A stretch of DNA of 64,000 nucleotides from Enterococcus sp. 9D6_DIV0238 (GTDB taxonomy: Bacteria > Bacillota > Bacilli > Lactobacillales > Enterococcaceae): NCBI RefSeq assembly GCF_002174455.2, contig NZ_CP147246.1, forward strand, positions 709,501 through 773,500. The letters run 5' to 3'. A program made the position numbers and the translations under genes. This document shows, in pieces, positions 1 to 64,000 of this stretch; the first letter of the stretch is position 1, and the number at the start of each line of letters is the position of its first letter. Below the pieces are notes generated by a model that saw only the letters and a list, made by a program, of their open reading frames with translations, made no database searches and was not told the origin of the DNA.

Positions 1-941
1 ACCAATTGTTTGACACCCGCTCTGCCAGTCGATTTTTCATGACCTAAAAGAGTTGCAAGATATGCATATCTTTCTGCTGTTCGTTGATCATAGTCTTTAG
101 AAACCGTACCGCAGCCAGCATTAAACTGAATAACTTCTTCTAACAGTAAGGAATTCAAACGACCATGAGCGACATGCAGTTTAGCGCCTGCAGCATGGGC
201 AATACCATGATTGATTCCAAGTGAAGTCAGATTGAATGCCATTCCAGCCATGCAAGAGGCATAATGCATTTGCTCACGTGCATGGATATCGTCTCCATTT
301 TGATAACATTGCACTAAATTCTCGAAGACTAAAACGACAACTTTCTCACATAAGGCATCTGAAAATACAGTTGCTTTTGTGGATACATATGCTTCAAGTG
401 CATGCGTCAAAACATCCATCCCAGTATCAGAAGTTATATTTCTGGGTGCACTAATGACCAGCTCAGAAGCTAGATAAGCTTCGTTTGGTTGAATTTCAGA
501 TGTTACTAGGGGATACTTCGTTCCTTTTTCCTGATTCGTAATGACTGAAAAATTAGTCACTTCCGAACCAGTCCCGCTTGTAGTCGGGATCACGATAAAT
601 GGTAGCTCAGATACTTTCTCAAGCTTTTGACTAAAAAATTTCATTGCTTTGGCTGCGTCGATCGGCGAGCCGCCACCTACTGCGATCAAAAGTGTTGGGG
701 CAAATTCTGTTAAAGAGTCGATCCCCAAAATAACATTTTCGATCGGCGGATCAGGGATCACATTACTGAAAATTTTTAGCTGATTACTCGGCTGAAAATG
801 CTTTGTGATCTGTTCGATCTTATTTGATTGAACCATAAAAGGATCTGTAACAATGAAAATTCGTTGATTCTTATAAGTGCTTAGTCCCTTTAAAACATCG
901 GCTCCAATATGTAGCGTAGTGGGAAAAGTAATAGTTTCCAA
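1..941 (-). CDS. eutG: EutG-type iron-containing alcohol dehydrogenase (3' end outside window)
   Basis: The frame opens with TTG at 941 behind AAAGGAG and stays open to base 1, so about 313 of the usual 380-odd residues are present. The translation shows an NAD-binding GGGSPIDAAKA motif, the TTSGTGSEVT signature of iron-dependent alcohol dehydrogenases, and the metal-binding stretch GINHGIAHAAGA followed by H..HG. Such enzymes reduce acetaldehyde to ethanol (EutG) or propanal to propanol (PduQ). The family is seen directly. The eut assignment is inferred from the leader, which carries a cobalamin riboswitch plus an ANTAR-type antiterminator, the arrangement described for the ethanolamine locus of E. 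faecalis. The rest of the eut locus would lie to the left, outside the window. PduQ is the main alternative. Confidence 0.85.
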   Translation of the reverse strand, partial: METITFPTTLHIGADVLKGLSTYKNQRIFIVTDPFMVQSNKIEQITKHFQPSNQLKIFSNVIPDPPIENVILGIDSLTEFAPTLLIAVGGGSPIDAAKAMKFFSQKLEKVSELPFIVIPTTSGTGSEVTNFSVITNQEKGTKYPLVTSEIQPNEAYLASELVISAPRNITSDTGMDVLTHALEAYVSTKATVFSDALCEKVVVLVFENLVQCYQNGDDIHAREQMHYASCMAGMAFNLTSLGINHGIAHAAGAKLHVAHGRLNSLLLEEVIQFNAGCGTVSKDYDQRTAERYAYLATLLGHEKSTGRAGVKQL

Positions 942-964
942 TGGTCTGCTCCTTTCATTTCTTC

Positions 965-1038
965 AAAAAAAGCCGCAAAAAAGACAAGGACATCTTTTTC
1001 ACGGCTTCATTGCTCGTTAAAAACACTACTTCGTGTTT
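965..1038 (-). promoter_or_regulatory. Tandem hairpin antiterminator and intrinsic terminator upstream of eutG
   Basis: On the minus strand an upstream hairpin (1021-1038, stem AAACAC/GTGTTT, hexaloop GAAGTA) is followed by a second one centred on AGCAATGAAGCC (1003-1014; hexaloop AATGAA, stem ACG-GC/GC-CGT with one bulged A). The 3' arm of the second hairpin is also the 5' arm of an intrinsic terminator (971-984 with 993-1006, then a T run). This mutually exclusive fold is the known target of the ANTAR antiterminator EutV, whose sites have two hexaloops with A at position 1 and G at position 4. Only the second loop has both bases; the first has G at 4 but G at 1. A third hexaloop hairpin (1090-1105, loop GACGAA) lies upstream. 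Confidence 0.7.
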
Positions 1039-1144
1039 TTTATTCAATTTAGTTTTTTGGACACAAAAAATAGGCTTCAACCGTTGCGGTGTACTTCGTC
1101 GTACATCTCTCACATTTTTGTGTGTTCTTTCGTAGCTGTATGCT

Positions 1145-1300
1145 AAAAAGAACGCTCCATGTGCCCTATTGTCTTGCCTCGAAACAATAGTACGGGGTAT
1201 TGAAACAGAAAGACCTGACTTATAGCATAGCTGCTCATTACAGTGGCGGGACCGTATTGGAATCTAACCAAACTTCCATCTAAATCAATACATATTCAAT
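1145..1300 (-). ncRNA. Cobalamin (AdoCbl) riboswitch
   Basis: The minus strand contains the conserved core of B12 riboswitches in order: GGAAGTTTGGTTAGATTCC (1260-1278), CGGTCCCGCCACTGTAA (1238-1254) and the B12-box-like AGTCAGGTCTTTCTG (1206-1220). The GCCACTG core is diagnostic. In the E. faecalis ethanolamine locus an AdoCbl riboswitch precedes eutG and forms part of the EutX sRNA, which sequesters the regulator EutV when the cofactor is absent. The placement here, about 130 bases upstream of the tandem hairpins, fits that scheme. Boundaries are approximate because the closing stem was not folded. Confidence 0.85.
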
Positions 1301-1386
1301 TTCTACACTTGTATGATAGCACACTCAAAAAAAAGAAACAAGTTTTTTTCTAGTAATTTTTTTTCCTAAAAGGATAGCTTTTTCGT

Positions 1387-1392
1387 TATAAT
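1387..1392 (+). promoter_or_regulatory. -10 element of the WYL regulator gene
   Basis: A perfect TATAAT sits 24 bases before the GTG start of the WYL regulator. No strong -35 box is visible 17 bases upstream (the region is T-rich and then TCCTAA), so this promoter is probably weak or activator dependent. Confidence 0.5.
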
Positions 1393-1415
1393 AGAGATAT
1401 CTCAACTAGAAAGCA

Positions 1416-2360
1416 GTGAAGTTAGTGAAAACAGAACGTTTACTCGGAATCATCATGATTCTTTTAGATAGAAAACAAATCAGCGCAACAAAGCTGGCTG
1501 AACTATTCGAAGTCTCTGTCCGGACTATTTACCGCGATATCAACTCTCTAAGCGAAGCTGGTGTCCCTGTTACTGCTTTACCGGGTGTAAATGGCGGCAT
1601 TCAGATCATGGACAACTACAAGATCGATAAGCATTTTTTTACTTCAACTGATATTACCTCTTTATTGATCGCTTTAGAAAGTTTGTCCAGTAATGTTTCA
1701 GCGGTTCAAGCAAATCAAACGGCTGAAAAAATCAAAACCCTTGTACCTGACCATCTTTCAGAAGAAATCAAGTTAAAGTCCCATCAAATCTCTATCGATT
1801 TAACACCTTGGACAAGCAATCAACCACTACAGCCTTTTTTAGAGACCATTAAATCAGGGATGGAACGGCATCAATTATTGCGTTTTGACTATTCAGATAA
1901 TCAAGGCATGAAAACCACAAGGACAGTCGAACCTTATCGTCTCGTCTTAAAAGAGATCAGCTGGTACCTACAAGCTTTTTGCTTGGAAAGAAACGATTTT
2001 CGAACCTTTAAGCTCTCTCGAATCAGCCATCTAGATTTACTAGAAAAGGCGTTCACTCCTCGAGAATTCCAGCCTAAACCTTTAGGAAAAGAACCGTTTT
2101 ATGGTAAAAAATGGACGACCATTACTTTGAAAGTGACTTATAAAGTAAAGGAGCAACTAGTAGATAAATTCGGACAGCTAGATTTCATTGAAACACCAGA
2201 AGTTGATAAAATAATTGTCGAATTTCCCTTTATGGAAGATGACTTTGGTTATCATTTATTGATGGGATTTGGCAATCAATGTGAATGTCTGGGTCCTGAT
2301 CATGTTCGCGATGAACTAAAGCGCCGGTTTGAAGAACTACTTCATATTTATCAGAATTAA
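1416..2360 (+). CDS. HTH/WYL-domain transcriptional regulator (YafY/YobV type)
   Basis: A 314-residue protein with a DeoR-like winged helix at residues 1-60 (TKLAELFEVSVRTIYRDI is the recognition helix region) and a WYL domain from about residue 140, with the expected R-x-VEPYRLVLK and WYLQAFC segments. WYL proteins are DNA-binding regulators whose WYL module is thought to bind a small ligand or nucleic acid. The start is GTG at 1416; a second GTG at 1425 would give MKTERLL, an equally typical N-terminus, and neither has a strong ribosome-binding site. The gene stands alone, divergent from the eutG leader and convergent with dnaJ. Its target is unknown; I see no evidence linking it to ethanolamine use. 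Confidence 0.85.
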   Translation: MKLVKTERLLGIIMILLDRKQISATKLAELFEVSVRTIYRDINSLSEAGVPVTALPGVNGGIQIMDNYKIDKHFFTSTDITSLLIALESLSSNVSAVQANQTAEKIKTLVPDHLSEEIKLKSHQISIDLTPWTSNQPLQPFLETIKSGMERHQLLRFDYSDNQGMKTTRTVEPYRLVLKEISWYLQAFCLERNDFRTFKLSRISHLDLLEKAFTPREFQPKPLGKEPFYGKKWTTITLKVTYKVKEQLVDKFGQLDFIETPEVDKIIVEFPFMEDDFGYHLLMGFGNQCECLGPDHVRDELKRRFEELLHIYQN

Positions 2361-2405
2361 AAAAATCCCAGCTCATATGATTACCGTATGAGCTGAGATT
2401 CTTTT
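2361..2405. terminator. Bidirectional intrinsic terminator between the WYL gene and dnaJ
   Basis: The stem AGCTCATA/TATGAGCT with an 8-base loop, extended by ATC/GAT, is flanked by an A run and by TTCTTTT. It serves two convergent genes. Confidence 0.75.
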
Positions 2406-3564
2406 ATTTTTTCTTTTTACCGCCAAAAGCATCTTTCATTTTATCAAAGAAACCCTCGTCTTGTTGTTCTTCTACTGTTTGACCGCCTGCTTTTGCAAAC
2501 GTCCGCAATGCTTCTTTTTGTTCTTCGTTCAAGTTTTTCGGCGTGATGATCTTCACTTTGACATGTTGGTCACCATTGGCACCACCACGTAAACGCGGCG
2601 CACCTTTTCCTCTTAAACGGAAGTTGGTCTCAGTTTGTGTACCTGCTGGGATTTTTAATTTAACATCGCCATGAACTGTTGGTACTTTCACTTCATCCCC
2701 AAGCGCTGCCTGTACAAAGCTTAATGGCAAATCATAATAGATCTCAGACCCTTCACGATCGAAGATATTGCTATCTTCCACACTGAAGACCACATATAGA
2801 TCACCGTATGGTCCACCGTTCATGCCTGCTTCCCCTTGATTAGCTAATCGCATTTGTTGTCCGTCTTCTACACCTGCTGGTACATTGACTTTGACTTTAT
2901 GCGCTTTTTTCTCATGCCCTGTACCATGACAAGTTGGACATGGGTCCTTGATTTCTTTTCCTGTACCACGGCAGACATCACAGGTTTGACGACTCATCAC
3001 GCGGCCAAGTGGTGTTTGACGTTCAACATTGATCGAACCTGAACCATGACATTTGTGACACGTTTCTGGATGTGTCCCCGGTTTGGCACCATTACCGCCG
3101 CAGGTACTACAGTTATCTTCACGATTGTATTTGATTTCTTTTTCGACACCAAAAATCGCTTCTTCAAATTTAAGTGTGACAGTGTATTGAAGATCAGCAC
3201 CTTGTCTTGGCGCAGTTGGGTCCACAGTTCGTGAGCCGCCGCCAAAGAAGGAATCAAAAATATCCTCGAACCCACCGAAACCGCTGCTGCTGAATCCGCC
3301 GCCACCAAAGCCGCCGAAACCACCGCCACCGCCATAATTAGGATCTGTTCCCGCATGACCGTATTGATCATAGGCTGCTTTTTTCTGTGGATCACTTAAG
3401 ATTTCATAAGCCTCAGAAACTTCCTTGAACTTTTCTTCAGCATCTGCTTCTTTGTTGATATCTGGGTGATATTGTTTCGAAAGCTTACGATATGCTTTTT
3501 TTATTTCATCATCTGAAGCACCTTTAGACAGACCCAGTACTTCATAATAATCTCTTTTAGCCAT
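2404..3564 (-). CDS. dnaJ: Chaperone DnaJ (Hsp40)
   Basis: A full-length type I DnaJ of 386 residues. The J domain (1-70) carries the HPD motif in [11 protein letters not shown], a glycine/phenylalanine linker runs from about 75 to 110, and four CxxCxGxG zinc repeats follow ([32 protein letters not shown]), then the C-terminal substrate-binding domains and a lysine-rich tail. DnaJ delivers unfolded clients to DnaK and stimulates its ATPase. It is the last gene of the hrcA-grpE-dnaK-dnaJ group, but it sits 200 bp after dnaK, behind a hairpin and a possible promoter of its own, so it may be only partly co-transcribed. Confidence 0.98.
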
Positions 3565-3637
3565 TAGTTCCCCTCCAACTATTATTCCATCTATAAAAGA
3601 ACCGACATCTGTTTATTTCGATAAAAACATCGTTGTA

Positions 3638-3643
3638 ATCATA
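3638..3643 (-). promoter_or_regulatory. Possible extended -10 promoter for dnaJ
   Basis: The minus strand reads TGGTATGAT, an extended -10 (TG-N-TATGAT), about 75 bases before the dnaJ start. No good -35 is seen at 17 bases, which is acceptable for extended -10 promoters. No CIRCE element accompanies it. Confidence 0.35.
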
Positions 3644-3710
3644 CCACAAATTAGGTAAAAGCAAAATAGCTTCCCTAAATTTGTACGCCTTTTCCCTTAT
3701 AAATAAAGAT

Positions 3711-3746
3711 AGGCAAAGACCAAAGCGATGACTTTGGTCCTTGCCA
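3711..3746 (-). terminator. Hairpin after dnaK, probable partial terminator
   Basis: The minus strand folds as GGCAAGGACCAAAG, six loop bases, then CTTTGGTCTTTGCC. It is followed by TATCTTTATTTAT, a broken T tract, so termination is likely incomplete and would lower dnaJ expression relative to dnaK. Confidence 0.6.
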
Positions 3747-3764
3747 GCTTGTTACGAACAATGA

Positions 3765-5639
<1,875 letters not shown>

Positions 5640-5667
5640 TTATATCATGCAAGTTTTCGTTTTGTCA

Positions 5668-6216
5668 CTATTGTGCAACAACAACCATACTCGCTCGTAA
5701 AACACGATCATGTAGCTTATAGCCTTTTTGCAGCACTTCCACGATTGTATCTGCTGGTGTATCATCGGTTGCAGGAATCGTTTGGACTGCCTGATGTAAA
5801 TTAGGATCAAAAGGTTCGCCCATTGCTGGGATTTCTTCAATTCCTTCTTCTTTCAAAGCTGCTTGAACACTCTCCAGAACCATCGCGATTCCTTTTTTCA
5901 AGCTTGCACCTTGTTCATCATCGACTTCGATAGCCATTGCACGTTCTAGATTATCGATCGAAGGCAATAACTTTTTACCTAGATCCTGCGAACGATACCG
6001 AACAAGCAATTCACGTTCGTTCTTAAAGCGATTGCTCATATTAGCAATCTCTGCACGAGCTCTTAAAAATTTATCTTCCATTTCAGATAATTCATCTTGA
6101 GCTGTTTCAAGTTCTGATTTTTCAACTTCTGTTTCAGTTGTTTCAGAGACGACTGATTCATCGACTGAATTCGTCTGTTCTTCTTGTAATTCTTCATTAG
6201 TCTCTTCTTTACTCAC
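5668..6216 (-). CDS. grpE: Nucleotide exchange factor GrpE
   Basis: GrpE releases ADP from DnaK and so resets the chaperone cycle. The protein has an acidic, disordered N-terminus rich in Glu, a long coiled coil (about residues 40-90, [23 protein letters not shown]) and a C-terminal beta domain with [10 protein letters not shown] and [17 protein letters not shown], both family hallmarks. I place the start at GTG 6216, eight bases behind AAGGGAAG; an ATG at 6237 would add seven residues but has only a weak, too-close GGA upstream. The gene lies between hrcA and dnaK in the same direction. Confidence 0.96.
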
Positions 6217-6274
6217 TCTGGCAACTTCCCTTCTCATTTCCGTAGAATCAAAATTCTATATTTTTACTTTTTAC

Positions 6275-7318
6275 TTATTCATCAAGGAAACGATAATAAG
6301 CTCCAAGTTTTGACGCTAATTCATGACGAAACACATCGACTAAGCCAAACATTTTTGAATACGGCATGCTTGTCGGTCCTAATAATGCGATCGTCCCTTT
6401 CCCATGTCCTGCTACTTCATACGATGCAGTGATCATACTCATATTATCCAATAGATCATTCCCGATCTCTGAACCGATTCGAATGGCGATCTTCGCGTCA
6501 TTTTGTTCATCTGCCGTCAATAAATGTGTGATCGCATCTGTGTTTTGCATAAATGAGTACACAGATTTCAATTGATCCAAATCATTTTGCACACCAAAGT
6601 TAAATAAATTCATTCGACCACTGACAAATACTTTTTCTTCAAATGCATGTCCTAACATAGCATCAAATAAATTCATCATCCCATCAGGTGTTTGAAAATA
6701 ACGATGTAAAATCATCGGTATCTCAGTCCGCAGACGATGATAGACGGTCAAAAGCGGCTGTCCAACTAATTTATCGTTGATGATCTGTGTCATCTTCTCT
6801 AGATCCTGACTGGAAACTGAAGCTGGTACCGCAAAGACCTGACTTTCGACATTGCCTTTGTCCGTCACGATGATCGCGATGATCTGCCGTTCATTCAAAG
6901 GAACGATTCGAAAACCAGTCAAGCGCCGCTCTTTCATTTCAGGTCCTAAAGAAAACGCTGTGTAGCTGGTCAATTCAGAAAGAATCTCTGCCGATTGCTC
7001 AATGATATCATTGATTTCGTGAAACTCTTTGCCAAAGGAATGACGGATCGTCTGTAATTCCTCATGTTCAATTTCTGTTGGACGCAATAAATGATCAACG
7101 TAATAGCGATAACCATCCATTGAAGGAATTCGACCAGAAGAAGAATGCGTCTTTAGCAGCAGCCCAAGCTCTTCTAAAGCTTTCATATCGTTACGAATAG
7201 TTGCTGAACTGGACTGGATCCCTTCTTCCATCAACTTCTTTGATCCAACGGGCATTCCTGTGTTTGTGTATTCCTGGATGATAAGTCGCAAAATATTCTT
7301 TTGTCTGTCAGTTATCAT
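6275..7318 (-). CDS. hrcA: Heat-inducible transcription repressor HrcA
   Basis: HrcA represses class I heat-shock genes by binding CIRCE operators and needs chaperonin GroEL for activity. The 347-residue product has a winged helix at 1-70 (NILRLIIQEYTNTGMPVGSKKL) and the HrcA-specific effector region ending in FRHELASKLGAYYRFLDE. I prefer ATG 7318, six bases behind AAGGGTGG, over the GTG at 7327. The two CIRCE elements directly upstream indicate autoregulation of the whole hrcA-grpE-dnaK(-dnaJ) operon. Confidence 0.97.
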   Translation of the reverse strand: MITDRQKNILRLIIQEYTNTGMPVGSKKLMEEGIQSSSATIRNDMKALEELGLLLKTHSSSGRIPSMDGYRYYVDHLLRPTEIEHEELQTIRHSFGKEFHEINDIIEQSAEILSELTSYTAFSLGPEMKERRLTGFRIVPLNERQIIAIIVTDKGNVESQVFAVPASVSSQDLEKMTQIINDKLVGQPLLTVYHRLRTEIPMILHRYFQTPDGMMNLFDAMLGHAFEEKVFVSGRMNLFNFGVQNDLDQLKSVYSFMQNTDAITHLLTADEQNDAKIAIRIGSEIGNDLLDNMSMITASYEVAGHGKGTIALLGPTSMPYSKMFGLVDVFRHELASKLGAYYRFLDE

Positions 7319-7333
7319 AGTTACCACCCTTCA

Positions 7334-7360
7334 TTAGCACTCATGTTATTCAAGTGCTAA
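7334..7360. promoter_or_regulatory. CIRCE operator, proximal copy
   Basis: TTAGCACTC at 7334-7342, nine bases, then AAGTGCTAA at 7352-7360. One base (A for G) differs from the canonical GAGTGCTAA arm. It lies between the -10 box and the hrcA start. Confidence 0.95.
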
Positions 7361-7370
7361 TACAAGTATT

Positions 7371-7399
7371 AATATAGCAAGTTCTTTCTGAATTGTCAA
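7371..7399 (-). promoter_or_regulatory. SigmaA promoter of the hrcA operon
   Basis: TTGACA (7394-7399) and TATATT (7371-7376) are separated by exactly 17 bases on the minus strand. The promoter is bracketed by two CIRCE elements. Confidence 0.93.
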
Positions 7400-7416
7400 G
7401 AGAAAAACATACTTTT

Positions 7417-7443
7417 TTAGCACTCTGTAGCAAAGAGTGCTAA
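7417..7443. promoter_or_regulatory. CIRCE operator, distal copy
   Basis: A perfect TTAGCACTC-N9-GAGTGCTAA lies 17 bases upstream of the -35 box. Together with the proximal copy it gives HrcA two sites around one promoter. Confidence 0.96.
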
Positions 7444-7455
7444 TTCTGGAACGCT

Positions 7456-7498
7456 AGAAAAAGCACAAGAGCTTTTATATATCAAAAGCTCTTGTGCC
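7456..7498 (-). terminator. Intrinsic terminator of the gdpD-hemW transcript
   Basis: A perfect 14-bp stem (7463-7476 with 7484-7497, GCACAAGAGCTTTT and its complement) with a 7-base loop is followed on the minus strand by TTTTTCT. It separates hemW from the heat-shock promoter. Confidence 0.88.
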
Positions 7499-7514
7499 TC
7501 TTTTCTTTTTCCTG

Positions 7515-8678
7515 TTATTTATCGATCAAAAATTCTTCAAATACATCATTTCCAACGAACAACCCTTGTTCTGTTAGCTGAAGATAACCAGCTCGATCCG
7601 TAAGTAAACCACGCTTTACTAAGGTTAAAATCACTTCACCGTATACTTGCTCGATAGGAATACCAAATTTATCTTCAAACTGCTGCTTAGATACGCCTTT
7701 TTTCTTACGCAAACCTAAGAAAAGCTGTTCTTCCATTTGATTATCGATCGTCAATTTTTCCGATTCTACAACTGGTAATTGCCCATTGCGTAAAGGAGTT
7801 AGGTAATGCTGAATCGGTCCGTGATTACGGTAACGAGTATGACCTAAATAGCCGCTTGCTCCCGCACCAAAACCATAATAATGATCATTATCCCAGTAGA
7901 CTAGATTATGCTGACTTTCTTTCCCAGGCAAAGCAAAATTGCTCACTTCATATTGCCGCCGTCCGCCTTTTTCCATCGCGATGATCGTTTCTTCAAACAT
8001 TTGCGCCTCAACTTCTTGATCCGGCAATTGAAGACGGCCTTGTCTCACCCAGTTCATGAACATTGTTTTGTTTTCCAGTATCAATGAATACAAAGAATAA
8101 TGCGGTAAATCAAGCTCGATCGCACGTTTTAATGTATCTCTAAAGCCTTCTAACGTTTGCCCCGGCAGCGCATAGATCAAATCGATACTTACATTGGAGA
8201 AATTTTCCTTTTCAAGGAACTTCATTGTGTCATAAACATCCTCCGCTGTATGCTTGCGACCAATTTTTTTCAGCAATTGGTTATCAAAGGTTTGAACCCC
8301 CATCGATAAACGATTGACTCCATATTCTTTCATCACATGGAGCTTTTCCTGCGTTAAATCGCCAGGGTTGGCCTCTACAGTAAACTCATTTTTAGCGTTG
8401 AATGGTAATAATGTACGAACTCCCTCCAGTAAAACAGCAAGCTGCTTAGCAGATAAGGAAGTCGGTGTACCTCCGCCAATATAGATTGTTTCCATTTCTT
8501 GGCTAGGAAATCGACTTTTCGTCAAGTCAATTTCTTTTAATAGCGCCTGAATATATTCATCTACCGGCTGTCCTTCAAGAAATACTTTATTGAAATCACA
8601 GTAGTAGCAGATATGTTCACAAAATGGAATGTGGATATATGCTGAAATTTTATTATTTCCTTTATTTGTTTCGATCAT
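7515..8678 (-). CDS. hemW: HemW-like radical SAM protein (haem chaperone family)
   Basis: The N-terminal radical-SAM domain has the cluster motif CEHICYYC (C-x3-C-x2-C) and the SAM-binding GGGTPT segment; the C-terminal HemN-like domain follows. The protein is annotated widely as oxygen-independent coproporphyrinogen oxidase, but this short C-x3-C-x2-C family without the HemN N-terminal arm is better called HemW, a haem-binding protein. Enterococci generally lack a full haem pathway, which favours the latter. I take ATG 8678, behind AAAGGAATGG, giving 387 residues and removing an unlikely 8-residue extension. It follows the glycerophosphodiesterase gene by 57 bp and ends at a strong terminator. 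Confidence 0.9.
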   Translation of the reverse strand: MIETNKGNNKISAYIHIPFCEHICYYCDFNKVFLEGQPVDEYIQALLKEIDLTKSRFPSQEMETIYIGGGTPTSLSAKQLAVLLEGVRTLLPFNAKNEFTVEANPGDLTQEKLHVMKEYGVNRLSMGVQTFDNQLLKKIGRKHTAEDVYDTMKFLEKENFSNVSIDLIYALPGQTLEGFRDTLKRAIELDLPHYSLYSLILENKTMFMNWVRQGRLQLPDQEVEAQMFEETIIAMEKGGRRQYEVSNFALPGKESQHNLVYWDNDHYYGFGAGASGYLGHTRYRNHGPIQHYLTPLRNGQLPVVESEKLTIDNQMEEQLFLGLRKKKGVSKQQFEDKFGIPIEQVYGEVILTLVKRGLLTDRAGYLQLTEQGLFVGNDVFEEFLIDK

Positions 8679-8735
8679 TGCAATCCATTCCTTTAAAATC
8701 AATATCTGTAGATTTAATTTCGTTTATTCTGTTGG

Positions 8736-10574
8736 CTAGTCATAATCTGTTGTCAGATTATTGATCCCCAATGCTTCCATCTTCTTGAATTCACTCTGAG
8801 GAACTCCCCACAGATTGACGGACAATCCTTTGTTCTGAGCTAGCGCGATCAAATCAGCACGATCTGCCACACTTTCATACTTGATATCCAAACCAGAATT
8901 TCCTCCAAGCTGGCTGACTTGTTCGATCATCTGCTCATCCAGCCTATTTGCCAACAGTTGAACCTGAACATCTGGAAGTCTTCTTTTAACTTCAACCAAA
9001 TGCTTATAATCGAAAGAAATAACAACTGCTGTATTCGCCAATCCATAATAATTGATCGAATTGACTAAACTATCATAATCAGCAGCGTCTACTTTGTTTG
9101 CTTTAATTTCTATAAACGGAATACTTTGTTTTGTATTCATAACAGTTAAAAAGTCTTCCAATGTTGGAACAACCAATTGTTCTTCGGAATAATTTTCTTT
9201 ATTCGATCCTTGGTCGATTCGCAAAGCGTTGATTTGAGCAAGTGTCAAATCGCTAACCTTCCCTTTACCATTCGTCATTCGATCAACGGACTGATCATGC
9301 ATGATCACCCATTTTTTATCCTTAGTCAAGCGGATATCGGTCTCAATGCCCCAGCTATTTGACTGTTGAAACGCTGGAAGGGAATTTTCTGGTGCAGCTT
9401 TATGATTTCCTCGATGAGCAACATACCGAATATCATCCATCATTTCGCTCACTTCAACATTGTCTGCCGGAATATAGCCCTCTGTCGTTCTGTATATTTT
9501 CTTATCATTATTAAAAACGATTCCTCTAACATAGGCCATACTATTAGCAGAGAGTTGCCGAACAGCTTTTGACAACTGGCGGTTTTGGTAAAGAGCCGTC
9601 TCCTGCATCAATCGGATACGAACAGGACGGCGTAAATTGATTTCTACCGCACCAGCATCGCTCTCAGCTTTTAATCCATTCTTACCAATGAACTCAGTAT
9701 TTGCATGATAAATGCCATTGATAAAATCAAAATCCTCATAATCCACATGAACCTTATAGGAATTGCCTTCTTGACGTTTAGCATCATATACTTTTTTATC
9801 ACTCTGATCTTCTTTTGACCAGACAGTTGCCGTTAATTTTTCCGTATCTGATTTACTTGATACTGAAAGATTGATTTCAAATTGGCCTTTTGAAACCTCT
9901 GTACCGTCAATTTCAGATTGAAGAGTCGGCTGATCTACAGTAAAGTTTCCAAATGGAACCGTTTCTATCTCACCATTTTCTCTAGTGATTTTTAGAGTTA
10001 CTTGATAATCGCCAGCTTCTTGATGATTCTTGATCAAAACATCTGTATCCCACGTATTCGTTTCAGAATGATAAACGGCTTGATAGGTTTTTAGATCGTT
10101 CGTTCCATCTGTTTCACCAAAAACACTAAATTCAACTGTTTTAAGATGATTTGCACTTTCTAAATCTGCACTAAGCCTATAAGTCGTTTGTTTGTTATCC
10201 TGATTCAACAAACGGAAAGACGGACGTTCAGGCGGATAATAAACAGACTTATTTTTCGCTAACCTCTCGATCGACGATTCTGCAAAATCAGGATTTAAAC
10301 GGCTCCCATCTTCTAGGATCACATCTTCTTTCTGCTTATCGGCAAGAGTAATGGCTAAAGGCGATGGAGAAAATCGGTATCCTTCATATGATGGATTCGA
10401 ATGATCTTGATAATCTAAATTTATATAAAACCAAATCAAAAAAGAAACACCGCTCAGAATAATGACGATCAACAAAATCGAAAGAGTTACACGCTTCTTT
10501 TTTCTTTTAGCTGCCTGCTCTTTTTTCTTTTGTTTTTTCTTTGACGGCTTCTTCTTATCTTTTTTTTCTGCCAT
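8736..10574 (-). CDS. Membrane-anchored glycerophosphodiester phosphodiesterase with Bsp-like and SH3-like domains
   Basis: A 612-residue modular protein: a strongly basic cytosolic head (1-28, mostly Lys), one membrane segment at about 30-51, two tandem GBS-Bsp-like beta repeats (about 115-215 and 218-315), a GW/SH3-like segment (about 315-378), and a GDPD catalytic domain from about 385. The catalytic domain carries AHRGNHKAAPENS, GIETDIRLTKD and MHDQSVDRMTNG, holding the His, Glu, Asp and His expected in the family. The type-II topology puts the catalytic domain outside the cell, where it could hydrolyse glycerophosphodiesters or glycerolphosphate polymers such as teichoic acid. That substrate is inference. 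It precedes hemW in the same direction. Confidence 0.88.
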   Translation of the reverse strand: MAEKKDKKKPSKKKQKKKEQAAKRKKKRVTLSILLIVIILSGVSFLIWFYINLDYQDHSNPSYEGYRFSPSPLAITLADKQKEDVILEDGSRLNPDFAESSIERLAKNKSVYYPPERPSFRLLNQDNKQTTYRLSADLESANHLKTVEFSVFGETDGTNDLKTYQAVYHSETNTWDTDVLIKNHQEAGDYQVTLKITRENGEIETVPFGNFTVDQPTLQSEIDGTEVSKGQFEINLSVSSKSDTEKLTATVWSKEDQSDKKVYDAKRQEGNSYKVHVDYEDFDFINGIYHANTEFIGKNGLKAESDAGAVEINLRRPVRIRLMQETALYQNRQLSKAVRQLSANSMAYVRGIVFNNDKKIYRTTEGYIPADNVEVSEMMDDIRYVAHRGNHKAAPENSLPAFQQSNSWGIETDIRLTKDKKWVIMHDQSVDRMTNGKGKVSDLTLAQINALRIDQGSNKENYSEEQLVVPTLEDFLTVMNTKQSIPFIEIKANKVDAADYDSLVNSINYYGLANTAVVISFDYKHLVEVKRRLPDVQVQLLANRLDEQMIEQVSQLGGNSGLDIKYESVADRADLIALAQNKGLSVNLWGVPQSEFKKMEALGINNLTTDYD

Positions 10575-10746
10575 AAACCTCTCCTTGACTATTTTTTATC
10601 CATTTTCTACAAAGTATAACGCGTACCTATCCACTCGAGCACAAATTTAGGATAGTTTATAAAAACTTTATATTATCTAATTTTCTCAAGCAAAAAACTG
10701 AACGTTCACCACATTTGCCCAAACCGTTTTTAATTTGGTCGTTGAC

Positions 10747-11691
10747 TCAATTCTCTTGTGAAAAGTAATCAGTTGTATCCTGCTCATCTTGTTTCAATTG
10801 CACGATCAAACTATCAGCACCATCAAATTTCACTTGGTCTCTTAAATAATGATTCCAGCTTACAGTCACTTGTTCACCATAAATATCCTGATGAAAATCT
10901 AAAATATACACTTCTACAGTCAATTCCCGACCATCACCAAATGTATCATTATGACCGATCGACCCCATTCCAACATACCATCGTTCACCGATCTTGATTT
11001 TGACAGCATAGACACCGATCCTTGGCAAACGAACCGTACTTTTTACTTTGATATTCGCTGTTGGAAAGCCTAGTAAACGACCTCTAGCATCTCCATGAAC
11101 AACCGTCCCATCTGTCTCATAAACATACCCTAACAATTCGGAAGCTTCTTCCATTCGACCTTGTTCCATCAAGGAACGAATTCGAGTGGAACTTATTTTT
11201 TCACCGGCTAACTCTTCTTTACTGACAGTGATCACTTTAAAGCGGTCTTTTGCATAACCAGGTAGATGAGCCACATCCGCAATGTCTTTAGGACCATAGG
11301 TATAATCGAACCCTGAAACAGCTGCTTTTCCATGTAAGCCTACAATATATTGATCAATAAAATCCTGCGGCGCCAAATGAGCAAACGCAGAAGTAAACTC
11401 GATCACGTATAAAATATCAACTCCTAAGCGTTCCATCAAACGTTCTTTTTGCTCTAAGCTGCTCAAATATTTCATATTTTCGGGCAACACCTTTTGAAAA
11501 ACAATCGAAGGATGCTGATTAAACGTCATAACGGCTAATTTTAAGTTGTGTTCTTCAGCATATTTTTTACCCGTTTCAATCACCTTTTGATGTCCACGAT
11601 GAACACCATCGAAAAAACCTAATACCATTACTACTTCATCTGACGGAATTTGTTCTGGTTGATAAGGATGTCGAATTGAAATCACTTGCAT
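10747..11691 (-). CDS. ribF: Bifunctional riboflavin kinase / FAD synthetase RibF
   Basis: It converts riboflavin to FMN and FMN to FAD. The N-terminal adenylyltransferase domain (1-165) has GFFDGVHRGHQ and the downstream SSTRIRSLMEQG signature (ISSTxxR); the C-terminal kinase domain (185-310) has the GRLLGFPTANI motif that binds riboflavin and ATP. The length of 314 is normal. It begins 17 bp after truB stops, and the two genes form an operon, as in many Firmicutes. Confidence 0.97.
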   Translation of the reverse strand: MQVISIRHPYQPEQIPSDEVVMVLGFFDGVHRGHQKVIETGKKYAEEHNLKLAVMTFNQHPSIVFQKVLPENMKYLSSLEQKERLMERLGVDILYVIEFTSAFAHLAPQDFIDQYIVGLHGKAAVSGFDYTYGPKDIADVAHLPGYAKDRFKVITVSKEELAGEKISSTRIRSLMEQGRMEEASELLGYVYETDGTVVHGDARGRLLGFPTANIKVKSTVRLPRIGVYAVKIKIGERWYVGMGSIGHNDTFGDGRELTVEVYILDFHQDIYGEQVTVSWNHYLRDQVKFDGADSLIVQLKQDEQDTTDYFSQEN

Positions 11692-11708
11692 ACTAAAACT
11701 TCTTTCTA

Positions 11709-12629
11709 TTAATTATTTCGTAAGACTTTGCTTGGTTTTAAAACATTTTCTTTCGTTGGATGAGCCATATAAAGACTAACAACCTGATCATGATAAAATA
11801 AAGCAACTAGCTCTTCTGGCATTTCATTTAGTCCTAATTCATTTTTAGTCAATCGAACACCATTTTTGACCTTTTGATAAAGCTCATCTGACAAATCGAT
11901 CCGCTGAAAATCAGTAACTGCTGTCTCGATCGGTAATAATACTTGATCTATAGCTTCTTGCGCCATTTTTTCTGCGACTTGTTCCAATGATAAACATTGG
12001 CTAGCAGTCAGCCCGCCGCTTGCTGTTCTTGTTAAGTCAGACATATGGGCCGGCACTTCTAAAAGTGCCCCTGTATCGACAGATAGTGTTCGAACATAAG
12101 TCCCTTTGCCGCAAACTACTTTAAAGCGCCAGCTCTGTGTGCCGTTTATTGAATCAAATACCGGCTCAGAAGTTCGTTCAAACGAATGAATCTGTGCAGT
12201 TCGTTTTGGACGCTCTACTTCTTCACCATTTCTTGCATACTCATAAAGACGCTTACCATTTACTTTGACCGCTGAAAACATGGGCGGAATTTGCGTGATC
12301 GTACCTGTCATTTGCTGCATTGCGGCATCGATTTCTGTTGTTGTAAAAGGCGCTGCTAATTTATGTTTTTCAACTATTTCTCCACTACTATCTTCAGTTG
12401 TTGTAGAAAAACCTAAGGTGATTTCCCCTTCGTAGGTTTTCCCTGAATCAACCATATATTCGATCACTTTGGTTCCTTTTCCGATACAAATCGGCAAGAC
12501 ACCCGAAACATCAGGATCTAAGGTCCCGCCGTGACCAATTTTTTTTGTATGTAAAATTTTCCTTAATTTGAATACGCAGTCATGACTTGTCATTCCACGT
12601 TCTTTCCATAAAGGTAAAATACCATCCAT
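11709..12629 (-). CDS. truB: tRNA pseudouridine(55) synthase TruB
   Basis: TruB makes pseudouridine 55 in the T loop of tRNAs. The catalytic motif HGGTLDPDVSGVLP places the nucleophile at Asp38, and the KTYEGEITLGF and RKILHTKKIGH segments are conserved; a PUA-like C-terminus completes 306 residues. The ATG follows TTAGGAGG. A TATAAT -10 box lies about 40 bases upstream (12668-12673). In most Firmicutes truB follows rbfA directly; here a secreted-protein gene and two terminators come between, so truB-ribF is a separate transcript. Confidence 0.97.
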   Translation of the reverse strand: MDGILPLWKERGMTSHDCVFKLRKILHTKKIGHGGTLDPDVSGVLPICIGKGTKVIEYMVDSGKTYEGEITLGFSTTTEDSSGEIVEKHKLAAPFTTTEIDAAMQQMTGTITQIPPMFSAVKVNGKRLYEYARNGEEVERPKRTAQIHSFERTSEPVFDSINGTQSWRFKVVCGKGTYVRTLSVDTGALLEVPAHMSDLTRTASGGLTASQCLSLEQVAEKMAQEAIDQVLLPIETAVTDFQRIDLSDELYQKVKNGVRLTKNELGLNEMPEELVALFYHDQVVSLYMAHPTKENVLKPSKVLRNN

Positions 12630-12737
12630 CGATTTAGCCTCCTAATACGAAGATTACTAACTTGCTTATTATAACATAGAAGCATATGAAAATTCATTCT
12701 TTCAAGGTCAAGTAAGCTAAAGTTTATACCGATTATT

Positions 12738-12790
12738 TTATGGTAAAAAAACAGTGCGATCCAAAAATGATTTTGAACCACACTGTTTCG
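12738..12790 (-). terminator. Terminator after the secreted CAP-domain gene
   Basis: AAACAGTG and CACTGTTT arms flank an AT-rich loop; on the minus strand the stem is followed by TTTTTTT. It lies directly after the stop codon of the 12804-14060 gene. Confidence 0.7.
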
Positions 12791-12803
12791 TTATTATTTG
12801 TTA

Positions 12804-14060
12804 TTAGGCAGAGTGACCAACGATCACATCACCCGCATACCCAAAGCCGACACGTGTCATGCTCGGATTCATTTCCCAATCACGGTGTCCTGTTCCAGAT
12901 GGTGAAACCATGTTCGTTTCATTATACCAAGCCATGATCACAGAGTTTCCAGGTGCAAACATAAAGGCTATTACTTCATCGCCTCTGTTCCAATGATCCG
13001 ATGGAATTTGATAGTCCTGCATCATTGATGCTCTGGCTCCAGCAGAAGCAGCTAAACCTGCATCCCAGCTCACTGGATTCAATCCATTTGCAGTCCGCAA
13101 AGCATTTAATGCTTGGAACGTTGCATCCGCAGATGTCACTGGCGGTGTTGGTGTAGGATCTTTCGGCCCTTCAGATGGTGTTGTATTTCCTTGATCAGTT
13201 GAATTACTTTCACTAGGAGTCGTATTGGTTTGTTCAGTGCTGTTTGATTCTGGTACTTCTACTTCTTCTGATGCAGAAGGCGCTGTTGGTGTTTCGCTCG
13301 CCGTTGTTTGAGTCGTCTTTTGCTCTTTGGCTGCCGCAGCTTTTTTATTTTCTGCTTGCTTTGCTTCAGCTGCGAGCTGAGCTTTTAGTGTTTCTTGCTG
13401 TTTCTTCACTAATTCATTTTTAGAATTTTCAGCCCCAGCAGTTTCTGAATCGACTTCAGCTTTCAATACATTCAAATCTGCTTGTTTACTTACAAGAGAC
13501 TCTTTTTCTTGCTCAAGTTGTTTTGTTGCATCTTCCACAGCAACTAGATTCTTTTGAATATCCACTTTTTTGGTTTCCACTAGTTTTTTATCTTCTTTTT
13601 GTTGCTTAACTAGATCATTATTTGCTGTCAAAATCGAAGAAATTGCCTGCACTCGTCCAACAGCATCAGAAATTGATTCTGCATTTAAGATCATATCCAA
13701 GATTTGAGCTCCCTGCCCATTTACTTGAACATTTCGTCCTTGATTTTGGATCGCTTCTGTTCGTTTATTGATTCGAACATCCAGTGCTGCAATATCTTTT
13801 TTCAGCTGTTCTGATTCTTGCGTCAGACTCGTTTTTTGTCTGTTCAATTCTATTCCTTTATCATAAATAGAAGAAATTTCCTCTTCCAAGCTAGCGATTT
13901 GAGTGGTTACACTTTTTTGTTTTTCTTTTAATGCAGAGATTTCTTTATCTTGCTGCTCTATTTTTTTATCAGCTGTTTCGGCCATTGCACTGATTGGTGC
14001 CAACGCTCCGCCAGCTGTCATTAATCCAACGATCAATAAGGTCAAGCTTTTTTTCTTCAC
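12804..14060 (-). CDS. Secreted coiled-coil protein with C-terminal CAP (SCP/PR1) domain, SagB-like
   Basis: A Sec signal peptide (1-27, ending SAMAETA) is followed by a PcsB/SagA-type coiled coil (about 30-240, heptads rich in Lys, Glu and Gln), a Pro/Ser/Thr/Glu linker with the near-repeated TTPSE motif (about 245-310), and a CAP domain (about 313-418) with ALNALRTANGLNPVSWD, the SxHWN-like DHWNRGDEV and a terminal MTRVGFGYAG. The layout matches SagB/SalB-like secreted antigens of enterococci, in which the coiled coil is shared with SagA and the C-terminal module is SCP rather than NlpC/P60. Role is presumably at the cell wall or septum; enzymatic activity is not shown. It is monocistronic and sits between rbfA and truB. 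Confidence 0.85.
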   Translation of the reverse strand: MKKKSLTLLIVGLMTAGGALAPISAMAETADKKIEQQDKEISALKEKQKSVTTQIASLEEEISSIYDKGIELNRQKTSLTQESEQLKKDIAALDVRINKRTEAIQNQGRNVQVNGQGAQILDMILNAESISDAVGRVQAISSILTANNDLVKQQKEDKKLVETKKVDIQKNLVAVEDATKQLEQEKESLVSKQADLNVLKAEVDSETAGAENSKNELVKKQQETLKAQLAAEAKQAENKKAAAAKEQKTTQTTASETPTAPSASEEVEVPESNSTEQTNTTPSESNSTDQGNTTPSEGPKDPTPTPPVTSADATFQALNALRTANGLNPVSWDAGLAASAGARASMMQDYQIPSDHWNRGDEVIAFMFAPGNSVIMAWYNETNMVSPSGTGHRDWEMNPSMTRVGFGYAGDVIVGHSA

Positions 14061-14221
14061 TAATACCCCTCCGATTTCTCAAATAAATCTTATGCTATAA
14101 AATAGTACCATATTTCTTCTCTTTATAATCGATAAAAAGATTACAGTTGCTTTCAATCTAGTTACAATGAAATAATTTTGTTACAAAGGAAAAATAAGAG
14201 CCGTACTTTTACATAGATAAT

Positions 14222-14259
14222 AAAAAAGATCCGGAAGAAATATCTTCCAGATCTTTTTT
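14222..14259 (-). terminator. Terminator of the rimP-nusA-infB-rbfA operon
   Basis: A stem of about 17 bp (AAAAAAGATCCGGAAGA pairing with TCTTCCAGATCTTTTTT) with a very short loop begins two bases after the rbfA stop codon and ends in a T run on the minus strand. Confidence 0.9.
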
Positions 14260-14260
14260 A

Positions 14261-14611
14261 TTAATCCCCTTGATTCAATTTGCGGATCAAATCGTCAATA
14301 TGATTGCCATATTGTACAGATTCATCTCTTTCAAAAATCAGCTCAGGCGTCTTGTATAATGTTAAAGCTTGACCTAGTTCTTTACGAATCAAACCTTTTG
14401 CTTTATCTAATCCTTGCTGAGCTTTTTGTTGGTCAGAAGCTAGATCAGATAACAAGCTATAATAGATCGTCGCTTGCTGCAAATCACCTGTTACACGAAC
14501 ATCGGTGATCGTAATATCCTGCACACGAGGGTCTCTTACGCGTTTTCTCAAGATGTCATTGACTTCCCGCATGATTTCTTGACCCACTCGGCGGTCACGA
14601 TAATTTGCCAT
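14261..14611 (-). CDS. rbfA: 30S ribosome-binding factor RbfA
   Basis: RbfA helps mature the 5' end of 16S rRNA in the 30S subunit. The 116-residue KH-like protein starts [20 protein letters not shown] and has the [20 protein letters not shown] core typical of the family. It starts 35 bp after infB stops and is the last gene of the operon, with a terminator immediately behind it. Confidence 0.97.
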
Positions 14612-14646
14612 ACTGTTTCTCCTTCTTTCTTACTAATGAGAACTTT

Positions 14647-17178
14647 TTATTTTTTTACTTCTTCCATGATAAAGCCTTCGATCACGTCATCAACTTTAAG
14701 GTCGTTGAAGTTTTCGATCATCGCTCCACATTCAAAGCCAAGTTTCACTTCTTTTGCATCGTCTTTAAAGCGTTTCAAGCTGGCTAATTTGCCTTCAAAG
14801 ATCACGATGCCGTCACGGATCACACGAACACCACTGTCGCGGCGGATAAATCCTTCTGTAACATAACAGCCGGCGATCGTTCCAACTTTAGATACTTTAT
14901 ACAGCTCACGGACAGCCATTTGACCAGTGATTTTTTCTTCAAACTCTGGATCGAGCATCCCTTTCATCGCTGTTTCGATTTCTTCGATCGCTTTGTAGAT
15001 GATGCGGTGTAAACGAATATCCACTTCTTCTTGTTCAGCTTGTTGTTTCGCTTGCGGTGTAGGTCGTACATTAAATCCGATGATGATCGCATTACTTGCT
15101 GCGGCAAGTGTGACGTCACTTTCATTGATCGCACCTACTGCTGAGTGAACGATTTTCACACGAACGCCTTCAACATCGATTTTTTGTAAGCTTGCAGCCA
15201 AGGCTTCAGCAGTTCCTTGTACGTCCGCTTTGATGATCACATTGACATCTTTCAATTCGCCTTCTTTCAGGCTTTCGAATAAGTTGTCTAAAGTAACACG
15301 GTTATTAGCTGAACGTTGTTCAAGAACCGCACGTTTACCACGTTCTTCACCTGCTTGACGGGCTGTTTTTTCATCTTCGAAGACGACAAAACGGTCACCT
15401 GCTTGCGGTACATCGTTTAACCCTGTGATTTCGACTGGTGTTGCTGGTCCTACGGCTTTATCACGACGACCAATGTCATTTGTCATAACACGGACACGTC
15501 CAAAGGTATTTCCGACAACGATCGGATCTCCGACTTTCAACGTTCCTTGTTGAACAAGTAATGTTGAAACAGGTCCTTTTCCTTTGTCTAAACGAGCTTC
15601 GATGACTGTACCGATCGCACGCTGTGTTGGATCAGCTTTAAGGTCTTCGACTTCTGCGATCAACAGAATATTTTCTAATAATTCATCGATATTTTGATTG
15701 AATTTCGCAGAAATGTTGACGAAAATCGTATCTCCGCCCCATTCTTCCGGAATCAAGCCATGTTCACTTAGTTCTTGTTTTACATGATCAGGATTAGCTC
15801 CTGGTTTATCTACCTTATTGACTGCTACGATGATCGGTACTTCTGCGGCTTTTGCATGGTTGATCGCTTCGATCGTTTGCGGCATCACACCGTCATCTGC
15901 TGCGACAACTAAAATCGTGATATCTGTGATACCAGCGCCACGTGCACGCATGCTAGTGAAGGCCGCGTGTCCTGGTGTATCCAAGAATGTGATCGGTTTA
16001 CCGTCGATATCGATCTGGTACGCTCCGATATGCTGAGTGATCCCGCCTGCTTCCCCAGAAGTCACACGTGAGTTACGTAATGTATCAAGCAATGTTGTTT
16101 TCCCGTGGTCAACGTGTCCCATGATCGTCACAACTGGCGGACGAGTCACAAGGTTTTCTTCCACTAAAGCTTCTGGTTCAAAGAATTTATCGATATCAGC
16201 CACATCAACTTGGACTTTTTCTTGCGGTTCCATTCCATAATCGACCGCTAAAAGTTCAATTGTTTCTTTATCTAATGATTGGTTTTGATTGACCATAACC
16301 CCCATCATAAAGAGTTTTTTGATGATTTCTGCTGGTTCGCGGTGAATTTTCTTCGCGATATCTGCTACGTTCATTCCTTCTGTGTATTCTAAAACATCAG
16401 GTAATTCACGGAATTTACGTGCTGGCACTGCAGGTTTTGTTGATTCTTGGTATTTCCCTTTTTTGCCTTTTTTGTTGAAACGATTGCGGTTTTGATTGTT
16501 GTAACCACCATTACGATTACGGTTTTGGCCACCGCCGCCAAAGTTGTTGTTGCGGTTTTGATTATTGTTGCGATTTTGATTGCCTTGGTTGTTACTTTGT
16601 CCTTGGTTTGGACGGTTTTGGTTTGTATTTTGTGTATTACGTTGTTGTGTATTGTTACGGTTTTGATTATTTTGTTGCCCAGACTGTGCAGGACGATTTT
16701 GGTTATTGTTTTGTTGTCCTGATTGTGCAGGACGATTTTGATTATTGTTTTGTTGTCCTGATTGTGCAGGACGATTTTGATTATTGTTTTGGTGCGGACG
16801 TTGTTGCTGTCCTTGGTTTGGACGATTTTGTGTCATATTTTGGCTGCTTCCTTGCGTATTTCGATTTTGGTTATTACGATTTTGTTGTTGCCCTTTATTG
16901 TGATTTTGTGTTGGTTTATTGCTATTTTGGTTAGCTGGTTTCGGATTTGCTGGTTTTGTTTGACCGCTTTGTGTTGGTTGCGGTTTTGCTGCTGGTTTTT
17001 GTTGTGGTTGTGCAGGTTTCTTTCCTCCAAAAGCTTGACGAAGTTTTGATTCATCATCTGAAGAAATTGCACCCATGTGATTTTTCACATCCATACCTAA
17101 TGCATGTGCTTTTTCCACGACGTCTTTACTCGATTGATTGATTTCTTTCGCTAGTTCATAAATTCTCTTTTTCCCCAT
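14647..17178 (-). CDS. infB: Translation initiation factor IF-2
   Basis: IF-2 positions fMet-tRNA on the 30S subunit. The 843-residue protein has an IF2_N module (1-50), a very long low-complexity Asn/Gln/Arg region (about 55-240), a second IF2_N module (about 260-310), the G domain with [18 protein letters not shown] and NKVDKP, and the C-terminal beta barrels. The low-complexity linker contains three tandem 13-residue repeats of [13 protein letters not shown] encoded by 39-bp DNA repeats (16682-16798). The gene sits 12 bp after ylxQ within the nusA operon. Confidence 0.98.
16682..16798. repeat. Three 39-bp in-frame tandem repeats within infB
   Basis: Units at 16682-16720, 16721-16759 and 16760-16798 are nearly identical; the second and third differ only near the end of the third. 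They encode 13-residue repeats in the disordered IF-2 linker, so copy number can vary without a frameshift. Confidence 0.9.
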
Positions 17179-17190
17179 GCAATCACCTTC

Positions 17191-17493
17191 CTAACCTTTG
17201 ATTAATTCCTGGAACTTTGTCGCAAAGCCCTGATCATTAATCCCAATAATCATGCGCGTTCTGCCAATTGCATGACTGATTTCTGATTGGGTAAACGACT
17301 CGTCTGTCGGAACCTTATAATAAGAACATTTGTCCTTGATTTTCTTTCTTGTATTTTCACTAGCATCTGCCGCAACAAAAACAAATTTCGCCTTATTGCT
17401 GCGAATATCTGCTAAAGTCAACTCTTCACCAGTCACTAGTTTTCCAGCTCTCATAGCCAAACCTAATAAATTTAAAATCTTTTCTTTATCCAT
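17191..17493 (-). CDS. ylxQ: L7Ae/L30e-family RNA-binding protein YlxQ
   Basis: A 100-residue kink-turn-binding protein of the ribosomal L7Ae family, recognisable by LGLAMRAGKLVTGEELTLADIR and LVFVAADAS-like FVFVAADASENT. The start is ATG 17493, which overlaps the rnpM stop (AATGGATAA), indicating translational coupling; the upstream in-frame ATG at 17532 lies inside rnpM and adds a non-family extension. Bacterial YlxQ proteins bind RNA, but the physiological target is not firmly known. It is part of the conserved nusA-rnpM-ylxQ-infB order. Confidence 0.92.
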   Translation of the reverse strand: MDKEKILNLLGLAMRAGKLVTGEELTLADIRSNKAKFVFVAADASENTRKKIKDKCSYYKVPTDESFTQSEISHAIGRTRMIIGINDQGFATKFQELIKG

Positions 17494-17782
17494 TTCCGAA
17501 CAACTCTTTACGGGCTTTTTGATGTTCCACATAATCTAACAATTCTTGATAGAATTCGTCAGTCAACGTTGTTTCCAGAACACGATCTAAAATGTGCTTA
17601 TCCCATGCATCTTGAACTTCTTTTGGTTCAAGAGCGACGTACGCACCTCGGCCCGGCATTTTTCCAGAAGGATCGATCGATACGACACCTTCTTTAGAAC
17701 GAGTGATTCGGACTAATTCTTTTTTGGGTTTCATCTCGCCTGAGACAACAGATTTACGCATCGGGACTTTTCTTTTTTTCAT
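17486..17782 (-). CDS. rnpM: YlxR/RnpM family RNA-binding protein
   Basis: A 98-residue basic YlxR protein, recently named RnpM for modulating RNase P in B. subtilis. The conserved GEMKPKKELVRI, DPSGKMPGRGAYV core is present. The usual Cys of the MRKCV motif is Ser here (PMRKSVVSGE), so a thiol or metal role at that position is not possible in this protein. It lies 18 bp after nusA and overlaps ylxQ. Confidence 0.92.
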   Translation of the reverse strand: MKKRKVPMRKSVVSGEMKPKKELVRITRSKEGVVSIDPSGKMPGRGAYVALEPKEVQDAWDKHILDRVLETTLTDEFYQELLDYVEHQKARKELFGNG

Positions 17783-17800
17783 TTTGTTCCCTCCAAATCG

Positions 17801-18979
17801 TTAGACTTGTTCTTCGTCTTCTATTGTTTTTTCTTCAAACGCAATTTCTTCATATTCATCAGCTGTTAAATCAGACTCTATGATCGCTTCATCAAAAACT
17901 TCTTCTGTGGCATCTTCTTGTGTTTCTTGTTGAGCGTAGAATTCTTCCATTTCTGATTCTGGTTTAATATCGATTTTGAAGCCTGTCAATTTAGCTGCTA
18001 AACGTGCATTTTGACCTCTTTTACCGATAGCAAGTGACAATTGATAATCTGGTACAACAACTGTACAAGCTTTGTTATTGGTAGGATCAAAAATAACATC
18101 GACAACTTGTGCTGGATTCAACGCATTGCTGATGAAGATCGCTGGATCTTCATTCCATTCTACGATATCCATATTTTCACCTTTTAATTCATTCACGATC
18201 GCTTGAACACGTTGGCCTTTAGGACCTACACACGTACCAACAGGATCGATATTTGGATCTGTTGAACGAACAGAGACTTTTGAGCGGTCTCCTGCTTCAC
18301 GAGCAATGCTGACGATTTCTACAATTCCATCATACACTTCCGGAATTTCTTGTTCAAACAATCGCTTCAATAAATCTGGATGACTGCGGCTAACAAAAAC
18401 CTGAGGACCTTTAGATGTATTTTCAACACGTGATACATACACTTTGATTCGATCATGCGGTTGATAAAATTCATTTGGCATTTGGTCTTGTTTTGATAAG
18501 ACAGCTTCGATTTTTCCTAAGTTTACATAGATATAACGGCGGTCTTGTCTTTCAACGATTCCTTGCATGATATCATTTTCGTATGCACTGAATTCATTGT
18601 AAATAATGTTTCTTTCAGCTTCTCTTACACGTTGTAAAATAACTTGCTTCGCCGTTTGTGCCGCAATCCGGCCAAAGTCTTTTGGTGTCACTTCAAAACG
18701 AATTTTATCGCCCAGCTCATACGCCTTATTGACTTCCATCGCTTCTTTTAATGAGACTTCCAATTGGGAATCCATCACTTCTTCAGTGACTTCTTTTACT
18801 GCATATACATGGATATTGCCTTTTTTGCCATCGAATTCTACTTCAACGTTTTGGGCCTGTCCATAATGTCTTTTATATGCGGAAACTAATGCTGCTTCCA
18901 GCGCATCAATCACGATATCCTTAGAAATACCTTTTTCAGCTTCTAATGCATCCAATGCATTCAACATTTCTTTGCTCAT
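17801..18979 (-). CDS. nusA: Transcription termination/antitermination factor NusA
   Basis: NusA binds RNA polymerase and nascent RNA and influences pausing, termination and antitermination. The 392-residue protein has the N-terminal polymerase-binding domain (1-125), an S1 domain (about 135-200), and two KH domains (about 205-345, with VGPKGQRVQAIVNELKGE and AIGKRGQNARLAAKLTG). It ends with a short acidic tail and lacks the extra acidic repeats of proteobacterial NusA, as is normal in Firmicutes. It is second in the rimP-nusA operon, 118 bp after rimP. Confidence 0.98.
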   Translation of the reverse strand: MSKEMLNALDALEAEKGISKDIVIDALEAALVSAYKRHYGQAQNVEVEFDGKKGNIHVYAVKEVTEEVMDSQLEVSLKEAMEVNKAYELGDKIRFEVTPKDFGRIAAQTAKQVILQRVREAERNIIYNEFSAYENDIMQGIVERQDRRYIYVNLGKIEAVLSKQDQMPNEFYQPHDRIKVYVSRVENTSKGPQVFVSRSHPDLLKRLFEQEIPEVYDGIVEIVSIAREAGDRSKVSVRSTDPNIDPVGTCVGPKGQRVQAIVNELKGENMDIVEWNEDPAIFISNALNPAQVVDVIFDPTNNKACTVVVPDYQLSLAIGKRGQNARLAAKLTGFKIDIKPESEMEEFYAQQETQEDATEEVFDEAIIESDLTADEYEEIAFEEKTIEDEEQV

Positions 18980-19097
18980 TTTGTTGTCATTTCCTCCTAC
19001 TTGTTTAAATGAAAGATAAACGGAATGGCTTTTCTTTCGGAAAACACCTTTCCGTAATAAGCAAAAACTAGATTGTTTTGCTCTACGAATGTCTGGG

Positions 19098-19571
19098 TTA
19101 AAACTGGATTGCTAAACGAGCTTTGGCAATGTTTTTCCGTTCAAATGTATACTCTTTGACTCTTGTTTTGATTTTGACCGTCAAGACCAATTGTTCTTTG
19201 TCTAAAGATTTTAACGTTCCTTCAAATTGCTTTTCTCCCTCAACTGCTTGATAAAGAGAGATATGGATATATTGGCCAACGGCTTGTTCATAATCGCTTT
19301 CTTTTTTCAACGGACGTTCAGCTCCCGGAGAAGAGACTTCCAAAAAGTACGCTTGTGGTATCGGGTCAGGATCCATAGCATCAAGTTTTTCGCTGAGTTG
19401 TTCACTGACAAAGGCACATTCCTCAATATCAATGCCGCCGGTTTTATCAATAAAGACACGGAGAAACCAGTTCTTTCCTTCCTTGACAAACTCTACTTCT
19501 ACAAGTTCAAAATTTTGTTTTTCTAAGATTGGTGTGACTAACTCGGTAACAGTTTCCACAACACTACTCAA
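19098..19571 (-). CDS. rimP: Ribosome maturation factor RimP
   Basis: RimP is needed for 30S maturation. The 157 residues show the [20 protein letters not shown] and [20 protein letters not shown] motifs and the [13 protein letters not shown] signature. Translation begins at TTG 19571, nine bases behind GAAGGAGG. It is the first gene of the operon; the leader of about 130 bases contains an intrinsic terminator between promoter and gene. Confidence 0.96.
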
Positions 19572-19652
19572 AATTTTCGCCTCCTTCAGGAATTATAGAA
19601 TGAGGACTAGCGTAGAAGTAAAACAGCCGTACTTTTCCTGCCTTACTCCATT

Positions 19653-19681
19653 AAAAAGAGTGAGCAGAAATCCGCTCACTC
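19653..19681 (-). terminator. Intrinsic terminator inside the rimP leader (possible attenuator)
   Basis: On the minus strand GAGTGAGC, eight loop bases and GCTCACTC are followed by TTTTT (19653-19657). It lies about 20 bases after the predicted start of transcription and 82 bases before the rimP start codon, with no gene between. Confidence 0.7.
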
Positions 19682-19706
19682 CGACTAGTATCATTACTTG
19701 TAAAGT

Positions 19707-19735
19707 ATTATATCATAGAGTTTCTGAAAACTCAA
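19707..19735 (-). promoter_or_regulatory. SigmaA promoter of the rimP-nusA-infB operon
   Basis: TTGAGT (19730-19735) and TATAAT (19707-19712) are 17 bases apart on the minus strand. Transcription would start near 19700. Confidence 0.8.
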
Positions 19736-19855
19736 ATGAAGGTGATTATGAAGCCGTTTCTCATCATCTATTTGCTTCATTTGAACAGGAAATACGCTTC
19801 ACTTTTCCAGCTTTTTGTTTTACTATAGAAAAGAACTCGCGAAAGGAGCCGTCTA

Positions 19856-20791
19856 ATGTCTCAAACTCAAGTTATCAAAGTATCCAAAGATACCATCAAA
19901 AAAATGAAGTCTTTTTATGAGCGCTCACTCTTAAATAAACAGATTCCGTATACAGAATTCGTGGCAAAATCAGGGACGACAACGATCACTGCCTACACCT
20001 CAGGAAAAGTTGTTTTTCAAGGGCTAGAAGCGGAAAAGATCGCTGCAAAGTGGGGCGCACCTAGTTCGAACAAAACTGCTTCCACCTCTAAAGCTAAAAC
20101 GACAACTTCTACAGCACTGCCAGATAATTTCAGTCAGCTTTCTGTTTTAGGCAGCGATGAAGTTGGTAACGGCAGTTACTTTGGTCCAGTAACAGTTTGT
20201 GCTGCTTATGTAGAAAAAACAATGGTGGCAAAATTAAAAGCACTCGGAGTCAGAGATTCCAAGGAGTTGACTGATCCGCAAATTAGGCAGCTTGCAGCAG
20301 TGATCAAAGAATTGATCCCATTCAGATTGCTGATCGTTGAACCGGAAAAATACAATCAGATCCAGCCAAAATATAACGCAGTCCATATGAAAGTTGCACT
20401 GCATAACCAAGCTATCCACTTATTATTGGATGACATCGCACCTGTTAAACCCGAGGCCATTTTGATCGATCAGTTTACTCCTGAAAGTAATTATAAAAAA
20501 TATGTACGCTCAGAAAAAAATCAGGTACGTGAAAAGCTTTATTTTATAACCAAAGGTGAGCAATATCATGTGGCAGTCGCTGCTGCTTCGATCATTAGCC
20601 GAGCAGCTTTTTTAGATGAATTAGAAAAAGAATCACAAGAATTAGGCTTGAAGGTTCCATCCGGCGCAGGTAGCACTGCCGATCAGATTGCTGCAAAAGT
20701 CTTAAAAAAAGGCGGTATCGACTTACTGAGCAAATACGCAAAACTCCATTTTGCGAATACCGAAAAAGCGAAAAAAATCGCGGCAAAATAA
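19856..20791 (+). CDS. rnhC: Ribonuclease HIII
   Basis: RNase HIII removes RNA from RNA-DNA hybrids. The N-terminal DUF3378 TBP-like module (1-70), a short Ser/Thr/Lys linker (71-90), and the catalytic domain from about 95 are visible; the catalytic GSDEVGNGSYFGPV carries Asp101 and Glu102, with further acidic residues at RDSKELTD and ILIDQF. The length of 311 is normal. The ATG follows AAAGGAG. The gene is divergent from rimP and ends at a strong terminator. Confidence 0.97.
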   Translation: MSQTQVIKVSKDTIKKMKSFYERSLLNKQIPYTEFVAKSGTTTITAYTSGKVVFQGLEAEKIAAKWGAPSSNKTASTSKAKTTTSTALPDNFSQLSVLGSDEVGNGSYFGPVTVCAAYVEKTMVAKLKALGVRDSKELTDPQIRQLAAVIKELIPFRLLIVEPEKYNQIQPKYNAVHMKVALHNQAIHLLLDDIAPVKPEAILIDQFTPESNYKKYVRSEKNQVREKLYFITKGEQYHVAVAAASIISRAAFLDELEKESQELGLKVPSGAGSTADQIAAKVLKKGGIDLLSKYAKLHFANTEKAKKIAAK

Positions 20792-20795
20792 ATAA

Positions 20796-20850
20796 AAAGA
20801 GAGTCCTACGCAATGTGTAAATCATGTTTGCGTAAGACTCTTTTTTGATC
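20796..20850 (+). terminator. Terminator after rnhC
   Basis: AAAAGAGAGTCCTACGCAA and TTGCGTAAGACTCTTTTTT arms enclose a 14-base loop and end in a T run. It also lies between convergent rnhC and the GH3 gene. Confidence 0.88.
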
Positions 20851-20912
20851 AACATTATAGAACGAATCAATAAACTGATTTTCAGCCCTCAAATCTTGAT
20901 ACATCGCCTTAA

Positions 20913-23132
20913 CTATTCATAAAGTTTTCTTCTCTCATCAACGATCGGTTCGTCGAAATCCATACCAAACCCAAAATCGTACGTATGACCAAACTCATCT
21001 GAGTAACACTTCATATCAAGCGGAACATCTTCTTGTTGTTTTTCAACTGTTTCCATATCTGCCGGCATTTGGAACGGCAACAGCCCAGAAGGAGTGAAAG
21101 CGCCGCTTAAAACACTAAGTATCGCTTGTGTTTGTACACCAAAATCGACAATAATCGCATCGACATACGGCTCGAATTCTGCAACGATCGTTGGGTTTTT
21201 CAATGTCAAGCTCACAATGATCGGTACATTAGGATGTTGTTCCTTTAATCGTTGCAGTGTTTCGATATCCTGCCCATTACTTGCCGTATTTTTCTTTCCA
21301 TGGTAAGAACGATCACCGCCAGCAAGACTTTTTTTTCGGGCAAAGTGTGCAGTGTATGGCTTGTATTGCAAACTGATCGGTAGATAGCCATTGCCACGAT
21401 CTTCATTCGAATAGCCATATGTTTTAGGCGACTCTAAAAATAGCCAAATCGCATCTGCTTGTTCAGGCGAATCCACAACTTGAAAATATTTCTCGACGAG
21501 GCTTCGATTGACAGGATCTTTTTCAAATGCAGGTTGCGGATGACCAAACCAATCCTTTGAAGCACCAATGTGCTGCTTAGGAATATACAATTTAGCCGTC
21601 TTTTCTAAAGGCAATAGCCTGTGCTTATTTTTTAGCAGTACTAAAGATTTTTGCTGTGCTTTAAATCCTGCTTCCATAAATTGTGGCTGCCCAACGATTT
21701 CTTCAGATTTTTCTGATATTAGATATGGATTTTCAAATAAACCTGTTTGAAACAGATTCTTCAACAATCTGCGAGCCGAAACGTGGAACCTTTCTTTCAT
21801 TGCTTGTGTCCCATATTCTTTAGCGCCCAATTCAAAAGCAGCCAAAACGGGGGCAATTTCATTATTTCCTCCAAACTGATCAACGCCTGCCAAAAGTGCT
21901 TTGTAATGACGTTGCTCCACAGTCAGCTCCTCTACTCCCCAGCTTTTTCCGCCAAGAAATTGATCGATTTGTACTGGATCAGCTGTGATCGACCAGTCTG
22001 TACAAACAACGCCATCATAATGATATTTCTTTCGTAATAGATCATTTAGGATAAATTGGCTAAAACCGTTTCCAACATTTTCTCCATGTTTCTGATCTTG
22101 ATCATAAGATATCGTATAGTACGGCATGACTGCTGCCGCTTTCTTTGTCCCTTCCTGTAAATCAAATGCTCCTTCTAGAAATGGTTTTAGATGCTCGTTA
22201 AAATTATTTCCAGGATAAACTGCATATTTTCCATAACCATAGTGGCCATCTCGTCCAGCCTCACCACTGCCGCCCCCCGGCCAATGTTTGACCATCGCAT
22301 TCACACTTTCCTTGCCCCAACCGTTTGCTTCTTTCGTTGTTTGAAAACCATCACAATAAGCTTGAGCTAAAGCAGTGACTAATTTTACCCCTTCACCAAA
22401 GGTACCCGAAAAACGCATCCAGCGTGGTTCAGTGGCTAAATCAATCTGCGGTGACAAAGCGGTCGTAATTCCTAATGCCCGATATTCTTGACTAGCGATT
22501 TCTCCAAATTGTTTCACCAGCTCAGGATCAAAAGCTGCTGCTAACCCTAACTGCTCCGGCCACATAGAAATCTCTCCGCCTGCTCCGGCATTGAATTCTG
22601 TGTCTGCACTTGTGCTGTGACGCGGATCTGAGCTGATATTCACTGGGATGCCCGAGTCCAAGCTTTCGGCCATCGCCTGAATTTTATTCGTCCATTGTGC
22701 GGCTGCTTTTGGTGATTCTACCCTCGTCAAAAGTACATGGCGGATGTGATCCTTCGTTAAAAATTCCTTTTGCTGGTCCGTCAATTCAGAAATCGGTCCG
22801 TCATAGTCTGCGAGCGCCTTCCCCCCATATGTACCGGAAAACATCTGCACAAAATGATTGTCACTTCTTGATACTGTTTGATGGCGACTATACAACATCA
22901 AGCCAGCCATTTCTTCCACACTTAATCGTGTGACTAAATCTTCGATTCTCTCTTCGATTGGCAAGCGCCAGTCTTCATATGGATCCAAACAGCCATTTTT
23001 ATTCAAATCTTTAAAAGCGAATCCATCCTGCTCAATCAATGTTACTCCCGAATCTGCTGCATAACCTAAGGCTGCTCCTTGATCATTTTCAACGAGTATC
23101 CAATTTTCTTGCTGTATTATTCTATAGCTCAT
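20913..23132 (-). CDS. Glycoside hydrolase family 3 protein (beta-glucosidase/xylosidase-like)
   Basis: A 739-residue GH3 enzyme with no signal peptide, so probably cytosolic. After a short N-terminal segment with a EF-hand-like DLNKNGCLDPYEDW, the TIM barrel includes SSDPRHS, NAMVKHWPGGG (the KHxxG motif) and VVCTDWS, where the Asp at about residue 377 is the expected nucleophile. The C-terminal alpha/beta sandwich and FnIII-like end follow. GH3 enzymes release terminal beta-linked sugars; the substrate here is unknown, and no transporter gene adjoins. A consensus cre site lies 23 bases upstream of the start codon, pointing to CcpA repression. The DPNKDGxxxxYEDWR-type N-terminus is found in a subset of GH3 proteins. 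Confidence 0.88.
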   Translation of the reverse strand: MSYRIIQQENWILVENDQGAALGYAADSGVTLIEQDGFAFKDLNKNGCLDPYEDWRLPIEERIEDLVTRLSVEEMAGLMLYSRHQTVSRSDNHFVQMFSGTYGGKALADYDGPISELTDQQKEFLTKDHIRHVLLTRVESPKAAAQWTNKIQAMAESLDSGIPVNISSDPRHSTSADTEFNAGAGGEISMWPEQLGLAAAFDPELVKQFGEIASQEYRALGITTALSPQIDLATEPRWMRFSGTFGEGVKLVTALAQAYCDGFQTTKEANGWGKESVNAMVKHWPGGGSGEAGRDGHYGYGKYAVYPGNNFNEHLKPFLEGAFDLQEGTKKAAAVMPYYTISYDQDQKHGENVGNGFSQFILNDLLRKKYHYDGVVCTDWSITADPVQIDQFLGGKSWGVEELTVEQRHYKALLAGVDQFGGNNEIAPVLAAFELGAKEYGTQAMKERFHVSARRLLKNLFQTGLFENPYLISEKSEEIVGQPQFMEAGFKAQQKSLVLLKNKHRLLPLEKTAKLYIPKQHIGASKDWFGHPQPAFEKDPVNRSLVEKYFQVVDSPEQADAIWLFLESPKTYGYSNEDRGNGYLPISLQYKPYTAHFARKKSLAGGDRSYHGKKNTASNGQDIETLQRLKEQHPNVPIIVSLTLKNPTIVAEFEPYVDAIIVDFGVQTQAILSVLSGAFTPSGLLPFQMPADMETVEKQQEDVPLDMKCYSDEFGHTYDFGFGMDFDEPIVDERRKLYE

Positions 23133-23154
23133 TTACCTTCCTCCATTTCTAAAA

Positions 23155-23169
23155 ATGCAAGCGCATTCT
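23155..23169. promoter_or_regulatory. cre (CcpA) site upstream of the GH3 gene
   Basis: ATGCAAGCGCATTCT matches WTGNAANCGNWNNCW at every defined position. It lies between a possible -10 (TAGAAT) and the start codon, a position typical of roadblock or promoter-proximal repression. Confidence 0.75.
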
Positions 23170-23434
23170 TCCACTATTCTATCTTACTCTGTTTTCAAGT
23201 TGGATGCGACATAAAATTTAAAGCTTCTCTTAAACAAATGATTCTAGCTGTTATTTTTATTAAAAAAATCTAAAGAAAAGAGGTTCTTGATTTTCTATTA
23301 GTAAAGATACTTAAATCAATTTTTTCTTAGTTCTTTTATGAAATAGCTTGATCTAAACGTATTCTCGACCGATCTCGGAAACGATATTCTTTCAACCTTT
23401 CTTTTTACTTAGGAAAAAATTAACTTTTGAACGA

Positions 23435-23463
23435 TTGACTTCCGTTATTGAATTGATTATAGT
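23435..23463 (+). promoter_or_regulatory. SigmaA promoter of the M-box/LCP/SEDS operon
   Basis: TTGACT (23435-23440) and TATAGT (23458-23463) are spaced by 17 bases; transcription should start about 8 bases before the riboswitch core. Confidence 0.82.
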
Positions 23464-23475
23464 TGTGGCGATCTA

Positions 23476-23640
23476 AATAACTTGTTAGGTGAGGCTCCTA
23501 TGAAAACACAGGCTACTGCTCAAAAATGTCGAAAGACAGGCATGGGTAGGACAGGAATTGTCGAATTAAGGCTTTTCACAAAGTAGCTAAAAGCAATGCT
23601 TTTTACGTTTCATAGTGCTAAAACTCAACGATGAGAATGA
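23476..23640 (+). ncRNA. M-box (ykoK) magnesium riboswitch aptamer
   Basis: The conserved M-box core occurs in order: TTAGGTGAGGCTCCTAT (23485-23501), GGCTACTGCTCAAAAATGTC (23511-23530), GAAAGACA, ATGGGT, ACAGGAATTGTCGA (23551-23564), and near the 3' end CATAGTGCTAAAACTC (23611-23626) with ACGATGAG. These match the Mg2+-sensing ykoK leader of B. subtilis closely. In the family, high Mg2+ stabilises the aptamer and lets the downstream terminator form. The first downstream gene is an LCP protein at 23849, not a transporter. Confidence 0.93.
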
Positions 23641-23669
23641 TGACCCTTTTTTATGCTGGAATCAATCCC

Positions 23670-23701
23670 CTTCGCTGAGTCTTTTTCAGCGAAGTTTTTT
23701 G
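23670..23701 (+). terminator. Expression-platform terminator of the M-box
   Basis: CTTCGCTGA (23670-23678), seven bases, TCAGCGAAG (23686-23694) and TTTTTT. It lies 33 bases after the aptamer and 148 bases before the LCP start. Confidence 0.9.
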
Positions 23702-23848
23702 TTTTGGATCAGTGAACTGTTTGGAGGTGAAAAATCAGCTCGGTCTAAACAACCTAGTCAGCAAGAAAACGGTCATCCCGACGTATATGTCGATTCCTAG
23801 CGCCGCAATTTATTTGATGATCAATAAAATGATTAGCGAGGAATAACA

Positions 23849-24775
23849 ATGAATCTAGTAAAAAAGAGTTTGATTTGTATTAGTCTTATCACTGTTTTGA
23901 TTTTTACCGCTCTTGGCTGTTATGCAGTCATCGGCTTTCATCATGGTAAAAAAACAGCCCAAACACACATCACTAAACGAAAGAATTTGACTTTTTCTGC
24001 AGATGCACAAACAAATTTAAAAGAAATCACGATTCTATTGATCGGTGATGACGGACGCGAAGATGACGAAGACGGTGGACGGGCAGATACGTTGATGGTG
24101 GCGCATTATAATAGTGAAGCCAAACAACCAAAGCTGCTGTCGATCATGCGGGATTCTTACGTTCAAATACCTGGACATGGAGCAGAAAAAATCAATGCTG
24201 CCTACGCTTACGGTGGAGCTGAGCTGACTAAACAAGTCTTGAATAGCTCCTTTGATCTGCCCATCAATTATTATATAGCCGTTGATTTTAACCATTTTAT
24301 TCGTTTGATCGATGATCTTTACCCCAAAGGTGTCCAAATCGATGCAGAAAAAGAGCTGAACTTAGATAACGTCGATATAAAAAAAGGCAATCAAACAATG
24401 GATGGGAATACTTTATTGCAGTACGCCAGATTCCGCATGGATGGCGAAGGAGACTTTGGTCGTATCAGAAGACAGCAGCAAGTCATGGACGCTTTAGCAA
24501 AACAAGCTACAAACGCGGTCCCACTTTTACAGCTGCCTCAAATTGCTGGAGAAGCCGTTGGTTATCTAGACACGAATATTCCAGCCGAACTTCTGATCGA
24601 TTTAGCCAAAGACTTTTTAGGTGGGAAAGTAAAACCTCTTCAAACCTTATCTGTTCCAGTTGAAGGGAGCTGGGCATTTAACGATTATACGGAGGCAGGC
24701 AGTGTTTTAGAAATCGATGAGAAGCAAAATGCACAGGCGATAAATGACTTTTTAACTGACGGAGCAGATGAATGA
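23849..24775 (+). CDS. LytR-CpsA-Psr (LCP) family cell-wall glycopolymer transferase
   Basis: LCP proteins attach teichoic acids or capsular polymers to peptidoglycan. The 308 residues have one N-terminal membrane segment (about 7-30) and an extracellular LCP domain with LLIGDDGRE, RADTLMVAHYN, LSIMRDSYVQIP, EKINAAYAYGG, YLAVDF-like YYIAVDFNHF and RFRMDGEGDFGRIRRQQQV, which together hold the conserved Asp and Arg residues that bind the polyprenyl-phosphate head group and Mg2+. The ATG follows GCGAGGAATAAC. The stop overlaps the next start (ATGA), so the three genes at 23849-27116 form a tight operon. Confidence 0.92.
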   Translation: MNLVKKSLICISLITVLIFTALGCYAVIGFHHGKKTAQTHITKRKNLTFSADAQTNLKEITILLIGDDGREDDEDGGRADTLMVAHYNSEAKQPKLLSIMRDSYVQIPGHGAEKINAAYAYGGAELTKQVLNSSFDLPINYYIAVDFNHFIRLIDDLYPKGVQIDAEKELNLDNVDIKKGNQTMDGNTLLQYARFRMDGEGDFGRIRRQQQVMDALAKQATNAVPLLQLPQIAGEAVGYLDTNIPAELLIDLAKDFLGGKVKPLQTLSVPVEGSWAFNDYTEAGSVLEIDEKQNAQAINDFLTDGADE

Positions 24776-25953
24776 AGACGCTGCGGAAGCCTTCCAAAAT
24801 AGTTTATCTAGATTTTTACCTCCTTCTCCCTTATCTTATTTTGTGTGTGATCGGCATTTTAATGGTATATAGCGCTAGTTCTTATCAATTGCTTGATAGC
24901 CAATCAAGTCCGGCACATAAAGCATTCAAGCAGACCTCTTATTTTATTTTCAGTCTGGTTTGTTTAGCTATCGTCTATCGGATCAATTTAGCTGTTTTGA
25001 GAAAGCCTACGATTATTCACATGTTGCTTGGCCTGACATTTCTTTCCTTAATTCTATTACCAGTCATCGGAACAAGCGTTGGCGGTGCCAAACGTTGGCT
25101 CAATTTAGGAATTCTTTTGTTTCAGCCTTCAGAGTTGGTCCCATTTATTTTAGTGCTTTATCTGGCTCTTGCATTATCAAAAACAGAAACCGTCACGCCT
25201 TTCTCTTTCAAACAGTACAGACAGCCGATAATCGTTTCGATCAGCTTGATGTTTTTCGTTGCTTTACAGCCAAACATCGCTGGTGCTTCCATGATTTTTA
25301 TTCTAGTATTGATTTTATTTTTAACCAGCGGACTGTCACCGTGGTTTATGTCATTTGCTTTGATCGGGTTCGTCATCGCAAAAAAATTGGGAACAATGCT
25401 CTTATTATCTTTGCCCACAGAGTGGCTGCCGCAAAAATTCAGTTACTTAGTGACACGTTTTGAAGTCATGCAAAATCCTTTTATCGATCCTATGGGCAAA
25501 GGCTTTCAAACATCCAATGCCTATTATGCGATCCATAATGGCGGATTTTGGGGCTTAGGTTTAGGAAACAGTATTCAGAAAAAAGGCTTTTTACCTGAGC
25601 CTGATACAGATTTTATTTTTGCGATATGTATAGAGGAACTTGGCTTGATTTTTTCTTTGGGCATTCTATTTTTGGTCTTCTTTATGGTCGCTCGCTTGCT
25701 TTTATTAGGGATAAAAACGAATCGTCTTTATTATTCTTACCTGTACATTGGCTGCGGTGTCTTATTGCTCTTGCAGGTTTCTGTCAATGTCGGCAGTCTT
25801 TTGGGCTATATCCCGATGACTGGACTGACCTTTCCATTTATCAGCTATGGCGGATCTAGTCTATTGATCTTGAGCCTTGTTCTCGGTGTTGCGTTGAATG
25901 TTCGCGCAAGCGAGCTGAGAGAAAAACAACGATCACGAGGTGAAAGCCAATGA
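24772..25953 (+). CDS. SEDS-family peptidoglycan glycosyltransferase (FtsW/RodA/SpoVE), first copy
   Basis: A 393-residue polytopic protein with about ten membrane helices. Family landmarks are VGGAKRWLNLGILLFQPSEL, GLGLGNSIQKKGFLPEPDTDFIFAICIEELG (the Asp in the PDTDF segment, about residue 278, corresponds to the catalytic Asp of RodA/FtsW) and PMTGLTFPFISYGGSSLL near the end. SEDS proteins polymerise lipid II glycan strands with a partner class b PBP. No PBP gene is adjacent. It overlaps both neighbours by four bases. Whether it is the FtsW or RodA orthologue cannot be decided here; the duplicated, LCP-linked context suggests an accessory pair. Confidence 0.92.
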   Translation: MKTLRKPSKIVYLDFYLLLPYLILCVIGILMVYSASSYQLLDSQSSPAHKAFKQTSYFIFSLVCLAIVYRINLAVLRKPTIIHMLLGLTFLSLILLPVIGTSVGGAKRWLNLGILLFQPSELVPFILVLYLALALSKTETVTPFSFKQYRQPIIVSISLMFFVALQPNIAGASMIFILVLILFLTSGLSPWFMSFALIGFVIAKKLGTMLLLSLPTEWLPQKFSYLVTRFEVMQNPFIDPMGKGFQTSNAYYAIHNGGFWGLGLGNSIQKKGFLPEPDTDFIFAICIEELGLIFSLGILFLVFFMVARLLLLGIKTNRLYYSYLYIGCGVLLLLQVSVNVGSLLGYIPMTGLTFPFISYGGSSLLILSLVLGVALNVRASELREKQRSRGESQ

Positions 25954-27116
25954 AACGAATTCGGAACAGATCGAATGAGCTGATCAATTACGGTCTTTTA
26001 CTCCCAGTTTTGCTACTGATCTTAGTTGGCTTTGTCGCACAATACGGTGCTTTCAAAGCTGATCCTACGATCACTGCTGTCACTCCATTGCTAATAAAAC
26101 AGCTGTTGTGGACACTCTTAGGAATCATCACTATGTTTTTGACGATGCTGATTCCAATCAAAATTTTATGGAAAGCTGCTCCTTATCTTTATCTTTGTTC
26201 CCTGATTTTGATGGGCTTGTTAGTAAAATTCCATGATCCTGTGATGGCTGTTGCTACCGGAACCAAACGCTGGATTCGCCTTGGTCCGCTTGCTTTTCAG
26301 CCTTCTGAGTTTGCAAAATTGGGCTATATTCTGATGCTGGCTTATCTCGTGACAAAATATGGTAAGACATTCTCTTCGCTAAAAGAGGAGCTGTCACTTT
26401 TAGGAAAACTATTACTTGTGAGCATCCCTATTTTTGGACTGATGTTTTATCAAAAAGATTTTGGGACTAGTTTAGTTTTTCTATCGATTTTATTTGGTAT
26501 TCTACTTGTTTCAAGCTGCTCTTGGAAACTTTTGGTTCCTCTTTTTGGCGGTTTGAGTTTGATCGGCATCAGTGCGATCTTGTTGGTTTTAACGGAGCAA
26601 GGGCAAAAAATACTTGCCTATTTACACTTTAAGCCTTATCAATTCGACCGTATTCACGCTTGGCTGGATCCATTTGCTTATGCGGATTCGATCGCTTTTC
26701 AGCAAGCTAGAGGGTTGAGCGCGATTGGGTCAGGAGAATTAGCGGGAAAAGGACTGACCAATTTACAAGTCTACGTCCCAGTTCGGGAATCCGATATGAT
26801 CTTTACCGTTATCGCTGAAGCCTATGGATTTATCGGAAGTTGCTTCCTGCTCTTACTTTTCTTCTATCTCATATATCAAATGCTGATCTGTACTTTAGCA
26901 GCTAAACGAGAATTTTATGCTTATATCACGACTGGGATCATCATGTATTTTTTGTTTCATATCCTAGAAAATATCGGTTCAAATATTGGATTATTGCCTT
27001 TGACTGGTATTCCGTTGCCTTTTATCAGCCAGGGAGGAACTGCTTATCTAGCGAATTTTATTGCTATCGGATTGATACTTTCCATGTTCTATCAAAATGA
27101 AAAACAGGCTCTTTGA
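25950..27116 (+). CDS. SEDS-family peptidoglycan glycosyltransferase, second copy
   Basis: A 388-residue paralogue of the preceding gene, sharing TGTKRWIRLGPLAFQPSEFAK, an SDMIF segment retaining the catalytic-type Asp at about residue 280, and PLTGIPLPFISQGGTA. Identity between the two copies looks moderate, so the duplication is old. The start overlaps the upstream stop (ATGA). Two SEDS genes in tandem could act as alternative polymerases under different Mg2+ or wall-stress conditions; this is inference from the shared riboswitch leader. Confidence 0.9.
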   Translation: MKRIRNRSNELINYGLLLPVLLLILVGFVAQYGAFKADPTITAVTPLLIKQLLWTLLGIITMFLTMLIPIKILWKAAPYLYLCSLILMGLLVKFHDPVMAVATGTKRWIRLGPLAFQPSEFAKLGYILMLAYLVTKYGKTFSSLKEELSLLGKLLLVSIPIFGLMFYQKDFGTSLVFLSILFGILLVSSCSWKLLVPLFGGLSLIGISAILLVLTEQGQKILAYLHFKPYQFDRIHAWLDPFAYADSIAFQQARGLSAIGSGELAGKGLTNLQVYVPVRESDMIFTVIAEAYGFIGSCFLLLLFFYLIYQMLICTLAAKREFYAYITTGIIMYFLFHILENIGSNIGLLPLTGIPLPFISQGGTAYLANFIAIGLILSMFYQNEKQAL

Positions 27117-27137
27117 TTCGCAAATGTTTATACGAAT

Positions 27138-27192
27138 AAAGTGACTCATCAAATTTAGCCTAAACCCGCTAAAAATGATAAGTCACTTTTTT
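27138..27192 (+). terminator. Terminator of the LCP-SEDS-SEDS operon
   Basis: AAAGTGACTCATCA pairs with TGATAAGTCACTTT around a 22-base loop and is followed by TTTTTT. Confidence 0.82.
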
Positions 27193-27258
27193 ACCGTATG
27201 GTATCGAGATTATTTTTAACATTTCTCAGTCTTATATTTATACCGACAGCAAATCTTT

Positions 27259-28983
27259 CTATTCTTTATCAAAATCAGAAAGCTGCTCATACTTTTCATC
27301 CAGCCGTTTGCTAAACCAGCGGCCATTCATTACTTTGCTCAACAACTCTTGCTTTTGATTCTCTGACACTGTTGTATCCTGATCGATTGCTTCCAAAACT
27401 TTTTCATAATCATAGGTTTTATGCCCCATTTTTGCTGATGCTTGTTTTTTGTCCGCATTTACAAATAAGAGATTGTCTTTCGATCCAGCTTGCCATTCTT
27501 CCCACTTCGGCAGATCCGAACCATTTGGATCACCGTTTTTAATAAACTCAAATAAATAATTCTGGAATACTTTGCTTAAATCCTTCGCTCCTTCACTATC
27601 ATAACCTGCTCCAACTAAGCCTGCATAATTTTTACTTTCCGTATCAAGCAACGGGACAAAGACACCATGGAATGCACCAAGTTTAGCCATTTCTTCTCCT
27701 ACTACAGCTTTATCTGCACCGAATTCGATTTCCATGCCATAGATAGCCGCTTGATAATGCTGATTCATTTTTTCTGCAGACTCTTGAACATTGAACAAGC
27801 TGTATAGTTGTCCGCCATAGTTATTAATAAACGCATATTGATTCGCAATTTCAGGATCAGTATCAATTTTTCCGCCTTCTAAATATTGAGAAAAATACGG
27901 ATCAAAGCGCCCAAATAAGGAGAATTCCTGCTCTCCAGTCAGCATCATCAGAGGAACAGAATGATAGTCTTCTGTGTCAAACCCTTCTTTTGGAAGCACA
28001 TATCCATCATTAAATAAATGAGGGAACACACTCATCCGAATCCCTGCATTGCTCATCAGTCCAACTAATCGATCTCCATCAAGTGCATACAGATAATCCT
28101 TTACCTCTTGATCTGTGCTCAATAGCCAGTCTTTTGCTTGAGTTTCATTTTCTTTTAGACCATCTTCTACAACCAATGGAGCAATTGCCTGCGCATAGAC
28201 TTCTTGACTTCTTTTTTCATCGGCAATAGTCATTCCTCCGCTAAATGAGATCGCTTTATCGAATTTCCCTTCAAATATTGGTGAAATCAGCATAGCCATC
28301 ACATCACGCCCGCCAGCAGAAAAGCCACTGACTGTGATATTATTTTGATCTCCACCGAAATTTTCAATATTTTGCTTTACCCAATCTAACGACTTACTTA
28401 AATCCAGCAATGTGTAATTTCCGGAATTCTCTTCTTTTGTTCCATTTTTTAAAGCTGGCAGTGGATTAAATCCAAGTGGACCTAAACGATAATTGACGGA
28501 AACGACAATCGCATCATGCCCAGTCACAAAAGAAACGCCGGAGATTTCTTCCGCTGTCCCCGTTTGATTATTCCCACCATGGATATAAACAAGAACCGGT
28601 AAGTCTTTCTTATCATTATTAGGACGGTAGATATCCAGATTTAAGCCATCTTCTGAACCTACGATACCATCTGCACTCGTTTGTAAAGCAACACTTCCGG
28701 CCTTTGTTGCATCACGTGCGCCTTCCCAAGGCTGTGGATCTGTTGGTGCTTTCCAGCGCGCTTCTTTTGCGGTTTCACCGCCGTATGGGACGCCTAACCA
28801 TACAAGCGCTTCTTTCTCTTCATACCCTTTCACCTTCCCAAAGGCTGTTTCCCGAACAACAGATGTCTCCTCATTTTTATCAGTATTTGTCTTTTCTGTT
28901 TTAGCTGACTGAGTACACCCTCCCAATGTGATTACTGCAAGCAACAAGCCAACCCAACTAATCGTTCTTCTAAATTTCTTCAA
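27259..28983 (-). CDS. Carboxylesterase type B lipoprotein
   Basis: A 574-residue alpha/beta hydrolase with a lipoprotein signal (lipobox LGGC at about 20-23) and the type-B esterase landmarks GVPYGG, EDGLNLDIYRP, LPVLVYIHGGNNQTG (oxyanion hole) and the nucleophile elbow VSGFSAGGRD with Ser at about residue 222. The C-terminal His region is GAFHGVFVPLL. It would hydrolyse an ester on the outer face of the membrane; the natural substrate is unknown. It is monocistronic. Its promoter overlaps a perfect cre site and its leader contains an intrinsic terminator, so it is probably expressed only when preferred sugars are absent. Confidence 0.88.
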   Translation of the reverse strand: MKKFRRTISWVGLLLAVITLGGCTQSAKTEKTNTDKNEETSVVRETAFGKVKGYEEKEALVWLGVPYGGETAKEARWKAPTDPQPWEGARDATKAGSVALQTSADGIVGSEDGLNLDIYRPNNDKKDLPVLVYIHGGNNQTGTAEEISGVSFVTGHDAIVVSVNYRLGPLGFNPLPALKNGTKEENSGNYTLLDLSKSLDWVKQNIENFGGDQNNITVSGFSAGGRDVMAMLISPIFEGKFDKAISFSGGMTIADEKRSQEVYAQAIAPLVVEDGLKENETQAKDWLLSTDQEVKDYLYALDGDRLVGLMSNAGIRMSVFPHLFNDGYVLPKEGFDTEDYHSVPLMMLTGEQEFSLFGRFDPYFSQYLEGGKIDTDPEIANQYAFINNYGGQLYSLFNVQESAEKMNQHYQAAIYGMEIEFGADKAVVGEEMAKLGAFHGVFVPLLDTESKNYAGLVGAGYDSEGAKDLSKVFQNYLFEFIKNGDPNGSDLPKWEEWQAGSKDNLLFVNADKKQASAKMGHKTYDYEKVLEAIDQDTTVSENQKQELLSKVMNGRWFSKRLDEKYEQLSDFDKE

Positions 28984-29053
28984 ATCCCTTCCTCCTTCAT
29001 GTTTTGTTCAACATTCTAGTAAATCGTAAAAACTCCTTTCTTGCTTTTTAAAC

Positions 29054-29095
29054 AAAAAAACCTAAACTAGCCCATAGATATGAGTAGTTTAGGTT
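29054..29095 (-). terminator. Intrinsic terminator in the carboxylesterase leader
   Basis: On the minus strand AACCTAAACTA, 15 loop bases and TAGTTTAGGTT run into TTTTTTT. It lies 70 bases before the start codon and about 25 bases after the predicted transcription start. Confidence 0.8.
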
Positions 29096-29123
29096 ATGCC
29101 CAAAAGGTTACATTCCTGTTTTT

Positions 29124-29153
29124 ATTTTAGCATAAAAAAGCAAACGTTTTCAA
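29124..29153 (-). promoter_or_regulatory. Promoter with overlapping cre site, carboxylesterase
   Basis: TTGAAA (29148-29153) and TAAAAT (29124-29129) are 18 bases apart on the minus strand. The cre site TTGAAAACGTTTGCT (29139-29153) fits WTGNAANCGNWNNCW at every position and covers the -35 box, so CcpA would block polymerase binding. Confidence 0.8.
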
Positions 29154-29333
29154 CATATTGTTTTAAATTATCTTTTATTTATACTATATTTATCTTCATT
29201 TTTTATAATAAGATAAAATTATGATGATCATATTTCATAGTATTGCCTCTCTTGTCATTTGGTAATTTGTAAGAAGAAATATAGCATAGGCAATCACTGA
29301 ACATCATTAAACACTTTGATACTGATATTCATA
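29154..29333. other. AT-rich gene-free stretch upstream of the carboxylesterase promoter
   Basis: No open frame with a ribosome-binding site, tRNA or convincing hairpin is seen here. It separates the esterase promoter from the DUF1292 terminator. Confidence 0.5.
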
Positions 29334-29365
29334 AAAAAACTGAATCCTCATATATGAGGATTCAG
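29332..29365 (-). terminator. Terminator of the ireB-ruvX-DUF1292 operon
   Basis: CTGAATCCTCATA and TATGAGGATTCAG form a near-perfect palindrome, followed on the minus strand by TTTTTTT. Confidence 0.88.
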
Positions 29366-29379
29366 CTATTTCTTAAATT

Positions 29380-29694
29380 CTATTCTTCTTCTTCAGCCAT
29401 GAATGTATTGAAGACCTCTTCGATCATATCCCACTCAGCATCTGTTTCGATTTGTTGTAATTCGCCTTCTGTTCCTTCGCTATTTTCGATGTAGGCATAA
29501 GCTTGTAATTCTACATCTTCCTCTTCAGGAACTCCTGCTGGATAAAGAAGTACGTAATTTTTACCGAATTCTTCTTGCCCATCAACTGTTAGCAAGATTT
29601 CATATAAGGTTTCATTCCCTTGTTCATCAACTAAAGTGATATGTTCGTGTCCCTCGTGATCATGATCGTGGTTATGGTTATGCTCTTCTGCCAT
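29380..29694 (-). CDS. DUF1292 (YrzB) family protein with histidine-rich N-terminus
   Basis: A 104-residue acidic protein. Residues 5-18 alternate His with Asn, Asp and Glu ([14 protein letters not shown]), and the rest is the DUF1292 core ([41 protein letters not shown]) with an acidic tail. DUF1292 follows ruvX in most Firmicutes and has no established function. The His stretch could bind Ni, Zn or Co, but this is inference. It begins 46 bp after ruvX stops and closes the operon. Confidence 0.88.
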
Positions 29695-29740
29695 TTGCTT
29701 TGCTCTCCTTTTTGCTTATATTCGTGAAACTATAAGCCAT

Positions 29741-30169
29741 TTAAATTTTATTGCCAGCGCTGTCTAAATAATTTTGTAAAATCATGACTGCAGCTACTTT
29801 ATCGATAACTTTCTTTCTCTTAGCTCTTGATGTATTCGCCTGTTCGATCAACATCCGTTCTGCCTGAACAGTAGTCAGGCGTTCATCCTGATAGCTAACT
29901 GGGAGTTCAAACAGCTCTTCGATTTTTTTGCCATAAGCCATTGACGCTTCTGCTCTTGGCCCAATCGAATTATTCATGTTTTTTGGCAGGCCAACGACAA
30001 AACGGGTCACTTCGTATTCCTTCACTAGCTCTGCTAATCGGTCAAAGCCAAATTCTCCCTGTTCTTCGTTGATTCGAATGATTTCTACACCTTGGGCTGT
30101 CCAGCCTAATAAATCACTGACAGCAACACCGACGGTTCTAGAACCGACATCCAGTCCCATTACTCTCAT
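29741..30169 (-). CDS. ruvX: RuvX/YqgF-family Holliday junction resolvase-like nuclease
   Basis: A 142-residue RNase H-fold protein with [32 protein letters not shown] and [15 protein letters not shown], the conserved acidic motifs of YqgF. E. coli YqgF is implicated in pre-16S rRNA processing and other members in Holliday junction cleavage. It overlaps ireB by four bases and precedes the DUF1292 gene, the standard Firmicutes order. Confidence 0.95.
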
Positions 30170-30435
30170 CGAAGTGTGATACCATGATTAGATAAGTAAA
30201 ATTTAACCAGCTCTTCCATGATTTCATCCCGTTCGTGACGACGAATCAAATTTCGAGCGTCCTGATAACGAGGAATGTAGGCCGGGTCTCCTGAAAGCAA
30301 ATAGCCCACAATCTGATTGATTGGATTATATCCTTTCTCTTCTAAAGCCTTGTACACAGTTGCTAGAGTCTCACTTACTTCTTTCTTGCGACTGTCATCA
30401 AAATCAAAACGTACAGTTTCATCTGTAAAACCCAT
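30166..30435 (-). CDS. ireB: IreB family regulatory phosphoprotein
   Basis: An 89-residue protein of the former DUF965 family. In E. faecalis IreB is phosphorylated by the Ser/Thr kinase IreK on two N-terminal threonines (T4, T7) and negatively affects cephalosporin resistance. Both threonines are present here (GFTDETVRF). The [30 protein letters not shown] stretch is the conserved core. It is first in ireB-ruvX-DUF1292 and its promoter is readable upstream. The kinase gene is not in the window. Confidence 0.95.
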
Positions 30436-30473
30436 TTATCTACACCTCACTTTTCTTCTATTCATACAGCTTC

Positions 30474-30502
30474 ATTCTACTAAAAAGTAAGCAAAACTAC
30501 AA
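30474..30502 (-). promoter_or_regulatory. Promoter of the ireB operon
   Basis: TTGTAG (30497-30502) and TAGAAT (30474-30479) are 17 bases apart on the minus strand, about 40 bases before ireB. Confidence 0.65.
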
Positions 30503-30705
30503 ACAAAACTTGATATTTTCACTGATAAATTAAAGATTTCCTTTAATTTGATGGAAAAACTCTGATGATTATCCAGTAAGCCAGTCAAAAAATGTCATTC
30601 ATTTCGATCTGCTACCTTAGATTATCTATATTAGCAGTACCAAAAACCAACGAATCCTCCCTTTATTTTTGAAGAATCTCATAGATAAATTGATATGTAC
30701 CAACA

Positions 30706-30738
30706 GAAAATCAGCTACTTCGGCAATTTTGCAAAAAA
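30706..30738. repeat. Fragment of an intergenic hairpin repeat (family 2)
   Basis: AAAATCAG, CTACTTCGGCAATTTT and GCAAAA line up with one arm of the complete hairpin at 59156-59212. Only the left arm is present, so it cannot form the full stem. The rest of 30503-30705 shows no gene or motif. Confidence 0.55.
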
Positions 30739-30782
30739 AGAGTGCCGTACAAAACTAAAAAACAGTTTTGCTTCACACTCTA
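30733..30782 (-). terminator. Terminator of the arg operon
   Basis: On the minus strand AGAGTG...GCAAAACTG, a short T-rich loop and AGTTTTG...CACTCT are followed by seven T. Confidence 0.82.
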
Positions 30783-30830
30783 AAACTTTATAAATGATGA
30801 AATCAGAAACAACTTTTGTCTGATCCTTAT

Positions 30831-31763
30831 TTATTCCTTCATCACTTTCAACATCAATGCTTTTTGTGCATGTAGACGATTTTCAGCTTCCTGATAAATC
30901 GCAGAATGAGCTCCGTCTATAATATCAGTGGTCACTTCTTCTCCCCTATGTGCAGGTAGACAATGCAAGAAATTATAATCCTTTTTAGCCAAGACTGCTA
31001 GACGATTATTGATTTGGAATGATTTAAAAGCTTCTGCTCTTTCCGCTTGCTCCCCTTCATCACCCATGCTTGCCCATACATCCGTAATCAAAATATCAGC
31101 ATCTTTCACTGCTGATGCAGGATCATTCGTGATATCGATTTTACTACCGCTTTCTTTTGCGTTTTCTAAGGCAATCTCGATAAACTCTGATTTAGGTTCA
31201 TAACCTTTTGGTGCAGCTATAGAAACATCCATTCCGACAAGGCTTCCACCAATCAAAAATGAATGGGCCATATTGTTCCCGTCACCAACATACGCTAATT
31301 TAATTCCTTCAAGTTTTCCTTTCAGCTCATAGATCGTCTGAAAGTCTGCTAAAATCTGACACGGATGATGGTTGTCCGTTAGACCATTGATAACAGGAAT
31401 CGTTGCTTCTTCCGCTAACTCTGCGACCATTTGATCCGAATAAGTCCGAATCATGATCGCATCAACATAACCAGACATGACTTTTGCTGTGTCTTTGACT
31501 GGCTCTCCTCGTCCCATTTGAGTATTTTTTGAATCTAGAACGATTGCTTGTCCTCCTAGTTGGATGATTCCAGCCTCGAACGAGACTCTTGTCCGTGTAC
31601 TGTTTTTCTCAAAGATCATCGCCAAAATTTTTCCTGATAACGCACTTTTGTAATCTTCTGGTTTCTTTTTAATGGCAATTGCTAGTTCAATGATCGATAA
31701 AAATTCTGATTTTGTCAGCTCGGTCAAATCTAAAATGCTCTTTCCATATATTGAATTAATCAT
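30831..31763 (-). CDS. argF: Ornithine carbamoyltransferase
   Basis: It makes citrulline from ornithine and carbamoyl phosphate. The 310 residues include the carbamoyl-phosphate motif FEKNSTRTRVSFE (Ser55-Arg59), HHPCQILADFQT, and the ornithine-binding HCLPAHRGEEVT. Its start overlaps the argD stop by eight bases, so it is the last gene of argC-argB-argD-argF. That context favours the biosynthetic rather than the arginine-deiminase enzyme; the HCLPA motif excludes a putrescine carbamoyltransferase less rigorously. Confidence 0.95.
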   Translation of the reverse strand: MINSIYGKSILDLTELTKSEFLSIIELAIAIKKKPEDYKSALSGKILAMIFEKNSTRTRVSFEAGIIQLGGQAIVLDSKNTQMGRGEPVKDTAKVMSGYVDAIMIRTYSDQMVAELAEEATIPVINGLTDNHHPCQILADFQTIYELKGKLEGIKLAYVGDGNNMAHSFLIGGSLVGMDVSIAAPKGYEPKSEFIEIALENAKESGSKIDITNDPASAVKDADILITDVWASMGDEGEQAERAEAFKSFQINNRLAVLAKKDYNFLHCLPAHRGEEVTTDIIDGAHSAIYQEAENRLHAQKALMLKVMKE

Positions 31764-32913
31764 TTTTCTGCTCCTTACATAACACTTTTTCTAATAGTTC
31801 TACTCCTCTATTTAACTCTTCGTCAGAAATCGTTAGCGGGGGCAACAATCTAAGAACTGCTTGCCCTGCTTTTAATGTGATCAAACCTTCTTCTTTTAAC
31901 TGCTCCATTACACTGGCAAGTACATCTGCATCAGTTAGCTCGATCCCCGCCATCATCCCTTTTCCGCGAACATCTTTGATCAGCGTTGTTTTAAGCGCCA
32001 GTTGATTCAACCCCTTCATCAAGAGATTCCCTTTTCTTTGAACCTCTAATAAAAAATCCGGCTGGTTGATTCGTTCGAGCACTTCACTTGCGACACGCAT
32101 GGCTAAGTTATTGCCGCCAAACGTAGATCCATGACTTCCCGGACCAAAAGCTTGTGCGAATGATTTTTTCCCAAGCATTGCTCCTACAGGAATACCATTT
32201 CCTAATCCTTTTGCCAACGTGAAAATATCTGGTTCGATCTCATATTGCTCATAGGCATACAGACTTCCTGTTCGACCGATCCCCGTTTGGATCTCATCTA
32301 TGATCAATAGAGTCCCAGTCGTTCGACAAAGCTGTTTTATCTGTTTGACCCACTCCTGTTTAGCTGGAATCACGCCGCCTTCTCCTTGGATCAACTCAAG
32401 AATGACCGCCGCCGTTTGTTTATCGATCTTTTGTTTTAAAGAATCCAAATCATTGAACGGCAAGTATTCGAAATCAGGTACTAAAGGCTGGAACCCCTGA
32501 TGAATACTTTCTTGTCCTGTTGCACTCATTGCGCCATAGGTTCTTCCATGAAATGAATTGACAAAGCTGATGATTTTACTGCGTCCCGTCGCTTTTCTTG
32601 CAAGTTTTATCGCTGCTTCATTCGCTTCAGCACCACTATTGCAAAAATAAGCGACATAGTCTCTTCCATTAGCAAGCTTTTCAGCTGTTTCTTCTTGGAA
32701 TTTACTTTCGTACAAGTTAGGTGCGTGCCATAAATTTGCTGCCTGATCACTCAATACTTCATTTAAGTTCGAATCACCATATCCTAAATTCATTACACCG
32801 ATTCCACTAGTAAAATCCAGATAACTTTTTCCATCTTGATCGATCAGTGTATTATTTATTCCTTTGACCCATTGAATCTTTTTTCTTTGATAGTTTGGAA
32901 ATAAATAGCTCAT
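31756..32913 (-). CDS. argD: Acetylornithine aminotransferase
   Basis: A PLP-dependent class III aminotransferase of 385 residues that converts N-acetylglutamate semialdehyde to N-acetylornithine. Visible landmarks are DFTSGIGVMNLGY, CNSGAEANEAAIKLAR, SFHGRTYGAMSATGQ, LLIIDEIQTGIGRTG and FTLAKGLGNGIPVGA, with the Schiff-base Lys at about residue 233. Its start overlaps the argB stop by four bases. The context fixes ArgD over other class III aminotransferases. Confidence 0.95.
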   Translation of the reverse strand: MSYLFPNYQRKKIQWVKGINNTLIDQDGKSYLDFTSGIGVMNLGYGDSNLNEVLSDQAANLWHAPNLYESKFQEETAEKLANGRDYVAYFCNSGAEANEAAIKLARKATGRSKIISFVNSFHGRTYGAMSATGQESIHQGFQPLVPDFEYLPFNDLDSLKQKIDKQTAAVILELIQGEGGVIPAKQEWVKQIKQLCRTTGTLLIIDEIQTGIGRTGSLYAYEQYEIEPDIFTLAKGLGNGIPVGAMLGKKSFAQAFGPGSHGSTFGGNNLAMRVASEVLERINQPDFLLEVQRKGNLLMKGLNQLALKTTLIKDVRGKGMMAGIELTDADVLASVMEQLKEEGLITLKAGQAVLRLLPPLTISDEELNRGVELLEKVLCKEQKND

Positions 32914-33662
32914 GCATAGACCTCCGTCTCTTGAATCTTCGTACCTGAAACGTGCAGCTGATTCGTAATGTGAACTTCTTTTACGCCACCGCGGATCGCA
33001 GTTACTGCACTTTCGATCTTAGGTAACATACCACCTTTAATGACGTTTGTTTTCTTTAAATCGTTGATTTCTTTGATAGTAAGTTCATCTAGCCATTGAT
33101 TTTCTTTTTTGACACCTGGAACATCCGTCAGTAAATAAAGTTTTTCAGCCTGTAGCTCTTCTGCAACCTTACAAGCTACTTGGTCCGCATTGATATTGAG
33201 CCAATCTCCTGTTTTAGTTAGTCCAAGTGGTGCAATGATCGGAATATGGTCTCGTTCAAGTAAATGCTCCAGCAACTCTGTATCGACCTGTTCAACCTCA
33301 CCAACTGCTCCTAAATTTTTTTGATTCAAATAGCTTCCCGTAATAATTTGCCCGCAGGAAGCATTCAATCCTACGACAGAAAATCCTTCTTGTTGAAAAT
33401 GCGTCGTGATCATTGGCTGAACTTGCCCGATCAAGACCATTTGAGTGATTTTTAGCGTTTCCTCTGTCGTGACCCTTAAGCCGTTTTGAATGTTGACTGG
33501 AACGCCTAACCGCTGCATCATCTCTGAAATATAATGGCCGCCGCCATGAACAATCACAATTTTATTCCCGTTTTTTTGCCATTGTTCTACTTGAATAAAA
33601 AAAGTTTTCGTCAAGTTATCACTTGCTACTCCGCCCATCTTAATAACAATAACCTTCTTCAT
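32910..33662 (-). CDS. argB: Acetylglutamate kinase
   Basis: ArgB phosphorylates N-acetylglutamate. The 250-residue amino-acid kinase shows KMGGVASDNL, VIVHGGGHYISEMM, GLRVT, LNASCGQI, and the C-terminal LYLLTDVPGVK and GGMLPKIESAVTAIRGG. It is at the short end of the family and lacks the N-terminal helix linked with arginine inhibition in longer ArgB proteins. It is 36 bp downstream of argC; argJ, which often lies between argC and argB, is absent. Confidence 0.95.
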   Translation of the reverse strand: MKKVIVIKMGGVASDNLTKTFFIQVEQWQKNGNKIVIVHGGGHYISEMMQRLGVPVNIQNGLRVTTEETLKITQMVLIGQVQPMITTHFQQEGFSVVGLNASCGQIITGSYLNQKNLGAVGEVEQVDTELLEHLLERDHIPIIAPLGLTKTGDWLNINADQVACKVAEELQAEKLYLLTDVPGVKKENQWLDELTIKEINDLKKTNVIKGGMLPKIESAVTAIRGGVKEVHITNQLHVSGTKIQETEVYA

Positions 33663-33698
33663 TGTGGTCGCTCCTTTTTTATGTACTTCGTATTTCTT

Positions 33699-34730
33699 TT
33701 ATGGATAGATAGGTAAAATATCCAAACCGCATTGTTCATCGAACCCAGCGAAAATATTCAAATTTTGAACTGCCTGTCCAGCAGCTCCTTTACCCAGATT
33801 ATCGATGACCGTAACGATCGTGATCATTTTCGTTTTAGGATTATAAGCCAAACCGATATCACAGTAATTAGACCCGATCACTTGCTTGAGCACTGGATAG
33901 CTTCCAACCTCTTGAATTCGGATAAACGGTGCTTGTTTATATTCCTCTTGGTACAACTCAACTAGTTTCTCGTCAGAAATCGGTTGAACTACTTTAGCAT
34001 ATGCGGTCAAAAAGATACCTCTTGTAACTGGTATCAGTGAGGTCGAAAATTGAATTGCCTCTAATTCAGGTGACCACGCGTTTAATTGCTGTATAATTTC
34101 CGGAATATGCTGGTGACTGTTCATTTTGTACAATGACATATTATCGTGGCTTTCAGGAAAATGAGTCGCCTGAGACAAGCCTTTGCCTGCACCTGAAATG
34201 CCTGATTTTGCGTCAACTACAATTGAATCTAGCACGATCAAGTGATTCTTTAACAAGGGAGCAAGAGATAATTCAGCCGCGGTTGCATAACAACCTGGAT
34301 TCGCGATCCATTTTGACTTAGGTTCCTGTCTATATTCAGCAAGTCCATAATCAAATTTATGAATAGCCTCTAACGGAGCTGCTTTTTTTCCATACCAAGT
34401 TTCATATGTGCCCTCTGTTTTTAATCGAAAATCACCTGACAAATCGATCACTGGAAAATCAGCTTCAATAAAAGGAAGAGCTAACTCCTTTGAAATACCT
34501 GAAGGAGTCGCTAATAAGACTAATTCACTTACAGCCATTATTTTGCTGGGATCAACTGCTTCTAAAGGTAGTGCTGTAAGTTGTTTTACATGCGGATAAT
34601 GTTGTTCTAATGATTTTTTATTCATAGAGTGACTATGAATAGAAACAACTTCCACAAAGGGATGGTGCTTCAGATAACGAAGGAGTTCCAACCCACTGTA
34701 CCCAGTAACTCCTATAATAGAAACCTTCAA
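33699..34730 (-). CDS. argC: N-acetyl-gamma-glutamyl-phosphate reductase
   Basis: ArgC reduces N-acetylglutamyl phosphate. The product begins KVSIIGVTGYSGLELLRYL (NADP-binding), and the active-site Cys lies in ANPGCYATAAELSLAPLL; HQHIPEI and PVTRGIFLTAYA are further family motifs. I chose TTG 34730, eight bases after a GAAG that pairs well with 16S rRNA, because it gives the usual N-terminus; ATG 34754 would add eight residues. It is the first gene of the operon, with a strong promoter and a possible ArgR box upstream. Confidence 0.94.
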   Translation of the reverse strand: MKVSIIGVTGYSGLELLRYLKHHPFVEVVSIHSHSMNKKSLEQHYPHVKQLTALPLEAVDPSKIMAVSELVLLATPSGISKELALPFIEADFPVIDLSGDFRLKTEGTYETWYGKKAAPLEAIHKFDYGLAEYRQEPKSKWIANPGCYATAAELSLAPLLKNHLIVLDSIVVDAKSGISGAGKGLSQATHFPESHDNMSLYKMNSHQHIPEIIQQLNAWSPELEAIQFSTSLIPVTRGIFLTAYAKVVQPISDEKLVELYQEEYKQAPFIRIQEVGSYPVLKQVIGSNYCDIGLAYNPKTKMITIVTVIDNLGKGAAGQAVQNLNIFAGFDEQCGLDILPIYP

Positions 34731-34781
34731 ACTGATCACTTCTTTTCTTTCCATTTTTACTTCTTACATTTTCTTTTCATA

Positions 34782-34810
34782 AGTATACGTTCTATACTCG
34801 CGCAAGTCAA
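34782..34810 (-). promoter_or_regulatory. SigmaA promoter of the arg operon
   Basis: TTGACT (34805-34810) and TATACT (34782-34787) are 17 bases apart on the minus strand. Confidence 0.85.
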
Positions 34811-34837
34811 CGGTTTTTTATTAAATTAATTAATAAA

Positions 34838-34855
34838 AATAAATATTTATGCACA
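34838..34855. promoter_or_regulatory. Possible ArgR (ARG) box
   Basis: The minus strand reads TGTGCATAAATATTTATT, a near-palindrome close to the ARG-box pattern TNTGNATWWWWATNCANA apart from the last arm. It lies 28 bases upstream of the -35 box. The neighbourhood is very AT-rich, so chance similarity is possible. Confidence 0.4.
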
Positions 34856-34873
34856 AACAGGACAGAATTATAC

Positions 34874-34921
34874 AAAAAAAGACTGAGACATCGCTATACT
34901 CGCGCATCTCAATCCTTTTTA
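34874..34921 (-). terminator. Terminator after the GyrI-like gene
   Basis: On the minus strand GGATTGAGA and TCTCAGTCTTTTTTT flank an 18-base loop; the T run follows directly. Confidence 0.75.
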
Positions 34922-34940
34922 AATCAATGAAAAAGAAGAA

Positions 34941-35330
34941 TCAAACAGAAAGATAAATCATTATTGTTCCATCTTTCTGGTAATGTTCAACATCTGTTTG
35001 ATAGGTTCGCCTTTTTTCCAGTCCTTCATCTTGCCAAATCTGCTGCCAAGCCTGACCGACCGCTTCAGGTGACTGTCCGTCGACCTTAATTGCAACATAC
35101 TCACCAGAATTGATCACGACCTTTTGACTATAATCTGCCTGCTCACTACCTATCAACAAATCATAGTCTCCTTTAAAATTTGATTCATAATTTGTATAAA
35201 CTGCATATAGTTCCCCAGATAAATTCATTGCAGGAACTATATTCCATAAGGCAATGATATCTTCTATCTGCTGATTGTTGGTTCGAATCATTTTTCCTGC
35301 GATCATTTTTTCATTCAAGTGAATGCTCAT
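34941..35330 (-). CDS. GyrI-like/AraC effector-binding domain protein
   Basis: A 129-residue stand-alone effector-binding domain, similar to the ligand domain of AraC and MerR regulators and to GyrI/SbmC. Recognisable features are ELYAVYTNYESNFKGDYDLLIG, the central SGEYVAIKVDGQSPEAVGQAWQQIW, and the terminal VEHYQKDGTIMIYLSV. It has no DNA-binding domain. The start is ATG 35330 behind AAGGAGTGG. Such proteins bind small hydrophobic or cationic molecules; function here is unknown. A strong palindrome lies just upstream (35371-35402). Confidence 0.85.
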   Translation of the reverse strand: MSIHLNEKMIAGKMIRTNNQQIEDIIALWNIVPAMNLSGELYAVYTNYESNFKGDYDLLIGSEQADYSQKVVINSGEYVAIKVDGQSPEAVGQAWQQIWQDEGLEKRRTYQTDVEHYQKDGTIMIYLSV

Positions 35331-35370
35331 ATTTGTCCACTCCTTCTTAGATATGAGTTGACTATAACAT

Positions 35371-35402
35371 GTAAATGATGACATCATTTAGTCATCATTT
35401 AC
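35371..35402. promoter_or_regulatory. Nested palindromes upstream of the GyrI-like gene
   Basis: GTAAATGATGAC and GTCATCATTTAC are perfect complements around eight bases; inside, AAATGATG-A-CATCATTT (35373-35389) is a second perfect palindrome. There is no T run on the minus strand, so an operator is likelier than a terminator. A TATAGT -10-like box follows at 35363-35368 on the minus strand. Confidence 0.5.
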
Positions 35403-35415
35403 ACCTTTTTTATCT

Positions 35416-36114
35416 TTACATAAAAAATTGAACTGTCACGATGCCGATCAAAATAATGATCCCAGGCAAATAATTCGATACTCTAATTTTTGTTAATCCC
35501 ATAATATTCAAGCTGATCGCTAAAATCATCAATCCGCCAATCGCACTGATTTCATCCATCAATAAGTCAAGTAGTTCGCTAGGTATATATCGCATCAATA
35601 CGCTTGCTAGAAGTGCGATCGCTCCTTGATAAAGAAAGACAGGAACTGCTGAAAAGAGGACTCCAACACCAAATGTTGCGGTCAACATGATCGACATGAA
35701 TCCATCCATGACAGCTTTTGTCAAAAGCGTTTGATGATTTTTTGCCACACCGCTTTCAATAGCTCCAATGATCCCCATCGAACCAATCAAAAAAATCAAT
35801 GTAGCTGTCACAAAGCCTTCAGCGAAATTGCTGCCAGGCTTTGCATACTTTCTTTCTAATTTCAAGCCAAAATCATTCATCTTGTCTTCGATCCCTGCTG
35901 CTTCTCCGATCATCGCTCCAAGACACAAACTAATCAAAATGACGATGAAAGAAGATGTCTTAAATGCCATTTGAATTCCTAAGACTAAAACACCTAGTCC
36001 GATCCCCTTCGTAACAGTGTCTTTCATCTGTTCAGAAATATTACGTAAAATAGAGCCCATCAAACTGCCTGCAACAATCGCTATACCATTCACTAACGAA
36101 CCAAATAATATCAT
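35416..36114 (-). CDS. DUF554 integral membrane protein
   Basis: A 232-residue protein with about seven membrane helices and the DUF554 pattern (LFGSLVNGIAIVAGSLMGSIL, LGVLVLGIQMAF, GLMILAISLNIMGLTKIRVSNYLP). The start is ATG 36114 behind GGAGTGG. These proteins are annotated as possible transporters without experimental substrate. It is probably monocistronic. Confidence 0.85.
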   Translation of the reverse strand: MILFGSLVNGIAIVAGSLMGSILRNISEQMKDTVTKGIGLGVLVLGIQMAFKTSSFIVILISLCLGAMIGEAAGIEDKMNDFGLKLERKYAKPGSNFAEGFVTATLIFLIGSMGIIGAIESGVAKNHQTLLTKAVMDGFMSIMLTATFGVGVLFSAVPVFLYQGAIALLASVLMRYIPSELLDLLMDEISAIGGLMILAISLNIMGLTKIRVSNYLPGIIILIGIVTVQFFM

Positions 36115-36368
36115 ACTTTCCACTCCAACCATTTCATTTTTTTATCTCAATGATAACTAAGCCACATTGTTGTTCTATTATACGACAAGAAGCTACAAAA
36201 CGATATTTATTATTAATGTTCCTATTAAAAATAGGTCAAATTTCTCTCTAATAACCCTTGCTTCAGTTAATTATCGTCAACTTTTTAGTGTTCTGGCTAT
36301 TTTTTCAGAGTGGAATCAACTATACTTAATCTAGAGAAATAGAAACGACTAAAAAGTGAGGTTTGCTA

Positions 36369-37121
36369 ATGGCAACTGTTGATATAGAAAAAGTTTTAGA
36401 GACCTGTCTTTTAGCAGGAAAAATCATGTTGGAAAGTGATGCTGAAATGTATCGTGTGGAAGATACGATGAGTCGGATCGCTTTAGCATCAGGAGACTAT
36501 CGCCTTGTTAGCTACGTAACACAAACCGGGCTGTTCGTAGGACTGGACGGTACTTCCACCATTCGGATGGTACAGATTTTAAATCGTTCAATAAACTTAG
36601 AAAAAGTCTCTAATATCAATCAATTATCACGTGAATATGTGATGGGCGACTATACACTGGATGAACTTTTAACAAAATTAAAGGAATTGGAACAGGAACG
36701 GAAATTTTTTCCTTTATGGCTGCGCTTCATTAGTGCTGCGGTAGTCAGCGGAACAATTATGATTTTATTTGGCGGGGTTTGGTCGGACTTATTTCTGACT
36801 TGTCTTATAGGCGGTCTTGGGTATGTCCTTTATTACTCAAGCTTGAAGGTTTTGAGAATCAAATTTCTCTCTGAATTTCTTGCTGCCTTTTTCATTGGTT
36901 GTGCAGCTCTTTTGAGCAGTCAAATTGGTCTGGGAACGAATCAGGATATGATCATTATCGGCTGTGTTATGCCGCTTGTACCTGGCGTTCAAATGACCAA
37001 TGCTTTACGGGATTTATTGGCTGGACACTATCTTTCCGGCGTTTCCAGAGGAACAGAAGCAATGATGACAGCTTCAATGATCGGATTTGCGATTGCTTTT
37101 GTTTTCCAATTATTTTATTGA
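36369..37121 (+). CDS. Threonine/serine exporter, ThrE-like N-terminal subunit (DUF1212)
   Basis: A 251-residue protein with the ThrE cytosolic head (VLETCLLAGKIMLESDAEMYRVEDTMSRIA) and about five membrane helices ending in CVMPLVPGVQMTNALRDLLAGHYLSGVSRG. In many Firmicutes ThrE is split in two genes; this is the larger part. The start is ATG 36369, seven bases behind GTGAGG. It pairs with the gene at 37221, 99 bp downstream. Confidence 0.9.
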   Translation: MATVDIEKVLETCLLAGKIMLESDAEMYRVEDTMSRIALASGDYRLVSYVTQTGLFVGLDGTSTIRMVQILNRSINLEKVSNINQLSREYVMGDYTLDELLTKLKELEQERKFFPLWLRFISAAVVSGTIMILFGGVWSDLFLTCLIGGLGYVLYYSSLKVLRIKFLSEFLAAFFIGCAALLSSQIGLGTNQDMIIIGCVMPLVPGVQMTNALRDLLAGHYLSGVSRGTEAMMTASMIGFAIAFVFQLFY

Positions 37122-37220
37122 TAATTCTACTATTTTTAATGAATCTATAAAAAGAAATATGTCCTATTTCTTTCAACACTGAAAACAGTTGATTCATTCT
37201 TACTTTTAAGGAGTCTTTTT

Positions 37221-37697
37221 ATGATTACTATACTTATTCAATTTTCTTTTAGTTTTTTAGCTTCTAGTGCTTATGCGATCATCACCAATGTTCCCAGACG
37301 TTCTTTGATCGCTTGCGGTCTATCAGGTGCAGCTGGTTGGATGGTGTACTGGGTAGCGATACAACTGGGTGCTAATGCCGCTTTGGGTTCTTTATTAGGC
37401 GCTTTAAGTGTGGCCGCTGTCAGCTTTATCTGTTCACGTACACTGAAATTGCCAGTAACGATCTTTAATATTCCAGGCATGGTGCCTCTAGTTCCCGGAG
37501 GTCTAGCCTACCAAGCTGTTCGTAACTTAGTGATCGGTAATTATCAAATAGCGATCGATGCTGCCGTACAAGCAATTATGATTGCTGGAGCGATTGCTTT
37601 AGGACTTGTCTTGTCGGAGGTCCTGAACCACAATATACGTAATTTTAGAGAAAAACGAGAAATACTAAGCTTGATTCGTAAAAAAGAGGAAAAATAA
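37221..37697 (+). CDS. Threonine/serine exporter, ThrE-like C-terminal subunit (DUF3815)
   Basis: A 158-residue membrane protein with four or five helices; NVPRRSLIACGLSGAAGWMVY and IFNIPGMVPLVPGGLAYQAVRNLVIGNY match the second half of ThrE. With the upstream gene it forms a two-component exporter of the ThrE type. Preceded by AAGGAG. Confidence 0.9.
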   Translation: MITILIQFSFSFLASSAYAIITNVPRRSLIACGLSGAAGWMVYWVAIQLGANAALGSLLGALSVAAVSFICSRTLKLPVTIFNIPGMVPLVPGGLAYQAVRNLVIGNYQIAIDAAVQAIMIAGAIALGLVLSEVLNHNIRNFREKREILSLIRKKEEK

Positions 37698-37776
37698 TTA
37701 AATGATTTGAGAGGTGGATCAATGAGTGTTTAACTAATTCTTTCAGCTATTTATAATTAGAAAGGATAACAAAGAG

Positions 37777-38205
37777 ATGATCAAAAAAGTTGAAAAGCTG
37801 AACTCAAAAGAACTAGAAGAAATCTTAGAAATTTGGTTAACTGTCAATATTGAGGCGCATTTTTTTATTCCGAAAAACTATTGGCTTGAGCATTTAGAAT
37901 CTGTGAAAGAGCAATTACCTCTGGCCGATCTTTATCTTGCGATCGAAAATGATACGATCGTCGGATTCTTGGGATTGAGTAACACATATATTGCTGGTAT
38001 TTTCGTTTTAAGTGCATACCAAAATCAAAAAATTGGAGAGTCTTTACTGAACGAAGTAAAATCAGTGAATAATCAGTTGAGCCTTTCAGTTTATCAAAAA
38101 AATCAAAAAGCATTGGCCTTTTATCTTAAGCATGATTTCCAAATTATCGATAAACAAATAGATGCAAATGATGAATTAGAGTATCAGCTTATTTGGAAAA
38201 AGTAA
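37777..38205 (+). CDS. GNAT-family N-acetyltransferase
   Basis: A 142-residue GNAT protein. The acetyl-CoA motif A is divergent (VLSAYQNQKIGESLLNEVK) and the C-terminal ALAFYLKHDFQIIDKQID is typical of the YjaB-like group. The acceptor substrate cannot be predicted. The ATG follows AGAAAGGATAAC. Confidence 0.85.
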   Translation: MIKKVEKLNSKELEEILEIWLTVNIEAHFFIPKNYWLEHLESVKEQLPLADLYLAIENDTIVGFLGLSNTYIAGIFVLSAYQNQKIGESLLNEVKSVNNQLSLSVYQKNQKALAFYLKHDFQIIDKQIDANDELEYQLIWKK

Positions 38206-38211
38206 TCAATA

Positions 38212-38268
38212 ACTAAAAATGTCCGAAACTAAACCAAAAAAAGGTTTTGTTTCGGACATTTTTTTATA
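38212..38268 (+). terminator. Terminator between the GNAT gene and the TIGR03943 gene
   Basis: AAAATGTCCGAAAC...AACC and GGTT...GTTTCGGACATTTTTTT form a long stem with a short A-rich loop. It can serve both convergent genes. Confidence 0.88.
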
Positions 38269-38292
38269 AACGATAAGCACTCATCAGATTTT

Positions 38293-39147
38293 TTAAAAGG
38301 ACCGATAGACGTATTGATTTTTTGGTTCCTGAATTTCTTTTACTTTTCCTACTTCAACCACAGGAATTTCTCGTTTAAAAGGTGCATAGTATTCTGAATG
38401 AATGGTTCCAGTCAATTTTACCCACTCATTATTTTTAAAAGCTTGATCGCTCGGCATATGGGTCAATAAACCAAACACACCTGAATCTGCAACGCAGTGA
38501 ATGATCCCAAATCGAAAAACAAAAATATCTTCCTGCTCTTTTTGTGCAGAATTGAATATAAAGCCTTCATAGGTGATCGTTTTTCCAACAAATTCGCTAG
38601 GATAAGTATAGATCAGTTCCATTATTTCTAAATAATTTTCTTCTGAAACATTGACTTGATCATCTTTGATATACTTCGATAATGCTTGTTTCATTTGAGC
38701 TTCATAATCAGTTTTATCAAAATAGATGCTCGTATCAGGTTTTAAATACTGCGTTTCTACATCGGGATCTCCAACTGATTCCTTACTCAAAGGAAAATTG
38801 AAGCCTTTTGCCTCAACAATCGATGTATCTAAGCTAACGGTAGGAAACAAAAAACCAACAACTAAAGGTAAAACTAAAAGTACATAAGCTAGCGCACGTT
38901 GATAAGGTTTATCAAGTCCGTGATCATGATCTTCGTGACTATGACTATGATCATGTTCATGATCAGCTTTTTGTCCATCTTCTTTATTCCATAAAATCAA
39001 CTGAACAATTGCCAACACGAATGAAAGGACCATAGATAAAACAGCCAAATAACGATAATGAACATTTATATATTGATTTAATCTACCTGAAACTTGCAAA
39101 TACATCATCAAGGTACTATAACCGACGAGTATTAAAAAACGAATCAT
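38293..39147 (-). CDS. TIGR03943 family membrane protein (YcgQ-like) with histidine cluster
   Basis: A 284-residue protein with two N-terminal membrane helices (about 1-20 and 30-52), a cytosolic or loop cluster HEHDHSHSHEDHDHG (about 64-78), a third helix (about 85-105), and a large C-terminal domain with VGKTITYEGFIFNS and FRFGIIHCVADSGVFGLL. TIGR03943 proteins are almost always next to a permease of the YcgR family, as here. The His cluster suggests metal binding; the pair may be a metal or metallochaperone-linked export system, though this remains unproven. A 535-bp repeat-filled gap separates it from its permease. Confidence 0.85.
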   Translation of the reverse strand: MIRFLILVGYSTLMMYLQVSGRLNQYINVHYRYLAVLSMVLSFVLAIVQLILWNKEDGQKADHEHDHSHSHEDHDHGLDKPYQRALAYVLLVLPLVVGFLFPTVSLDTSIVEAKGFNFPLSKESVGDPDVETQYLKPDTSIYFDKTDYEAQMKQALSKYIKDDQVNVSEENYLEIMELIYTYPSEFVGKTITYEGFIFNSAQKEQEDIFVFRFGIIHCVADSGVFGLLTHMPSDQAFKNNEWVKLTGTIHSEYYAPFKREIPVVEVGKVKEIQEPKNQYVYRSF

Positions 39148-39163
39148 GTATATTCCTCCTTAA

Positions 39164-39284
39164 AGTAAAAGCGGAATGAGCCCGCTTAGGCTAGACTAGA
39201 AAATAGGAAAACATGACTGAGACGCTTTTGGTCTCACTCAGGTTTTATCTTTTTCTCGAGAGACTGGCTCATGCAGCTGGATAA
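39164..39284. repeat. Long-hairpin repeat, array 1 copy A
   Basis: An imperfect palindrome of about 120 bases. Outer arms AGCGGAATGAGCC (39170-39182) and GGCTCATGCAGCT (39266-39278) pair, and an inner stem TGAGAC/GTCTCA surrounds GCTTTTG. Compared with other copies the arms change together, keeping pairing. Confidence 0.85.
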
Positions 39285-39404
39285 AGTAAAAGCAGAGCAA
39301 ACCGCTTAATCCTGTAGAAAATTAGGAAATTGACATTGTGACGCTCTTTGTCTCACTAACAGTTTATCTATTTTCCTAAGGATTGGTTTGTGAAGCTGAA
39401 TAAC
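39285..39404. repeat. Long-hairpin repeat, array 1 copy B
   Basis: Outer arms AGCAGAGCAAACC (39291-39303) and GGTTTGTGAAGCT (39385-39397) pair, as do AATCC and GGATT; the inner stem is GTGAC...GTCTCAC. The outer arm sequence differs from copy A but complementarity is kept. Confidence 0.83.
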
Positions 39405-39525
39405 AGTAAAAGCGGAATGAGCCCATTTAGGCTCGACTAGAAAATAGGAAAACATGACTGAGGCGATTTTGGCCTCATTCAGGTTTTATCTTTTTCTCGA
39501 GAGACTGGCTCATGCAGCTGGATAA
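39405..39525. repeat. Long-hairpin repeat, array 1 copy C
   Basis: Outer arms AGCGGAATGAGCC (39411-39423) and GGCTCATGCAGCT (39507-39519) are the same as copy A, but the inner stem is TGAGGC/GCCTCA, a compensated change from TGAGAC/GTCTCA. Confidence 0.85.
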
Positions 39526-39600
39526 TATAAATGTTCAACACTTTCTTACGAAAGTCTTGTACTGTTCATCATCAAATCTAATTCTTTCGTTGTGATTCTC
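39526..39600. repeat. Spacer module S of array 1
   Basis: About 75 bases shared with 62082-62155: ATAAATG, TCAACACTTTCTT, CGAAAGTCTTGTACTGTTCA, then TGTGATTCTCAGCAAAAGC. It includes a small hairpin ACTTTC/GAAAGT. In both arrays it follows a complete repeat and leads into the start of another. Confidence 0.8.
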
Positions 39601-39660
39601 AGCAAAAGCAGAACAAATCCATTGAAACAGATTTTATTACTATGAATAGATCTCTTCTAC
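39601..39660. repeat. Truncated fourth repeat of array 1
   Basis: AAAAGCAGAACAAATCC at 39604-39620 matches the left end of copies B and D, but no complementary right arm follows before the permease gene. Confidence 0.6.
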
Positions 39661-39682
39661 GCTCAGTCAAAAACCACCGCAT

Positions 39683-40591
39683 TTACCCAGGAATTGCTAA
39701 AGCATAAATAGTAACAACTACTGTCACAATGCCCACAAATTTCATCATAAACGATGTTTTGAAGTAGCGCTTCATCATTAATAAATTTTTGATATCGACC
39801 ATTGGTCCAAAGACTAAGAAACCGACGATTGGTCCATTGCCGAATAAACTCAACAAAGATGATCCAATAAAGGCATCTGCTTCAGAGCACAGAGAAAGTG
39901 TTGCAGCTAATACAAGCATGACTAAAATAGCTAAGATTTTTGTATGACCTAATTGTAAAATAGCACCCGTTGGCAAATAGGTTTGCATCGCAGCAGCTAA
40001 AAGAGAACCAAAAATCAAATAGCGGCCTGTATCAAAAAATTCATCGATCCCATGCGTCAAGACTGACCAGCATTTATTCAAAAACTTTATATTCTCAGTC
40101 TCTTCCTCTTCACCGTGTTCACATGAAAATGAACTAATTTCCTGTTTTAAAATAGATTCTTTATTCACATAAGCTAACCAAAACCCGATAACTAAAGCAA
40201 CCAGCATACTCCCTAAAACACGCCAAAGAACAAACTTCATCGAATTTCCAAAAGCAATATAGGTTGAAAACAATACGATCGGGTTGATGATCGGAGCTGT
40301 TATCATAAAGGCAAATGCGGTATATGTCGGTACTTCTTTTTTTACAAACTGATGGACGATCGGCACAATGCCGCATTCGCATGAAGGAAAAAAGAACCCT
40401 AAAAAACTACCGACCAAAATCGATAATATTTTATTTTTCGGCAACAATTTTTTCACTCGCTCTGGTGTCAAAAACACGTGCAATGCACCAGAAATCACAC
40501 ATCCTAACATAACAAACGGCAATGCTTCTATCACGATCGATAAAAAAATCGTCCCCATTTGTAAAACAGAATGCGGTAAAAATTCAAACAT
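39683..40591 (-). CDS. YcgR-like permease (former DUF318)
   Basis: A 302-residue membrane protein with about eight helices. Key segments are FFFPSCECGIVPIVHQFVKKEVP (two Cys in a CxC-like CEC), MITAPIINPIVLFSTYIAFG and LSLCSEADAFIGSSLL. The family is a predicted permease, commonly paired with TIGR03943, which lies downstream. The start is ATG 40591 behind AGGAGGAATTGT; upstream in-frame codons are discarded. Cargo is unknown; the conserved Cys and the partner's His cluster suggest a metal or metallo-compound. Confidence 0.85.
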   Translation of the reverse strand: MFEFLPHSVLQMGTIFLSIVIEALPFVMLGCVISGALHVFLTPERVKKLLPKNKILSILVGSFLGFFFPSCECGIVPIVHQFVKKEVPTYTAFAFMITAPIINPIVLFSTYIAFGNSMKFVLWRVLGSMLVALVIGFWLAYVNKESILKQEISSFSCEHGEEEETENIKFLNKCWSVLTHGIDEFFDTGRYLIFGSLLAAAMQTYLPTGAILQLGHTKILAILVMLVLAATLSLCSEADAFIGSSLLSLFGNGPIVGFLVFGPMVDIKNLLMMKRYFKTSFMMKFVGIVTVVVTIYALAIPG

Positions 40592-40727
40592 ACAATTCCT
40601 CCTACTGCGAAAAAAATAACCCAAACCAAAACATCTCATTTTTCATTCGTCCAAAATATAGTTAACTATACTGCACATTATCTAAAAAAACAAGTCAGAA
40701 AAAAATTTGATCCATCTCTAAATACTC

Positions 40728-40783
40728 AAAATAAAAAGAGACTGAAAAAAAACTAAAAATCAGTTTTTTCTCAGCCTCCCTCA
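40728..40783 (-). terminator. Terminator of the wal operon
   Basis: On the minus strand GGCTGAGAAAAAACTG, a short loop and AGTTTTTTTTCAGTCTC run into TTTTT. It lies just after the walJ stop codon, so htrA is not attached downstream. Confidence 0.8.
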
Positions 40784-40790
40784 ATGTAAA

Positions 40791-41597
40791 TCAAAGGGCA
40801 AATAACTCAGAAGCAGTTTCAGGATCGGTGTCATAGACATTAAAATCAAAATTAACGCCTAAGCCTTTTTCTGCTAAAATCGATTCCATCGCCATTCTAG
40901 CATGCTCTTTTGTATTATTTTCTTTGCTCAAATGCCCTAGATAGATACGTTTGGTCCGATCACCGATCACCTCAGCCATTGTAAAAGCGCCGTCATCATT
41001 AGATAAATGTCCTTTATCTCCTAAAATCCGTTGTTTTAGGCTCCAAGGATAAGGACCCATTCGTAAGATTTCCAGCTCATGATTGCTTTCGATCAAATAG
41101 GCGTCTGCATCTTTGATCGTCCCGCGAACATGATCGCTACAATAGCCCGTATCCGTCAGCATCACAAATGAACGATTATCTTTATAGAACCGATAAAACT
41201 GAGGCGCTGCTGCATCATGAGAAACACCAAAGCTTTCAATGTCCATATCGCCAAAGGTCAACACTTTTCCCATATCAAAGATATGTTTTTGCTCCGTTGC
41301 AACATTGCCGATCATAGGATCCATCGCCGCCCAGGTCTTCTCATTCGCGTAAACATCTAATTTATACTTTCTAGCAAGAACACCGACACCATGAATATGA
41401 TCACGATGCTCATGTGTGACCAAAATTGCATCCAAATCTTCTGGTTTACGGTCAACTTCCGCTAATAATGATGTGATTTTCTTTCCGCTTAATCCAGCAT
41501 CCACAAGTAGCTTTTTGTTTTCTGTTTCGATAAAAAGGGAATTACCTGTACTGCCACTGGCAAGAATGCTGATGTTAAAAGCTGTTTCTTGACTCAT
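40791..41597 (-). CDS. walJ: Metallo-beta-lactamase-fold hydrolase WalJ (YycJ)
   Basis: A 268-residue MBL-fold protein with the metal motif THEHRDHIHG, SHDAAAPQFY and YLGHLSKENNT. YycJ-type proteins are 5'-3' nuclease-like and influence cell division and mismatch repair in Gram-positives; in streptococci the orthologue is VicX. It is the last gene of walRKHIJ, 54 bp after walI. Confidence 0.95.
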   Translation of the reverse strand: MSQETAFNISILASGSTGNSLFIETENKKLLVDAGLSGKKITSLLAEVDRKPEDLDAILVTHEHRDHIHGVGVLARKYKLDVYANEKTWAAMDPMIGNVATEQKHIFDMGKVLTFGDMDIESFGVSHDAAAPQFYRFYKDNRSFVMLTDTGYCSDHVRGTIKDADAYLIESNHELEILRMGPYPWSLKQRILGDKGHLSNDDGAFTMAEVIGDRTKRIYLGHLSKENNTKEHARMAMESILAEKGLGVNFDFNVYDTDPETASELFAL

Positions 41598-41651
41598 CTT
41601 TTCTCTTCGCTTCCCTTCTTTAGTCTACAGCTACTTATTATACAACCATCA

Positions 41652-42533
41652 CTACTGATTTTCCACCTTTGGAACCGTATTATTTGTAATGATCGTATTA
41701 CTCATGGCATTGACTTGTTCAATTTGCAAGTTACTTCCCTTCGCTTTGATTCCAACGAACCAAACAGGCACATAAACGTTTTTTTCGCGAATTTTATAAA
41801 TTCTGGTGTATGCTAATTCCATGAACGTGATTTTTGAACTGCTTGGAATCTTATTGTTGATATACAACGTTTCGATCGCATCCCGATCAGAAAACAAATC
41901 CATTTTATCCCGTAATTCTTCTATTCCTTGGATATGCGTCTGTGTATATTTATTGATTTTGTGAATGCCGTCAGACTCGCCTGTATTTTCTAATTTCAAT
42001 GAAATTTGGGCGGTATCATCTTTAAAGGGAATATTTTTATAGACTTGAGACGCAACCAACTCTGGAAAATCTCCTTCCAAATTGGAAAAATCAGGCATAT
42101 AATGGTACTCCGTACCAAATAAAACACTATCTTGATCTTTTAAAAACGTCTCTAAAGACTTCTCGATATTTTTCTCATCAATGAAATAACTGGTTTGCGT
42201 ATAATTCATTTGAGGATATACAGTGATTGAATTATCGATCAACTCTACTCCGTTTTTAAAAAAATTTCGATCTCTCGTTTCCCGTTCATTTTGAATCGCA
42301 TCATAAAAGTTGGTTTGTTCACCACTTAGATAATAACCTTCTTTTTTCTCACCTGTCAGTTTTTCTTTGTAGGTGATATCATCTTTAGCTAATCGTTTTT
42401 CGATACTATCCGTTTGATCAGAAAAGGATACATTGTTTTCTTCTTTTATTCCTTCTTGATAAATGCCAAAAAGAAACATATTCAATCCTAAAAAGGCTAG
42501 GAAAAAAATCCACTCGATTCGCTTAAAGTCCAT
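41652..42533 (-). CDS. walI: WalK-associated membrane protein WalI (YycI)
   Basis: A 293-residue protein with a single N-terminal membrane anchor (about 7-25) and a large extracellular YycI domain. In B. subtilis and S. aureus YycH and YycI contact WalK and adjust its activity. It begins where walH ends, sharing one base, which indicates translational coupling. Confidence 0.93.
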   Translation of the reverse strand: MDFKRIEWIFFLAFLGLNMFLFGIYQEGIKEENNVSFSDQTDSIEKRLAKDDITYKEKLTGEKKEGYYLSGEQTNFYDAIQNERETRDRNFFKNGVELIDNSITVYPQMNYTQTSYFIDEKNIEKSLETFLKDQDSVLFGTEYHYMPDFSNLEGDFPELVASQVYKNIPFKDDTAQISLKLENTGESDGIHKINKYTQTHIQGIEELRDKMDLFSDRDAIETLYINNKIPSSSKITFMELAYTRIYKIREKNVYVPVWFVGIKAKGSNLQIEQVNAMSNTIITNNTVPKVENQ

Positions 42534-43843
42534 TATTCCACCTCCGCATTCGCTAAGTGTTCCAATAGCTCAGGCACAGAGGACCATTGACCATCATAAC
42601 GGATATACCACTCAGGAGTTAAGTCAACGACTTGAGTGACTTCTTCGATCTTATGCCAAGTATAGCCGATCACCATCGAGTCGATTTTTTCTGGATCAGC
42701 GCCATTCAATGTTAGCTGCTCAAGCAAGCTTTCTGTACTTTGCAATTGAACTTCTTCTTCTGAAGGAATAGGAACTTGAATAGTATCAACACTTGTCTCG
42801 ATCACAACACTACTTTTTTCAGCCTTATCGTTGCCAATAGTGATATGCACCTGTCCTTTATCATTTTCACTAAACACTGGGAAGCCTTCGACAAACGTTC
42901 GGTAATTGATTTCGGATTTTGTACGGTCAAAATAACGTAAATTCCCCATACTCGTTCCCAATTTTTTGATGTAGGAAAAACTGTCAGAAAATATGTTATC
43001 TTGAGCTGTTCTATTCTCGATATCTCCACTAAAATGAATCGTTCCAAGCTTTTCATCTGCAATCAAACGCTCATTACGGCTAGCATAGGATAAATCCTGA
43101 CTGTCTTCGTTCGTTTGGATATCTTCCGTGTTTGTGAAAAAAGCATTTCTGAATTTAGTTACAGGCTGTGAAGCTAAAATATAACTATATTTTTTCATCC
43201 TCAAATCATCAGACAAATAATAGTGCTTTTGTGAAAGAGACTGTTGTTCAGAGATTGGATTATATTGAACGCCAACCTTATTCATCAAATTCAAGACTTT
43301 TTCATTATCTATAGAAATCGGTGTTTCATAAATATCATTTGAGCTAAAATTTAGAAAGCGCAGTTTATTTTGCTTTAAATTCACCTGTATACAAGTGAAA
43401 TGAATATCATCACTATCTGCGATATCTTCTAAATCGATACCCAAATCATAGACAGACATATATTCACTTAGCAAAAACGGCCCTTCATACAAGAGTTCAA
43501 ACCCTTGATCCATCGTCAGATAATTCTCAAACTGACTCACATCATCTTTAACGACCTGAGTCAGCTTACCAAAGGTTGCTTGTCTGATTTCATTTTGAAT
43601 ATTGGTGATTAGGTTCTCACTATTATTCATTTCAGACACACCATTTTGCATTCGGATCAGGCGCAATGGTAAAAAAACATCTGTATCAAGACGTTCATTG
43701 ACTACTGCAGTTGCAAGTTGCTGATCATTTTTGATGGGCTGTTCTTTTTTTGCAGAGCTGAGCCAAATACTAAATGAAAAATATAGACTAAGCAGCACTA
43801 AAAAGATCAAGCCGATTCGAATGATTCTTTCTGTTGTTTTCAT
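42533..43843 (-). CDS. walH: WalK-associated membrane protein WalH (YycH)
   Basis: A 436-residue protein with an N-terminal membrane anchor (about 5-25) and an extracellular YycH domain ending in DLTPEWYIRYDGQW. The start ATG at 43843 overlaps the walK stop by four bases (ATGA), so I discard the three upstream codons. It acts with WalI on the WalK sensor. Confidence 0.93.
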   Translation of the reverse strand: MKTTERIIRIGLIFLVLLSLYFSFSIWLSSAKKEQPIKNDQQLATAVVNERLDTDVFLPLRLIRMQNGVSEMNNSENLITNIQNEIRQATFGKLTQVVKDDVSQFENYLTMDQGFELLYEGPFLLSEYMSVYDLGIDLEDIADSDDIHFTCIQVNLKQNKLRFLNFSSNDIYETPISIDNEKVLNLMNKVGVQYNPISEQQSLSQKHYYLSDDLRMKKYSYILASQPVTKFRNAFFTNTEDIQTNEDSQDLSYASRNERLIADEKLGTIHFSGDIENRTAQDNIFSDSFSYIKKLGTSMGNLRYFDRTKSEINYRTFVEGFPVFSENDKGQVHITIGNDKAEKSSVVIETSVDTIQVPIPSEEEVQLQSTESLLEQLTLNGADPEKIDSMVIGYTWHKIEEVTQVVDLTPEWYIRYDGQWSSVPELLEHLANAEVE

Positions 43844-45663
43844 TCCCACCAATCCTCCTCATAAGGTTCATAAGGCAAGGATATATAAAAGGTTGAGCCT
43901 TGACCTTCCTGACTTTCTACCCAAATTGCACCATTATGGGCCTTGACCACTTCTCTCGAAATAGCCAAACCGAGTCCCGTTCCACCCTGTGCTCTAGCAC
44001 GAGCTTTATCAACACGATAGAAACGATCAAAGACTTTATTGATATCCTTTTTAGGAATGCCCAAGCCCTGATCCGTTACACTAAATACAACATTGTTGTG
44101 TGTTTCAAGCAAGCGACAGGTGATTGCTCCGCCATCTGGAGAGTATTTGATCGCGTTGTTTAGAATATTATCCAGCACTTGGATGATTTTATCCGTGTCT
44201 AGCTCTACCCATAGATCACGTTTTGTAAATTCACGATGGATCGTATATTTTTTTTCATTAGATTCCACCATCATATCAAAGCGATCTAAAACAAAATTGA
44301 TCAACTCATTGAAATTGACGTATTCCAGCTGTAATTCATTATTGCCCGAGTCCATCCGTGAAAGATTCAAGAGGTCATTGATCATTCGAATCATTCGATC
44401 GGTTTCTTCCAAAGTCACATTTAAGAAGTTTGGTGCGATTTCCGGATTCTCCCAAGCACCTTCACTTAATGCTTCGATATAACTGCGCATACTTGTTAAC
44501 GGCGTTCTAAGTTCATGAGAAACGTTGGATACAAATTCACGGCGCTCCCGCTCATTTTTCTCCTGCTCTGTCACGTCATGAAGCACACAAACCAAGCCCG
44601 TAATAAAACCTGATTCACGGCGGATCATCGCAAAATCGACACGAATGATCATTTGGTCTTCAGGTGAAGTCGAACGATCGATCAAGATTTCTTCTGGTTC
44701 TTCTAATAATTTACGTAACGTATAGTCCGTTTCAATATCTAATAATTCTAGCAATGATGAACCGATCACATCTTCATCTTTTACATTTAATAGAGACAGC
44801 GCCATTTCATTGATCGTGATTACTTTTCCTCGTCGATCAGTCGCAATGACACCATCTGTCATATGAGCAAGCACACTATCTAGACGATTTCGTTCTGCTT
44901 CCATCGTTTCTTGCGCTTCTTCGATTCTTTCGGATAATTGATTGAAGGTTTCCGCCAACTGTCCAAGCTCATCTTTCCCATATACTTGGACTTTCCCCGT
45001 ATAGTCTCCTTTAGCGATCCGCAGAGCCTGTTCTCTCATTTCACCGATCGGCTGTGTAATCGAACGAGCAATCAATAGAGTGACGATGATCGAAATAGCC
45101 CCCGCGATCAAAGAGGCCGTAAAAAAGATTCTTGCGGTATCCGTGATCTCCTGATATTTACCTTCTATATTACTTTTAACATAAAGAACCCCGATGACTG
45201 TATCGCCAGTCGGGGATTGAATAGGCACAACGTTGATGTATACGCGTTTATCCTGATCCATTGCTGAATATTTCTTTGCACTAAAATCATTCAAATCACG
45301 GTAATCATTCTTCTTGCCAACGATGCCTTGACGATTCAGATCACTTGTCGCACGAACGATTCCTTTATCGTCAACAACTCGCGCTTCAATTGTTTCAGAA
45401 CCAGCAAAATCATTGAGCGTTTTCTTCAAATTCGCATCGATTTCTGTTCGGTCTTGATTTTTTTCACCTAATTTGCTGCTGATCGTGCTAGCGAGCTGTG
45501 TTGTTTGGGAATCAACATTTTGTTTATAGTCATTGATTGTGGTCGACTCTAATTCTCGGATAAAATAGCCGCCAATGATTTGGATCGCAATCAATAACAA
45601 AAGGATAAACGATAAGGCGATCTTAAAGTTTACCGATTGAAAAAAGTGAACTTTTTTCCTCAT
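43840..45663 (-). CDS. walK: Sensor histidine kinase WalK (VicK)
   Basis: WalK phosphorylates WalR and controls cell-wall hydrolase genes. The 607 residues show TM1 (about 14-33), an extracellular PAS-like domain (34-180), TM2 (about 182-200), HAMP (203-255), a cytosolic PAS (260-370), and HisKA/HATPase with FVSNVSHELRTPLT carrying the phospho-acceptor His383, N-box NAIKYSPDGG and GTGLGLAI. The cytosolic PAS retains His267, Asp270, His362 and Glu366 in the spacing of the zinc site reported for S. aureus WalK. It lies six bases after walR. Confidence 0.97.
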   Translation of the reverse strand: MRKKVHFFQSVNFKIALSFILLLLIAIQIIGGYFIRELESTTINDYKQNVDSQTTQLASTISSKLGEKNQDRTEIDANLKKTLNDFAGSETIEARVVDDKGIVRATSDLNRQGIVGKKNDYRDLNDFSAKKYSAMDQDKRVYINVVPIQSPTGDTVIGVLYVKSNIEGKYQEITDTARIFFTASLIAGAISIIVTLLIARSITQPIGEMREQALRIAKGDYTGKVQVYGKDELGQLAETFNQLSERIEEAQETMEAERNRLDSVLAHMTDGVIATDRRGKVITINEMALSLLNVKDEDVIGSSLLELLDIETDYTLRKLLEEPEEILIDRSTSPEDQMIIRVDFAMIRRESGFITGLVCVLHDVTEQEKNERERREFVSNVSHELRTPLTSMRSYIEALSEGAWENPEIAPNFLNVTLEETDRMIRMINDLLNLSRMDSGNNELQLEYVNFNELINFVLDRFDMMVESNEKKYTIHREFTKRDLWVELDTDKIIQVLDNILNNAIKYSPDGGAITCRLLETHNNVVFSVTDQGLGIPKKDINKVFDRFYRVDKARARAQGGTGLGLAISREVVKAHNGAIWVESQEGQGSTFYISLPYEPYEEDWWE

Positions 45664-45669
45664 AGATCA

Positions 45670-46374
45670 CTACTCCTGTTCAGGGTTACGAAGGTAATAA
45701 CCAACACCACGGCGTGTCACTAAATAGGTTGGATGACTTGGACTATCTTCGATTTTCTCTCTTAAACGACGAACGGTTACGTCAACTGTTCGAACATCAC
45801 CAAAGTAATCATAGCCCCAAACGGTTTGTAGCAAATGCTCTCTAGTCATGACTTGGCCGATATGTTTGGCTAAATAATAAAGCAGTTCAAATTCACGGTG
45901 AGTCAGCTCGATCTTACCGCCTCTTTTTGACACCATATAGGCATCTGGATGAATCGTTAAATCACCGATCATCAATTCCGACTGCGTTGTCGTTTCAGCT
46001 TCTTTTGCGCTCGTTGCTCCTCGACGCAAGTTTGCTTTTACTCTCGCAACAAGTTCACGATTTGAGAATGGTTTTGTGACGTAATCATCAGCACCTAACT
46101 CAAGGCCTAAAACTTTATCGATCTCAGAGTCTTTTGCCGTCACCATAATAATTGGCATATCATATGTTTTACGAACTTCTCTAGCAACTTCCAGCCCGTC
46201 CATTTTTGGCAGCATCAAATCAAGGATGATCAAGTCAGGCTCTACTTCTTTGACTTTCTCTACTGCTTCTTCTCCATCATATGCTGTAAAAACTTCATAG
46301 CCTTCTTTGGTAAGATTATACTTTACAATATCTGAAATTGGTTTTTCATCATCTACAACTAAGATTTTTTTCAT
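45670..46374 (-). CDS. walR: Response regulator WalR (VicR)
   Basis: An essential OmpR-type regulator of wall metabolism. The receiver domain (1-115) has the acidic pair DDE, the phosphorylated Asp52 in [10 protein letters not shown] and Lys in VTKPF; the winged helix (130-232) has [15 protein letters not shown] as the recognition helix. First gene of walRKHIJ. A TATAAT -10 box lies at 46430-46435 on the minus strand, without a clear -35. Confidence 0.98.
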
Positions 46375-46496
46375 CTAAGAGGCACCTCTTTTTCATTTGT
46401 CTTTTTATTAATCAAATACATTTTCTCTTATTATACCTTATTTTGTCCACTGTTTCATCTCTAGCTCATAAGGCGCTTTTTTTTAAGACTCAGATA

Positions 46497-46526
46497 TTGC
46501 TAAAATAATGAAAGAATGACTATAAT
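46497..46526 (+). promoter_or_regulatory. Promoter of the S66 peptidase gene
   Basis: TTGCTA (46497-46502) and TATAAT (46521-46526) are 18 bases apart; the start codon is 34 bases downstream. Confidence 0.7.
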
Positions 46527-46559
46527 AAAGAATAAGTTTTTTTAAAGGAAGCGATCAAA

Positions 46560-47519
46560 ATGAAACCACCTAGATTAAAAAAAGGGGATCAGATTCGTGT
46601 TGTTGCCCCCTCTAGCAGCTTTGCCCGTTTAAATGATTTCGGGATCAACCTAGCAGAAAAGAAATTGACCGAATTAGGCTTTATTGTCACATATGCTGAG
46701 CATACGAATGAAGAAGATGTCCTAGGCTCTTCCTCTATTTTGAGCCGTGTCAAAGATTTACATGAAGCCTTTTTAGATCCTGATGTGAAAGGTATTTTAA
46801 CGGCGATCGGCGGTTTTAACAGCAATGAGCTTTTACCTTATATCGACTTTGAATTGATTAAACGCCACCCAAAAGTGCTTTGCGGTTATAGCGACATTAC
46901 TGCCTTATGTAATGCGATCACGACGAAGACTGGCCTTTTGACCTATGTTGGTCCTCATTTTTCTAGTTTCCAAATGGATGAGCTGCAAGACTATCAGACA
47001 GAAAATTTTGAATTAGCAACCATGAAAGAAGAAGCTTTTGACGTTCGTGCATCGAAATCTTGGAGTCAAGATGAATGGTATTTGCCTCAGCCTAAAAGAG
47101 AGCTGCATAGAAATCAATGGAAGGTTTATAGCCAATCGACACCTGTCACAGGCGTCTGTTACGGCGGAAACTTAGGAACGTTTCAACTACTATTCGGTAC
47201 GTCGTTTCTTCCAGAGCTTGAACAATCGATTTTATTTGTAGAAAATGCAGAAGAGAATGATTACCATGACTTTGCACGTGGTTTAGCCTCTTTACTTCAA
47301 GTAGTAAGACATCCAAAAGCATTATTGATTGGACGTTTCCCAAAAGAAACTGACATGACAGAAGAACGTCTTTTAGCTATCTTAGGTAAGTATCCTTTGT
47401 TAAAGGAAATACCAGTGATCTATGATATGAATTTCGGGCATACACAACCGATCTTTACTATCCCGATCGGTGATCGTGTGACCGTTGACACTACAACAAA
47501 ACAATTGACCTTTTTTTAA
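46560..47519 (+). CDS. Peptidase family S66 (LD-carboxypeptidase / MccF-like)
   Basis: A 319-residue S66 serine peptidase. The nucleophile Ser111 lies in VLCGYSDITAL, and the Glu-His partners in LFVENAEE and NFGHTQPIF. LdcA enzymes trim the terminal D-Ala from muropeptide tetrapeptides during recycling; MccF relatives inactivate microcin C-like peptide nucleotides. The two cannot be separated from sequence by eye, but the YGGNLGTFQLL and NEL segments resemble the MccF-like branch common in Firmicutes. Monocistronic, divergent from walR. Confidence 0.88.
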   Translation: MKPPRLKKGDQIRVVAPSSSFARLNDFGINLAEKKLTELGFIVTYAEHTNEEDVLGSSSILSRVKDLHEAFLDPDVKGILTAIGGFNSNELLPYIDFELIKRHPKVLCGYSDITALCNAITTKTGLLTYVGPHFSSFQMDELQDYQTENFELATMKEEAFDVRASKSWSQDEWYLPQPKRELHRNQWKVYSQSTPVTGVCYGGNLGTFQLLFGTSFLPELEQSILFVENAEENDYHDFARGLASLLQVVRHPKALLIGRFPKETDMTEERLLAILGKYPLLKEIPVIYDMNFGHTQPIFTIPIGDRVTVDTTTKQLTFF

Positions 47520-47521
47520 CA

Positions 47522-47577
47522 ATAAAATCCACTGCCGATTTCTGCTACCGAATGAAATCGACGGTGGATTTTTATTG
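47522..47577. terminator. Terminator shared by the S66 gene and the MerR gene
   Basis: AAATCCACTGCCGATTTC and GAAATCGACGGTGGATTT are nearly perfect complements around 11 bases, with T-rich flanks on both strands. Confidence 0.88.
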
Positions 47578-47946
47578 GTTGTACTTCTCTTCCAGCTCCT
47601 CATATAAAGAAATTTTATCGTCCAGTAAATGTAAGTGATTTCGAACTTTTTCATATTCAGCTAGAATCTTTGAGCGATGCTTCAGCAATAATTCTTTTCG
47701 GGCTGTGATCGTAGCATCACCTATTTTCCTTAGTTGTGTATATGTCTTGATTTCCTTTAAAGAAATTCCAGTGTTTTTTAACTTGATGATGAATGTAGCC
47801 CATTCAATATCTTCTTTACCATACAGTCGATAATTATGTTCATCTCTAAATGGTTCAATCAATCCTTCTTTTTCATAATAACGTAGTGTATGCTCACTAA
47901 AGCCGATTTTTTTAGCAAATTCACTGATCGTATAAATATCTAGCAC
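47572..47946 (-). CDS. MerR-family transcriptional regulator
   Basis: A 124-residue MerR protein: winged helix (1-70; ISEFAKKIGFSEHTLRYYEKEGLIEP) and a dimerisation coiled coil (80-120). There are no Cys residues in the C-terminal part, so it is not a classical metal sensor; it resembles the small AdhR/NmlR-like subgroup. It is divergent from an SDR gene whose promoter has the 19-bp spacer and dyad expected of a MerR target. Confidence 0.92.
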   Translation of the reverse strand: MLDIYTISEFAKKIGFSEHTLRYYEKEGLIEPFRDEHNYRLYGKEDIEWATFIIKLKNTGISLKEIKTYTQLRKIGDATITARKELLLKHRSKILAEYEKVRNHLHLLDDKISLYEELEEKYNQ

Positions 47947-47963
47947 CTCCTTTTAAATTGTTC

Positions 47964-47994
47964 TTGCATTAGAGTCGTCTCTAAACCCTATACT
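47964..47994 (+). promoter_or_regulatory. MerR-type promoter and operator of the SDR gene
   Basis: TTGCAT (47964-47969) and TATACT (47989-47994) have a 19-base spacer containing the perfect dyad TTAGAG-TCGT-CTCTAA (47969-47984). Long spacers with a central dyad are the hallmark of promoters twisted into activity by MerR proteins. Confidence 0.85.
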
Positions 47995-48032
47995 TTCATT
48001 GTACCACCAAAAAAATTTAGGAGGAAAAAAAG

Positions 48033-48800
48033 ATGAACTATGTTGTAATTACAGGAGCAAGCTCTGGTATCGGCTTAGAAGCCGCCAAAGCATTTGCTTC
48101 TTTAGGAAAAAATCTAATCTTGGTTGCTCGAAGAGAAACACGTCTCGATCAATTGAAGGCTGACATTCTGGCTGAACATCCTGAGCTGGATATCGTCCTC
48201 AAAGTGGTTGACTTATCTCAGCGTAAAGCTGTTTTTAGTCTATACGATCAATTGAAAAAGTATGAGATCGACACATGGATCAATAATGCAGGCTTTGGCT
48301 ATTATCACTCTGTTTCAAATCAGGATTTAGAAAAGGTCGATCAAATGCTGGCAGTCAATATTGAAGCTCTAACGATTCTTTCTACTCTTTTTGTAACTGA
48401 TCATGAAAATAAAGAACACGCACAGCTGATCAATATATCTTCAGCTGGAGGGTATAAAAATGTTCCTAATGCAGCTACTTACTGCGCATCAAAATTTTAC
48501 GTAAGTGCCTTCACTGAAGGGATCGCTTTAGAATTAGAACGAAAAGGAGCCCCGCTTCGAGCCAAAGTTCTCGCTCCTGCTGCGACAGAAACTGAATTTG
48601 CTCAAATCGCCAATGACTCGAAAACCTATGACTACTCAAAGGCTTTTTCTATGTATCATACATCCAAAGAAATGGCACAATTTTTATTGATTCTTTATCA
48701 TAGTCAGGAAGTTGTCGGTGCAGTTGATCGCGATACGTTTCAGTTTCAATTATCAGGTCCATTGTTTGCACACTATCAATCAGGCATGAAAAATATGTAA
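48033..48800 (+). CDS. Short-chain dehydrogenase/reductase
   Basis: A 255-residue classical SDR with the NAD(P)-binding TGASSGIG, the NNAG segment (WINNAGFGYY), and the catalytic ISSAGG/YCASKF (Ser and Tyr-x3-Lys). The Arg after the first strand (ARRETR) favours NADP(H). It resembles DltE/YqjQ-like SDRs; the substrate is not known. It is the probable target of the divergent MerR regulator, preceded by AGGAGG. Confidence 0.9.
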   Translation: MNYVVITGASSGIGLEAAKAFASLGKNLILVARRETRLDQLKADILAEHPELDIVLKVVDLSQRKAVFSLYDQLKKYEIDTWINNAGFGYYHSVSNQDLEKVDQMLAVNIEALTILSTLFVTDHENKEHAQLINISSAGGYKNVPNAATYCASKFYVSAFTEGIALELERKGAPLRAKVLAPAATETEFAQIANDSKTYDYSKAFSMYHTSKEMAQFLLILYHSQEVVGAVDRDTFQFQLSGPLFAHYQSGMKNM

Positions 48801-48802
48801 AC

Positions 48803-48843
48803 AAAAAACAGTCTAACGATGTTCGATCGCTAGACTGTTTTTC
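48803..48843. terminator. Terminator between the SDR and aquaporin genes
   Basis: AAAACAGTCTA and TAGACTGTTTTT arms with partly paired CGATGTTCGATCG inside; both flanks are suited to convergent genes. Confidence 0.85.
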
Positions 48844-48845
48844 AT

Positions 48846-49511
48846 TTATGCTTCTGTATCAAGCAAGTACTTAGCAACTAATGCTGCAAGCGCGCCACCA
48901 ATCAGAGGAGCTACGATAAATACCCAAAGTTGAGATAAAGCATCTCCACCAACAAAGATCGCTGGTCCTAAACTTCTTGCTGGATTCACAGATGTTCCTG
49001 TTAATGGAATACCCACTAAATGAATCATTGTTAAAGTCAAACCAATAACAACTCCTGCAAGTTTGGCATTGCCTTTTTTAGCACTTGTAACGGTCATGAT
49101 CACTAAAACAAAAATAAATGTTAAAATAATTTCTACTAGTAATGCACCGACAGCACTTAAATCACCAAAACCATTTTGACCAAGGCTTGTTGTTTCATAT
49201 CCTGCTGCATTTAAGATAGACAATAATGTAAATGAAGCAAGGATCGCTCCCACAACTTGCCCTACGATGTAGTAAATGAATTCCATTGAAGAAATTCGTT
49301 TATTGATCCACATTCCTAATGAAACAGCTGGATTTAAATGTGCACCAGAAACAGTCCCAATACTGTAAGCCGCTGCAATGATCGTTAACCCAAATGCCAA
49401 AGCGATTCCAGTTGTACCGATTCCTTCCATACCATTTCCTAAAACGGCAGTTGCGGTACCAAAGAAAACTAAAATGAATGTTCCAAGACATTCTGCAATT
49501 GCTTTTTTCAT
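48846..49511 (-). CDS. aqpZ: MIP family channel, aquaporin Z type
   Basis: A 221-residue six-helix channel with both NPA boxes (GAHLNPAVS and GTSVNPARS). The His in MIHLVGIP and the Arg after the second NPA match the narrow water-selective filter of AqpZ rather than glycerol facilitators, and no extended loop typical of GlpF is present. The start is ATG 49511 behind AAGGGAGGAAAAG. Monocistronic; a 14-bp palindrome ATGAAAT/ATTTCAT lies at 49559-49572. Confidence 0.88.
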   Translation of the reverse strand: MKKAIAECLGTFILVFFGTATAVLGNGMEGIGTTGIALAFGLTIIAAAYSIGTVSGAHLNPAVSLGMWINKRISSMEFIYYIVGQVVGAILASFTLLSILNAAGYETTSLGQNGFGDLSAVGALLVEIILTFIFVLVIMTVTSAKKGNAKLAGVVIGLTLTMIHLVGIPLTGTSVNPARSLGPAIFVGGDALSQLWVFIVAPLIGGALAALVAKYLLDTEA

Positions 49512-49708
49512 AACTTTTCCTCCCTTAATTATGTTCATTATTACATTATCACAAAAAATGAAATATTTCATGATAGTTTCAATTAGATTTCAAAAAAAGA
49601 GTCATGAGTAAAAAGAAATATAATTGATAAACATAATCATAAAAGGAATATAAAAAAAATACCAACATTAGGCACTGCAATACGTGCATAAATGTTGGTA
49701 TTTATTAA

Positions 49709-50566
49709 TCAATCTAACAATTGAATACCGATCCCTAAAAGTCCTGGTCCAGTATGAACAACTAAAGCTGGACTGATCGTCCCAAAATAGATTTTTTCAG
49801 CTTGTGGAAAATTCACTTGCAGCTTTTCATAAAACTGTTCTGCTTCTTCCACTGCTTGCCCTTGAGCTACTGCCAGCACAAATTTTTTATGCTCTCCAAT
49901 AAATGATTTGACCAGCTCAAATGTTTTATCCAAGCTTTTCTTTCTACCTCGTGCTTTCGCAACTGTATGGTAGATTCCTTCTTCATTACAGGAAATAATT
50001 GGATTCAGCTTTAAAGCATTTCCAAGAATAGAAGCCACTAAACCGATTCTTCCACCTTTTTGTAAATACTCCAATGTTGCTACGTTGAAGAAAACTTTCG
50101 CTTTTTGAACATTTTTTGAGATCGCATCTATAAGTTCTTCCCATGTTGCTCCAGCATCAATCAATTTTGCGGCTTCGATCGCTTGTAGGCCGCTGCCAAT
50201 TCCAATATTTTTTGTATCTAAAACGAATGTCTCCAAATCTTCTATATCTTCACCGATCAGCCTAACAACATTAAATGTTCCACTTAACCCACTCGAAATA
50301 GTGACTGCTAAAACTTTTTCATAGCCATCCGCTTTGATTTGCTCAAAAATTTTTGTAATCGTTTCTCCATCAGGTAATGATGTGCTTGGAATTTCTATTG
50401 GTAAACGTTCATAGACTTCTTCCGGTGTGATATCCACTTTGTCCGTATAAATTCGATCTTTATAAATGATTTGTAATGGAATCATATACATGCCGTATTG
50501 TTCGATCAGCTCCTGCGGTACATCTGTCCCTGAATCAACTAATAAAGCGATTTTCTCTTTATTCAT
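49709..50566 (-). CDS. DegV family fatty-acid-binding protein
   Basis: A 285-residue DegV protein with ALLVDSGTDVPQEL, PDGETITKIFEQIKADGYEKVLAVTISSGLSGTFN and the C-terminal HTGPGLLGIGIQLLD. Family members (FakB) bind fatty acids and present them to FakA kinase for incorporation into phospholipid. The start ATG 50566 overlaps the DUF1836 stop (TATGAATAA), so the two are translationally coupled. Confidence 0.92.
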   Translation of the reverse strand: MNKEKIALLVDSGTDVPQELIEQYGMYMIPLQIIYKDRIYTDKVDITPEEVYERLPIEIPSTSLPDGETITKIFEQIKADGYEKVLAVTISSGLSGTFNVVRLIGEDIEDLETFVLDTKNIGIGSGLQAIEAAKLIDAGATWEELIDAISKNVQKAKVFFNVATLEYLQKGGRIGLVASILGNALKLNPIISCNEEGIYHTVAKARGRKKSLDKTFELVKSFIGEHKKFVLAVAQGQAVEEAEQFYEKLQVNFPQAEKIYFGTISPALVVHTGPGLLGIGIQLLD

Positions 50567-51128
50567 AGGTTTGTTCTCCATTTTCTTCTAAATATTTTTG
50601 TTCTAATTCAATGACTTTTTCAGTAAATAGTTTCGTTGCAAAGGACAATGTTGCCCCTTTTACAGCTAAATAGTCCACTGTGATCGGCTGATCAAAAGCT
50701 GCGATCGGCTGCTTCCCTATCGCTTGAGAAATGACCACGGCCAGTGCCGCTTCTTGCTCATCACAAAAAAGATCATAAGCTTCTCTAATCCCAACTGCGG
50801 AACCCTGATAGAGAATTCCTTGTTTGATTTCCGGAATAGTCAAGACCTGTTTTAATAAAGTGATAGCAATCAGAAAAGCTAAATGCTTTTGATTGTAACG
50901 TTTTTTCTGGGGCGCTGGAATCAGTCCTAGTTTGACATAATTATTGACCATCGATGAGGTCAGCAATGTGTGTTTTTCTTTCAAAATAATGGGCGATAAA
51001 TAGCGTTCTACCAATGTGATCACCTGGTCCATATACAGGTCTATCTCTGGTAATTCATGCCACCTTGGCAAATGAACATCCACTAATTCTTCTCCCCATG
51101 TTTGTAAAGAAGATTTTATGTTATTCAC
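50559..51128 (-). CDS. DUF1836 protein, putative DNA-binding regulator
   Basis: A 189-residue protein with a MerR-like helix-turn-helix (about 55-95: LLTSSMVNNYVKLGLIPAPQKKRYNQKHLAFL), the defining feature of DUF1836. It is the first gene of a two-gene unit with degV. A 29-base palindrome overlaps the -35 box of its promoter, which suggests it is itself the repressor. No member of this family has an established role that I can name. Confidence 0.85.
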   Translation of the reverse strand: MNNIKSSLQTWGEELVDVHLPRWHELPEIDLYMDQVITLVERYLSPIILKEKHTLLTSSMVNNYVKLGLIPAPQKKRYNQKHLAFLIAITLLKQVLTIPEIKQGILYQGSAVGIREAYDLFCDEQEAALAVVISQAIGKQPIAAFDQPITVDYLAVKGATLSFATKLFTEKVIELEQKYLEENGEQTYE

Positions 51129-51155
51129 ATTATTCCTCCTTCTTATTACAAAAAC

Positions 51156-51184
51156 AGTTTAACATTATTTTAAAAAACATTCAA
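51156..51184 (-). promoter_or_regulatory. Promoter of the DUF1836-degV unit
   Basis: TTGAAT (51179-51184) and TAAACT (51156-51161) are 17 bases apart on the minus strand. Confidence 0.75.
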
Positions 51185-51208
51185 TCTAGTTATCATAACT
51201 AGATTGAA
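51180..51208. promoter_or_regulatory. 29-base perfect palindromic operator
   Basis: TTCAATCTAGTTAT (51180-51193), one central base, and ATAACTAGATTGAA (51195-51208) are exact complements. The left end overlaps the -35 box of the DUF1836 promoter. No T run follows on either strand. Confidence 0.75.
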
Positions 51209-51212
51209 AATA

Positions 51213-51262
51213 ATAAAAAAAAGTGACTGGGACAAAACTCTGCGAGTCAAATCCCGGTCACC
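51213..51262 (-). terminator. Terminator downstream of the MarR gene
   Basis: GTGACCGGGA and TCCCAGTCAC on the minus strand are followed by eight T. It lies 235 bases beyond the MarR stop, so an untranslated region containing other repeats is transcribed first. Confidence 0.75.
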
Positions 51263-51293
51263 TGTAATCCAGATAAACGGTGAGAGCAGAAGC

Positions 51294-51371
51294 AATCCCT
51301 TCGGAAATAAGCTAGAATTCACAAAAATTTGCAAAACAATTTTCGTGAATTCTTTGTTATTTCTCGGGATT
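51294..51371. repeat. 78-base long imperfect palindrome
   Basis: AATCCC/GGGATT, GGAAATAA/TTATTTCT, GAATTCAC/GTGAATTC and AAAATT/AATTTT pair in register around a central TGCAAAAC. It lacks a T run and lies between two transcription units. Confidence 0.7.
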
Positions 51372-51402
51372 AAATACGTCTGTCTCAACCTCTTCTAATT
51401 CC

Positions 51403-51446
51403 TACTAAATAGCGGTCAAAAAAATCAGGTTCTTCAACAATCTCAC
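51403..51446. repeat. Fragment of intergenic hairpin repeat (family 2)
   Basis: TAGCGGTCAAAA, TCAGGTTCTTC and CAATCTCAC align with the left arm of 59147-59180; the right arm is missing. Confidence 0.55.
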
Positions 51447-51497
51447 TATAACCTAAACGCCTTTCATTTCATCTTTCTTCCCGTCTTTTGCTAATTA

Positions 51498-52127
51498 TTA
51501 AAAATCGTTAAAGCCGTCGTCTTCTCCATCATGTGTAAAAGGATTGAAACTGAATTTATCTCTTTTTGGAAAGCCGTTTGGATTAAAGTCACTATGAGGA
51601 TCAAACCGTTCTGCATTTGTTGGATCGACTTTTCCAAAGCTACCAAGTCCCCGACCAGGACCGCGATGCATATGAGGACCGCCAAATCCTCTTTCCTCTT
51701 CTGGAATTTCTGCTTCTAAAGCTCCTAGAAGTTTATCCATAATAATTTTGAAAGATGCTTGTTCTTCCTCTGACAAAACATCAAAAATCGTTTCTTCCTC
51801 ACTTCGACTATTATCTGCAGCAGTCATCCCTGCTTCTGTAAGTCGAATAACCATGACACGTCGGTCACTTTCAAGCGGTTCACGATCGATATAGCCTTTT
51901 TTCTCTAATTTTCCTAGCAGCTCACCTAACGATTGGGGACGCATATCTAATAAATAAGACAATTCTTTTTGAGTTGTTTCAGGTTTCAATTTTAACAAAT
52001 TCAACACACGCCCCTGACCTCTATGAGGGTTACCAAATGGTCCGTGATCTCTCCGACGTTTCATAAAATACCGCTGCATCATTGCTTGTAATCTTAGAAA
52101 CTCTTCCATCAATGTTTGTTCTTCCAT
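51498..52127 (-). CDS. MarR-family transcriptional regulator
   Basis: A 209-residue MarR protein with the winged helix at about 45-105 (TTQKELSYLLDMRPQSLGELLGKLEKKGYI, DRRVMVIRLTEAG). Residues 145-209 form an unusual Gly/His/Pro/Phe-rich tail (GFGGPHMHRGPGRGLGSF) not part of the MarR fold. The start is ATG 52127 behind GGAGGAATCAATT. Two operator copies in its own promoter indicate autorepression. No transporter or enzyme gene is in the same unit, so the regulated function is unknown. Confidence 0.9.
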   Translation of the reverse strand: MEEQTLMEEFLRLQAMMQRYFMKRRRDHGPFGNPHRGQGRVLNLLKLKPETTQKELSYLLDMRPQSLGELLGKLEKKGYIDREPLESDRRVMVIRLTEAGMTAADNSRSEEETIFDVLSEEEQASFKIIMDKLLGALEAEIPEEERGFGGPHMHRGPGRGLGSFGKVDPTNAERFDPHSDFNPNGFPKRDKFSFNPFTHDGEDDGFNDF

Positions 52128-52154
52128 AATTGATTCCTCCATAAAAATAGTTAT

Positions 52155-52203
52155 ATATCAGGTACCTGAATTATATTATAAAGGTACCTGATATAAATGT
52201 CAA
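52155..52203 (-). promoter_or_regulatory. Autoregulated MarR promoter with two operators
   Basis: TTGACA (52198-52203) and TATAAT (52175-52180) are 17 bases apart. ATATCAGGTACCT (52155-52167) and AGGTACCTGATAT (52182-52194) are exact inverted repeats; each contains the palindrome AGGTACCT, one inside the spacer and one just after the -10. Confidence 0.9.
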
Positions 52204-52249
52204 GAGTTTAAATGAATCTATTGTAAATCGACATCGACAGCTACCTGTA

Positions 52250-52288
52250 TAAAAAAAATTCGGAGATTACTTTCGCAGCAATCTCCGA
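52250..52288 (-). terminator. Terminator after the TIGR01906 gene
   Basis: CGGAGATT and AATCTCCG pair around 11 bases; the minus strand continues AATTTTTTTT. Confidence 0.88.
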
Positions 52289-52300
52289 TGATCATAACGA

Positions 52301-52948
52301 TCATATTTTTTTGAGTTCACGTTTACCAATGATTATCCCGATCAAGAAAAATACTTCCAACAAGATAAAAAATAGAATAAAGCTATGCATGAAAAATTCT
52401 TCTGGTAAGACATTTATGATCGGATCTGTTGCTGGATCAAACAACCAATCATCATTGTTAAAAAAGACACCATGAAAAGCCACAAAAAACTGATCAAAGC
52501 CAATCGCCATCAATAGGCCAAAGAATACTGGAATGATCATCCCCCATTGAAAAGGTCGAATCAAACGCCATAATCTTTTTACTTTGAACAAACGATAAAT
52601 AAACAAGCTGCTTGGAATGATCGTCACAAGCAAGACTCCATAGCATAAGAGAAAAAGCCGCTTGACTTCATAAAAATGAAAAGCTCCGCTTGCAGAAACT
52701 GGAAAGTCAGAGAGCTGTAATGTTTGGTTCCAAGGATTGTTCAAATAAGACATCAACTGACCAAAATTCTTTAAAAGTTCCGATTGACTGATCGTTACTT
52801 GATCAAGTATATTCAACGCTTTGATGTCCCAAACATAAAGCGGTCTAAAATTGATCGTCAATGTGATACTCAAGGAAAGGATCGTTAAAATCACACATAG
52901 AATCCCCAAGCGTTCCAGCCAAATCCAGCTGGTTTCCTTTCTCCTCAT
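52301..52948 (-). CDS. TIGR01906 family integral membrane protein
   Basis: A 215-residue protein with about five membrane helices, including the extended loop FHGVFFNNDDWLFDPATDPIINVLPEEFF that defines TIGR01906. It is found almost only in Firmicutes beside a NagD-like phosphatase, as here. I use ATG 52948, directly after the upstream TGA, implying translational coupling; ATG 52966 is possible. Function unknown. Confidence 0.88.
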   Translation of the reverse strand: MRRKETSWIWLERLGILCVILTILSLSITLTINFRPLYVWDIKALNILDQVTISQSELLKNFGQLMSYLNNPWNQTLQLSDFPVSASGAFHFYEVKRLFLLCYGVLLVTIIPSSLFIYRLFKVKRLWRLIRPFQWGMIIPVFFGLLMAIGFDQFFVAFHGVFFNNDDWLFDPATDPIINVLPEEFFMHSFILFFILLEVFFLIGIIIGKRELKKI

Positions 52949-52949
52949 A

Positions 52950-53720
52950 TCAAAACGTCCATTCATCTAACGAATTTAAAATATACGTTGGTTTTGCTGG
53001 TAGATCAGGAACAGCTTCTTTTGGAGTAAAACCTGATAACACAAGTAAGCTATCGATGCCATTTTGAAGACCTGACTGAATATCTGTTTCATAGTTGTCA
53101 CCAACCATGATCACTTCTTCTTTCTCAAGCCCCAATACTTTCAGTGACTCATTCATAATGATCTTATTTGGTTTACCGATCATAATCGGTGTCGTTTGGG
53201 TAGCTGTAGCAACCAATGAAATAAATGAGCCTGCTCCAGGTAATAAACCACGTTCTGTCGGGATACTTTTATCCGGATTTGTTCCTATAAAGACAGCACC
53301 ATTTCGAATAGCAAGTGCAGCGATAGCAAATTTTTCATAGGTAATTTCAGTATCCAACCCAACAATTACATAATCTGGTGTTTTTTCATCCCAGATAAAT
53401 CCAGCTACTAAAATCAAATCAACTAAGCCTGATTCTCCGATGACGTAGACTCGCTGACCTTTTTTCTGCTCCTTCATATAATCGATCGTCGCAAGACTAG
53501 CCGTATAGACTGTTTCGATCGGCACATGAATATCGAATTCCTGTGCTAATCGATCTACGACCGCTTGTGGTGCTTTTGTTGTATTGTTTGTGACGAAAAG
53601 AAATGGTAAGTTTAGCTCTTGTAATCGTTCTACAAAACGTTTACCGGCTGGGATCACTTCTTTTCCAAGATAAATCGTACCATCTAAATCAATTAAATAG
53701 CCTTTGTAATGTTTTTCCAC
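52950..53720 (-). CDS. HAD-IIA phosphatase (NagD-like, TIGR01457)
   Basis: A 256-residue HAD hydrolase with DLDGTIYLG (nucleophile and acid Asp), FVTNNTTKAP, and MVGDNYETDI. Type IIA cap members such as NagD and AraL dephosphorylate small sugar or nucleotide phosphates. It follows the YutD gene by six bases and is coupled to the TIGR01906 gene, a standard Firmicutes cluster. Confidence 0.93.
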   Translation of the reverse strand: MEKHYKGYLIDLDGTIYLGKEVIPAGKRFVERLQELNLPFLFVTNNTTKAPQAVVDRLAQEFDIHVPIETVYTASLATIDYMKEQKKGQRVYVIGESGLVDLILVAGFIWDEKTPDYVIVGLDTEITYEKFAIAALAIRNGAVFIGTNPDKSIPTERGLLPGAGSFISLVATATQTTPIMIGKPNKIIMNESLKVLGLEKEEVIMVGDNYETDIQSGLQNGIDSLLVLSGFTPKEAVPDLPAKPTYILNSLDEWTF

Positions 53721-53726
53721 AAATGA

Positions 53727-54380
53727 TTACTCCTCACGTTGACGAATCGTAAATGAACGGCCTTGACTGCCTGTACTTTCTTGTTTACCGACCGTTGTTT
53801 TTTTCTGTTCATTTTCTTTACGGTTTTTGATCACTGGTTTGGTTTTATTTGGCACTGGTGTGCGTTTTTCTTCTGTATGTGCCTGATTTTTATTTGCAGG
53901 TTTTTTATTGTTCTTTTTACGACGTGTTTGTTGTTTTTCTCTTTTTCCGCCGATGCGTTCGATCACAAAATAAGCGCAGCCGAAATTGCAATACTCATAA
54001 AGATAATCCTCTAAGGTATCGATGCGCTGCTCTGGTGCAGCTTTACGATTTGAATCACTAAAGAACCCTTTTAATCGTAGCTGATCATAGCCCCAATCGC
54101 CAACGATATAGTCATATTTTGACAAAACATCACTGAATCGTTCACCTAAACGCTCACTGTCAAACGCTTCACGATGGTTCTTGACCAGTTGATATTGACG
54201 ATCTCCGATCGTTAAATGATCATCGTCGATAAGCGTCACGATCTCGCCTTTCTTCTTTTCTTTAACTGGTTCTTCTTTTATCTCTTCGAGAACTGCTGTA
54301 AGTTCATCGGTTAAGGTTGCTTCTTCTTTATGCTTTACCGGCTTTGCCGACTTGTATGGTTTCTTTGTTTTTTCTGTCAT
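53727..54380 (-). CDS. YutD family (DUF1027) protein with basic tail
   Basis: A 217-residue protein with the YutD core at about 50-140 (LVKNHREAFDSERLGERFSDVLSKYDYIVGDWGYDQLRLKGFF, YLYEYCNFGCAYFVIERI). The N-terminus (1-45) and a long Lys/Arg/Asn-rich C-terminus (145-217) are low complexity and much longer than in B. subtilis YutD, suggesting nucleic-acid or ribosome contact. Function unknown. It follows the nucleotidase gene by 34 bp. Confidence 0.88.
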   Translation of the reverse strand: MTEKTKKPYKSAKPVKHKEEATLTDELTAVLEEIKEEPVKEKKKGEIVTLIDDDHLTIGDRQYQLVKNHREAFDSERLGERFSDVLSKYDYIVGDWGYDQLRLKGFFSDSNRKAAPEQRIDTLEDYLYEYCNFGCAYFVIERIGGKREKQQTRRKKNNKKPANKNQAHTEEKRTPVPNKTKPVIKNRKENEQKKTTVGKQESTGSQGRSFTIRQREE

Positions 54381-54414
54381 ATTTACACCACCTGATTTTT
54401 ATTATACCTTGTTT

Positions 54415-55797
54415 TTACTGGATTGGATAGTGGGCAGCTAAGTAGTCTCCCAAAACCGTTCGCAAAAATTCCGGGAAGATAAATTCAATTTCTCCAGCTA
54501 TTTCGATAGTTGGGAAAAATGGGATAAACATAAAATGATCGACTGTCGTAAACGTATAATTTTTTTGTGGATCAATTGGTCGATTTTGCCAAAAGCCTTG
54601 TCGCGTTTGTTTATCATAAGAAAAACCATCATAATATAATTCCCCGAAAACCTTTCCGCGAAAACCCATTCCAGAAATAGGAAATTTACGTAAATAATGT
54701 CGGTTTTTCTCCATTTCCTGAAGCATCCGAACAAAATCAGCACCTGAAAGAGTCACTCGAATCAAATGCATAGGATGCGGTAAGCTTTCATGCAACTGAT
54801 CTTTGTCAACGATTCCTTTTGGTATATCTGTTAAAAATAGACCATTATTCAATACAGCAGCCTCTGTTCCGGCTTTTTCTTTTAATGCGCTTAAAGCGGT
54901 CGTCATCAATGAATGTTCTGTATTTAGGTCGATAGAGAGTGGGTATGGAATCTCAGCGAGCTGCTCAGCCTGTAATAGCTGGTGGCCTAATGTCAAGTAA
55001 TCCTGAATTTCTTTTTGATCCTCTACTTCTTCCGGTAGATCCTCTGTCGGTAAGGCTTTTGCTGTACTATGAACGATCTTGTTTTGTTCAACTGTTACAT
55101 GGACCTCTCCAATATAATGCCCGAATTTCCCTGCTGCGGATAATTGTGTCTGATTGATTTTTTCTCCATGCCTAAATAAATGATGTGTATGTGAGCCTAA
55201 TAAAATATCGATTTCCGGAAATTCATTGGCCAGCCTGATATCTTCATCAATCCCTAGATGGCTCATCAAGATCAAAATGTCACACGTAGGACGGACCTTT
55301 GTAAGTAACGATGGCAAAACTGATTTAGCAGTATGGATCGTCCAGCCATTCGGTTCATAAGTCAAAGGAAAAGGAGCCGTTAAAGCAATAAGTCCAATTT
55401 TAGTATTATCTGCTGTTTCTATGAGTTTGAATGGCTCAGACCACTCCGGAGTTTCCCCGGTTTCTTTATCTTGTAAATTTGCCAGCAACACATCGAAATT
55501 CCGATGATCATACAAATGGTTCAGCTGTTCTTTAGAATTCCCTACGCCTTCATTATTCCCGATCGTTGCTGCATCATAGCCGATCGTATTCATCAGCTCA
55601 ATGTTTGCCTGCCCATCAGTCGCTTCAGTCAGTGGGTGCCAGCGATCGACAAAATCCCCAAGGTCAACTGCTAGAACTGTTTTTCCTGTACGGAGATACT
55701 TCTCTTTTTGACTCGTCAGATAACGTCTGATCTTTGGCCAGTTTTCTAGGTGGGAATGTAGATCATTTGTGTGAAAGATGACGATTTCTTCCATCAT
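54415..55797 (-). CDS. Metallophosphoesterase/5'-nucleotidase family protein (YunD-like)
   Basis: A 460-residue protein with a calcineurin-like N-terminal domain (FHTNDLHSHLEN, VDLGDFVDRWHPL, GNNEG, MSHLG, GSHTHH, all metal-ligand motifs) and a 5'-nucleotidase C-terminal domain (about 300-460). Unlike secreted nucleotidases it has no signal peptide once the start is set at ATG 55797, right behind GGAGGTGCT; the upstream in-frame codons are an artefact. It heads the YunD-YutD-NagD-TIGR01906 operon and is divergent from ogt. Confidence 0.92.
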   Translation of the reverse strand: MMEEIVIFHTNDLHSHLENWPKIRRYLTSQKEKYLRTGKTVLAVDLGDFVDRWHPLTEATDGQANIELMNTIGYDAATIGNNEGVGNSKEQLNHLYDHRNFDVLLANLQDKETGETPEWSEPFKLIETADNTKIGLIALTAPFPLTYEPNGWTIHTAKSVLPSLLTKVRPTCDILILMSHLGIDEDIRLANEFPEIDILLGSHTHHLFRHGEKINQTQLSAAGKFGHYIGEVHVTVEQNKIVHSTAKALPTEDLPEEVEDQKEIQDYLTLGHQLLQAEQLAEIPYPLSIDLNTEHSLMTTALSALKEKAGTEAAVLNNGLFLTDIPKGIVDKDQLHESLPHPMHLIRVTLSGADFVRMLQEMEKNRHYLRKFPISGMGFRGKVFGELYYDGFSYDKQTRQGFWQNRPIDPQKNYTFTTVDHFMFIPFFPTIEIAGEIEFIFPEFLRTVLGDYLAAHYPIQ

Positions 55798-55887
55798 AGC
55801 ACCTCCAAAATTCAGTATATAAAAGTATAGTACCATATTTAGACTTGAAGTATAATAAAGTAACGACGAAAATACAGGAGGCTCGAA

Positions 55888-56346
55888 GTGAAAGTACAAG
55901 CACCTTTTGGTTTCATTTGGCTCGATGCGAATGATCAAGGCCTGACAAATATTTCTTTTACTGAACTGACAGATCACCATGACAATCGATATACACGACA
56001 AGCGGCAGATGAATTGGCTGACTATTTTTCAGGAAAGCGAACATCCTTTGACGTTCCTTTATCAATTCAAACTGGCACAGTCTTTCAACAAAAGGTTTGG
56101 CAAGCTCTCACTAAGATTCCATATGGTGAAACGCGCAGTTATTTAGATATTGCTATTGCAGTAGATTCTCCAAAAGCCGTTCGTGCAATAGGACAAGCGA
56201 ATAGTAAAAACCCACTTCCAATCATTATTCCCTGTCATCGTGTAATCGGAAAGAACGGCAAACTGACAGGCTACTTAGGTAGCGCACAACAAGATGGATT
56301 AAGCATCAAACAAGATCTTTTAGCGATCGAACACATTATTTTTTAA
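55888..56346 (+). CDS. ogt: Methylated-DNA-[protein]-cysteine S-methyltransferase
   Basis: A 152-residue suicide repair protein for O6-alkylguanine. The acceptor Cys116 is in IIIPCHRVIG, preceded by the DNA-binding RAIGQANSKNPLP. The start is GTG 55888 behind AGGAGG. It lies alone between divergent and convergent neighbours. Confidence 0.95.
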   Translation: MKVQAPFGFIWLDANDQGLTNISFTELTDHHDNRYTRQAADELADYFSGKRTSFDVPLSIQTGTVFQQKVWQALTKIPYGETRSYLDIAIAVDSPKAVRAIGQANSKNPLPIIIPCHRVIGKNGKLTGYLGSAQQDGLSIKQDLLAIEHIIF

Positions 56347-56347
56347 C

Positions 56348-56392
56348 AAAAAAACGTGTGGAACCTGAATTTTCTAGGTTCCACACGTTTTG
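56348..56392. terminator. Bidirectional terminator between ogt and gls24
   Basis: AAAACGTGTGGAACCT and AGGTTCCACACGTTTT are perfect complements with a 9-base loop and A/T flanks. Confidence 0.92.
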
Positions 56393-56410
56393 TCACATCA
56401 TTAGCTTAAT

Positions 56411-56836
56411 TTAGTTTGCAGCTTTTGCAGCATCAGTAACATCTTTTCCTCGATATTTTTCCAAGTATTGTTCTTTGGTCATGACATCACCGACATTCAT
56501 ATTGAATTCCACAAGATCCAATCCGGTCATATAATGGATCGCATCTTTGATCTTCTCAACCGTTTTGTCGAATAACATAGAAATATCAACATCATACTGA
56601 CAAATAACAGAAACATCAACGGCTACTTGTTTTGTTCCAACCTCAACATCGATGCCTTTTGTTAAGTCTTCATTATCTCTAAAACGTTCCGCAAAGTCCG
56701 TGAACAAGTTTCCACTCAAGCCTAATATACCGTCGATATCTGAAATAACAACACCTACGATTTTTTTGATCACTACATCATCAAAAGTCAGCTTTGATTT
56801 TAATCCACCTACAGTTTCTTTCATTTCTTCTGTCAT
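56411..56836 (-). CDS. gls24: Asp23/Gls24 family envelope stress protein
   Basis: A 141-residue Asp23/Gls24 protein with VVKKIVGVVISDIDGILGLSG-like and VAVDVSVICQYDVDISMLF segments. In E. faecalis Gls24 is a general stress protein involved in bile resistance and virulence; in S. aureus Asp23 is held at the membrane by AmaP. The amaP and DUF2273 genes directly upstream agree with that complex. Confidence 0.93.
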   Translation of the reverse strand: MTEEMKETVGGLKSKLTFDDVVIKKIVGVVISDIDGILGLSGNLFTDFAERFRDNEDLTKGIDVEVGTKQVAVDVSVICQYDVDISMLFDKTVEKIKDAIHYMTGLDLVEFNMNVGDVMTKEQYLEKYRGKDVTDAAKAAN

Positions 56837-56866
56837 TTTTATTTTCTCCTCTCAAAATTTTTTTGT

Positions 56867-57103
56867 TTAAATTCCTATCATTCCGCGTACTGCATCGATC
56901 AAGGAATAGATATCTAAGTCTTCATCCCGCATTTTACCGATAAGATAGCCTATTGTACCAAAAATCAACAAAACCAAGGTTTTCCCAAAGCCGATCCAAA
57001 GAAAAAGTATTGCCAATAAGAAAAACAAGGTTGTCCAAATAATTCTAAAGCGGTACGGTTTAAGTTGTTTGAACCACTCTTCTTTTTGCTTTTGATCCAT
57101 CAT
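56867..57103 (-). CDS. DUF2273 small membrane protein
   Basis: A 78-residue protein with two membrane helices (about 18-38 and 42-60; FFLLAILFLWIGFGKTLVLLIFGTIGYLIGKM) and a short charged tail. It always neighbours amaP and Asp23/Gls24 genes. Function unknown. Confidence 0.9.
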   Translation of the reverse strand: MMDQKQKEEWFKQLKPYRFRIIWTTLFFLLAILFLWIGFGKTLVLLIFGTIGYLIGKMRDEDLDIYSLIDAVRGMIGI

Positions 57104-57112
57104 TTTTCCCTC

Positions 57113-57676
57113 CTAAACAACTCGTGAATGTTTTTTTCCAAAAGAAGCAGAATCTGTAGGAGCCTTTTCTTTTACAGTAACGATCACACTACTTTCGATC
57201 GATTCTAAAGCTTTAGACAACGCTTCATCTACTTGCCATTTGATTTTATCTGCCATTGGTGCAAAGTCTTCCTTACTGCGAACATCGATCTTCAGTTTAA
57301 CAAGTACCTTTTCTTTTCCTTTGATCTTGACAGTCACTTTTGTTTTATCTGGATGGATCATTGAATCATAGGCATTTTGCACAATTTGGACAAGCGTACT
57401 TCTAAGAATTTCCGTACGATTCGATCCATCTTTTACGACTAACCGCTTGCGGCGTGCAGAAACGGATAAAACAAGCAATAAAATAAGAGTCAATAGACCG
57501 CCTAAAATCAACAAAATCCATTCAAAGAATGAGAATAGCCATAAATGACCAACGATAAAACGCCCAACTGTTGAAGATAACCAAGGAATTTGAACCACTT
57601 GACTAAGCAGGCCCAGTGTTCCAATGAAAAGTACTAATGCGATCAATCCAAATAAGGTTTTTACTAATCGCCTCAT
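57113..57676 (-). CDS. amaP: Alkaline shock response membrane anchor protein AmaP
   Basis: A 187-residue protein with two N-terminal membrane helices (about 5-25 and 45-75) and a cytosolic Asp23-like domain. AmaP recruits Asp23 to the membrane in S. aureus. The start is ATG 57676 behind AGGAGAGATAATT. It leads amaP-DUF2273-gls24. Confidence 0.9.
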   Translation of the reverse strand: MRRLVKTLFGLIALVLFIGTLGLLSQVVQIPWLSSTVGRFIVGHLWLFSFFEWILLILGGLLTLILLLVLSVSARRKRLVVKDGSNRTEILRSTLVQIVQNAYDSMIHPDKTKVTVKIKGKEKVLVKLKIDVRSKEDFAPMADKIKWQVDEALSKALESIESSVIVTVKEKAPTDSASFGKKHSRVV

Positions 57677-57727
57677 AATTATCTCTCCTCGTAAATCCAC
57701 ATTTTTTTACCTTAGTTAAATTGTACC

Positions 57728-57756
57728 GCCTAAAAATTTGTATTACAAAAGATACG
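57728..57756 (-). promoter_or_regulatory. Promoter of the amaP-gls24 operon
   Basis: TTGTAA and TACAAT are spaced by 17 bases on the minus strand. This is a sigmaA-type promoter; I see no alternative sigma factor signature. Confidence 0.55.
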
Positions 57757-57834
57757 AACTCTATTTGAACAATTAAAAAGAAAAAGTGAACAAGTCTCTT
57801 CTTTTCATACGTTCGACTAATCCACTTTTTCCGT

Positions 57835-59016
57835 TTATTCATCTAGATATTCTTCTTTAGAAAACTCTGTATCCTCATATTCTCCACTATCTCCATAATA
57901 CTGATTATAGCGCTGTTTAAATTTACGAAATAGGTACGTCACAAGTACTTTAGCAATCGCATAAATCGGAATTCCAAAAATCAGACCAAACATGCCGAGT
58001 AGATCGCCCATCACTAATAAAACGATCACAATGGTCAGCGGATGCACAACAAGACGTTTTCCCATCACTTGCGGCGCAATTAAATGACCATTCAGCATTT
58101 GTACGATCATCCAAACAATACTCATTTTGATAAACATCCCGAATGAAACCATCAAAGCAACGATCGCAGCTGGAATAAATGCAATCACTGGACCAATATA
58201 AGGAATCACAGCTGTCACACCAACAATGATCGATAAGGTTCCAGAATAAGGAACTTTGATCAACCAAAAACCAATAAAAGTCAAAATACCGATTGCGATC
58301 GATACAAGGATCTGACCTTTTAAATAGGCCCCTACTTGACTGCTCATCGTCGCACCAATTTCTTTCGCATCTTTTCTAAAGCGTGGTGGAATAATACTTA
58401 ATACGAATGAAAAGAATTTTTGATCATCCTTCAGTAAAAAGAAGGTAATGATCGGTGCCGTTACCATGACAAGTGCAAATCCAGTCAATGTTGAAAACAC
58501 AGTCGAAGCTCCTTCAACTGCTTTAGAAAAATAACTGCCGATTTTATCCGACACATTGTCGAACCAATTTTGTACACTCGCTAATGCATTCGCCAAAGGT
58601 TTTTCAAAAGCGGAATTATGGAAAAAGTCTGCAACCATTTTGTTGAGATCATCCATATATTGAGGAAAACTTTTAACTAGCCCATCCACCTGCTTTTGAA
58701 TGATCGGCACGACTAAAATAATCCCAACAACGAACAATGTGATCAGGACAATAAATATAGCAGATACACCATATACTCGTTTTACCTTATGCTTTTCCAG
58801 CCAGTTTACTACAGGGTTAAATAAATAATATAAAATCAATGCTAAAATTGTTGGCCCTATAGTTGTCTTAAAGACGACCCCGATCGGACCGAAGATAAAA
58901 CCAACTTGATGGAAAATGAAAATCACTGCCCCTAATAGAAGCAGGGCTACAAGCGTAAATAGTAAATTTTTCCCTCCAAGAAATTTGATCCAGCGTGTTT
59001 CTTGTTTCTTTTCCAA
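57835..59016 (-). CDS. AI-2E family (PerM-like) transporter
   Basis: A 393-residue protein with eight or so membrane helices and family motifs VPYIGPVIAFIPA and LNGHLIAPQVMGKRLVVHPLTIVIVLLVMG. The family was named for an autoinducer-2 exporter in E. coli, but members also act as Na+/H+ antiporters, so the substrate is open. I use TTG 59016, directly behind GGGAGGGATAGAT, which yields the usual N-terminus; an upstream ATG at 59106 lacks support. Confidence 0.88.
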   Translation of the reverse strand: MEKKQETRWIKFLGGKNLLFTLVALLLLGAVIFIFHQVGFIFGPIGVVFKTTIGPTILALILYYLFNPVVNWLEKHKVKRVYGVSAIFIVLITLFVVGIILVVPIIQKQVDGLVKSFPQYMDDLNKMVADFFHNSAFEKPLANALASVQNWFDNVSDKIGSYFSKAVEGASTVFSTLTGFALVMVTAPIITFFLLKDDQKFFSFVLSIIPPRFRKDAKEIGATMSSQVGAYLKGQILVSIAIGILTFIGFWLIKVPYSGTLSIIVGVTAVIPYIGPVIAFIPAAIVALMVSFGMFIKMSIVWMIVQMLNGHLIAPQVMGKRLVVHPLTIVIVLLVMGDLLGMFGLIFGIPIYAIAKVLVTYLFRKFKQRYNQYYGDSGEYEDTEFSKEEYLDE

Positions 59017-59089
59017 ATCTATCCCTCCCGTCATCCCTTCAATTGTATCTAAAAAAAGTCTATCTGTAAAAAATTCGGTCATGATAAAG

Positions 59090-59137
59090 AAAAGAGTGCC
59101 TGACAAAACTAAAAATCAGTTTTGTTTTGCACTCTAG
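59090..59137 (-). terminator. Terminator-like hairpin upstream of the AI-2E gene
   Basis: AGAGTGC...CAAAACTGA and TCAGTTTTGTTTTGCACTCT arms with a short A-rich loop. On the minus strand it lies after the RNase J2 gene and would end that transcript; T run TTTTC follows. Confidence 0.75.
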
Positions 59138-59146
59138 AACGTAATA

Positions 59147-59213
59147 AGTAGCGGTCAAAAGTCAGGTTCTTCGGCAATTTTTGAAAAATTGCTCGAACCT
59201 AGGTGACTTTTGC
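59147..59213. repeat. Complete intergenic hairpin repeat (family 2)
   Basis: CAAAAGTCA/TGACTTTTG, GGTTC/GAACC and GCAATTTTT/AAAAATTGC pair in register (59156-59212). Left-arm fragments occur at 30706-30738 and 51403-51446. Confidence 0.75.
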
Positions 59214-59231
59214 CTCAACCTCTGTTAGATG

Positions 59232-60920
59232 TTAATTTGACGCTTTGCGTCCTTTTCTTTGTGTAGCTTCCATGATAACTGGTAAAATCACCGGACGACG
59301 TTTCGTTTGTTCAAACAAGTAACGGCTTAATTGCTCCCGGATATCTTGTTTTAATTTACTCCACTCAAAATCGCTGCTTTCGAGATGTTTTTCAACGATC
59401 TCCGTCACGATATTGCTGCTTTCTTTCATCAAATCTTTGCTTGTTTTTACATAAACAAAGCCTCTTGAGGTAATTTTAGCAGGAGAAACGATTCGTTTTT
59501 CACGTCGATTGATCGTCACAACAGCAACGAAAATGCCATCTTCAGATAAAATTCGGCGATCACGTAATACGATATTGCCGATATCACCGACACCGATCCC
59601 ATCGATCATAATATTTTCAGCAGTTGTACTGCCAGCTACAGTCATTTTCTTTTTCGTGTATTCCAGAATATCTCCACGCCCAGTGATAAAAATATTCTTA
59701 TATGGAATACCTAATTCATGAGCCAAATCAGCATGTGCTGCTAATTGTCGATATTCTCCTTGTACAGGAATAAAATATTTTGGTTTGATCAAGTTTAACA
59801 TCAACTGTAAATCTGTCGGACTGGCATGACCAGACACACGCATATTATCTGAGATTTGTTTGACAACGCCGCCAGCTCGGTAAACGATATCTTCTGTTTT
59901 AGCTACAGCTGTTTCCATTGCTGTTGTTGGCGTAGTCGTGATATAAACTAAATCACCTTCCTGGATTTTAATGGTACGGTGAGTTTTATTCGCCATTTTC
60001 TGCAGCGATTTGATTGGTTCACCCATCGTTCCTGTTTCCAGAATGATCAGTTGTTCCGCTTGATATTTCTTCATTTCTTTTACACCGATAATCAAATCTT
60101 CACTTGGTAATTTTAACTTGTCCAACTTGATCGCTGTGTTGATGATTCGTTGAAAATCTTGTCCTGTCAAGACGATCTTGCGATCAGAACGATAGGCAGC
60201 GTCTAAAATTTGCTGCACACGCTGTAAATTGCTTGCCACACAAGCCACGATAATACGGCCTTCCCAATAACGGATCGTATCGAATACTTCATCTGCAATT
60301 TGAAGTTCAGAAACAACTTGTGAAGGATTTTCAGCATTTGACGAATCACTCAATAAGGCAAGAACACCCTCGTTTCCGATTTCTGCTAAACGCCCAAAAT
60401 CAGTTTGATACATCGGTATGGCGCTTTGATCAAATTTGAAATCACCCGTATAAACAATATTACCTTCTTTGGTTTTTAAGTTGATCCCAATCGACTCTGG
60501 TATCGTATGAGTGGTTCTAAAAAAGCTGATTGTCGCATGCGCAAAATCGATCTCTGTATGTGCATCAACTACGTGAAAATCATCAAATTTCTTTGACTCT
60601 GCATGATCCCCCACGTTTAATTTAGCTAACTCGATCGTTAACTCTGTACCAAACACTGGTACATGGACTTTGGCTAACAGATATGGTAATGCTCCAATCG
60701 CATCTGCATGTCCGTGTGTTAAGAAAACCCCGGCAACACGATCGATGTTTTCTTCCAAATACGTAAAATCAGGAATGACTACATCAATCCCCAGCAGTTC
60801 ATTTTCTGGATATTTTAATCCGCAATCCAGCACAAAAATTTCATCTTCCACTTCTGCGATGTACATATTTTTACCATTTTCACGAACGCCGCCTAAGGGA
60901 ACGATTTTTATTGTACTCAC
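59232..60920 (-). CDS. rnjB: Ribonuclease J2
   Basis: A 562-residue RNase J-family MBL/beta-CASP protein. The usual HxHxDH metal motif (THGHEDHIG in RNase J1) is reduced to THGHADAIG, characteristic of RNase J2, which has little activity alone and works with RNase J1. Further features are GDFKFDQSAIP, SDSSNAENPS, SGHASPTDLQ and a C-terminal oligomerisation domain. The start is GTG 60920 behind AGAGAGGTG; a GTG at 60929 overlaps the ribosome-binding site. It follows dapA by 31 bp. Confidence 0.93.
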   Translation of the reverse strand: MSTIKIVPLGGVRENGKNMYIAEVEDEIFVLDCGLKYPENELLGIDVVIPDFTYLEENIDRVAGVFLTHGHADAIGALPYLLAKVHVPVFGTELTIELAKLNVGDHAESKKFDDFHVVDAHTEIDFAHATISFFRTTHTIPESIGINLKTKEGNIVYTGDFKFDQSAIPMYQTDFGRLAEIGNEGVLALLSDSSNAENPSQVVSELQIADEVFDTIRYWEGRIIVACVASNLQRVQQILDAAYRSDRKIVLTGQDFQRIINTAIKLDKLKLPSEDLIIGVKEMKKYQAEQLIILETGTMGEPIKSLQKMANKTHRTIKIQEGDLVYITTTPTTAMETAVAKTEDIVYRAGGVVKQISDNMRVSGHASPTDLQLMLNLIKPKYFIPVQGEYRQLAAHADLAHELGIPYKNIFITGRGDILEYTKKKMTVAGSTTAENIMIDGIGVGDIGNIVLRDRRILSEDGIFVAVVTINRREKRIVSPAKITSRGFVYVKTSKDLMKESSNIVTEIVEKHLESSDFEWSKLKQDIREQLSRYLFEQTKRRPVILPVIMEATQRKGRKASN

Positions 60921-60951
60921 TAGTTTCACCTCTCTATATTCTCATACTGGA

Positions 60952-61824
60952 TCATAGATCCAATATGCTTAAAATTTTCGCCTTTTCTTCAGAAGTACAA
61001 GATACAAGAGGTAAACGCAAATCACCGACAGCAATGCCTAAATGATTTAACACAGCTTTAACTGGCGCAGGAGATGGTACTGAAAACAGTGCATTCATCT
61101 TGGGCAGTAATTGCCGTTGAATCGCTGCTGCTTTTTTCAACTCCCCTTGATCCAGTGCTTGATACATGTTATACATTTCCGTACCAAAAACATGACTGGC
61201 TACCGAAATGACCCCTTGTCCACCTATCGCTTTATTTGAAAAAGCTAAGGAATCTTCTCCAGTATACACTAAAAAGTCTTTTGGCGCTTTCTCGACCAAC
61301 TCAGTTAGGGCATCTAAACCAAAACATTCTTTGATAGCAACGATATTTTTTAATTCTGCTAAACGCAAACTTGTCGCTACATCAAGGCTTGCTACTGTTC
61401 TTCCCGGTACATTATACAAAATGATCGGCAAATCACTCGCCTCAGCAATGGCTTTAAAATGTTGGTATAGTCCTTCTTGATTTGGTTTGTTGTAGTAAGG
61501 AACAACGGCTAAACCAGCATCGATGCCGCGAATAGCAGAAATTTCCTTCACAAATTCAACCGAATCCCGTGTATCATTGGTTCCCACACCACAAATGATC
61601 GGTACACGTCCATCGACTAAACGAATCACTTCATTGAACAATTCAATTTCTTCATCATGGGTCAACGTAGGTGACTCTCCTGTTGTACCTGCTAAAATTA
61701 TTCCTTCTGTATGATTATCAAGCAGATGATTCACCAATTGAGGCAATCTAGAAAAATCGATTGCACCATTTTCGTCAAAAGGTGTGACCATAGCTGTAAT
61801 GATCGTTGCATTTTCTAAATTCAT
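60952..61824 (-). CDS. dapA: 4-hydroxy-tetrahydrodipicolinate synthase
   Basis: DapA condenses aspartate semialdehyde with pyruvate, the first step to diaminopimelate and lysine. The 290 residues carry [31 protein letters not shown] (Tyr137) and the Schiff-base Lys165 in VAIKECFG. The start is behind AGGAGGAAGTAAGT. It is co-directional with asd, whose product is its substrate, but a 494-bp gap full of structured repeats lies between. Confidence 0.97.
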
Positions 61825-61842
61825 ACTTACTTCCTCCTAATT

Positions 61843-61960
61843 TAAAAGCAGAACAAATCGTTTAATCCTGTAGAAAATTAGGAAATTGACTTTGAGACGC
61901 TTTTTGTCTCACTGGCAATTTGTCTATTTTCCTAAGGATTGATTTGTGCAGCTAGATAAC
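61843..61960. repeat. Long-hairpin repeat, array 2 copy D
   Basis: Outer arms AGCAGAACAAATC (61847-61859) and GATTTGTGCAGCT (61941-61953), AATCC/GGATT, and inner stem TGAGACG...GTCTCA. Nearest relative is copy B of array 1, 22 kb away. Confidence 0.85.
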
Positions 61961-61962
61961 AT

Positions 61963-62081
61963 TTAAAAGCGGAACAGGCTCGTCAAGCTCTGACAGAAAA
62001 ATAGGAAAAATCGATTGAGACGCTTTTTGTCTCACTCTATTTTTATCTTTTTTCCGAAGAGCTAGCCTGTGCAGCTAGATA
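61963..62081. repeat. Long-hairpin repeat, array 2 copy E
   Basis: Outer arms AGCGGAACAGGCT (61968-61980) and AGCCTGTGCAGCT (62064-62076), AGCTC/GAGCT, and inner TTGAGAC...GTCTCA. The outer arms represent a third sequence version that still pairs. Confidence 0.85.
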
Positions 62082-62157
62082 ACATAAATGATCAACACTT
62101 TCTTCGAAAGTCTTGTACTGTTCAACATCAGTTCATTTCATTCACTGTGATTCTCAG
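62082..62157. repeat. Spacer module S of array 2
   Basis: Shares ATAAATG, TCAACACTTTCTT, CGAAAGTCTTGTACTGTTCA and TGTGATTCTCAGCAAAAGC with 39526-39608. It has one base fewer in the small ACTTTC/GAAAGT hairpin loop. Confidence 0.8.
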
Positions 62158-62277
62158 CAAAAGCGGAATGAACCTATTTAGTCTCGACAAGAAAATAGGA
62201 AAACATGACTGAGGCGCTTTTGGCCTCATTCAGGTTTTATCTTTTTCTCGAGAGACTGGCTCATGCAGCTAGATAAT
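62158..62277. repeat. Long-hairpin repeat, array 2 copy F
   Basis: Outer arms AGCGGAATGAACC (62162-62174) and GGCTCATGCAGCT (62258-62270) pair with one G-T wobble; inner stem TGAGGC/GCCTCA. Nearly identical to copy C of array 1. Confidence 0.85.
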
Positions 62278-62318
62278 AACAAGCTCTCATTTCCCAAAGA
62301 TCCAATTTTTGGAGCGAT

Positions 62319-63377
62319 CTATTCAACACCAACCAAATTCATTGCATGCAATGTTTCAGCAATTTGAACGGAATTCCACGCTGCACCTTTTAACAAGTTA
62401 TCAGAGACGACCCACATATGGTAGCCTTTATCGATATCGATATCTTTGCGGATCCGTCCAACAAAAGTTTCCTTACGATCGATACTTGTCAAAGCCTGCG
62501 GATAAATTTGCTGACTTGGATCATCTTGTAATACAGCACTAGGCGCTTCTGCTATCAATTGCTTGATTTTAGCAACATCTGCACCATCTTCTTTGACTTC
62601 GATATACACAGATTCTGAATGTCCAGACAACACCGGAATCCGTACACATGTCGCAACAACTTTGATGCTGTCATCTTCCATGATCTTCTTCGTTTCATTG
62701 ATCATTTTCCATTCTTCATATGTGTAATCCTCATCTGAAAAAACATCGATCTGCGGTAACGCATTAAACGCGATCGGATAATGTTTTTTATCTCCACCAC
62801 TCGGTAAAATCGTTGCTTTGAGCTGATCGGCAGGTGTTCCATTGATATAGTCTACTGCTTGTGCTTTTAGCTCTTCCATTGCGTGGATACCAGCTCCGCT
62901 AACTGCCTGATAGGTCGATACGATCAACCGGTCTAAGCCATATGCTTTACGGATCGGCTCAAGTGCCACCATCAATTGAATCGTTGAGCAGTTTGGGTTA
63001 GCAATGATTCCTTTGTGACGTTTCAATGCATGCGGATTGACCTCTGGAACTACTAGAGGAACTTCTGGATCCATTCTAAAATGACTCGTATTATCAATAA
63101 CCACAGCTCCGCGTTTTACCGCTTCAGGAGCAAATTGTTTAGAGATACTTCCGCCTGCACTGAACAAAGCGATGTCAACATTTTCAAATGACTCAGGAAC
63201 TAATTCTTCGATTACTAATGTCTGTCCTTTAAACATTAGTTCTTTACCAGCTGAACGTTTCGATGCCAAAAGTTTGACATGGTTCAACGGCAATGTCGAA
63301 TCAGCCAACATCTCGATCATCTTTGTCCCAACAGCCCCAGTTGCTCCTACTATGGCAACATTATACTTTTCTTTCAT
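62319..63377 (-). CDS. asd: Aspartate-semialdehyde dehydrogenase
   Basis: Asd reduces aspartyl phosphate to aspartate semialdehyde, shared by lysine/DAP and threonine/methionine synthesis. The 352 residues show [32 protein letters not shown], the catalytic Cys130 in [13 protein letters not shown], and [10 protein letters not shown] with the active-site His. An extended -10 TGGTAAAAT is visible about 55 bases upstream. Divergent from luxS. Confidence 0.97.
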
Positions 63378-63531
63378 ACTTATTTATCTCCTCTCGTCTT
63401 CCTGAAGAAAGTTGCTTTTTTCATTTTACCATAGTATCGACTATTACTACATAGGAAGTAAAGTGATTTTTCTCTATTTTATTGAAATAATTCATTCTAC
63501 TCATCGTCAAAGAAGTCCCTACGTCAATCTA

Positions 63532-63559
63532 TTGACATTTGAAACGTATTTGTTATAGT
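63532..63559 (+). promoter_or_regulatory. Promoter of luxS
   Basis: TTGACA (63532-63537) and TATAGT (63554-63559) are 16 bases apart, 39 bases before the start codon. Confidence 0.75.
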
Positions 63560-63597
63560 TAAAAGCGACATTTACTTAATTTGAAGGAGTGAATACC

Positions 63598-64000
63598 ATG
63601 GCACGTGTTGAAAGTTTTGAATTAGACCACAATACAGTAAAAGCCCCTTATGTGCGCTTAGCTGGTACAGAAAAAAATGGGGAAGCGCTGATCGAAAAAT
63701 ACGACCTACGTTTCTTACAGCCAAATGAAGATGAATTGCCGACAGCAGCGGTTCATACACTGGAGCACTTATTAGCAGTGAACTTACGTGATCATTTAGA
63801 AGGAATCATCGACATCTCTCCAATGGGCTGCCGCACTGGTTTTTATATGATCATGTGGAATGAACATTCACCAAAAGAAATTCGCGATGCATTAGTAAAC
63901 GTGCTTAATTTTATTGTTGAAACAGATTTCGTTCCTGCTGTTTCTGCAAAAGAATGCGGAAATTATAAAGACCATTCTTTATTTTCTGCACAAGAATATG
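63598..64000 (+). CDS. luxS: S-ribosylhomocysteine lyase LuxS (3' end outside window)
   Basis: LuxS cleaves S-ribosylhomocysteine to homocysteine and the autoinducer-2 precursor. The 134 residues present include the metal ligands His53 and His57 (HTLEHLL), the catalytic Cys78 in PMGCRTGFYM, and Cys120 in AKECGNYKDHS as the third ligand. The ATG follows AAGGAG. About 20 residues are missing at the window edge. Confidence 0.97.
   Translation, partial: MARVESFELDHNTVKAPYVRLAGTEKNGEALIEKYDLRFLQPNEDELPTAAVHTLEHLLAVNLRDHLEGIIDISPMGCRTGFYMIMWNEHSPKEIRDALVNVLNFIVETDFVPAVSAKECGNYKDHSLFSAQEY

Follow-up and report, generated by a model that had tools for sequence, protein, structure and literature searches.

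An M-box Mg2+ riboswitch aptamer ahead of LCP and SEDS genes in Enterococcus suggests a link between Mg2+ supply and wall assembly

Introduction

M-box RNAs are known mainly as switches of Mg2+ transporters, a target that is typical of the class and does not define it. A link between Mg2+ and peptidoglycan synthesis has itself long been suspected from physiology. The M-box of ykoK (mgtE) in Bacillus subtilis resembles the one described here in its RF00380 aptamer and, as we propose below, in being a transcriptional OFF-switch with an intrinsic terminator (PMC12810186), but our locus has an LCP-SEDS-SEDS gene set as its target and not a Mg2+ transporter. The pe20 and rv1535 M-boxes of Mycobacterium tuberculosis are likewise conserved at genes that are not classical transporters, yet their platform is translational, involving Rho and a small open reading frame (ORF) that is conserved, and they lead PE/PPE genes and then mgtC (PMC12810186). 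The ydaO-yuaA riboswitch, also reported on cell-wall remodelling enzymes, differs in RNA class and ligand and was described there from Corynebacteriaceae and Clostridiaceae (PMC3766115). Within the open-licence literature, covered mostly as titles and passages and with supplements outside its scope, we found no paper tying an M-box to wall-assembly genes.

Two further systems come closer in gene content. Listeria lmo2689-lmo2686 resembles the window (the whole 64-kb stretch of Enterococcus DNA analysed here) in its leader M-box and in the order of its accessory FtsW/RodA pair, whereas mgtA, for a Mg2+-type ATPase, stands at the front and the pair is not followed by an LCP gene. We found the order M-box-MgtA-SEDS-SEDS in all eight regions examined from Listeria-type genomes, and a named L. 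monocytogenes record reads M-box-mgtA-ftsW2-rodA3. According to PMC6686043, in whose main text the words "riboswitch" and "M-box" do not occur, a Plmo2689-lacZ fusion was induced by several cell-wall antibiotics and was unchanged by 300 µg/ml MgSO4 or EDTA in BHI, and the operon was assigned to the CesRK regulon; that fusion may or may not include the riboswitch, and Mg2+ may not become limiting in BHI with EDTA.

The second system is the ftsW-psr-pbp5 operon, known for its part in resistance of the penicillin type, whose control is described as disputed ever since psr was first taken as a repressor of PBP5. In E. faecium, croS variants are reported to raise the ftsW, psr and pbp5 transcripts, and nusG/rpoB variants to raise the PBP5 protein without raising the transcripts of the operon (PMC13148053), which is not what plain attenuation predicts. 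An RNA map of E. faecium and E. faecalis tabulates 13 E. faecium riboswitches in its supplement (PMC7724050), and an M-box before ftsW may be among them.

Results

A covariance-model search of the whole window matched RF00380, the M-box (ykoK leader) Mg2+ riboswitch aptamer, over its full length (model positions 1-169 of 169) at 23474-23643 on the forward strand, scoring 150.4 bits (gathering score 44 bits; E value 2.9e-34); at the gathering threshold this is the sole RF00380 match in the 64 kb. The aptamer lies in the 5' leader of the LCP gene, on the same strand and directly upstream of it, with a sigma-70-type promoter (TTGACT-17-TATAGT, 23435-23463, +) ahead of it and an intrinsic terminator between it and the gene. 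This terminator, CTTCGCTGAG/TTCAGCGAAG and then a T-rich tail (23670-23705, +; -14.0 kcal/mol), constitutes the expression platform, its stem occupying 23670-23694 and being followed by TTTTTTGTTT. In consensus scans neither kind of element was alone above chance (9 promoter-like matches vs a shuffle mean of 12.0, and 3 terminator-like matches vs 4.0). Both stand above chance because they are conserved across 35 leaders, namely that of the window and 34 of the 35 LCP- or SEDS-led M-boxes of our genus census (E. caccae L130 omitted). Promoter type, spacing and place are kept in all 35, the distance to the aptamer varying within one base, and the 5' arm of the terminator is identical in 31, while its 3' arm varies. 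The original prediction, which had proposed an M-box aptamer with its own promoter and terminator, is borne out on this point.

The near-invariant 5' arm of the terminator is complementary to the 3' core of the aptamer, as expected of an antiterminator. In the window leader the conserved CTCAACGA at the aptamer 3' end (23624-23631, +), the proposed antiterminator strand, forms with this arm a duplex of -7.0 kcal/mol with one A-C mismatch, which recurs in most leaders; in the leaders of three relatives, where the arm reads TTTCGTTGAT, the alignment gives, by eye, perfect pairing to an aptamer CAACGAA. When folded without constraints, the window leader contains the terminator hairpin, which would make the switch dependent on co-transcriptional folding.

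The untranslated leader between terminator and LCP gene (23706-23848, +) has a conserved GGAGGTG and block before the LCP start, which lies 148 bases beyond the first T-run (ending at 23700) and 205 bases from the end of the aptamer. In line with what had been predicted, no second promoter stands out in the gap 23704-23848: its best site has 7 of 12 matches, equalled or beaten in 93% of 500 base-composition shuffles. We also considered a small ORF in the style of the M. tuberculosis M-boxes and rejected it, as the 44-codon GTG ORF at 23712-23846 had no Pfam or NCBIfam match (the 39-codon form was scanned) and its frame is broken by indels in relatives, so that it is not conserved in frame.

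The target of the window M-box is not a Mg2+ transporter. Three genes follow on the + strand, as predicted: one for an LCP (LytR-CpsA-Psr) glycopolymer transferase related to enterococcal Psr/LcpA (23849-24775; PF03816, 151.6 bits vs a cut-off of 24.6), SEDS1 for an FtsW-type SEDS glycosyltransferase (24772-25953; PF01098, 256.6 bits) and SEDS2 for a RodA-type one (25950-27116; PF01098, 256.9 bits, the cut-off being 26.4 for both), with 4-base overlaps by coordinates at the two junctions. Beyond SEDS2 there is a strong hairpin with a T-run, the probable operon terminator AAAGTGACT...AGTCACTTTTTT (27138-27192, +), in a stretch (27117-27220) that as a whole folds at -25.6 kcal/mol. The best NCBIfam models, ftsW for SEDS1 (272.7 vs 337.5) and rodA_shape for SEDS2 (262.4 vs 336.7), score below their cut-offs, and because these FtsW/RodA equivalog cut-offs are missed we regard the two proteins as probable accessory relatives, not as canonical FtsW or RodA. 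They are additional copies beside other SEDS genes, since a sister genome (G026) has four, two of which are this pair, in agreement with the alternative SEDS pair that had been postulated. The Asp in TDFIFA and in SDMIFT, located by eye, presumably matches the catalytic aspartate motif of the SEDS large loop. Solved LCP relatives were found for the window LCP, which is 51% identical to the E. hirae Psr/LcpA protein. The E. hirae paper calls the role of Psr/LcpA unknown, with a rhamnose-containing polysaccharide as its tempting hypothesis, and the teichoic-acid link earlier suggested for this locus is a guess.

Twenty-eight hand-chosen LCP rows were placed in a midpoint-rooted tree. All 23 M-box-linked LCPs sampled, among them enterococcal Psr, fall into a single clade (100/100) that excludes the 5 sampled LCPs lacking an M-box, and the window LCP sides with Psr of E. 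hirae and E. faecium, not with other enterococcal LCPs. A single clade (95/96) likewise holds the 15 M-box-linked FtsW types sampled, the one from the E. faecium pbp5 operon among them, and a RodA-type clade has moderate support only (86/81). Listeria FtsW2 and RodA3 fall outside the M-box-linked enterococcal groups, so that descent of the enterococcal pair from ftsW2/rodA3 is unsupported in this tree, which was built without the housekeeping Listeria SEDS proteins.

RF00380 matches beside SEDS genes, sought as a check on the original prediction, do recur in other Enterococcus genomes. All 95 M-box places listed across 22 related genomes were read: 49 lead wall genes (taken as LCP, a SEDS pair or PAP2), 43 lead Mg2+-transport genes and 3 lead neither, with a wall-linked M-box in 21 of the 22 genomes. 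PAP2 or PAP2-LCP genes (PAP2 domains assigned by PF01569) stand behind 14 of the 95, and separate M-boxes for LCP-SEDS-SEDS, LCP alone and PAP2-LCP coexist in many of the genomes. A wider tally over 179 M-box places in 65 genomes stood at 94 to 81 among the matches listed; it is biased, since outside the genus the listing was cut by score and at least 13 listed places are not included. Its gene labels derive from ORF calls and from BLAST against labelled clusters, the first same-strand gene to bear a label within 1300 bases being counted. Aptamers at wall genes of the genus score about 138-166 bits, one class of mgtA-linked aptamers 114-127 and other mgtA- or mgtC-linked copies 153-166. A search with the LCP returned 28 loci (L001-L028): the 7 closest (L001-L007) all have the M-box, LCP, SEDS1 and SEDS2, the 10 paralogous ones (L008-L017) all have the M-box with no SEDS match within the locus, and all 11 more distant ones (L018-L028) lack an M-box in the DNA examined. 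These comparisons support conservation of the M-box linkage across species and at two paralogous LCP loci.

At the level of the order, 209 of 295 genomes contain an M-box, and gene context was read for 20 regions and 12 automatic loci only. The regions comprised 8 with MgtA-SEDS-SEDS, 1 with LCP-SEDS (G153), 9 with MgtA first, 1 with a short MgtA-like fragment and 1 unrecognised; the automatic loci comprised 10 of Mg2+ type and 2 SEDS loci from genomes already counted. Because of these contexts, wall-linked M-boxes look like a trait of Enterococcaceae and Listeria and not an order-wide rule. In the single E. faecalis record with an M-box (L284) the order is M-box-MgtC-GNAT-MgtA.

The ftsW-psr-pbp5 operon, too, is headed by an M-box, both in E. 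hirae and in a named record of E. faecium; E. hirae has a further one at RodA-PAP2. The E. hirae and E. faecium operon resembles the window locus in placing the M-box first and in the kinship of its Psr and FtsW with the window LCP and SEDS1; it differs in its FtsW-LCP order, in a class B PBP in place of the RodA-type SEDS and in a terminator sequence unlike that of the window. The published promoter and palindrome upstream of E. faecium ftsW lie within the expression platform of that M-box, and across 9 psr-type leaders the promoter matches are weaker and varied (8-10 of 12).

Discussion

We consider it highly probable that an M-box OFF-switch governs the locus as a single transcription unit, as part of a two-branch role of this RNA in Enterococcaceae. 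By sequence, the terminator 5' arm has two alternative partners, its own 3' arm or the aptamer 3' core. By analogy with established M-box work, at high Mg2+ the folded aptamer would keep CTCAACGA, the terminator would form and the genes would be off; at low Mg2+ CTCAACGA would pair with the 5' arm and RNA polymerase would read through. Genome comparison suggests a first branch for Mg2+ uptake (MgtA, MgtC, MgtE) and a second for accessory wall assembly, with Psr-type LCPs, extra FtsW/RodA proteins, PAP2 or PAP2-LCP proteins and PBP5, the last of these in the faecium group. Points that count against the OFF-switch reading are the Listeria lacZ fusion that did not respond to MgSO4 or EDTA, the rise of E. 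faecium PBP5 protein without its transcripts, the A-C mismatch in the antiterminator of most leaders, the terminator hairpin in the unconstrained leader fold and the moderate support of the RodA-type clade. The interpretation given in the original prediction is partly supported, and we infer the Mg2+ response of the LCP and SEDS genes from the RNA that precedes them.

An envelope-stress two-component system (CesRK in Listeria, CroRS in E. faecium) might instead dominate at the promoter, the M-box setting a ceiling or dampening leak at normal Mg2+. The assignment of the lmo2689 operon to CesRK, its response to wall antibiotics and not to MgSO4 or EDTA, and the croS transcripts all speak for this, and the weaker promoters of the psr-type leaders would suit an activator. 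Nevertheless, the strong sigma-70 site conserved in all 35 leaders of the window group does not evidently need one, and wall-gene aptamers have not decayed when set against the 114-127 bits of one mgtA-linked class. We regard this account as rather unlikely.

A comparably slim chance attaches to metal-sparing isozymes, M-box enzymes replacing Mg2+-hungry housekeeping ones, for instance a PAP2-type undecaprenyl diphosphate phosphatase standing in for UppP/BacA. UppP requires a divalent metal, which PAP2 enzymes are not known to need, and the 14 PAP2 or PAP2-LCP placements in the genus fit such a replacement; against it, LCP and SEDS enzymes probably use divalent metal themselves. We see metal sparing as a purpose within the OFF-switch reading rather than as an alternative to it.

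It is improbable that an ancestral M-box-mgtA-ftsW-rodA operon simply lost mgtA and left an inherited leader without a Mg2+-tied function. The Listeria-type gene order is what such a history would start from, but wall genes own M-boxes at several separate places per genome, and FtsW2/RodA3 did not group with the M-box-linked enterococcal proteins in our tree, which lacks housekeeping Listeria SEDS. Although one mycobacterial M-box aptamer may also associate with other divalent cations (PMC12810186), a vestigial RNA or one with a different ligand is very improbable here, since the core is near consensus, the platform is conserved across 35 leaders and a dead aptamer would not be expected to retain a complementary terminator arm.

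Returning to the M-box OFF-switch, its most likely purpose would be to sustain wall polymerisation and polymer attachment when Mg2+ is scarce. With somewhat less confidence, we think it probable that the M-box is a master switch of the accessory peptidoglycan and polymer-attachment branch of Enterococcaceae, ftsW-psr-pbp5 of the faecium group included, that Mg2+ helps to set the level of low-affinity PBP5, and that the published ftsW promoter and palindrome are parts of a riboswitch terminator and antiterminator. If so, the control of ftsW-psr-pbp5 would gain a new input and the E. faecium sequence upstream of ftsW would have to be read anew. More broadly, our analysis suggests that Mg2+ supply helps to set which wall-building enzymes enterococci make, and a conserved second M-box branch, if true, would link Mg2+ sensing directly with peptidoglycan synthesis.

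An M-box ahead of wall polymerisation genes

The window holds a single M-box (RF00380; 23474-23643, plus strand), a full-length match of 150.4 bits, with a consensus-type promoter (TTGACT-17-TATAGT) whose 3' end lies ten bases upstream and a terminator downstream at 23670-23694. The first gene 3' of the terminator encodes an LCP (LytR-CpsA-Psr) glycopolymer transferase (23849-24775), and the next two encode SEDS glycosyltransferases of the FtsW type (SEDS1, 24772-25953) and the RodA type (SEDS2, 25950-27116), so that the arrangement of riboswitch, promoter, terminator and ORFs is as the original prediction described it. That prediction also regarded the SEDS pair as an alternative one. Neither protein reaches the score that NCBIfam requires of true FtsW or RodA, and two of the four SEDS genes in the sister genome G026 (90.6% identity to the window over 6.3 kb) are the matching pair; SEDS1 and SEDS2 are therefore accessory copies. 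The closest database protein to SEDS1 (99% identity) is entered as unclassified Enterococcus.

Two elements between 23726 and 23846 are conserved, though not as peptide: a GGAGGTG, present in 10 of the 11 leaders aligned, and, immediately 5' of the LCP start, a block resembling TTTATTTGATGATCAA..AAAATGATTAGCGAGGAATA. Together they possibly provide a second, translational control. Elsewhere in the window, an AdoCbl riboswitch (1159-1301, minus strand, 93 bits) lies upstream of an ORF that by eye resembles an iron-type alcohol dehydrogenase and is truncated by the window start.

Wall genes downstream of M-boxes in Enterococcus

We listed 95 M-boxes in 22 genomes of the genus, all of which carry at least one, and read the genes after each. 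Wall genes follow 49 of them (18 LCP alone, 14 PAP2 or PAP2-LCP, 13 LCP-SEDS-SEDS and 4 SEDS-SEDS), Mg2+-transport genes follow 43 (27 MgtA, 14 MgtC, 1 MgtE and 1 GNAT-MgtA), and three are followed by neither kind. The proposed check for RF00380 beside SEDS genes in other Enterococcus genomes was answered positively. At least one wall-linked M-box occurs in 21 of the 22 genomes, the exception, G024, having none. The scores of wall-linked aptamers lie at about 138-166 bits; those of one mgtA-linked class are 114-127, and other mgtA- or mgtC-linked copies reach 153-166.

Individual loci vary. In E. caccae (L130), where the SEDS pair is preceded at the LCP place by a 138-codon ORF only, the LCP gene has apparently been lost or shortened and the M-box retained. 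In L132, L071, L087 and others, M-box and PAP2-LCP are followed by diaminopimelate dehydrogenase, which is odd for Enterococcus, whose wall is generally described as lysine-based. For the high-scoring M-boxes of L066 (G012) and L072 (G013), the first recognised same-strand gene is hemW, about 3 kb on; relatives of these loci carry mgtA in between.

A search with the LCP protein gave 28 loci. M-box, LCP, SEDS1 and SEDS2 are all present in the seven closest (75-82% identity), and in ten paralogous loci (61-66%) the M-box lies directly 5' of the LCP gene, with no SEDS match in any of the ten; in the fetched DNA of the 11 more distant loci, no M-box was found. Since seven species, including E. termitis, E. 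moraviensis and E. ureilyticus, occur in both M-box-bearing groups, the M-box accompanies the window-type LCP gene at two paralogous places.

Enterococcaceae and the ftsW-psr-pbp5 operon

M-boxes were found in 101 of 105 Enterococcaceae genomes. In a sample of 179 places from 65 genomes, biased to high scores, wall genes come first at 94 places and Mg2+ genes at 81, with 4 places unclassified; 56 of the 65 genomes have a wall-first copy. Recurring orders are SEDS-SEDS-PAP2/LCP, SEDS-SEDS-LCP, LCP-PBP5 and SEDS(FtsW)-LCP-PBP5. E. gilvus pCR1A carries M-box, FtsW, RodA and PAP2/LCP, and pCX012922 of E. raffinosus has the same order plus an IS110 copy separating the SEDS genes. A PAP2 phosphatase fused to an LCP domain (L137:2946-4571; L286:7597-9201) often shares an M-box operon with a pair of SEDS genes, together making up a compact set for wall assembly. 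In a search of the wider order, one genome has a tandem M-box pair (G242:C16:177527-178040) with about 160 bases between.

Five genomes (G049, G052, G053, G057 and G060) have the order M-box-FtsW-LCP-PBP5; in three others, E. mundtii Pe161 (G007), G054 and G055, it is M-box-LCP-PBP5. The V-ATPase A subunit of G052 shows complete identity over 579 residues with a solved sodium V-ATPase chain, which we take to be from E. hirae, and its LCP has 293 residues, as reported for E. hirae Psr; we therefore assign G052 to that species. The PBP5 of G053 matches nearly end to end a solved PBP5, presumably that of E. faecium. In E. faecium Dallas 5 (NZ_CP065930.1), an M-box (L227:2150-2316, 138.9 bits) lies upstream of annotated FtsW, LCP and PBP genes; none was found in the fetched DNA of two IS1216-flanked plasmid stretches carrying psr-pbp5 or pbp5 alone (L226, L228).

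A tree built from 43 chosen SEDS rows places the FtsW types that are linked to M-boxes in Enterococcaceae and G153, the FtsW of the pbp5 operon among them, in a single 15-member clade (95/96) next to housekeeping FtsW; the RodA types linked to M-boxes form a 12-member clade (86/81) next to housekeeping RodA. Among 28 chosen LCP rows, the 23 linked to M-boxes, Psr included, form one clade (100/100), so the window LCP is a relative of Psr.

No link of M-box RNAs to SEDS, LCP or PBP genes was found in the parts of the literature searched, and "riboswitch," "M-box" and "magnesium" are absent from the main text of two psr-pbp5 papers (PMC11077988, PMC13148053). The wall-gene aptamers may already stand, uncommented, in Rfam-based annotation.

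Predicted switch and published ftsW promoter

The 35 leaders compared, one from the window and the others from 34 of the 35 genus M-boxes that lead LCP or SEDS genes, share one promoter type and spacing. Their terminator 5' arm is CTTCGCTGAG in 31 cases, differs from it at the last base in one and is TTTCGTTGAT in three, and the 3' arm is more variable, a pattern that fits a 5' strand that would also have to pair with the aptamer's CTCAACGA; the three TTTCGTTGAT variants pair with it perfectly. We propose that the wall-gene M-box is a standard OFF-switch, with the predicted ion response following the scheme for M-boxes as told in passages of PMC12810186.

According to the available passages of a 2026 paper, the E. 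faecium ftsW promoter consists of TCGAAA and TATATT with 19 bp spacing, 101 and 76 nucleotides upstream of the start codon, beside a palindrome, GAAAAGGT-N5-ACCTTTTC, derived from the stretch -250 to +2 and reported as a MEME motif (PMC13148053). By hand count in L227, the palindrome occupies 2336-2356; TCGAAA (2334-2339) and TATATT (2359-2364) are 19 bases apart and separated by 101 and 76 bases from the GTG (2441). The published elements thus lie 18-48 bases 3' of the aptamer, within its expression platform. In all nine psr-type leaders examined, two structures compete, a terminator stem of AGGTCAGAA with TTTCTGACCT or TTTCTGGCCT (-15.3 to -19.4 kcal/mol) and the hairpin of the palindrome (-7.6 to -8.1 kcal/mol), and the aptamer's CUCGGACGA is able to pair with UUGUUCGA just 5' of that hairpin (-7.5 kcal/mol). 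We suggest from these pairings that the published palindrome would act as the antiterminator of the M-box.

Listeria and contrary data

A related order, M-box-MgtA-FtsW2-RodA3, is present in 8 of 8 fetched Listeria-type genomes, chosen in part by M-box score, and in L. monocytogenes FDAARGOS_57; a search with FtsW2 from one Listeria-type genome gave six matches, the four named ones all Listeria. The sole published test near the Mg2+ question, as far as the available passages go, had a negative outcome: in BHI, neither MgSO4 nor EDTA altered a Plmo2689-lacZ fusion, the contents of which those passages do not state (PMC6686043). These conditions may not have limited Mg2+. In E. faecium nusG and rpoB variants, passages of PMC13148053 report that PBP5 protein rises and operon transcripts do not, which plain attenuation does not explain. 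In Listeria and in the faecium group, it is likely that these wall genes are under dual control that includes wall-stress systems.
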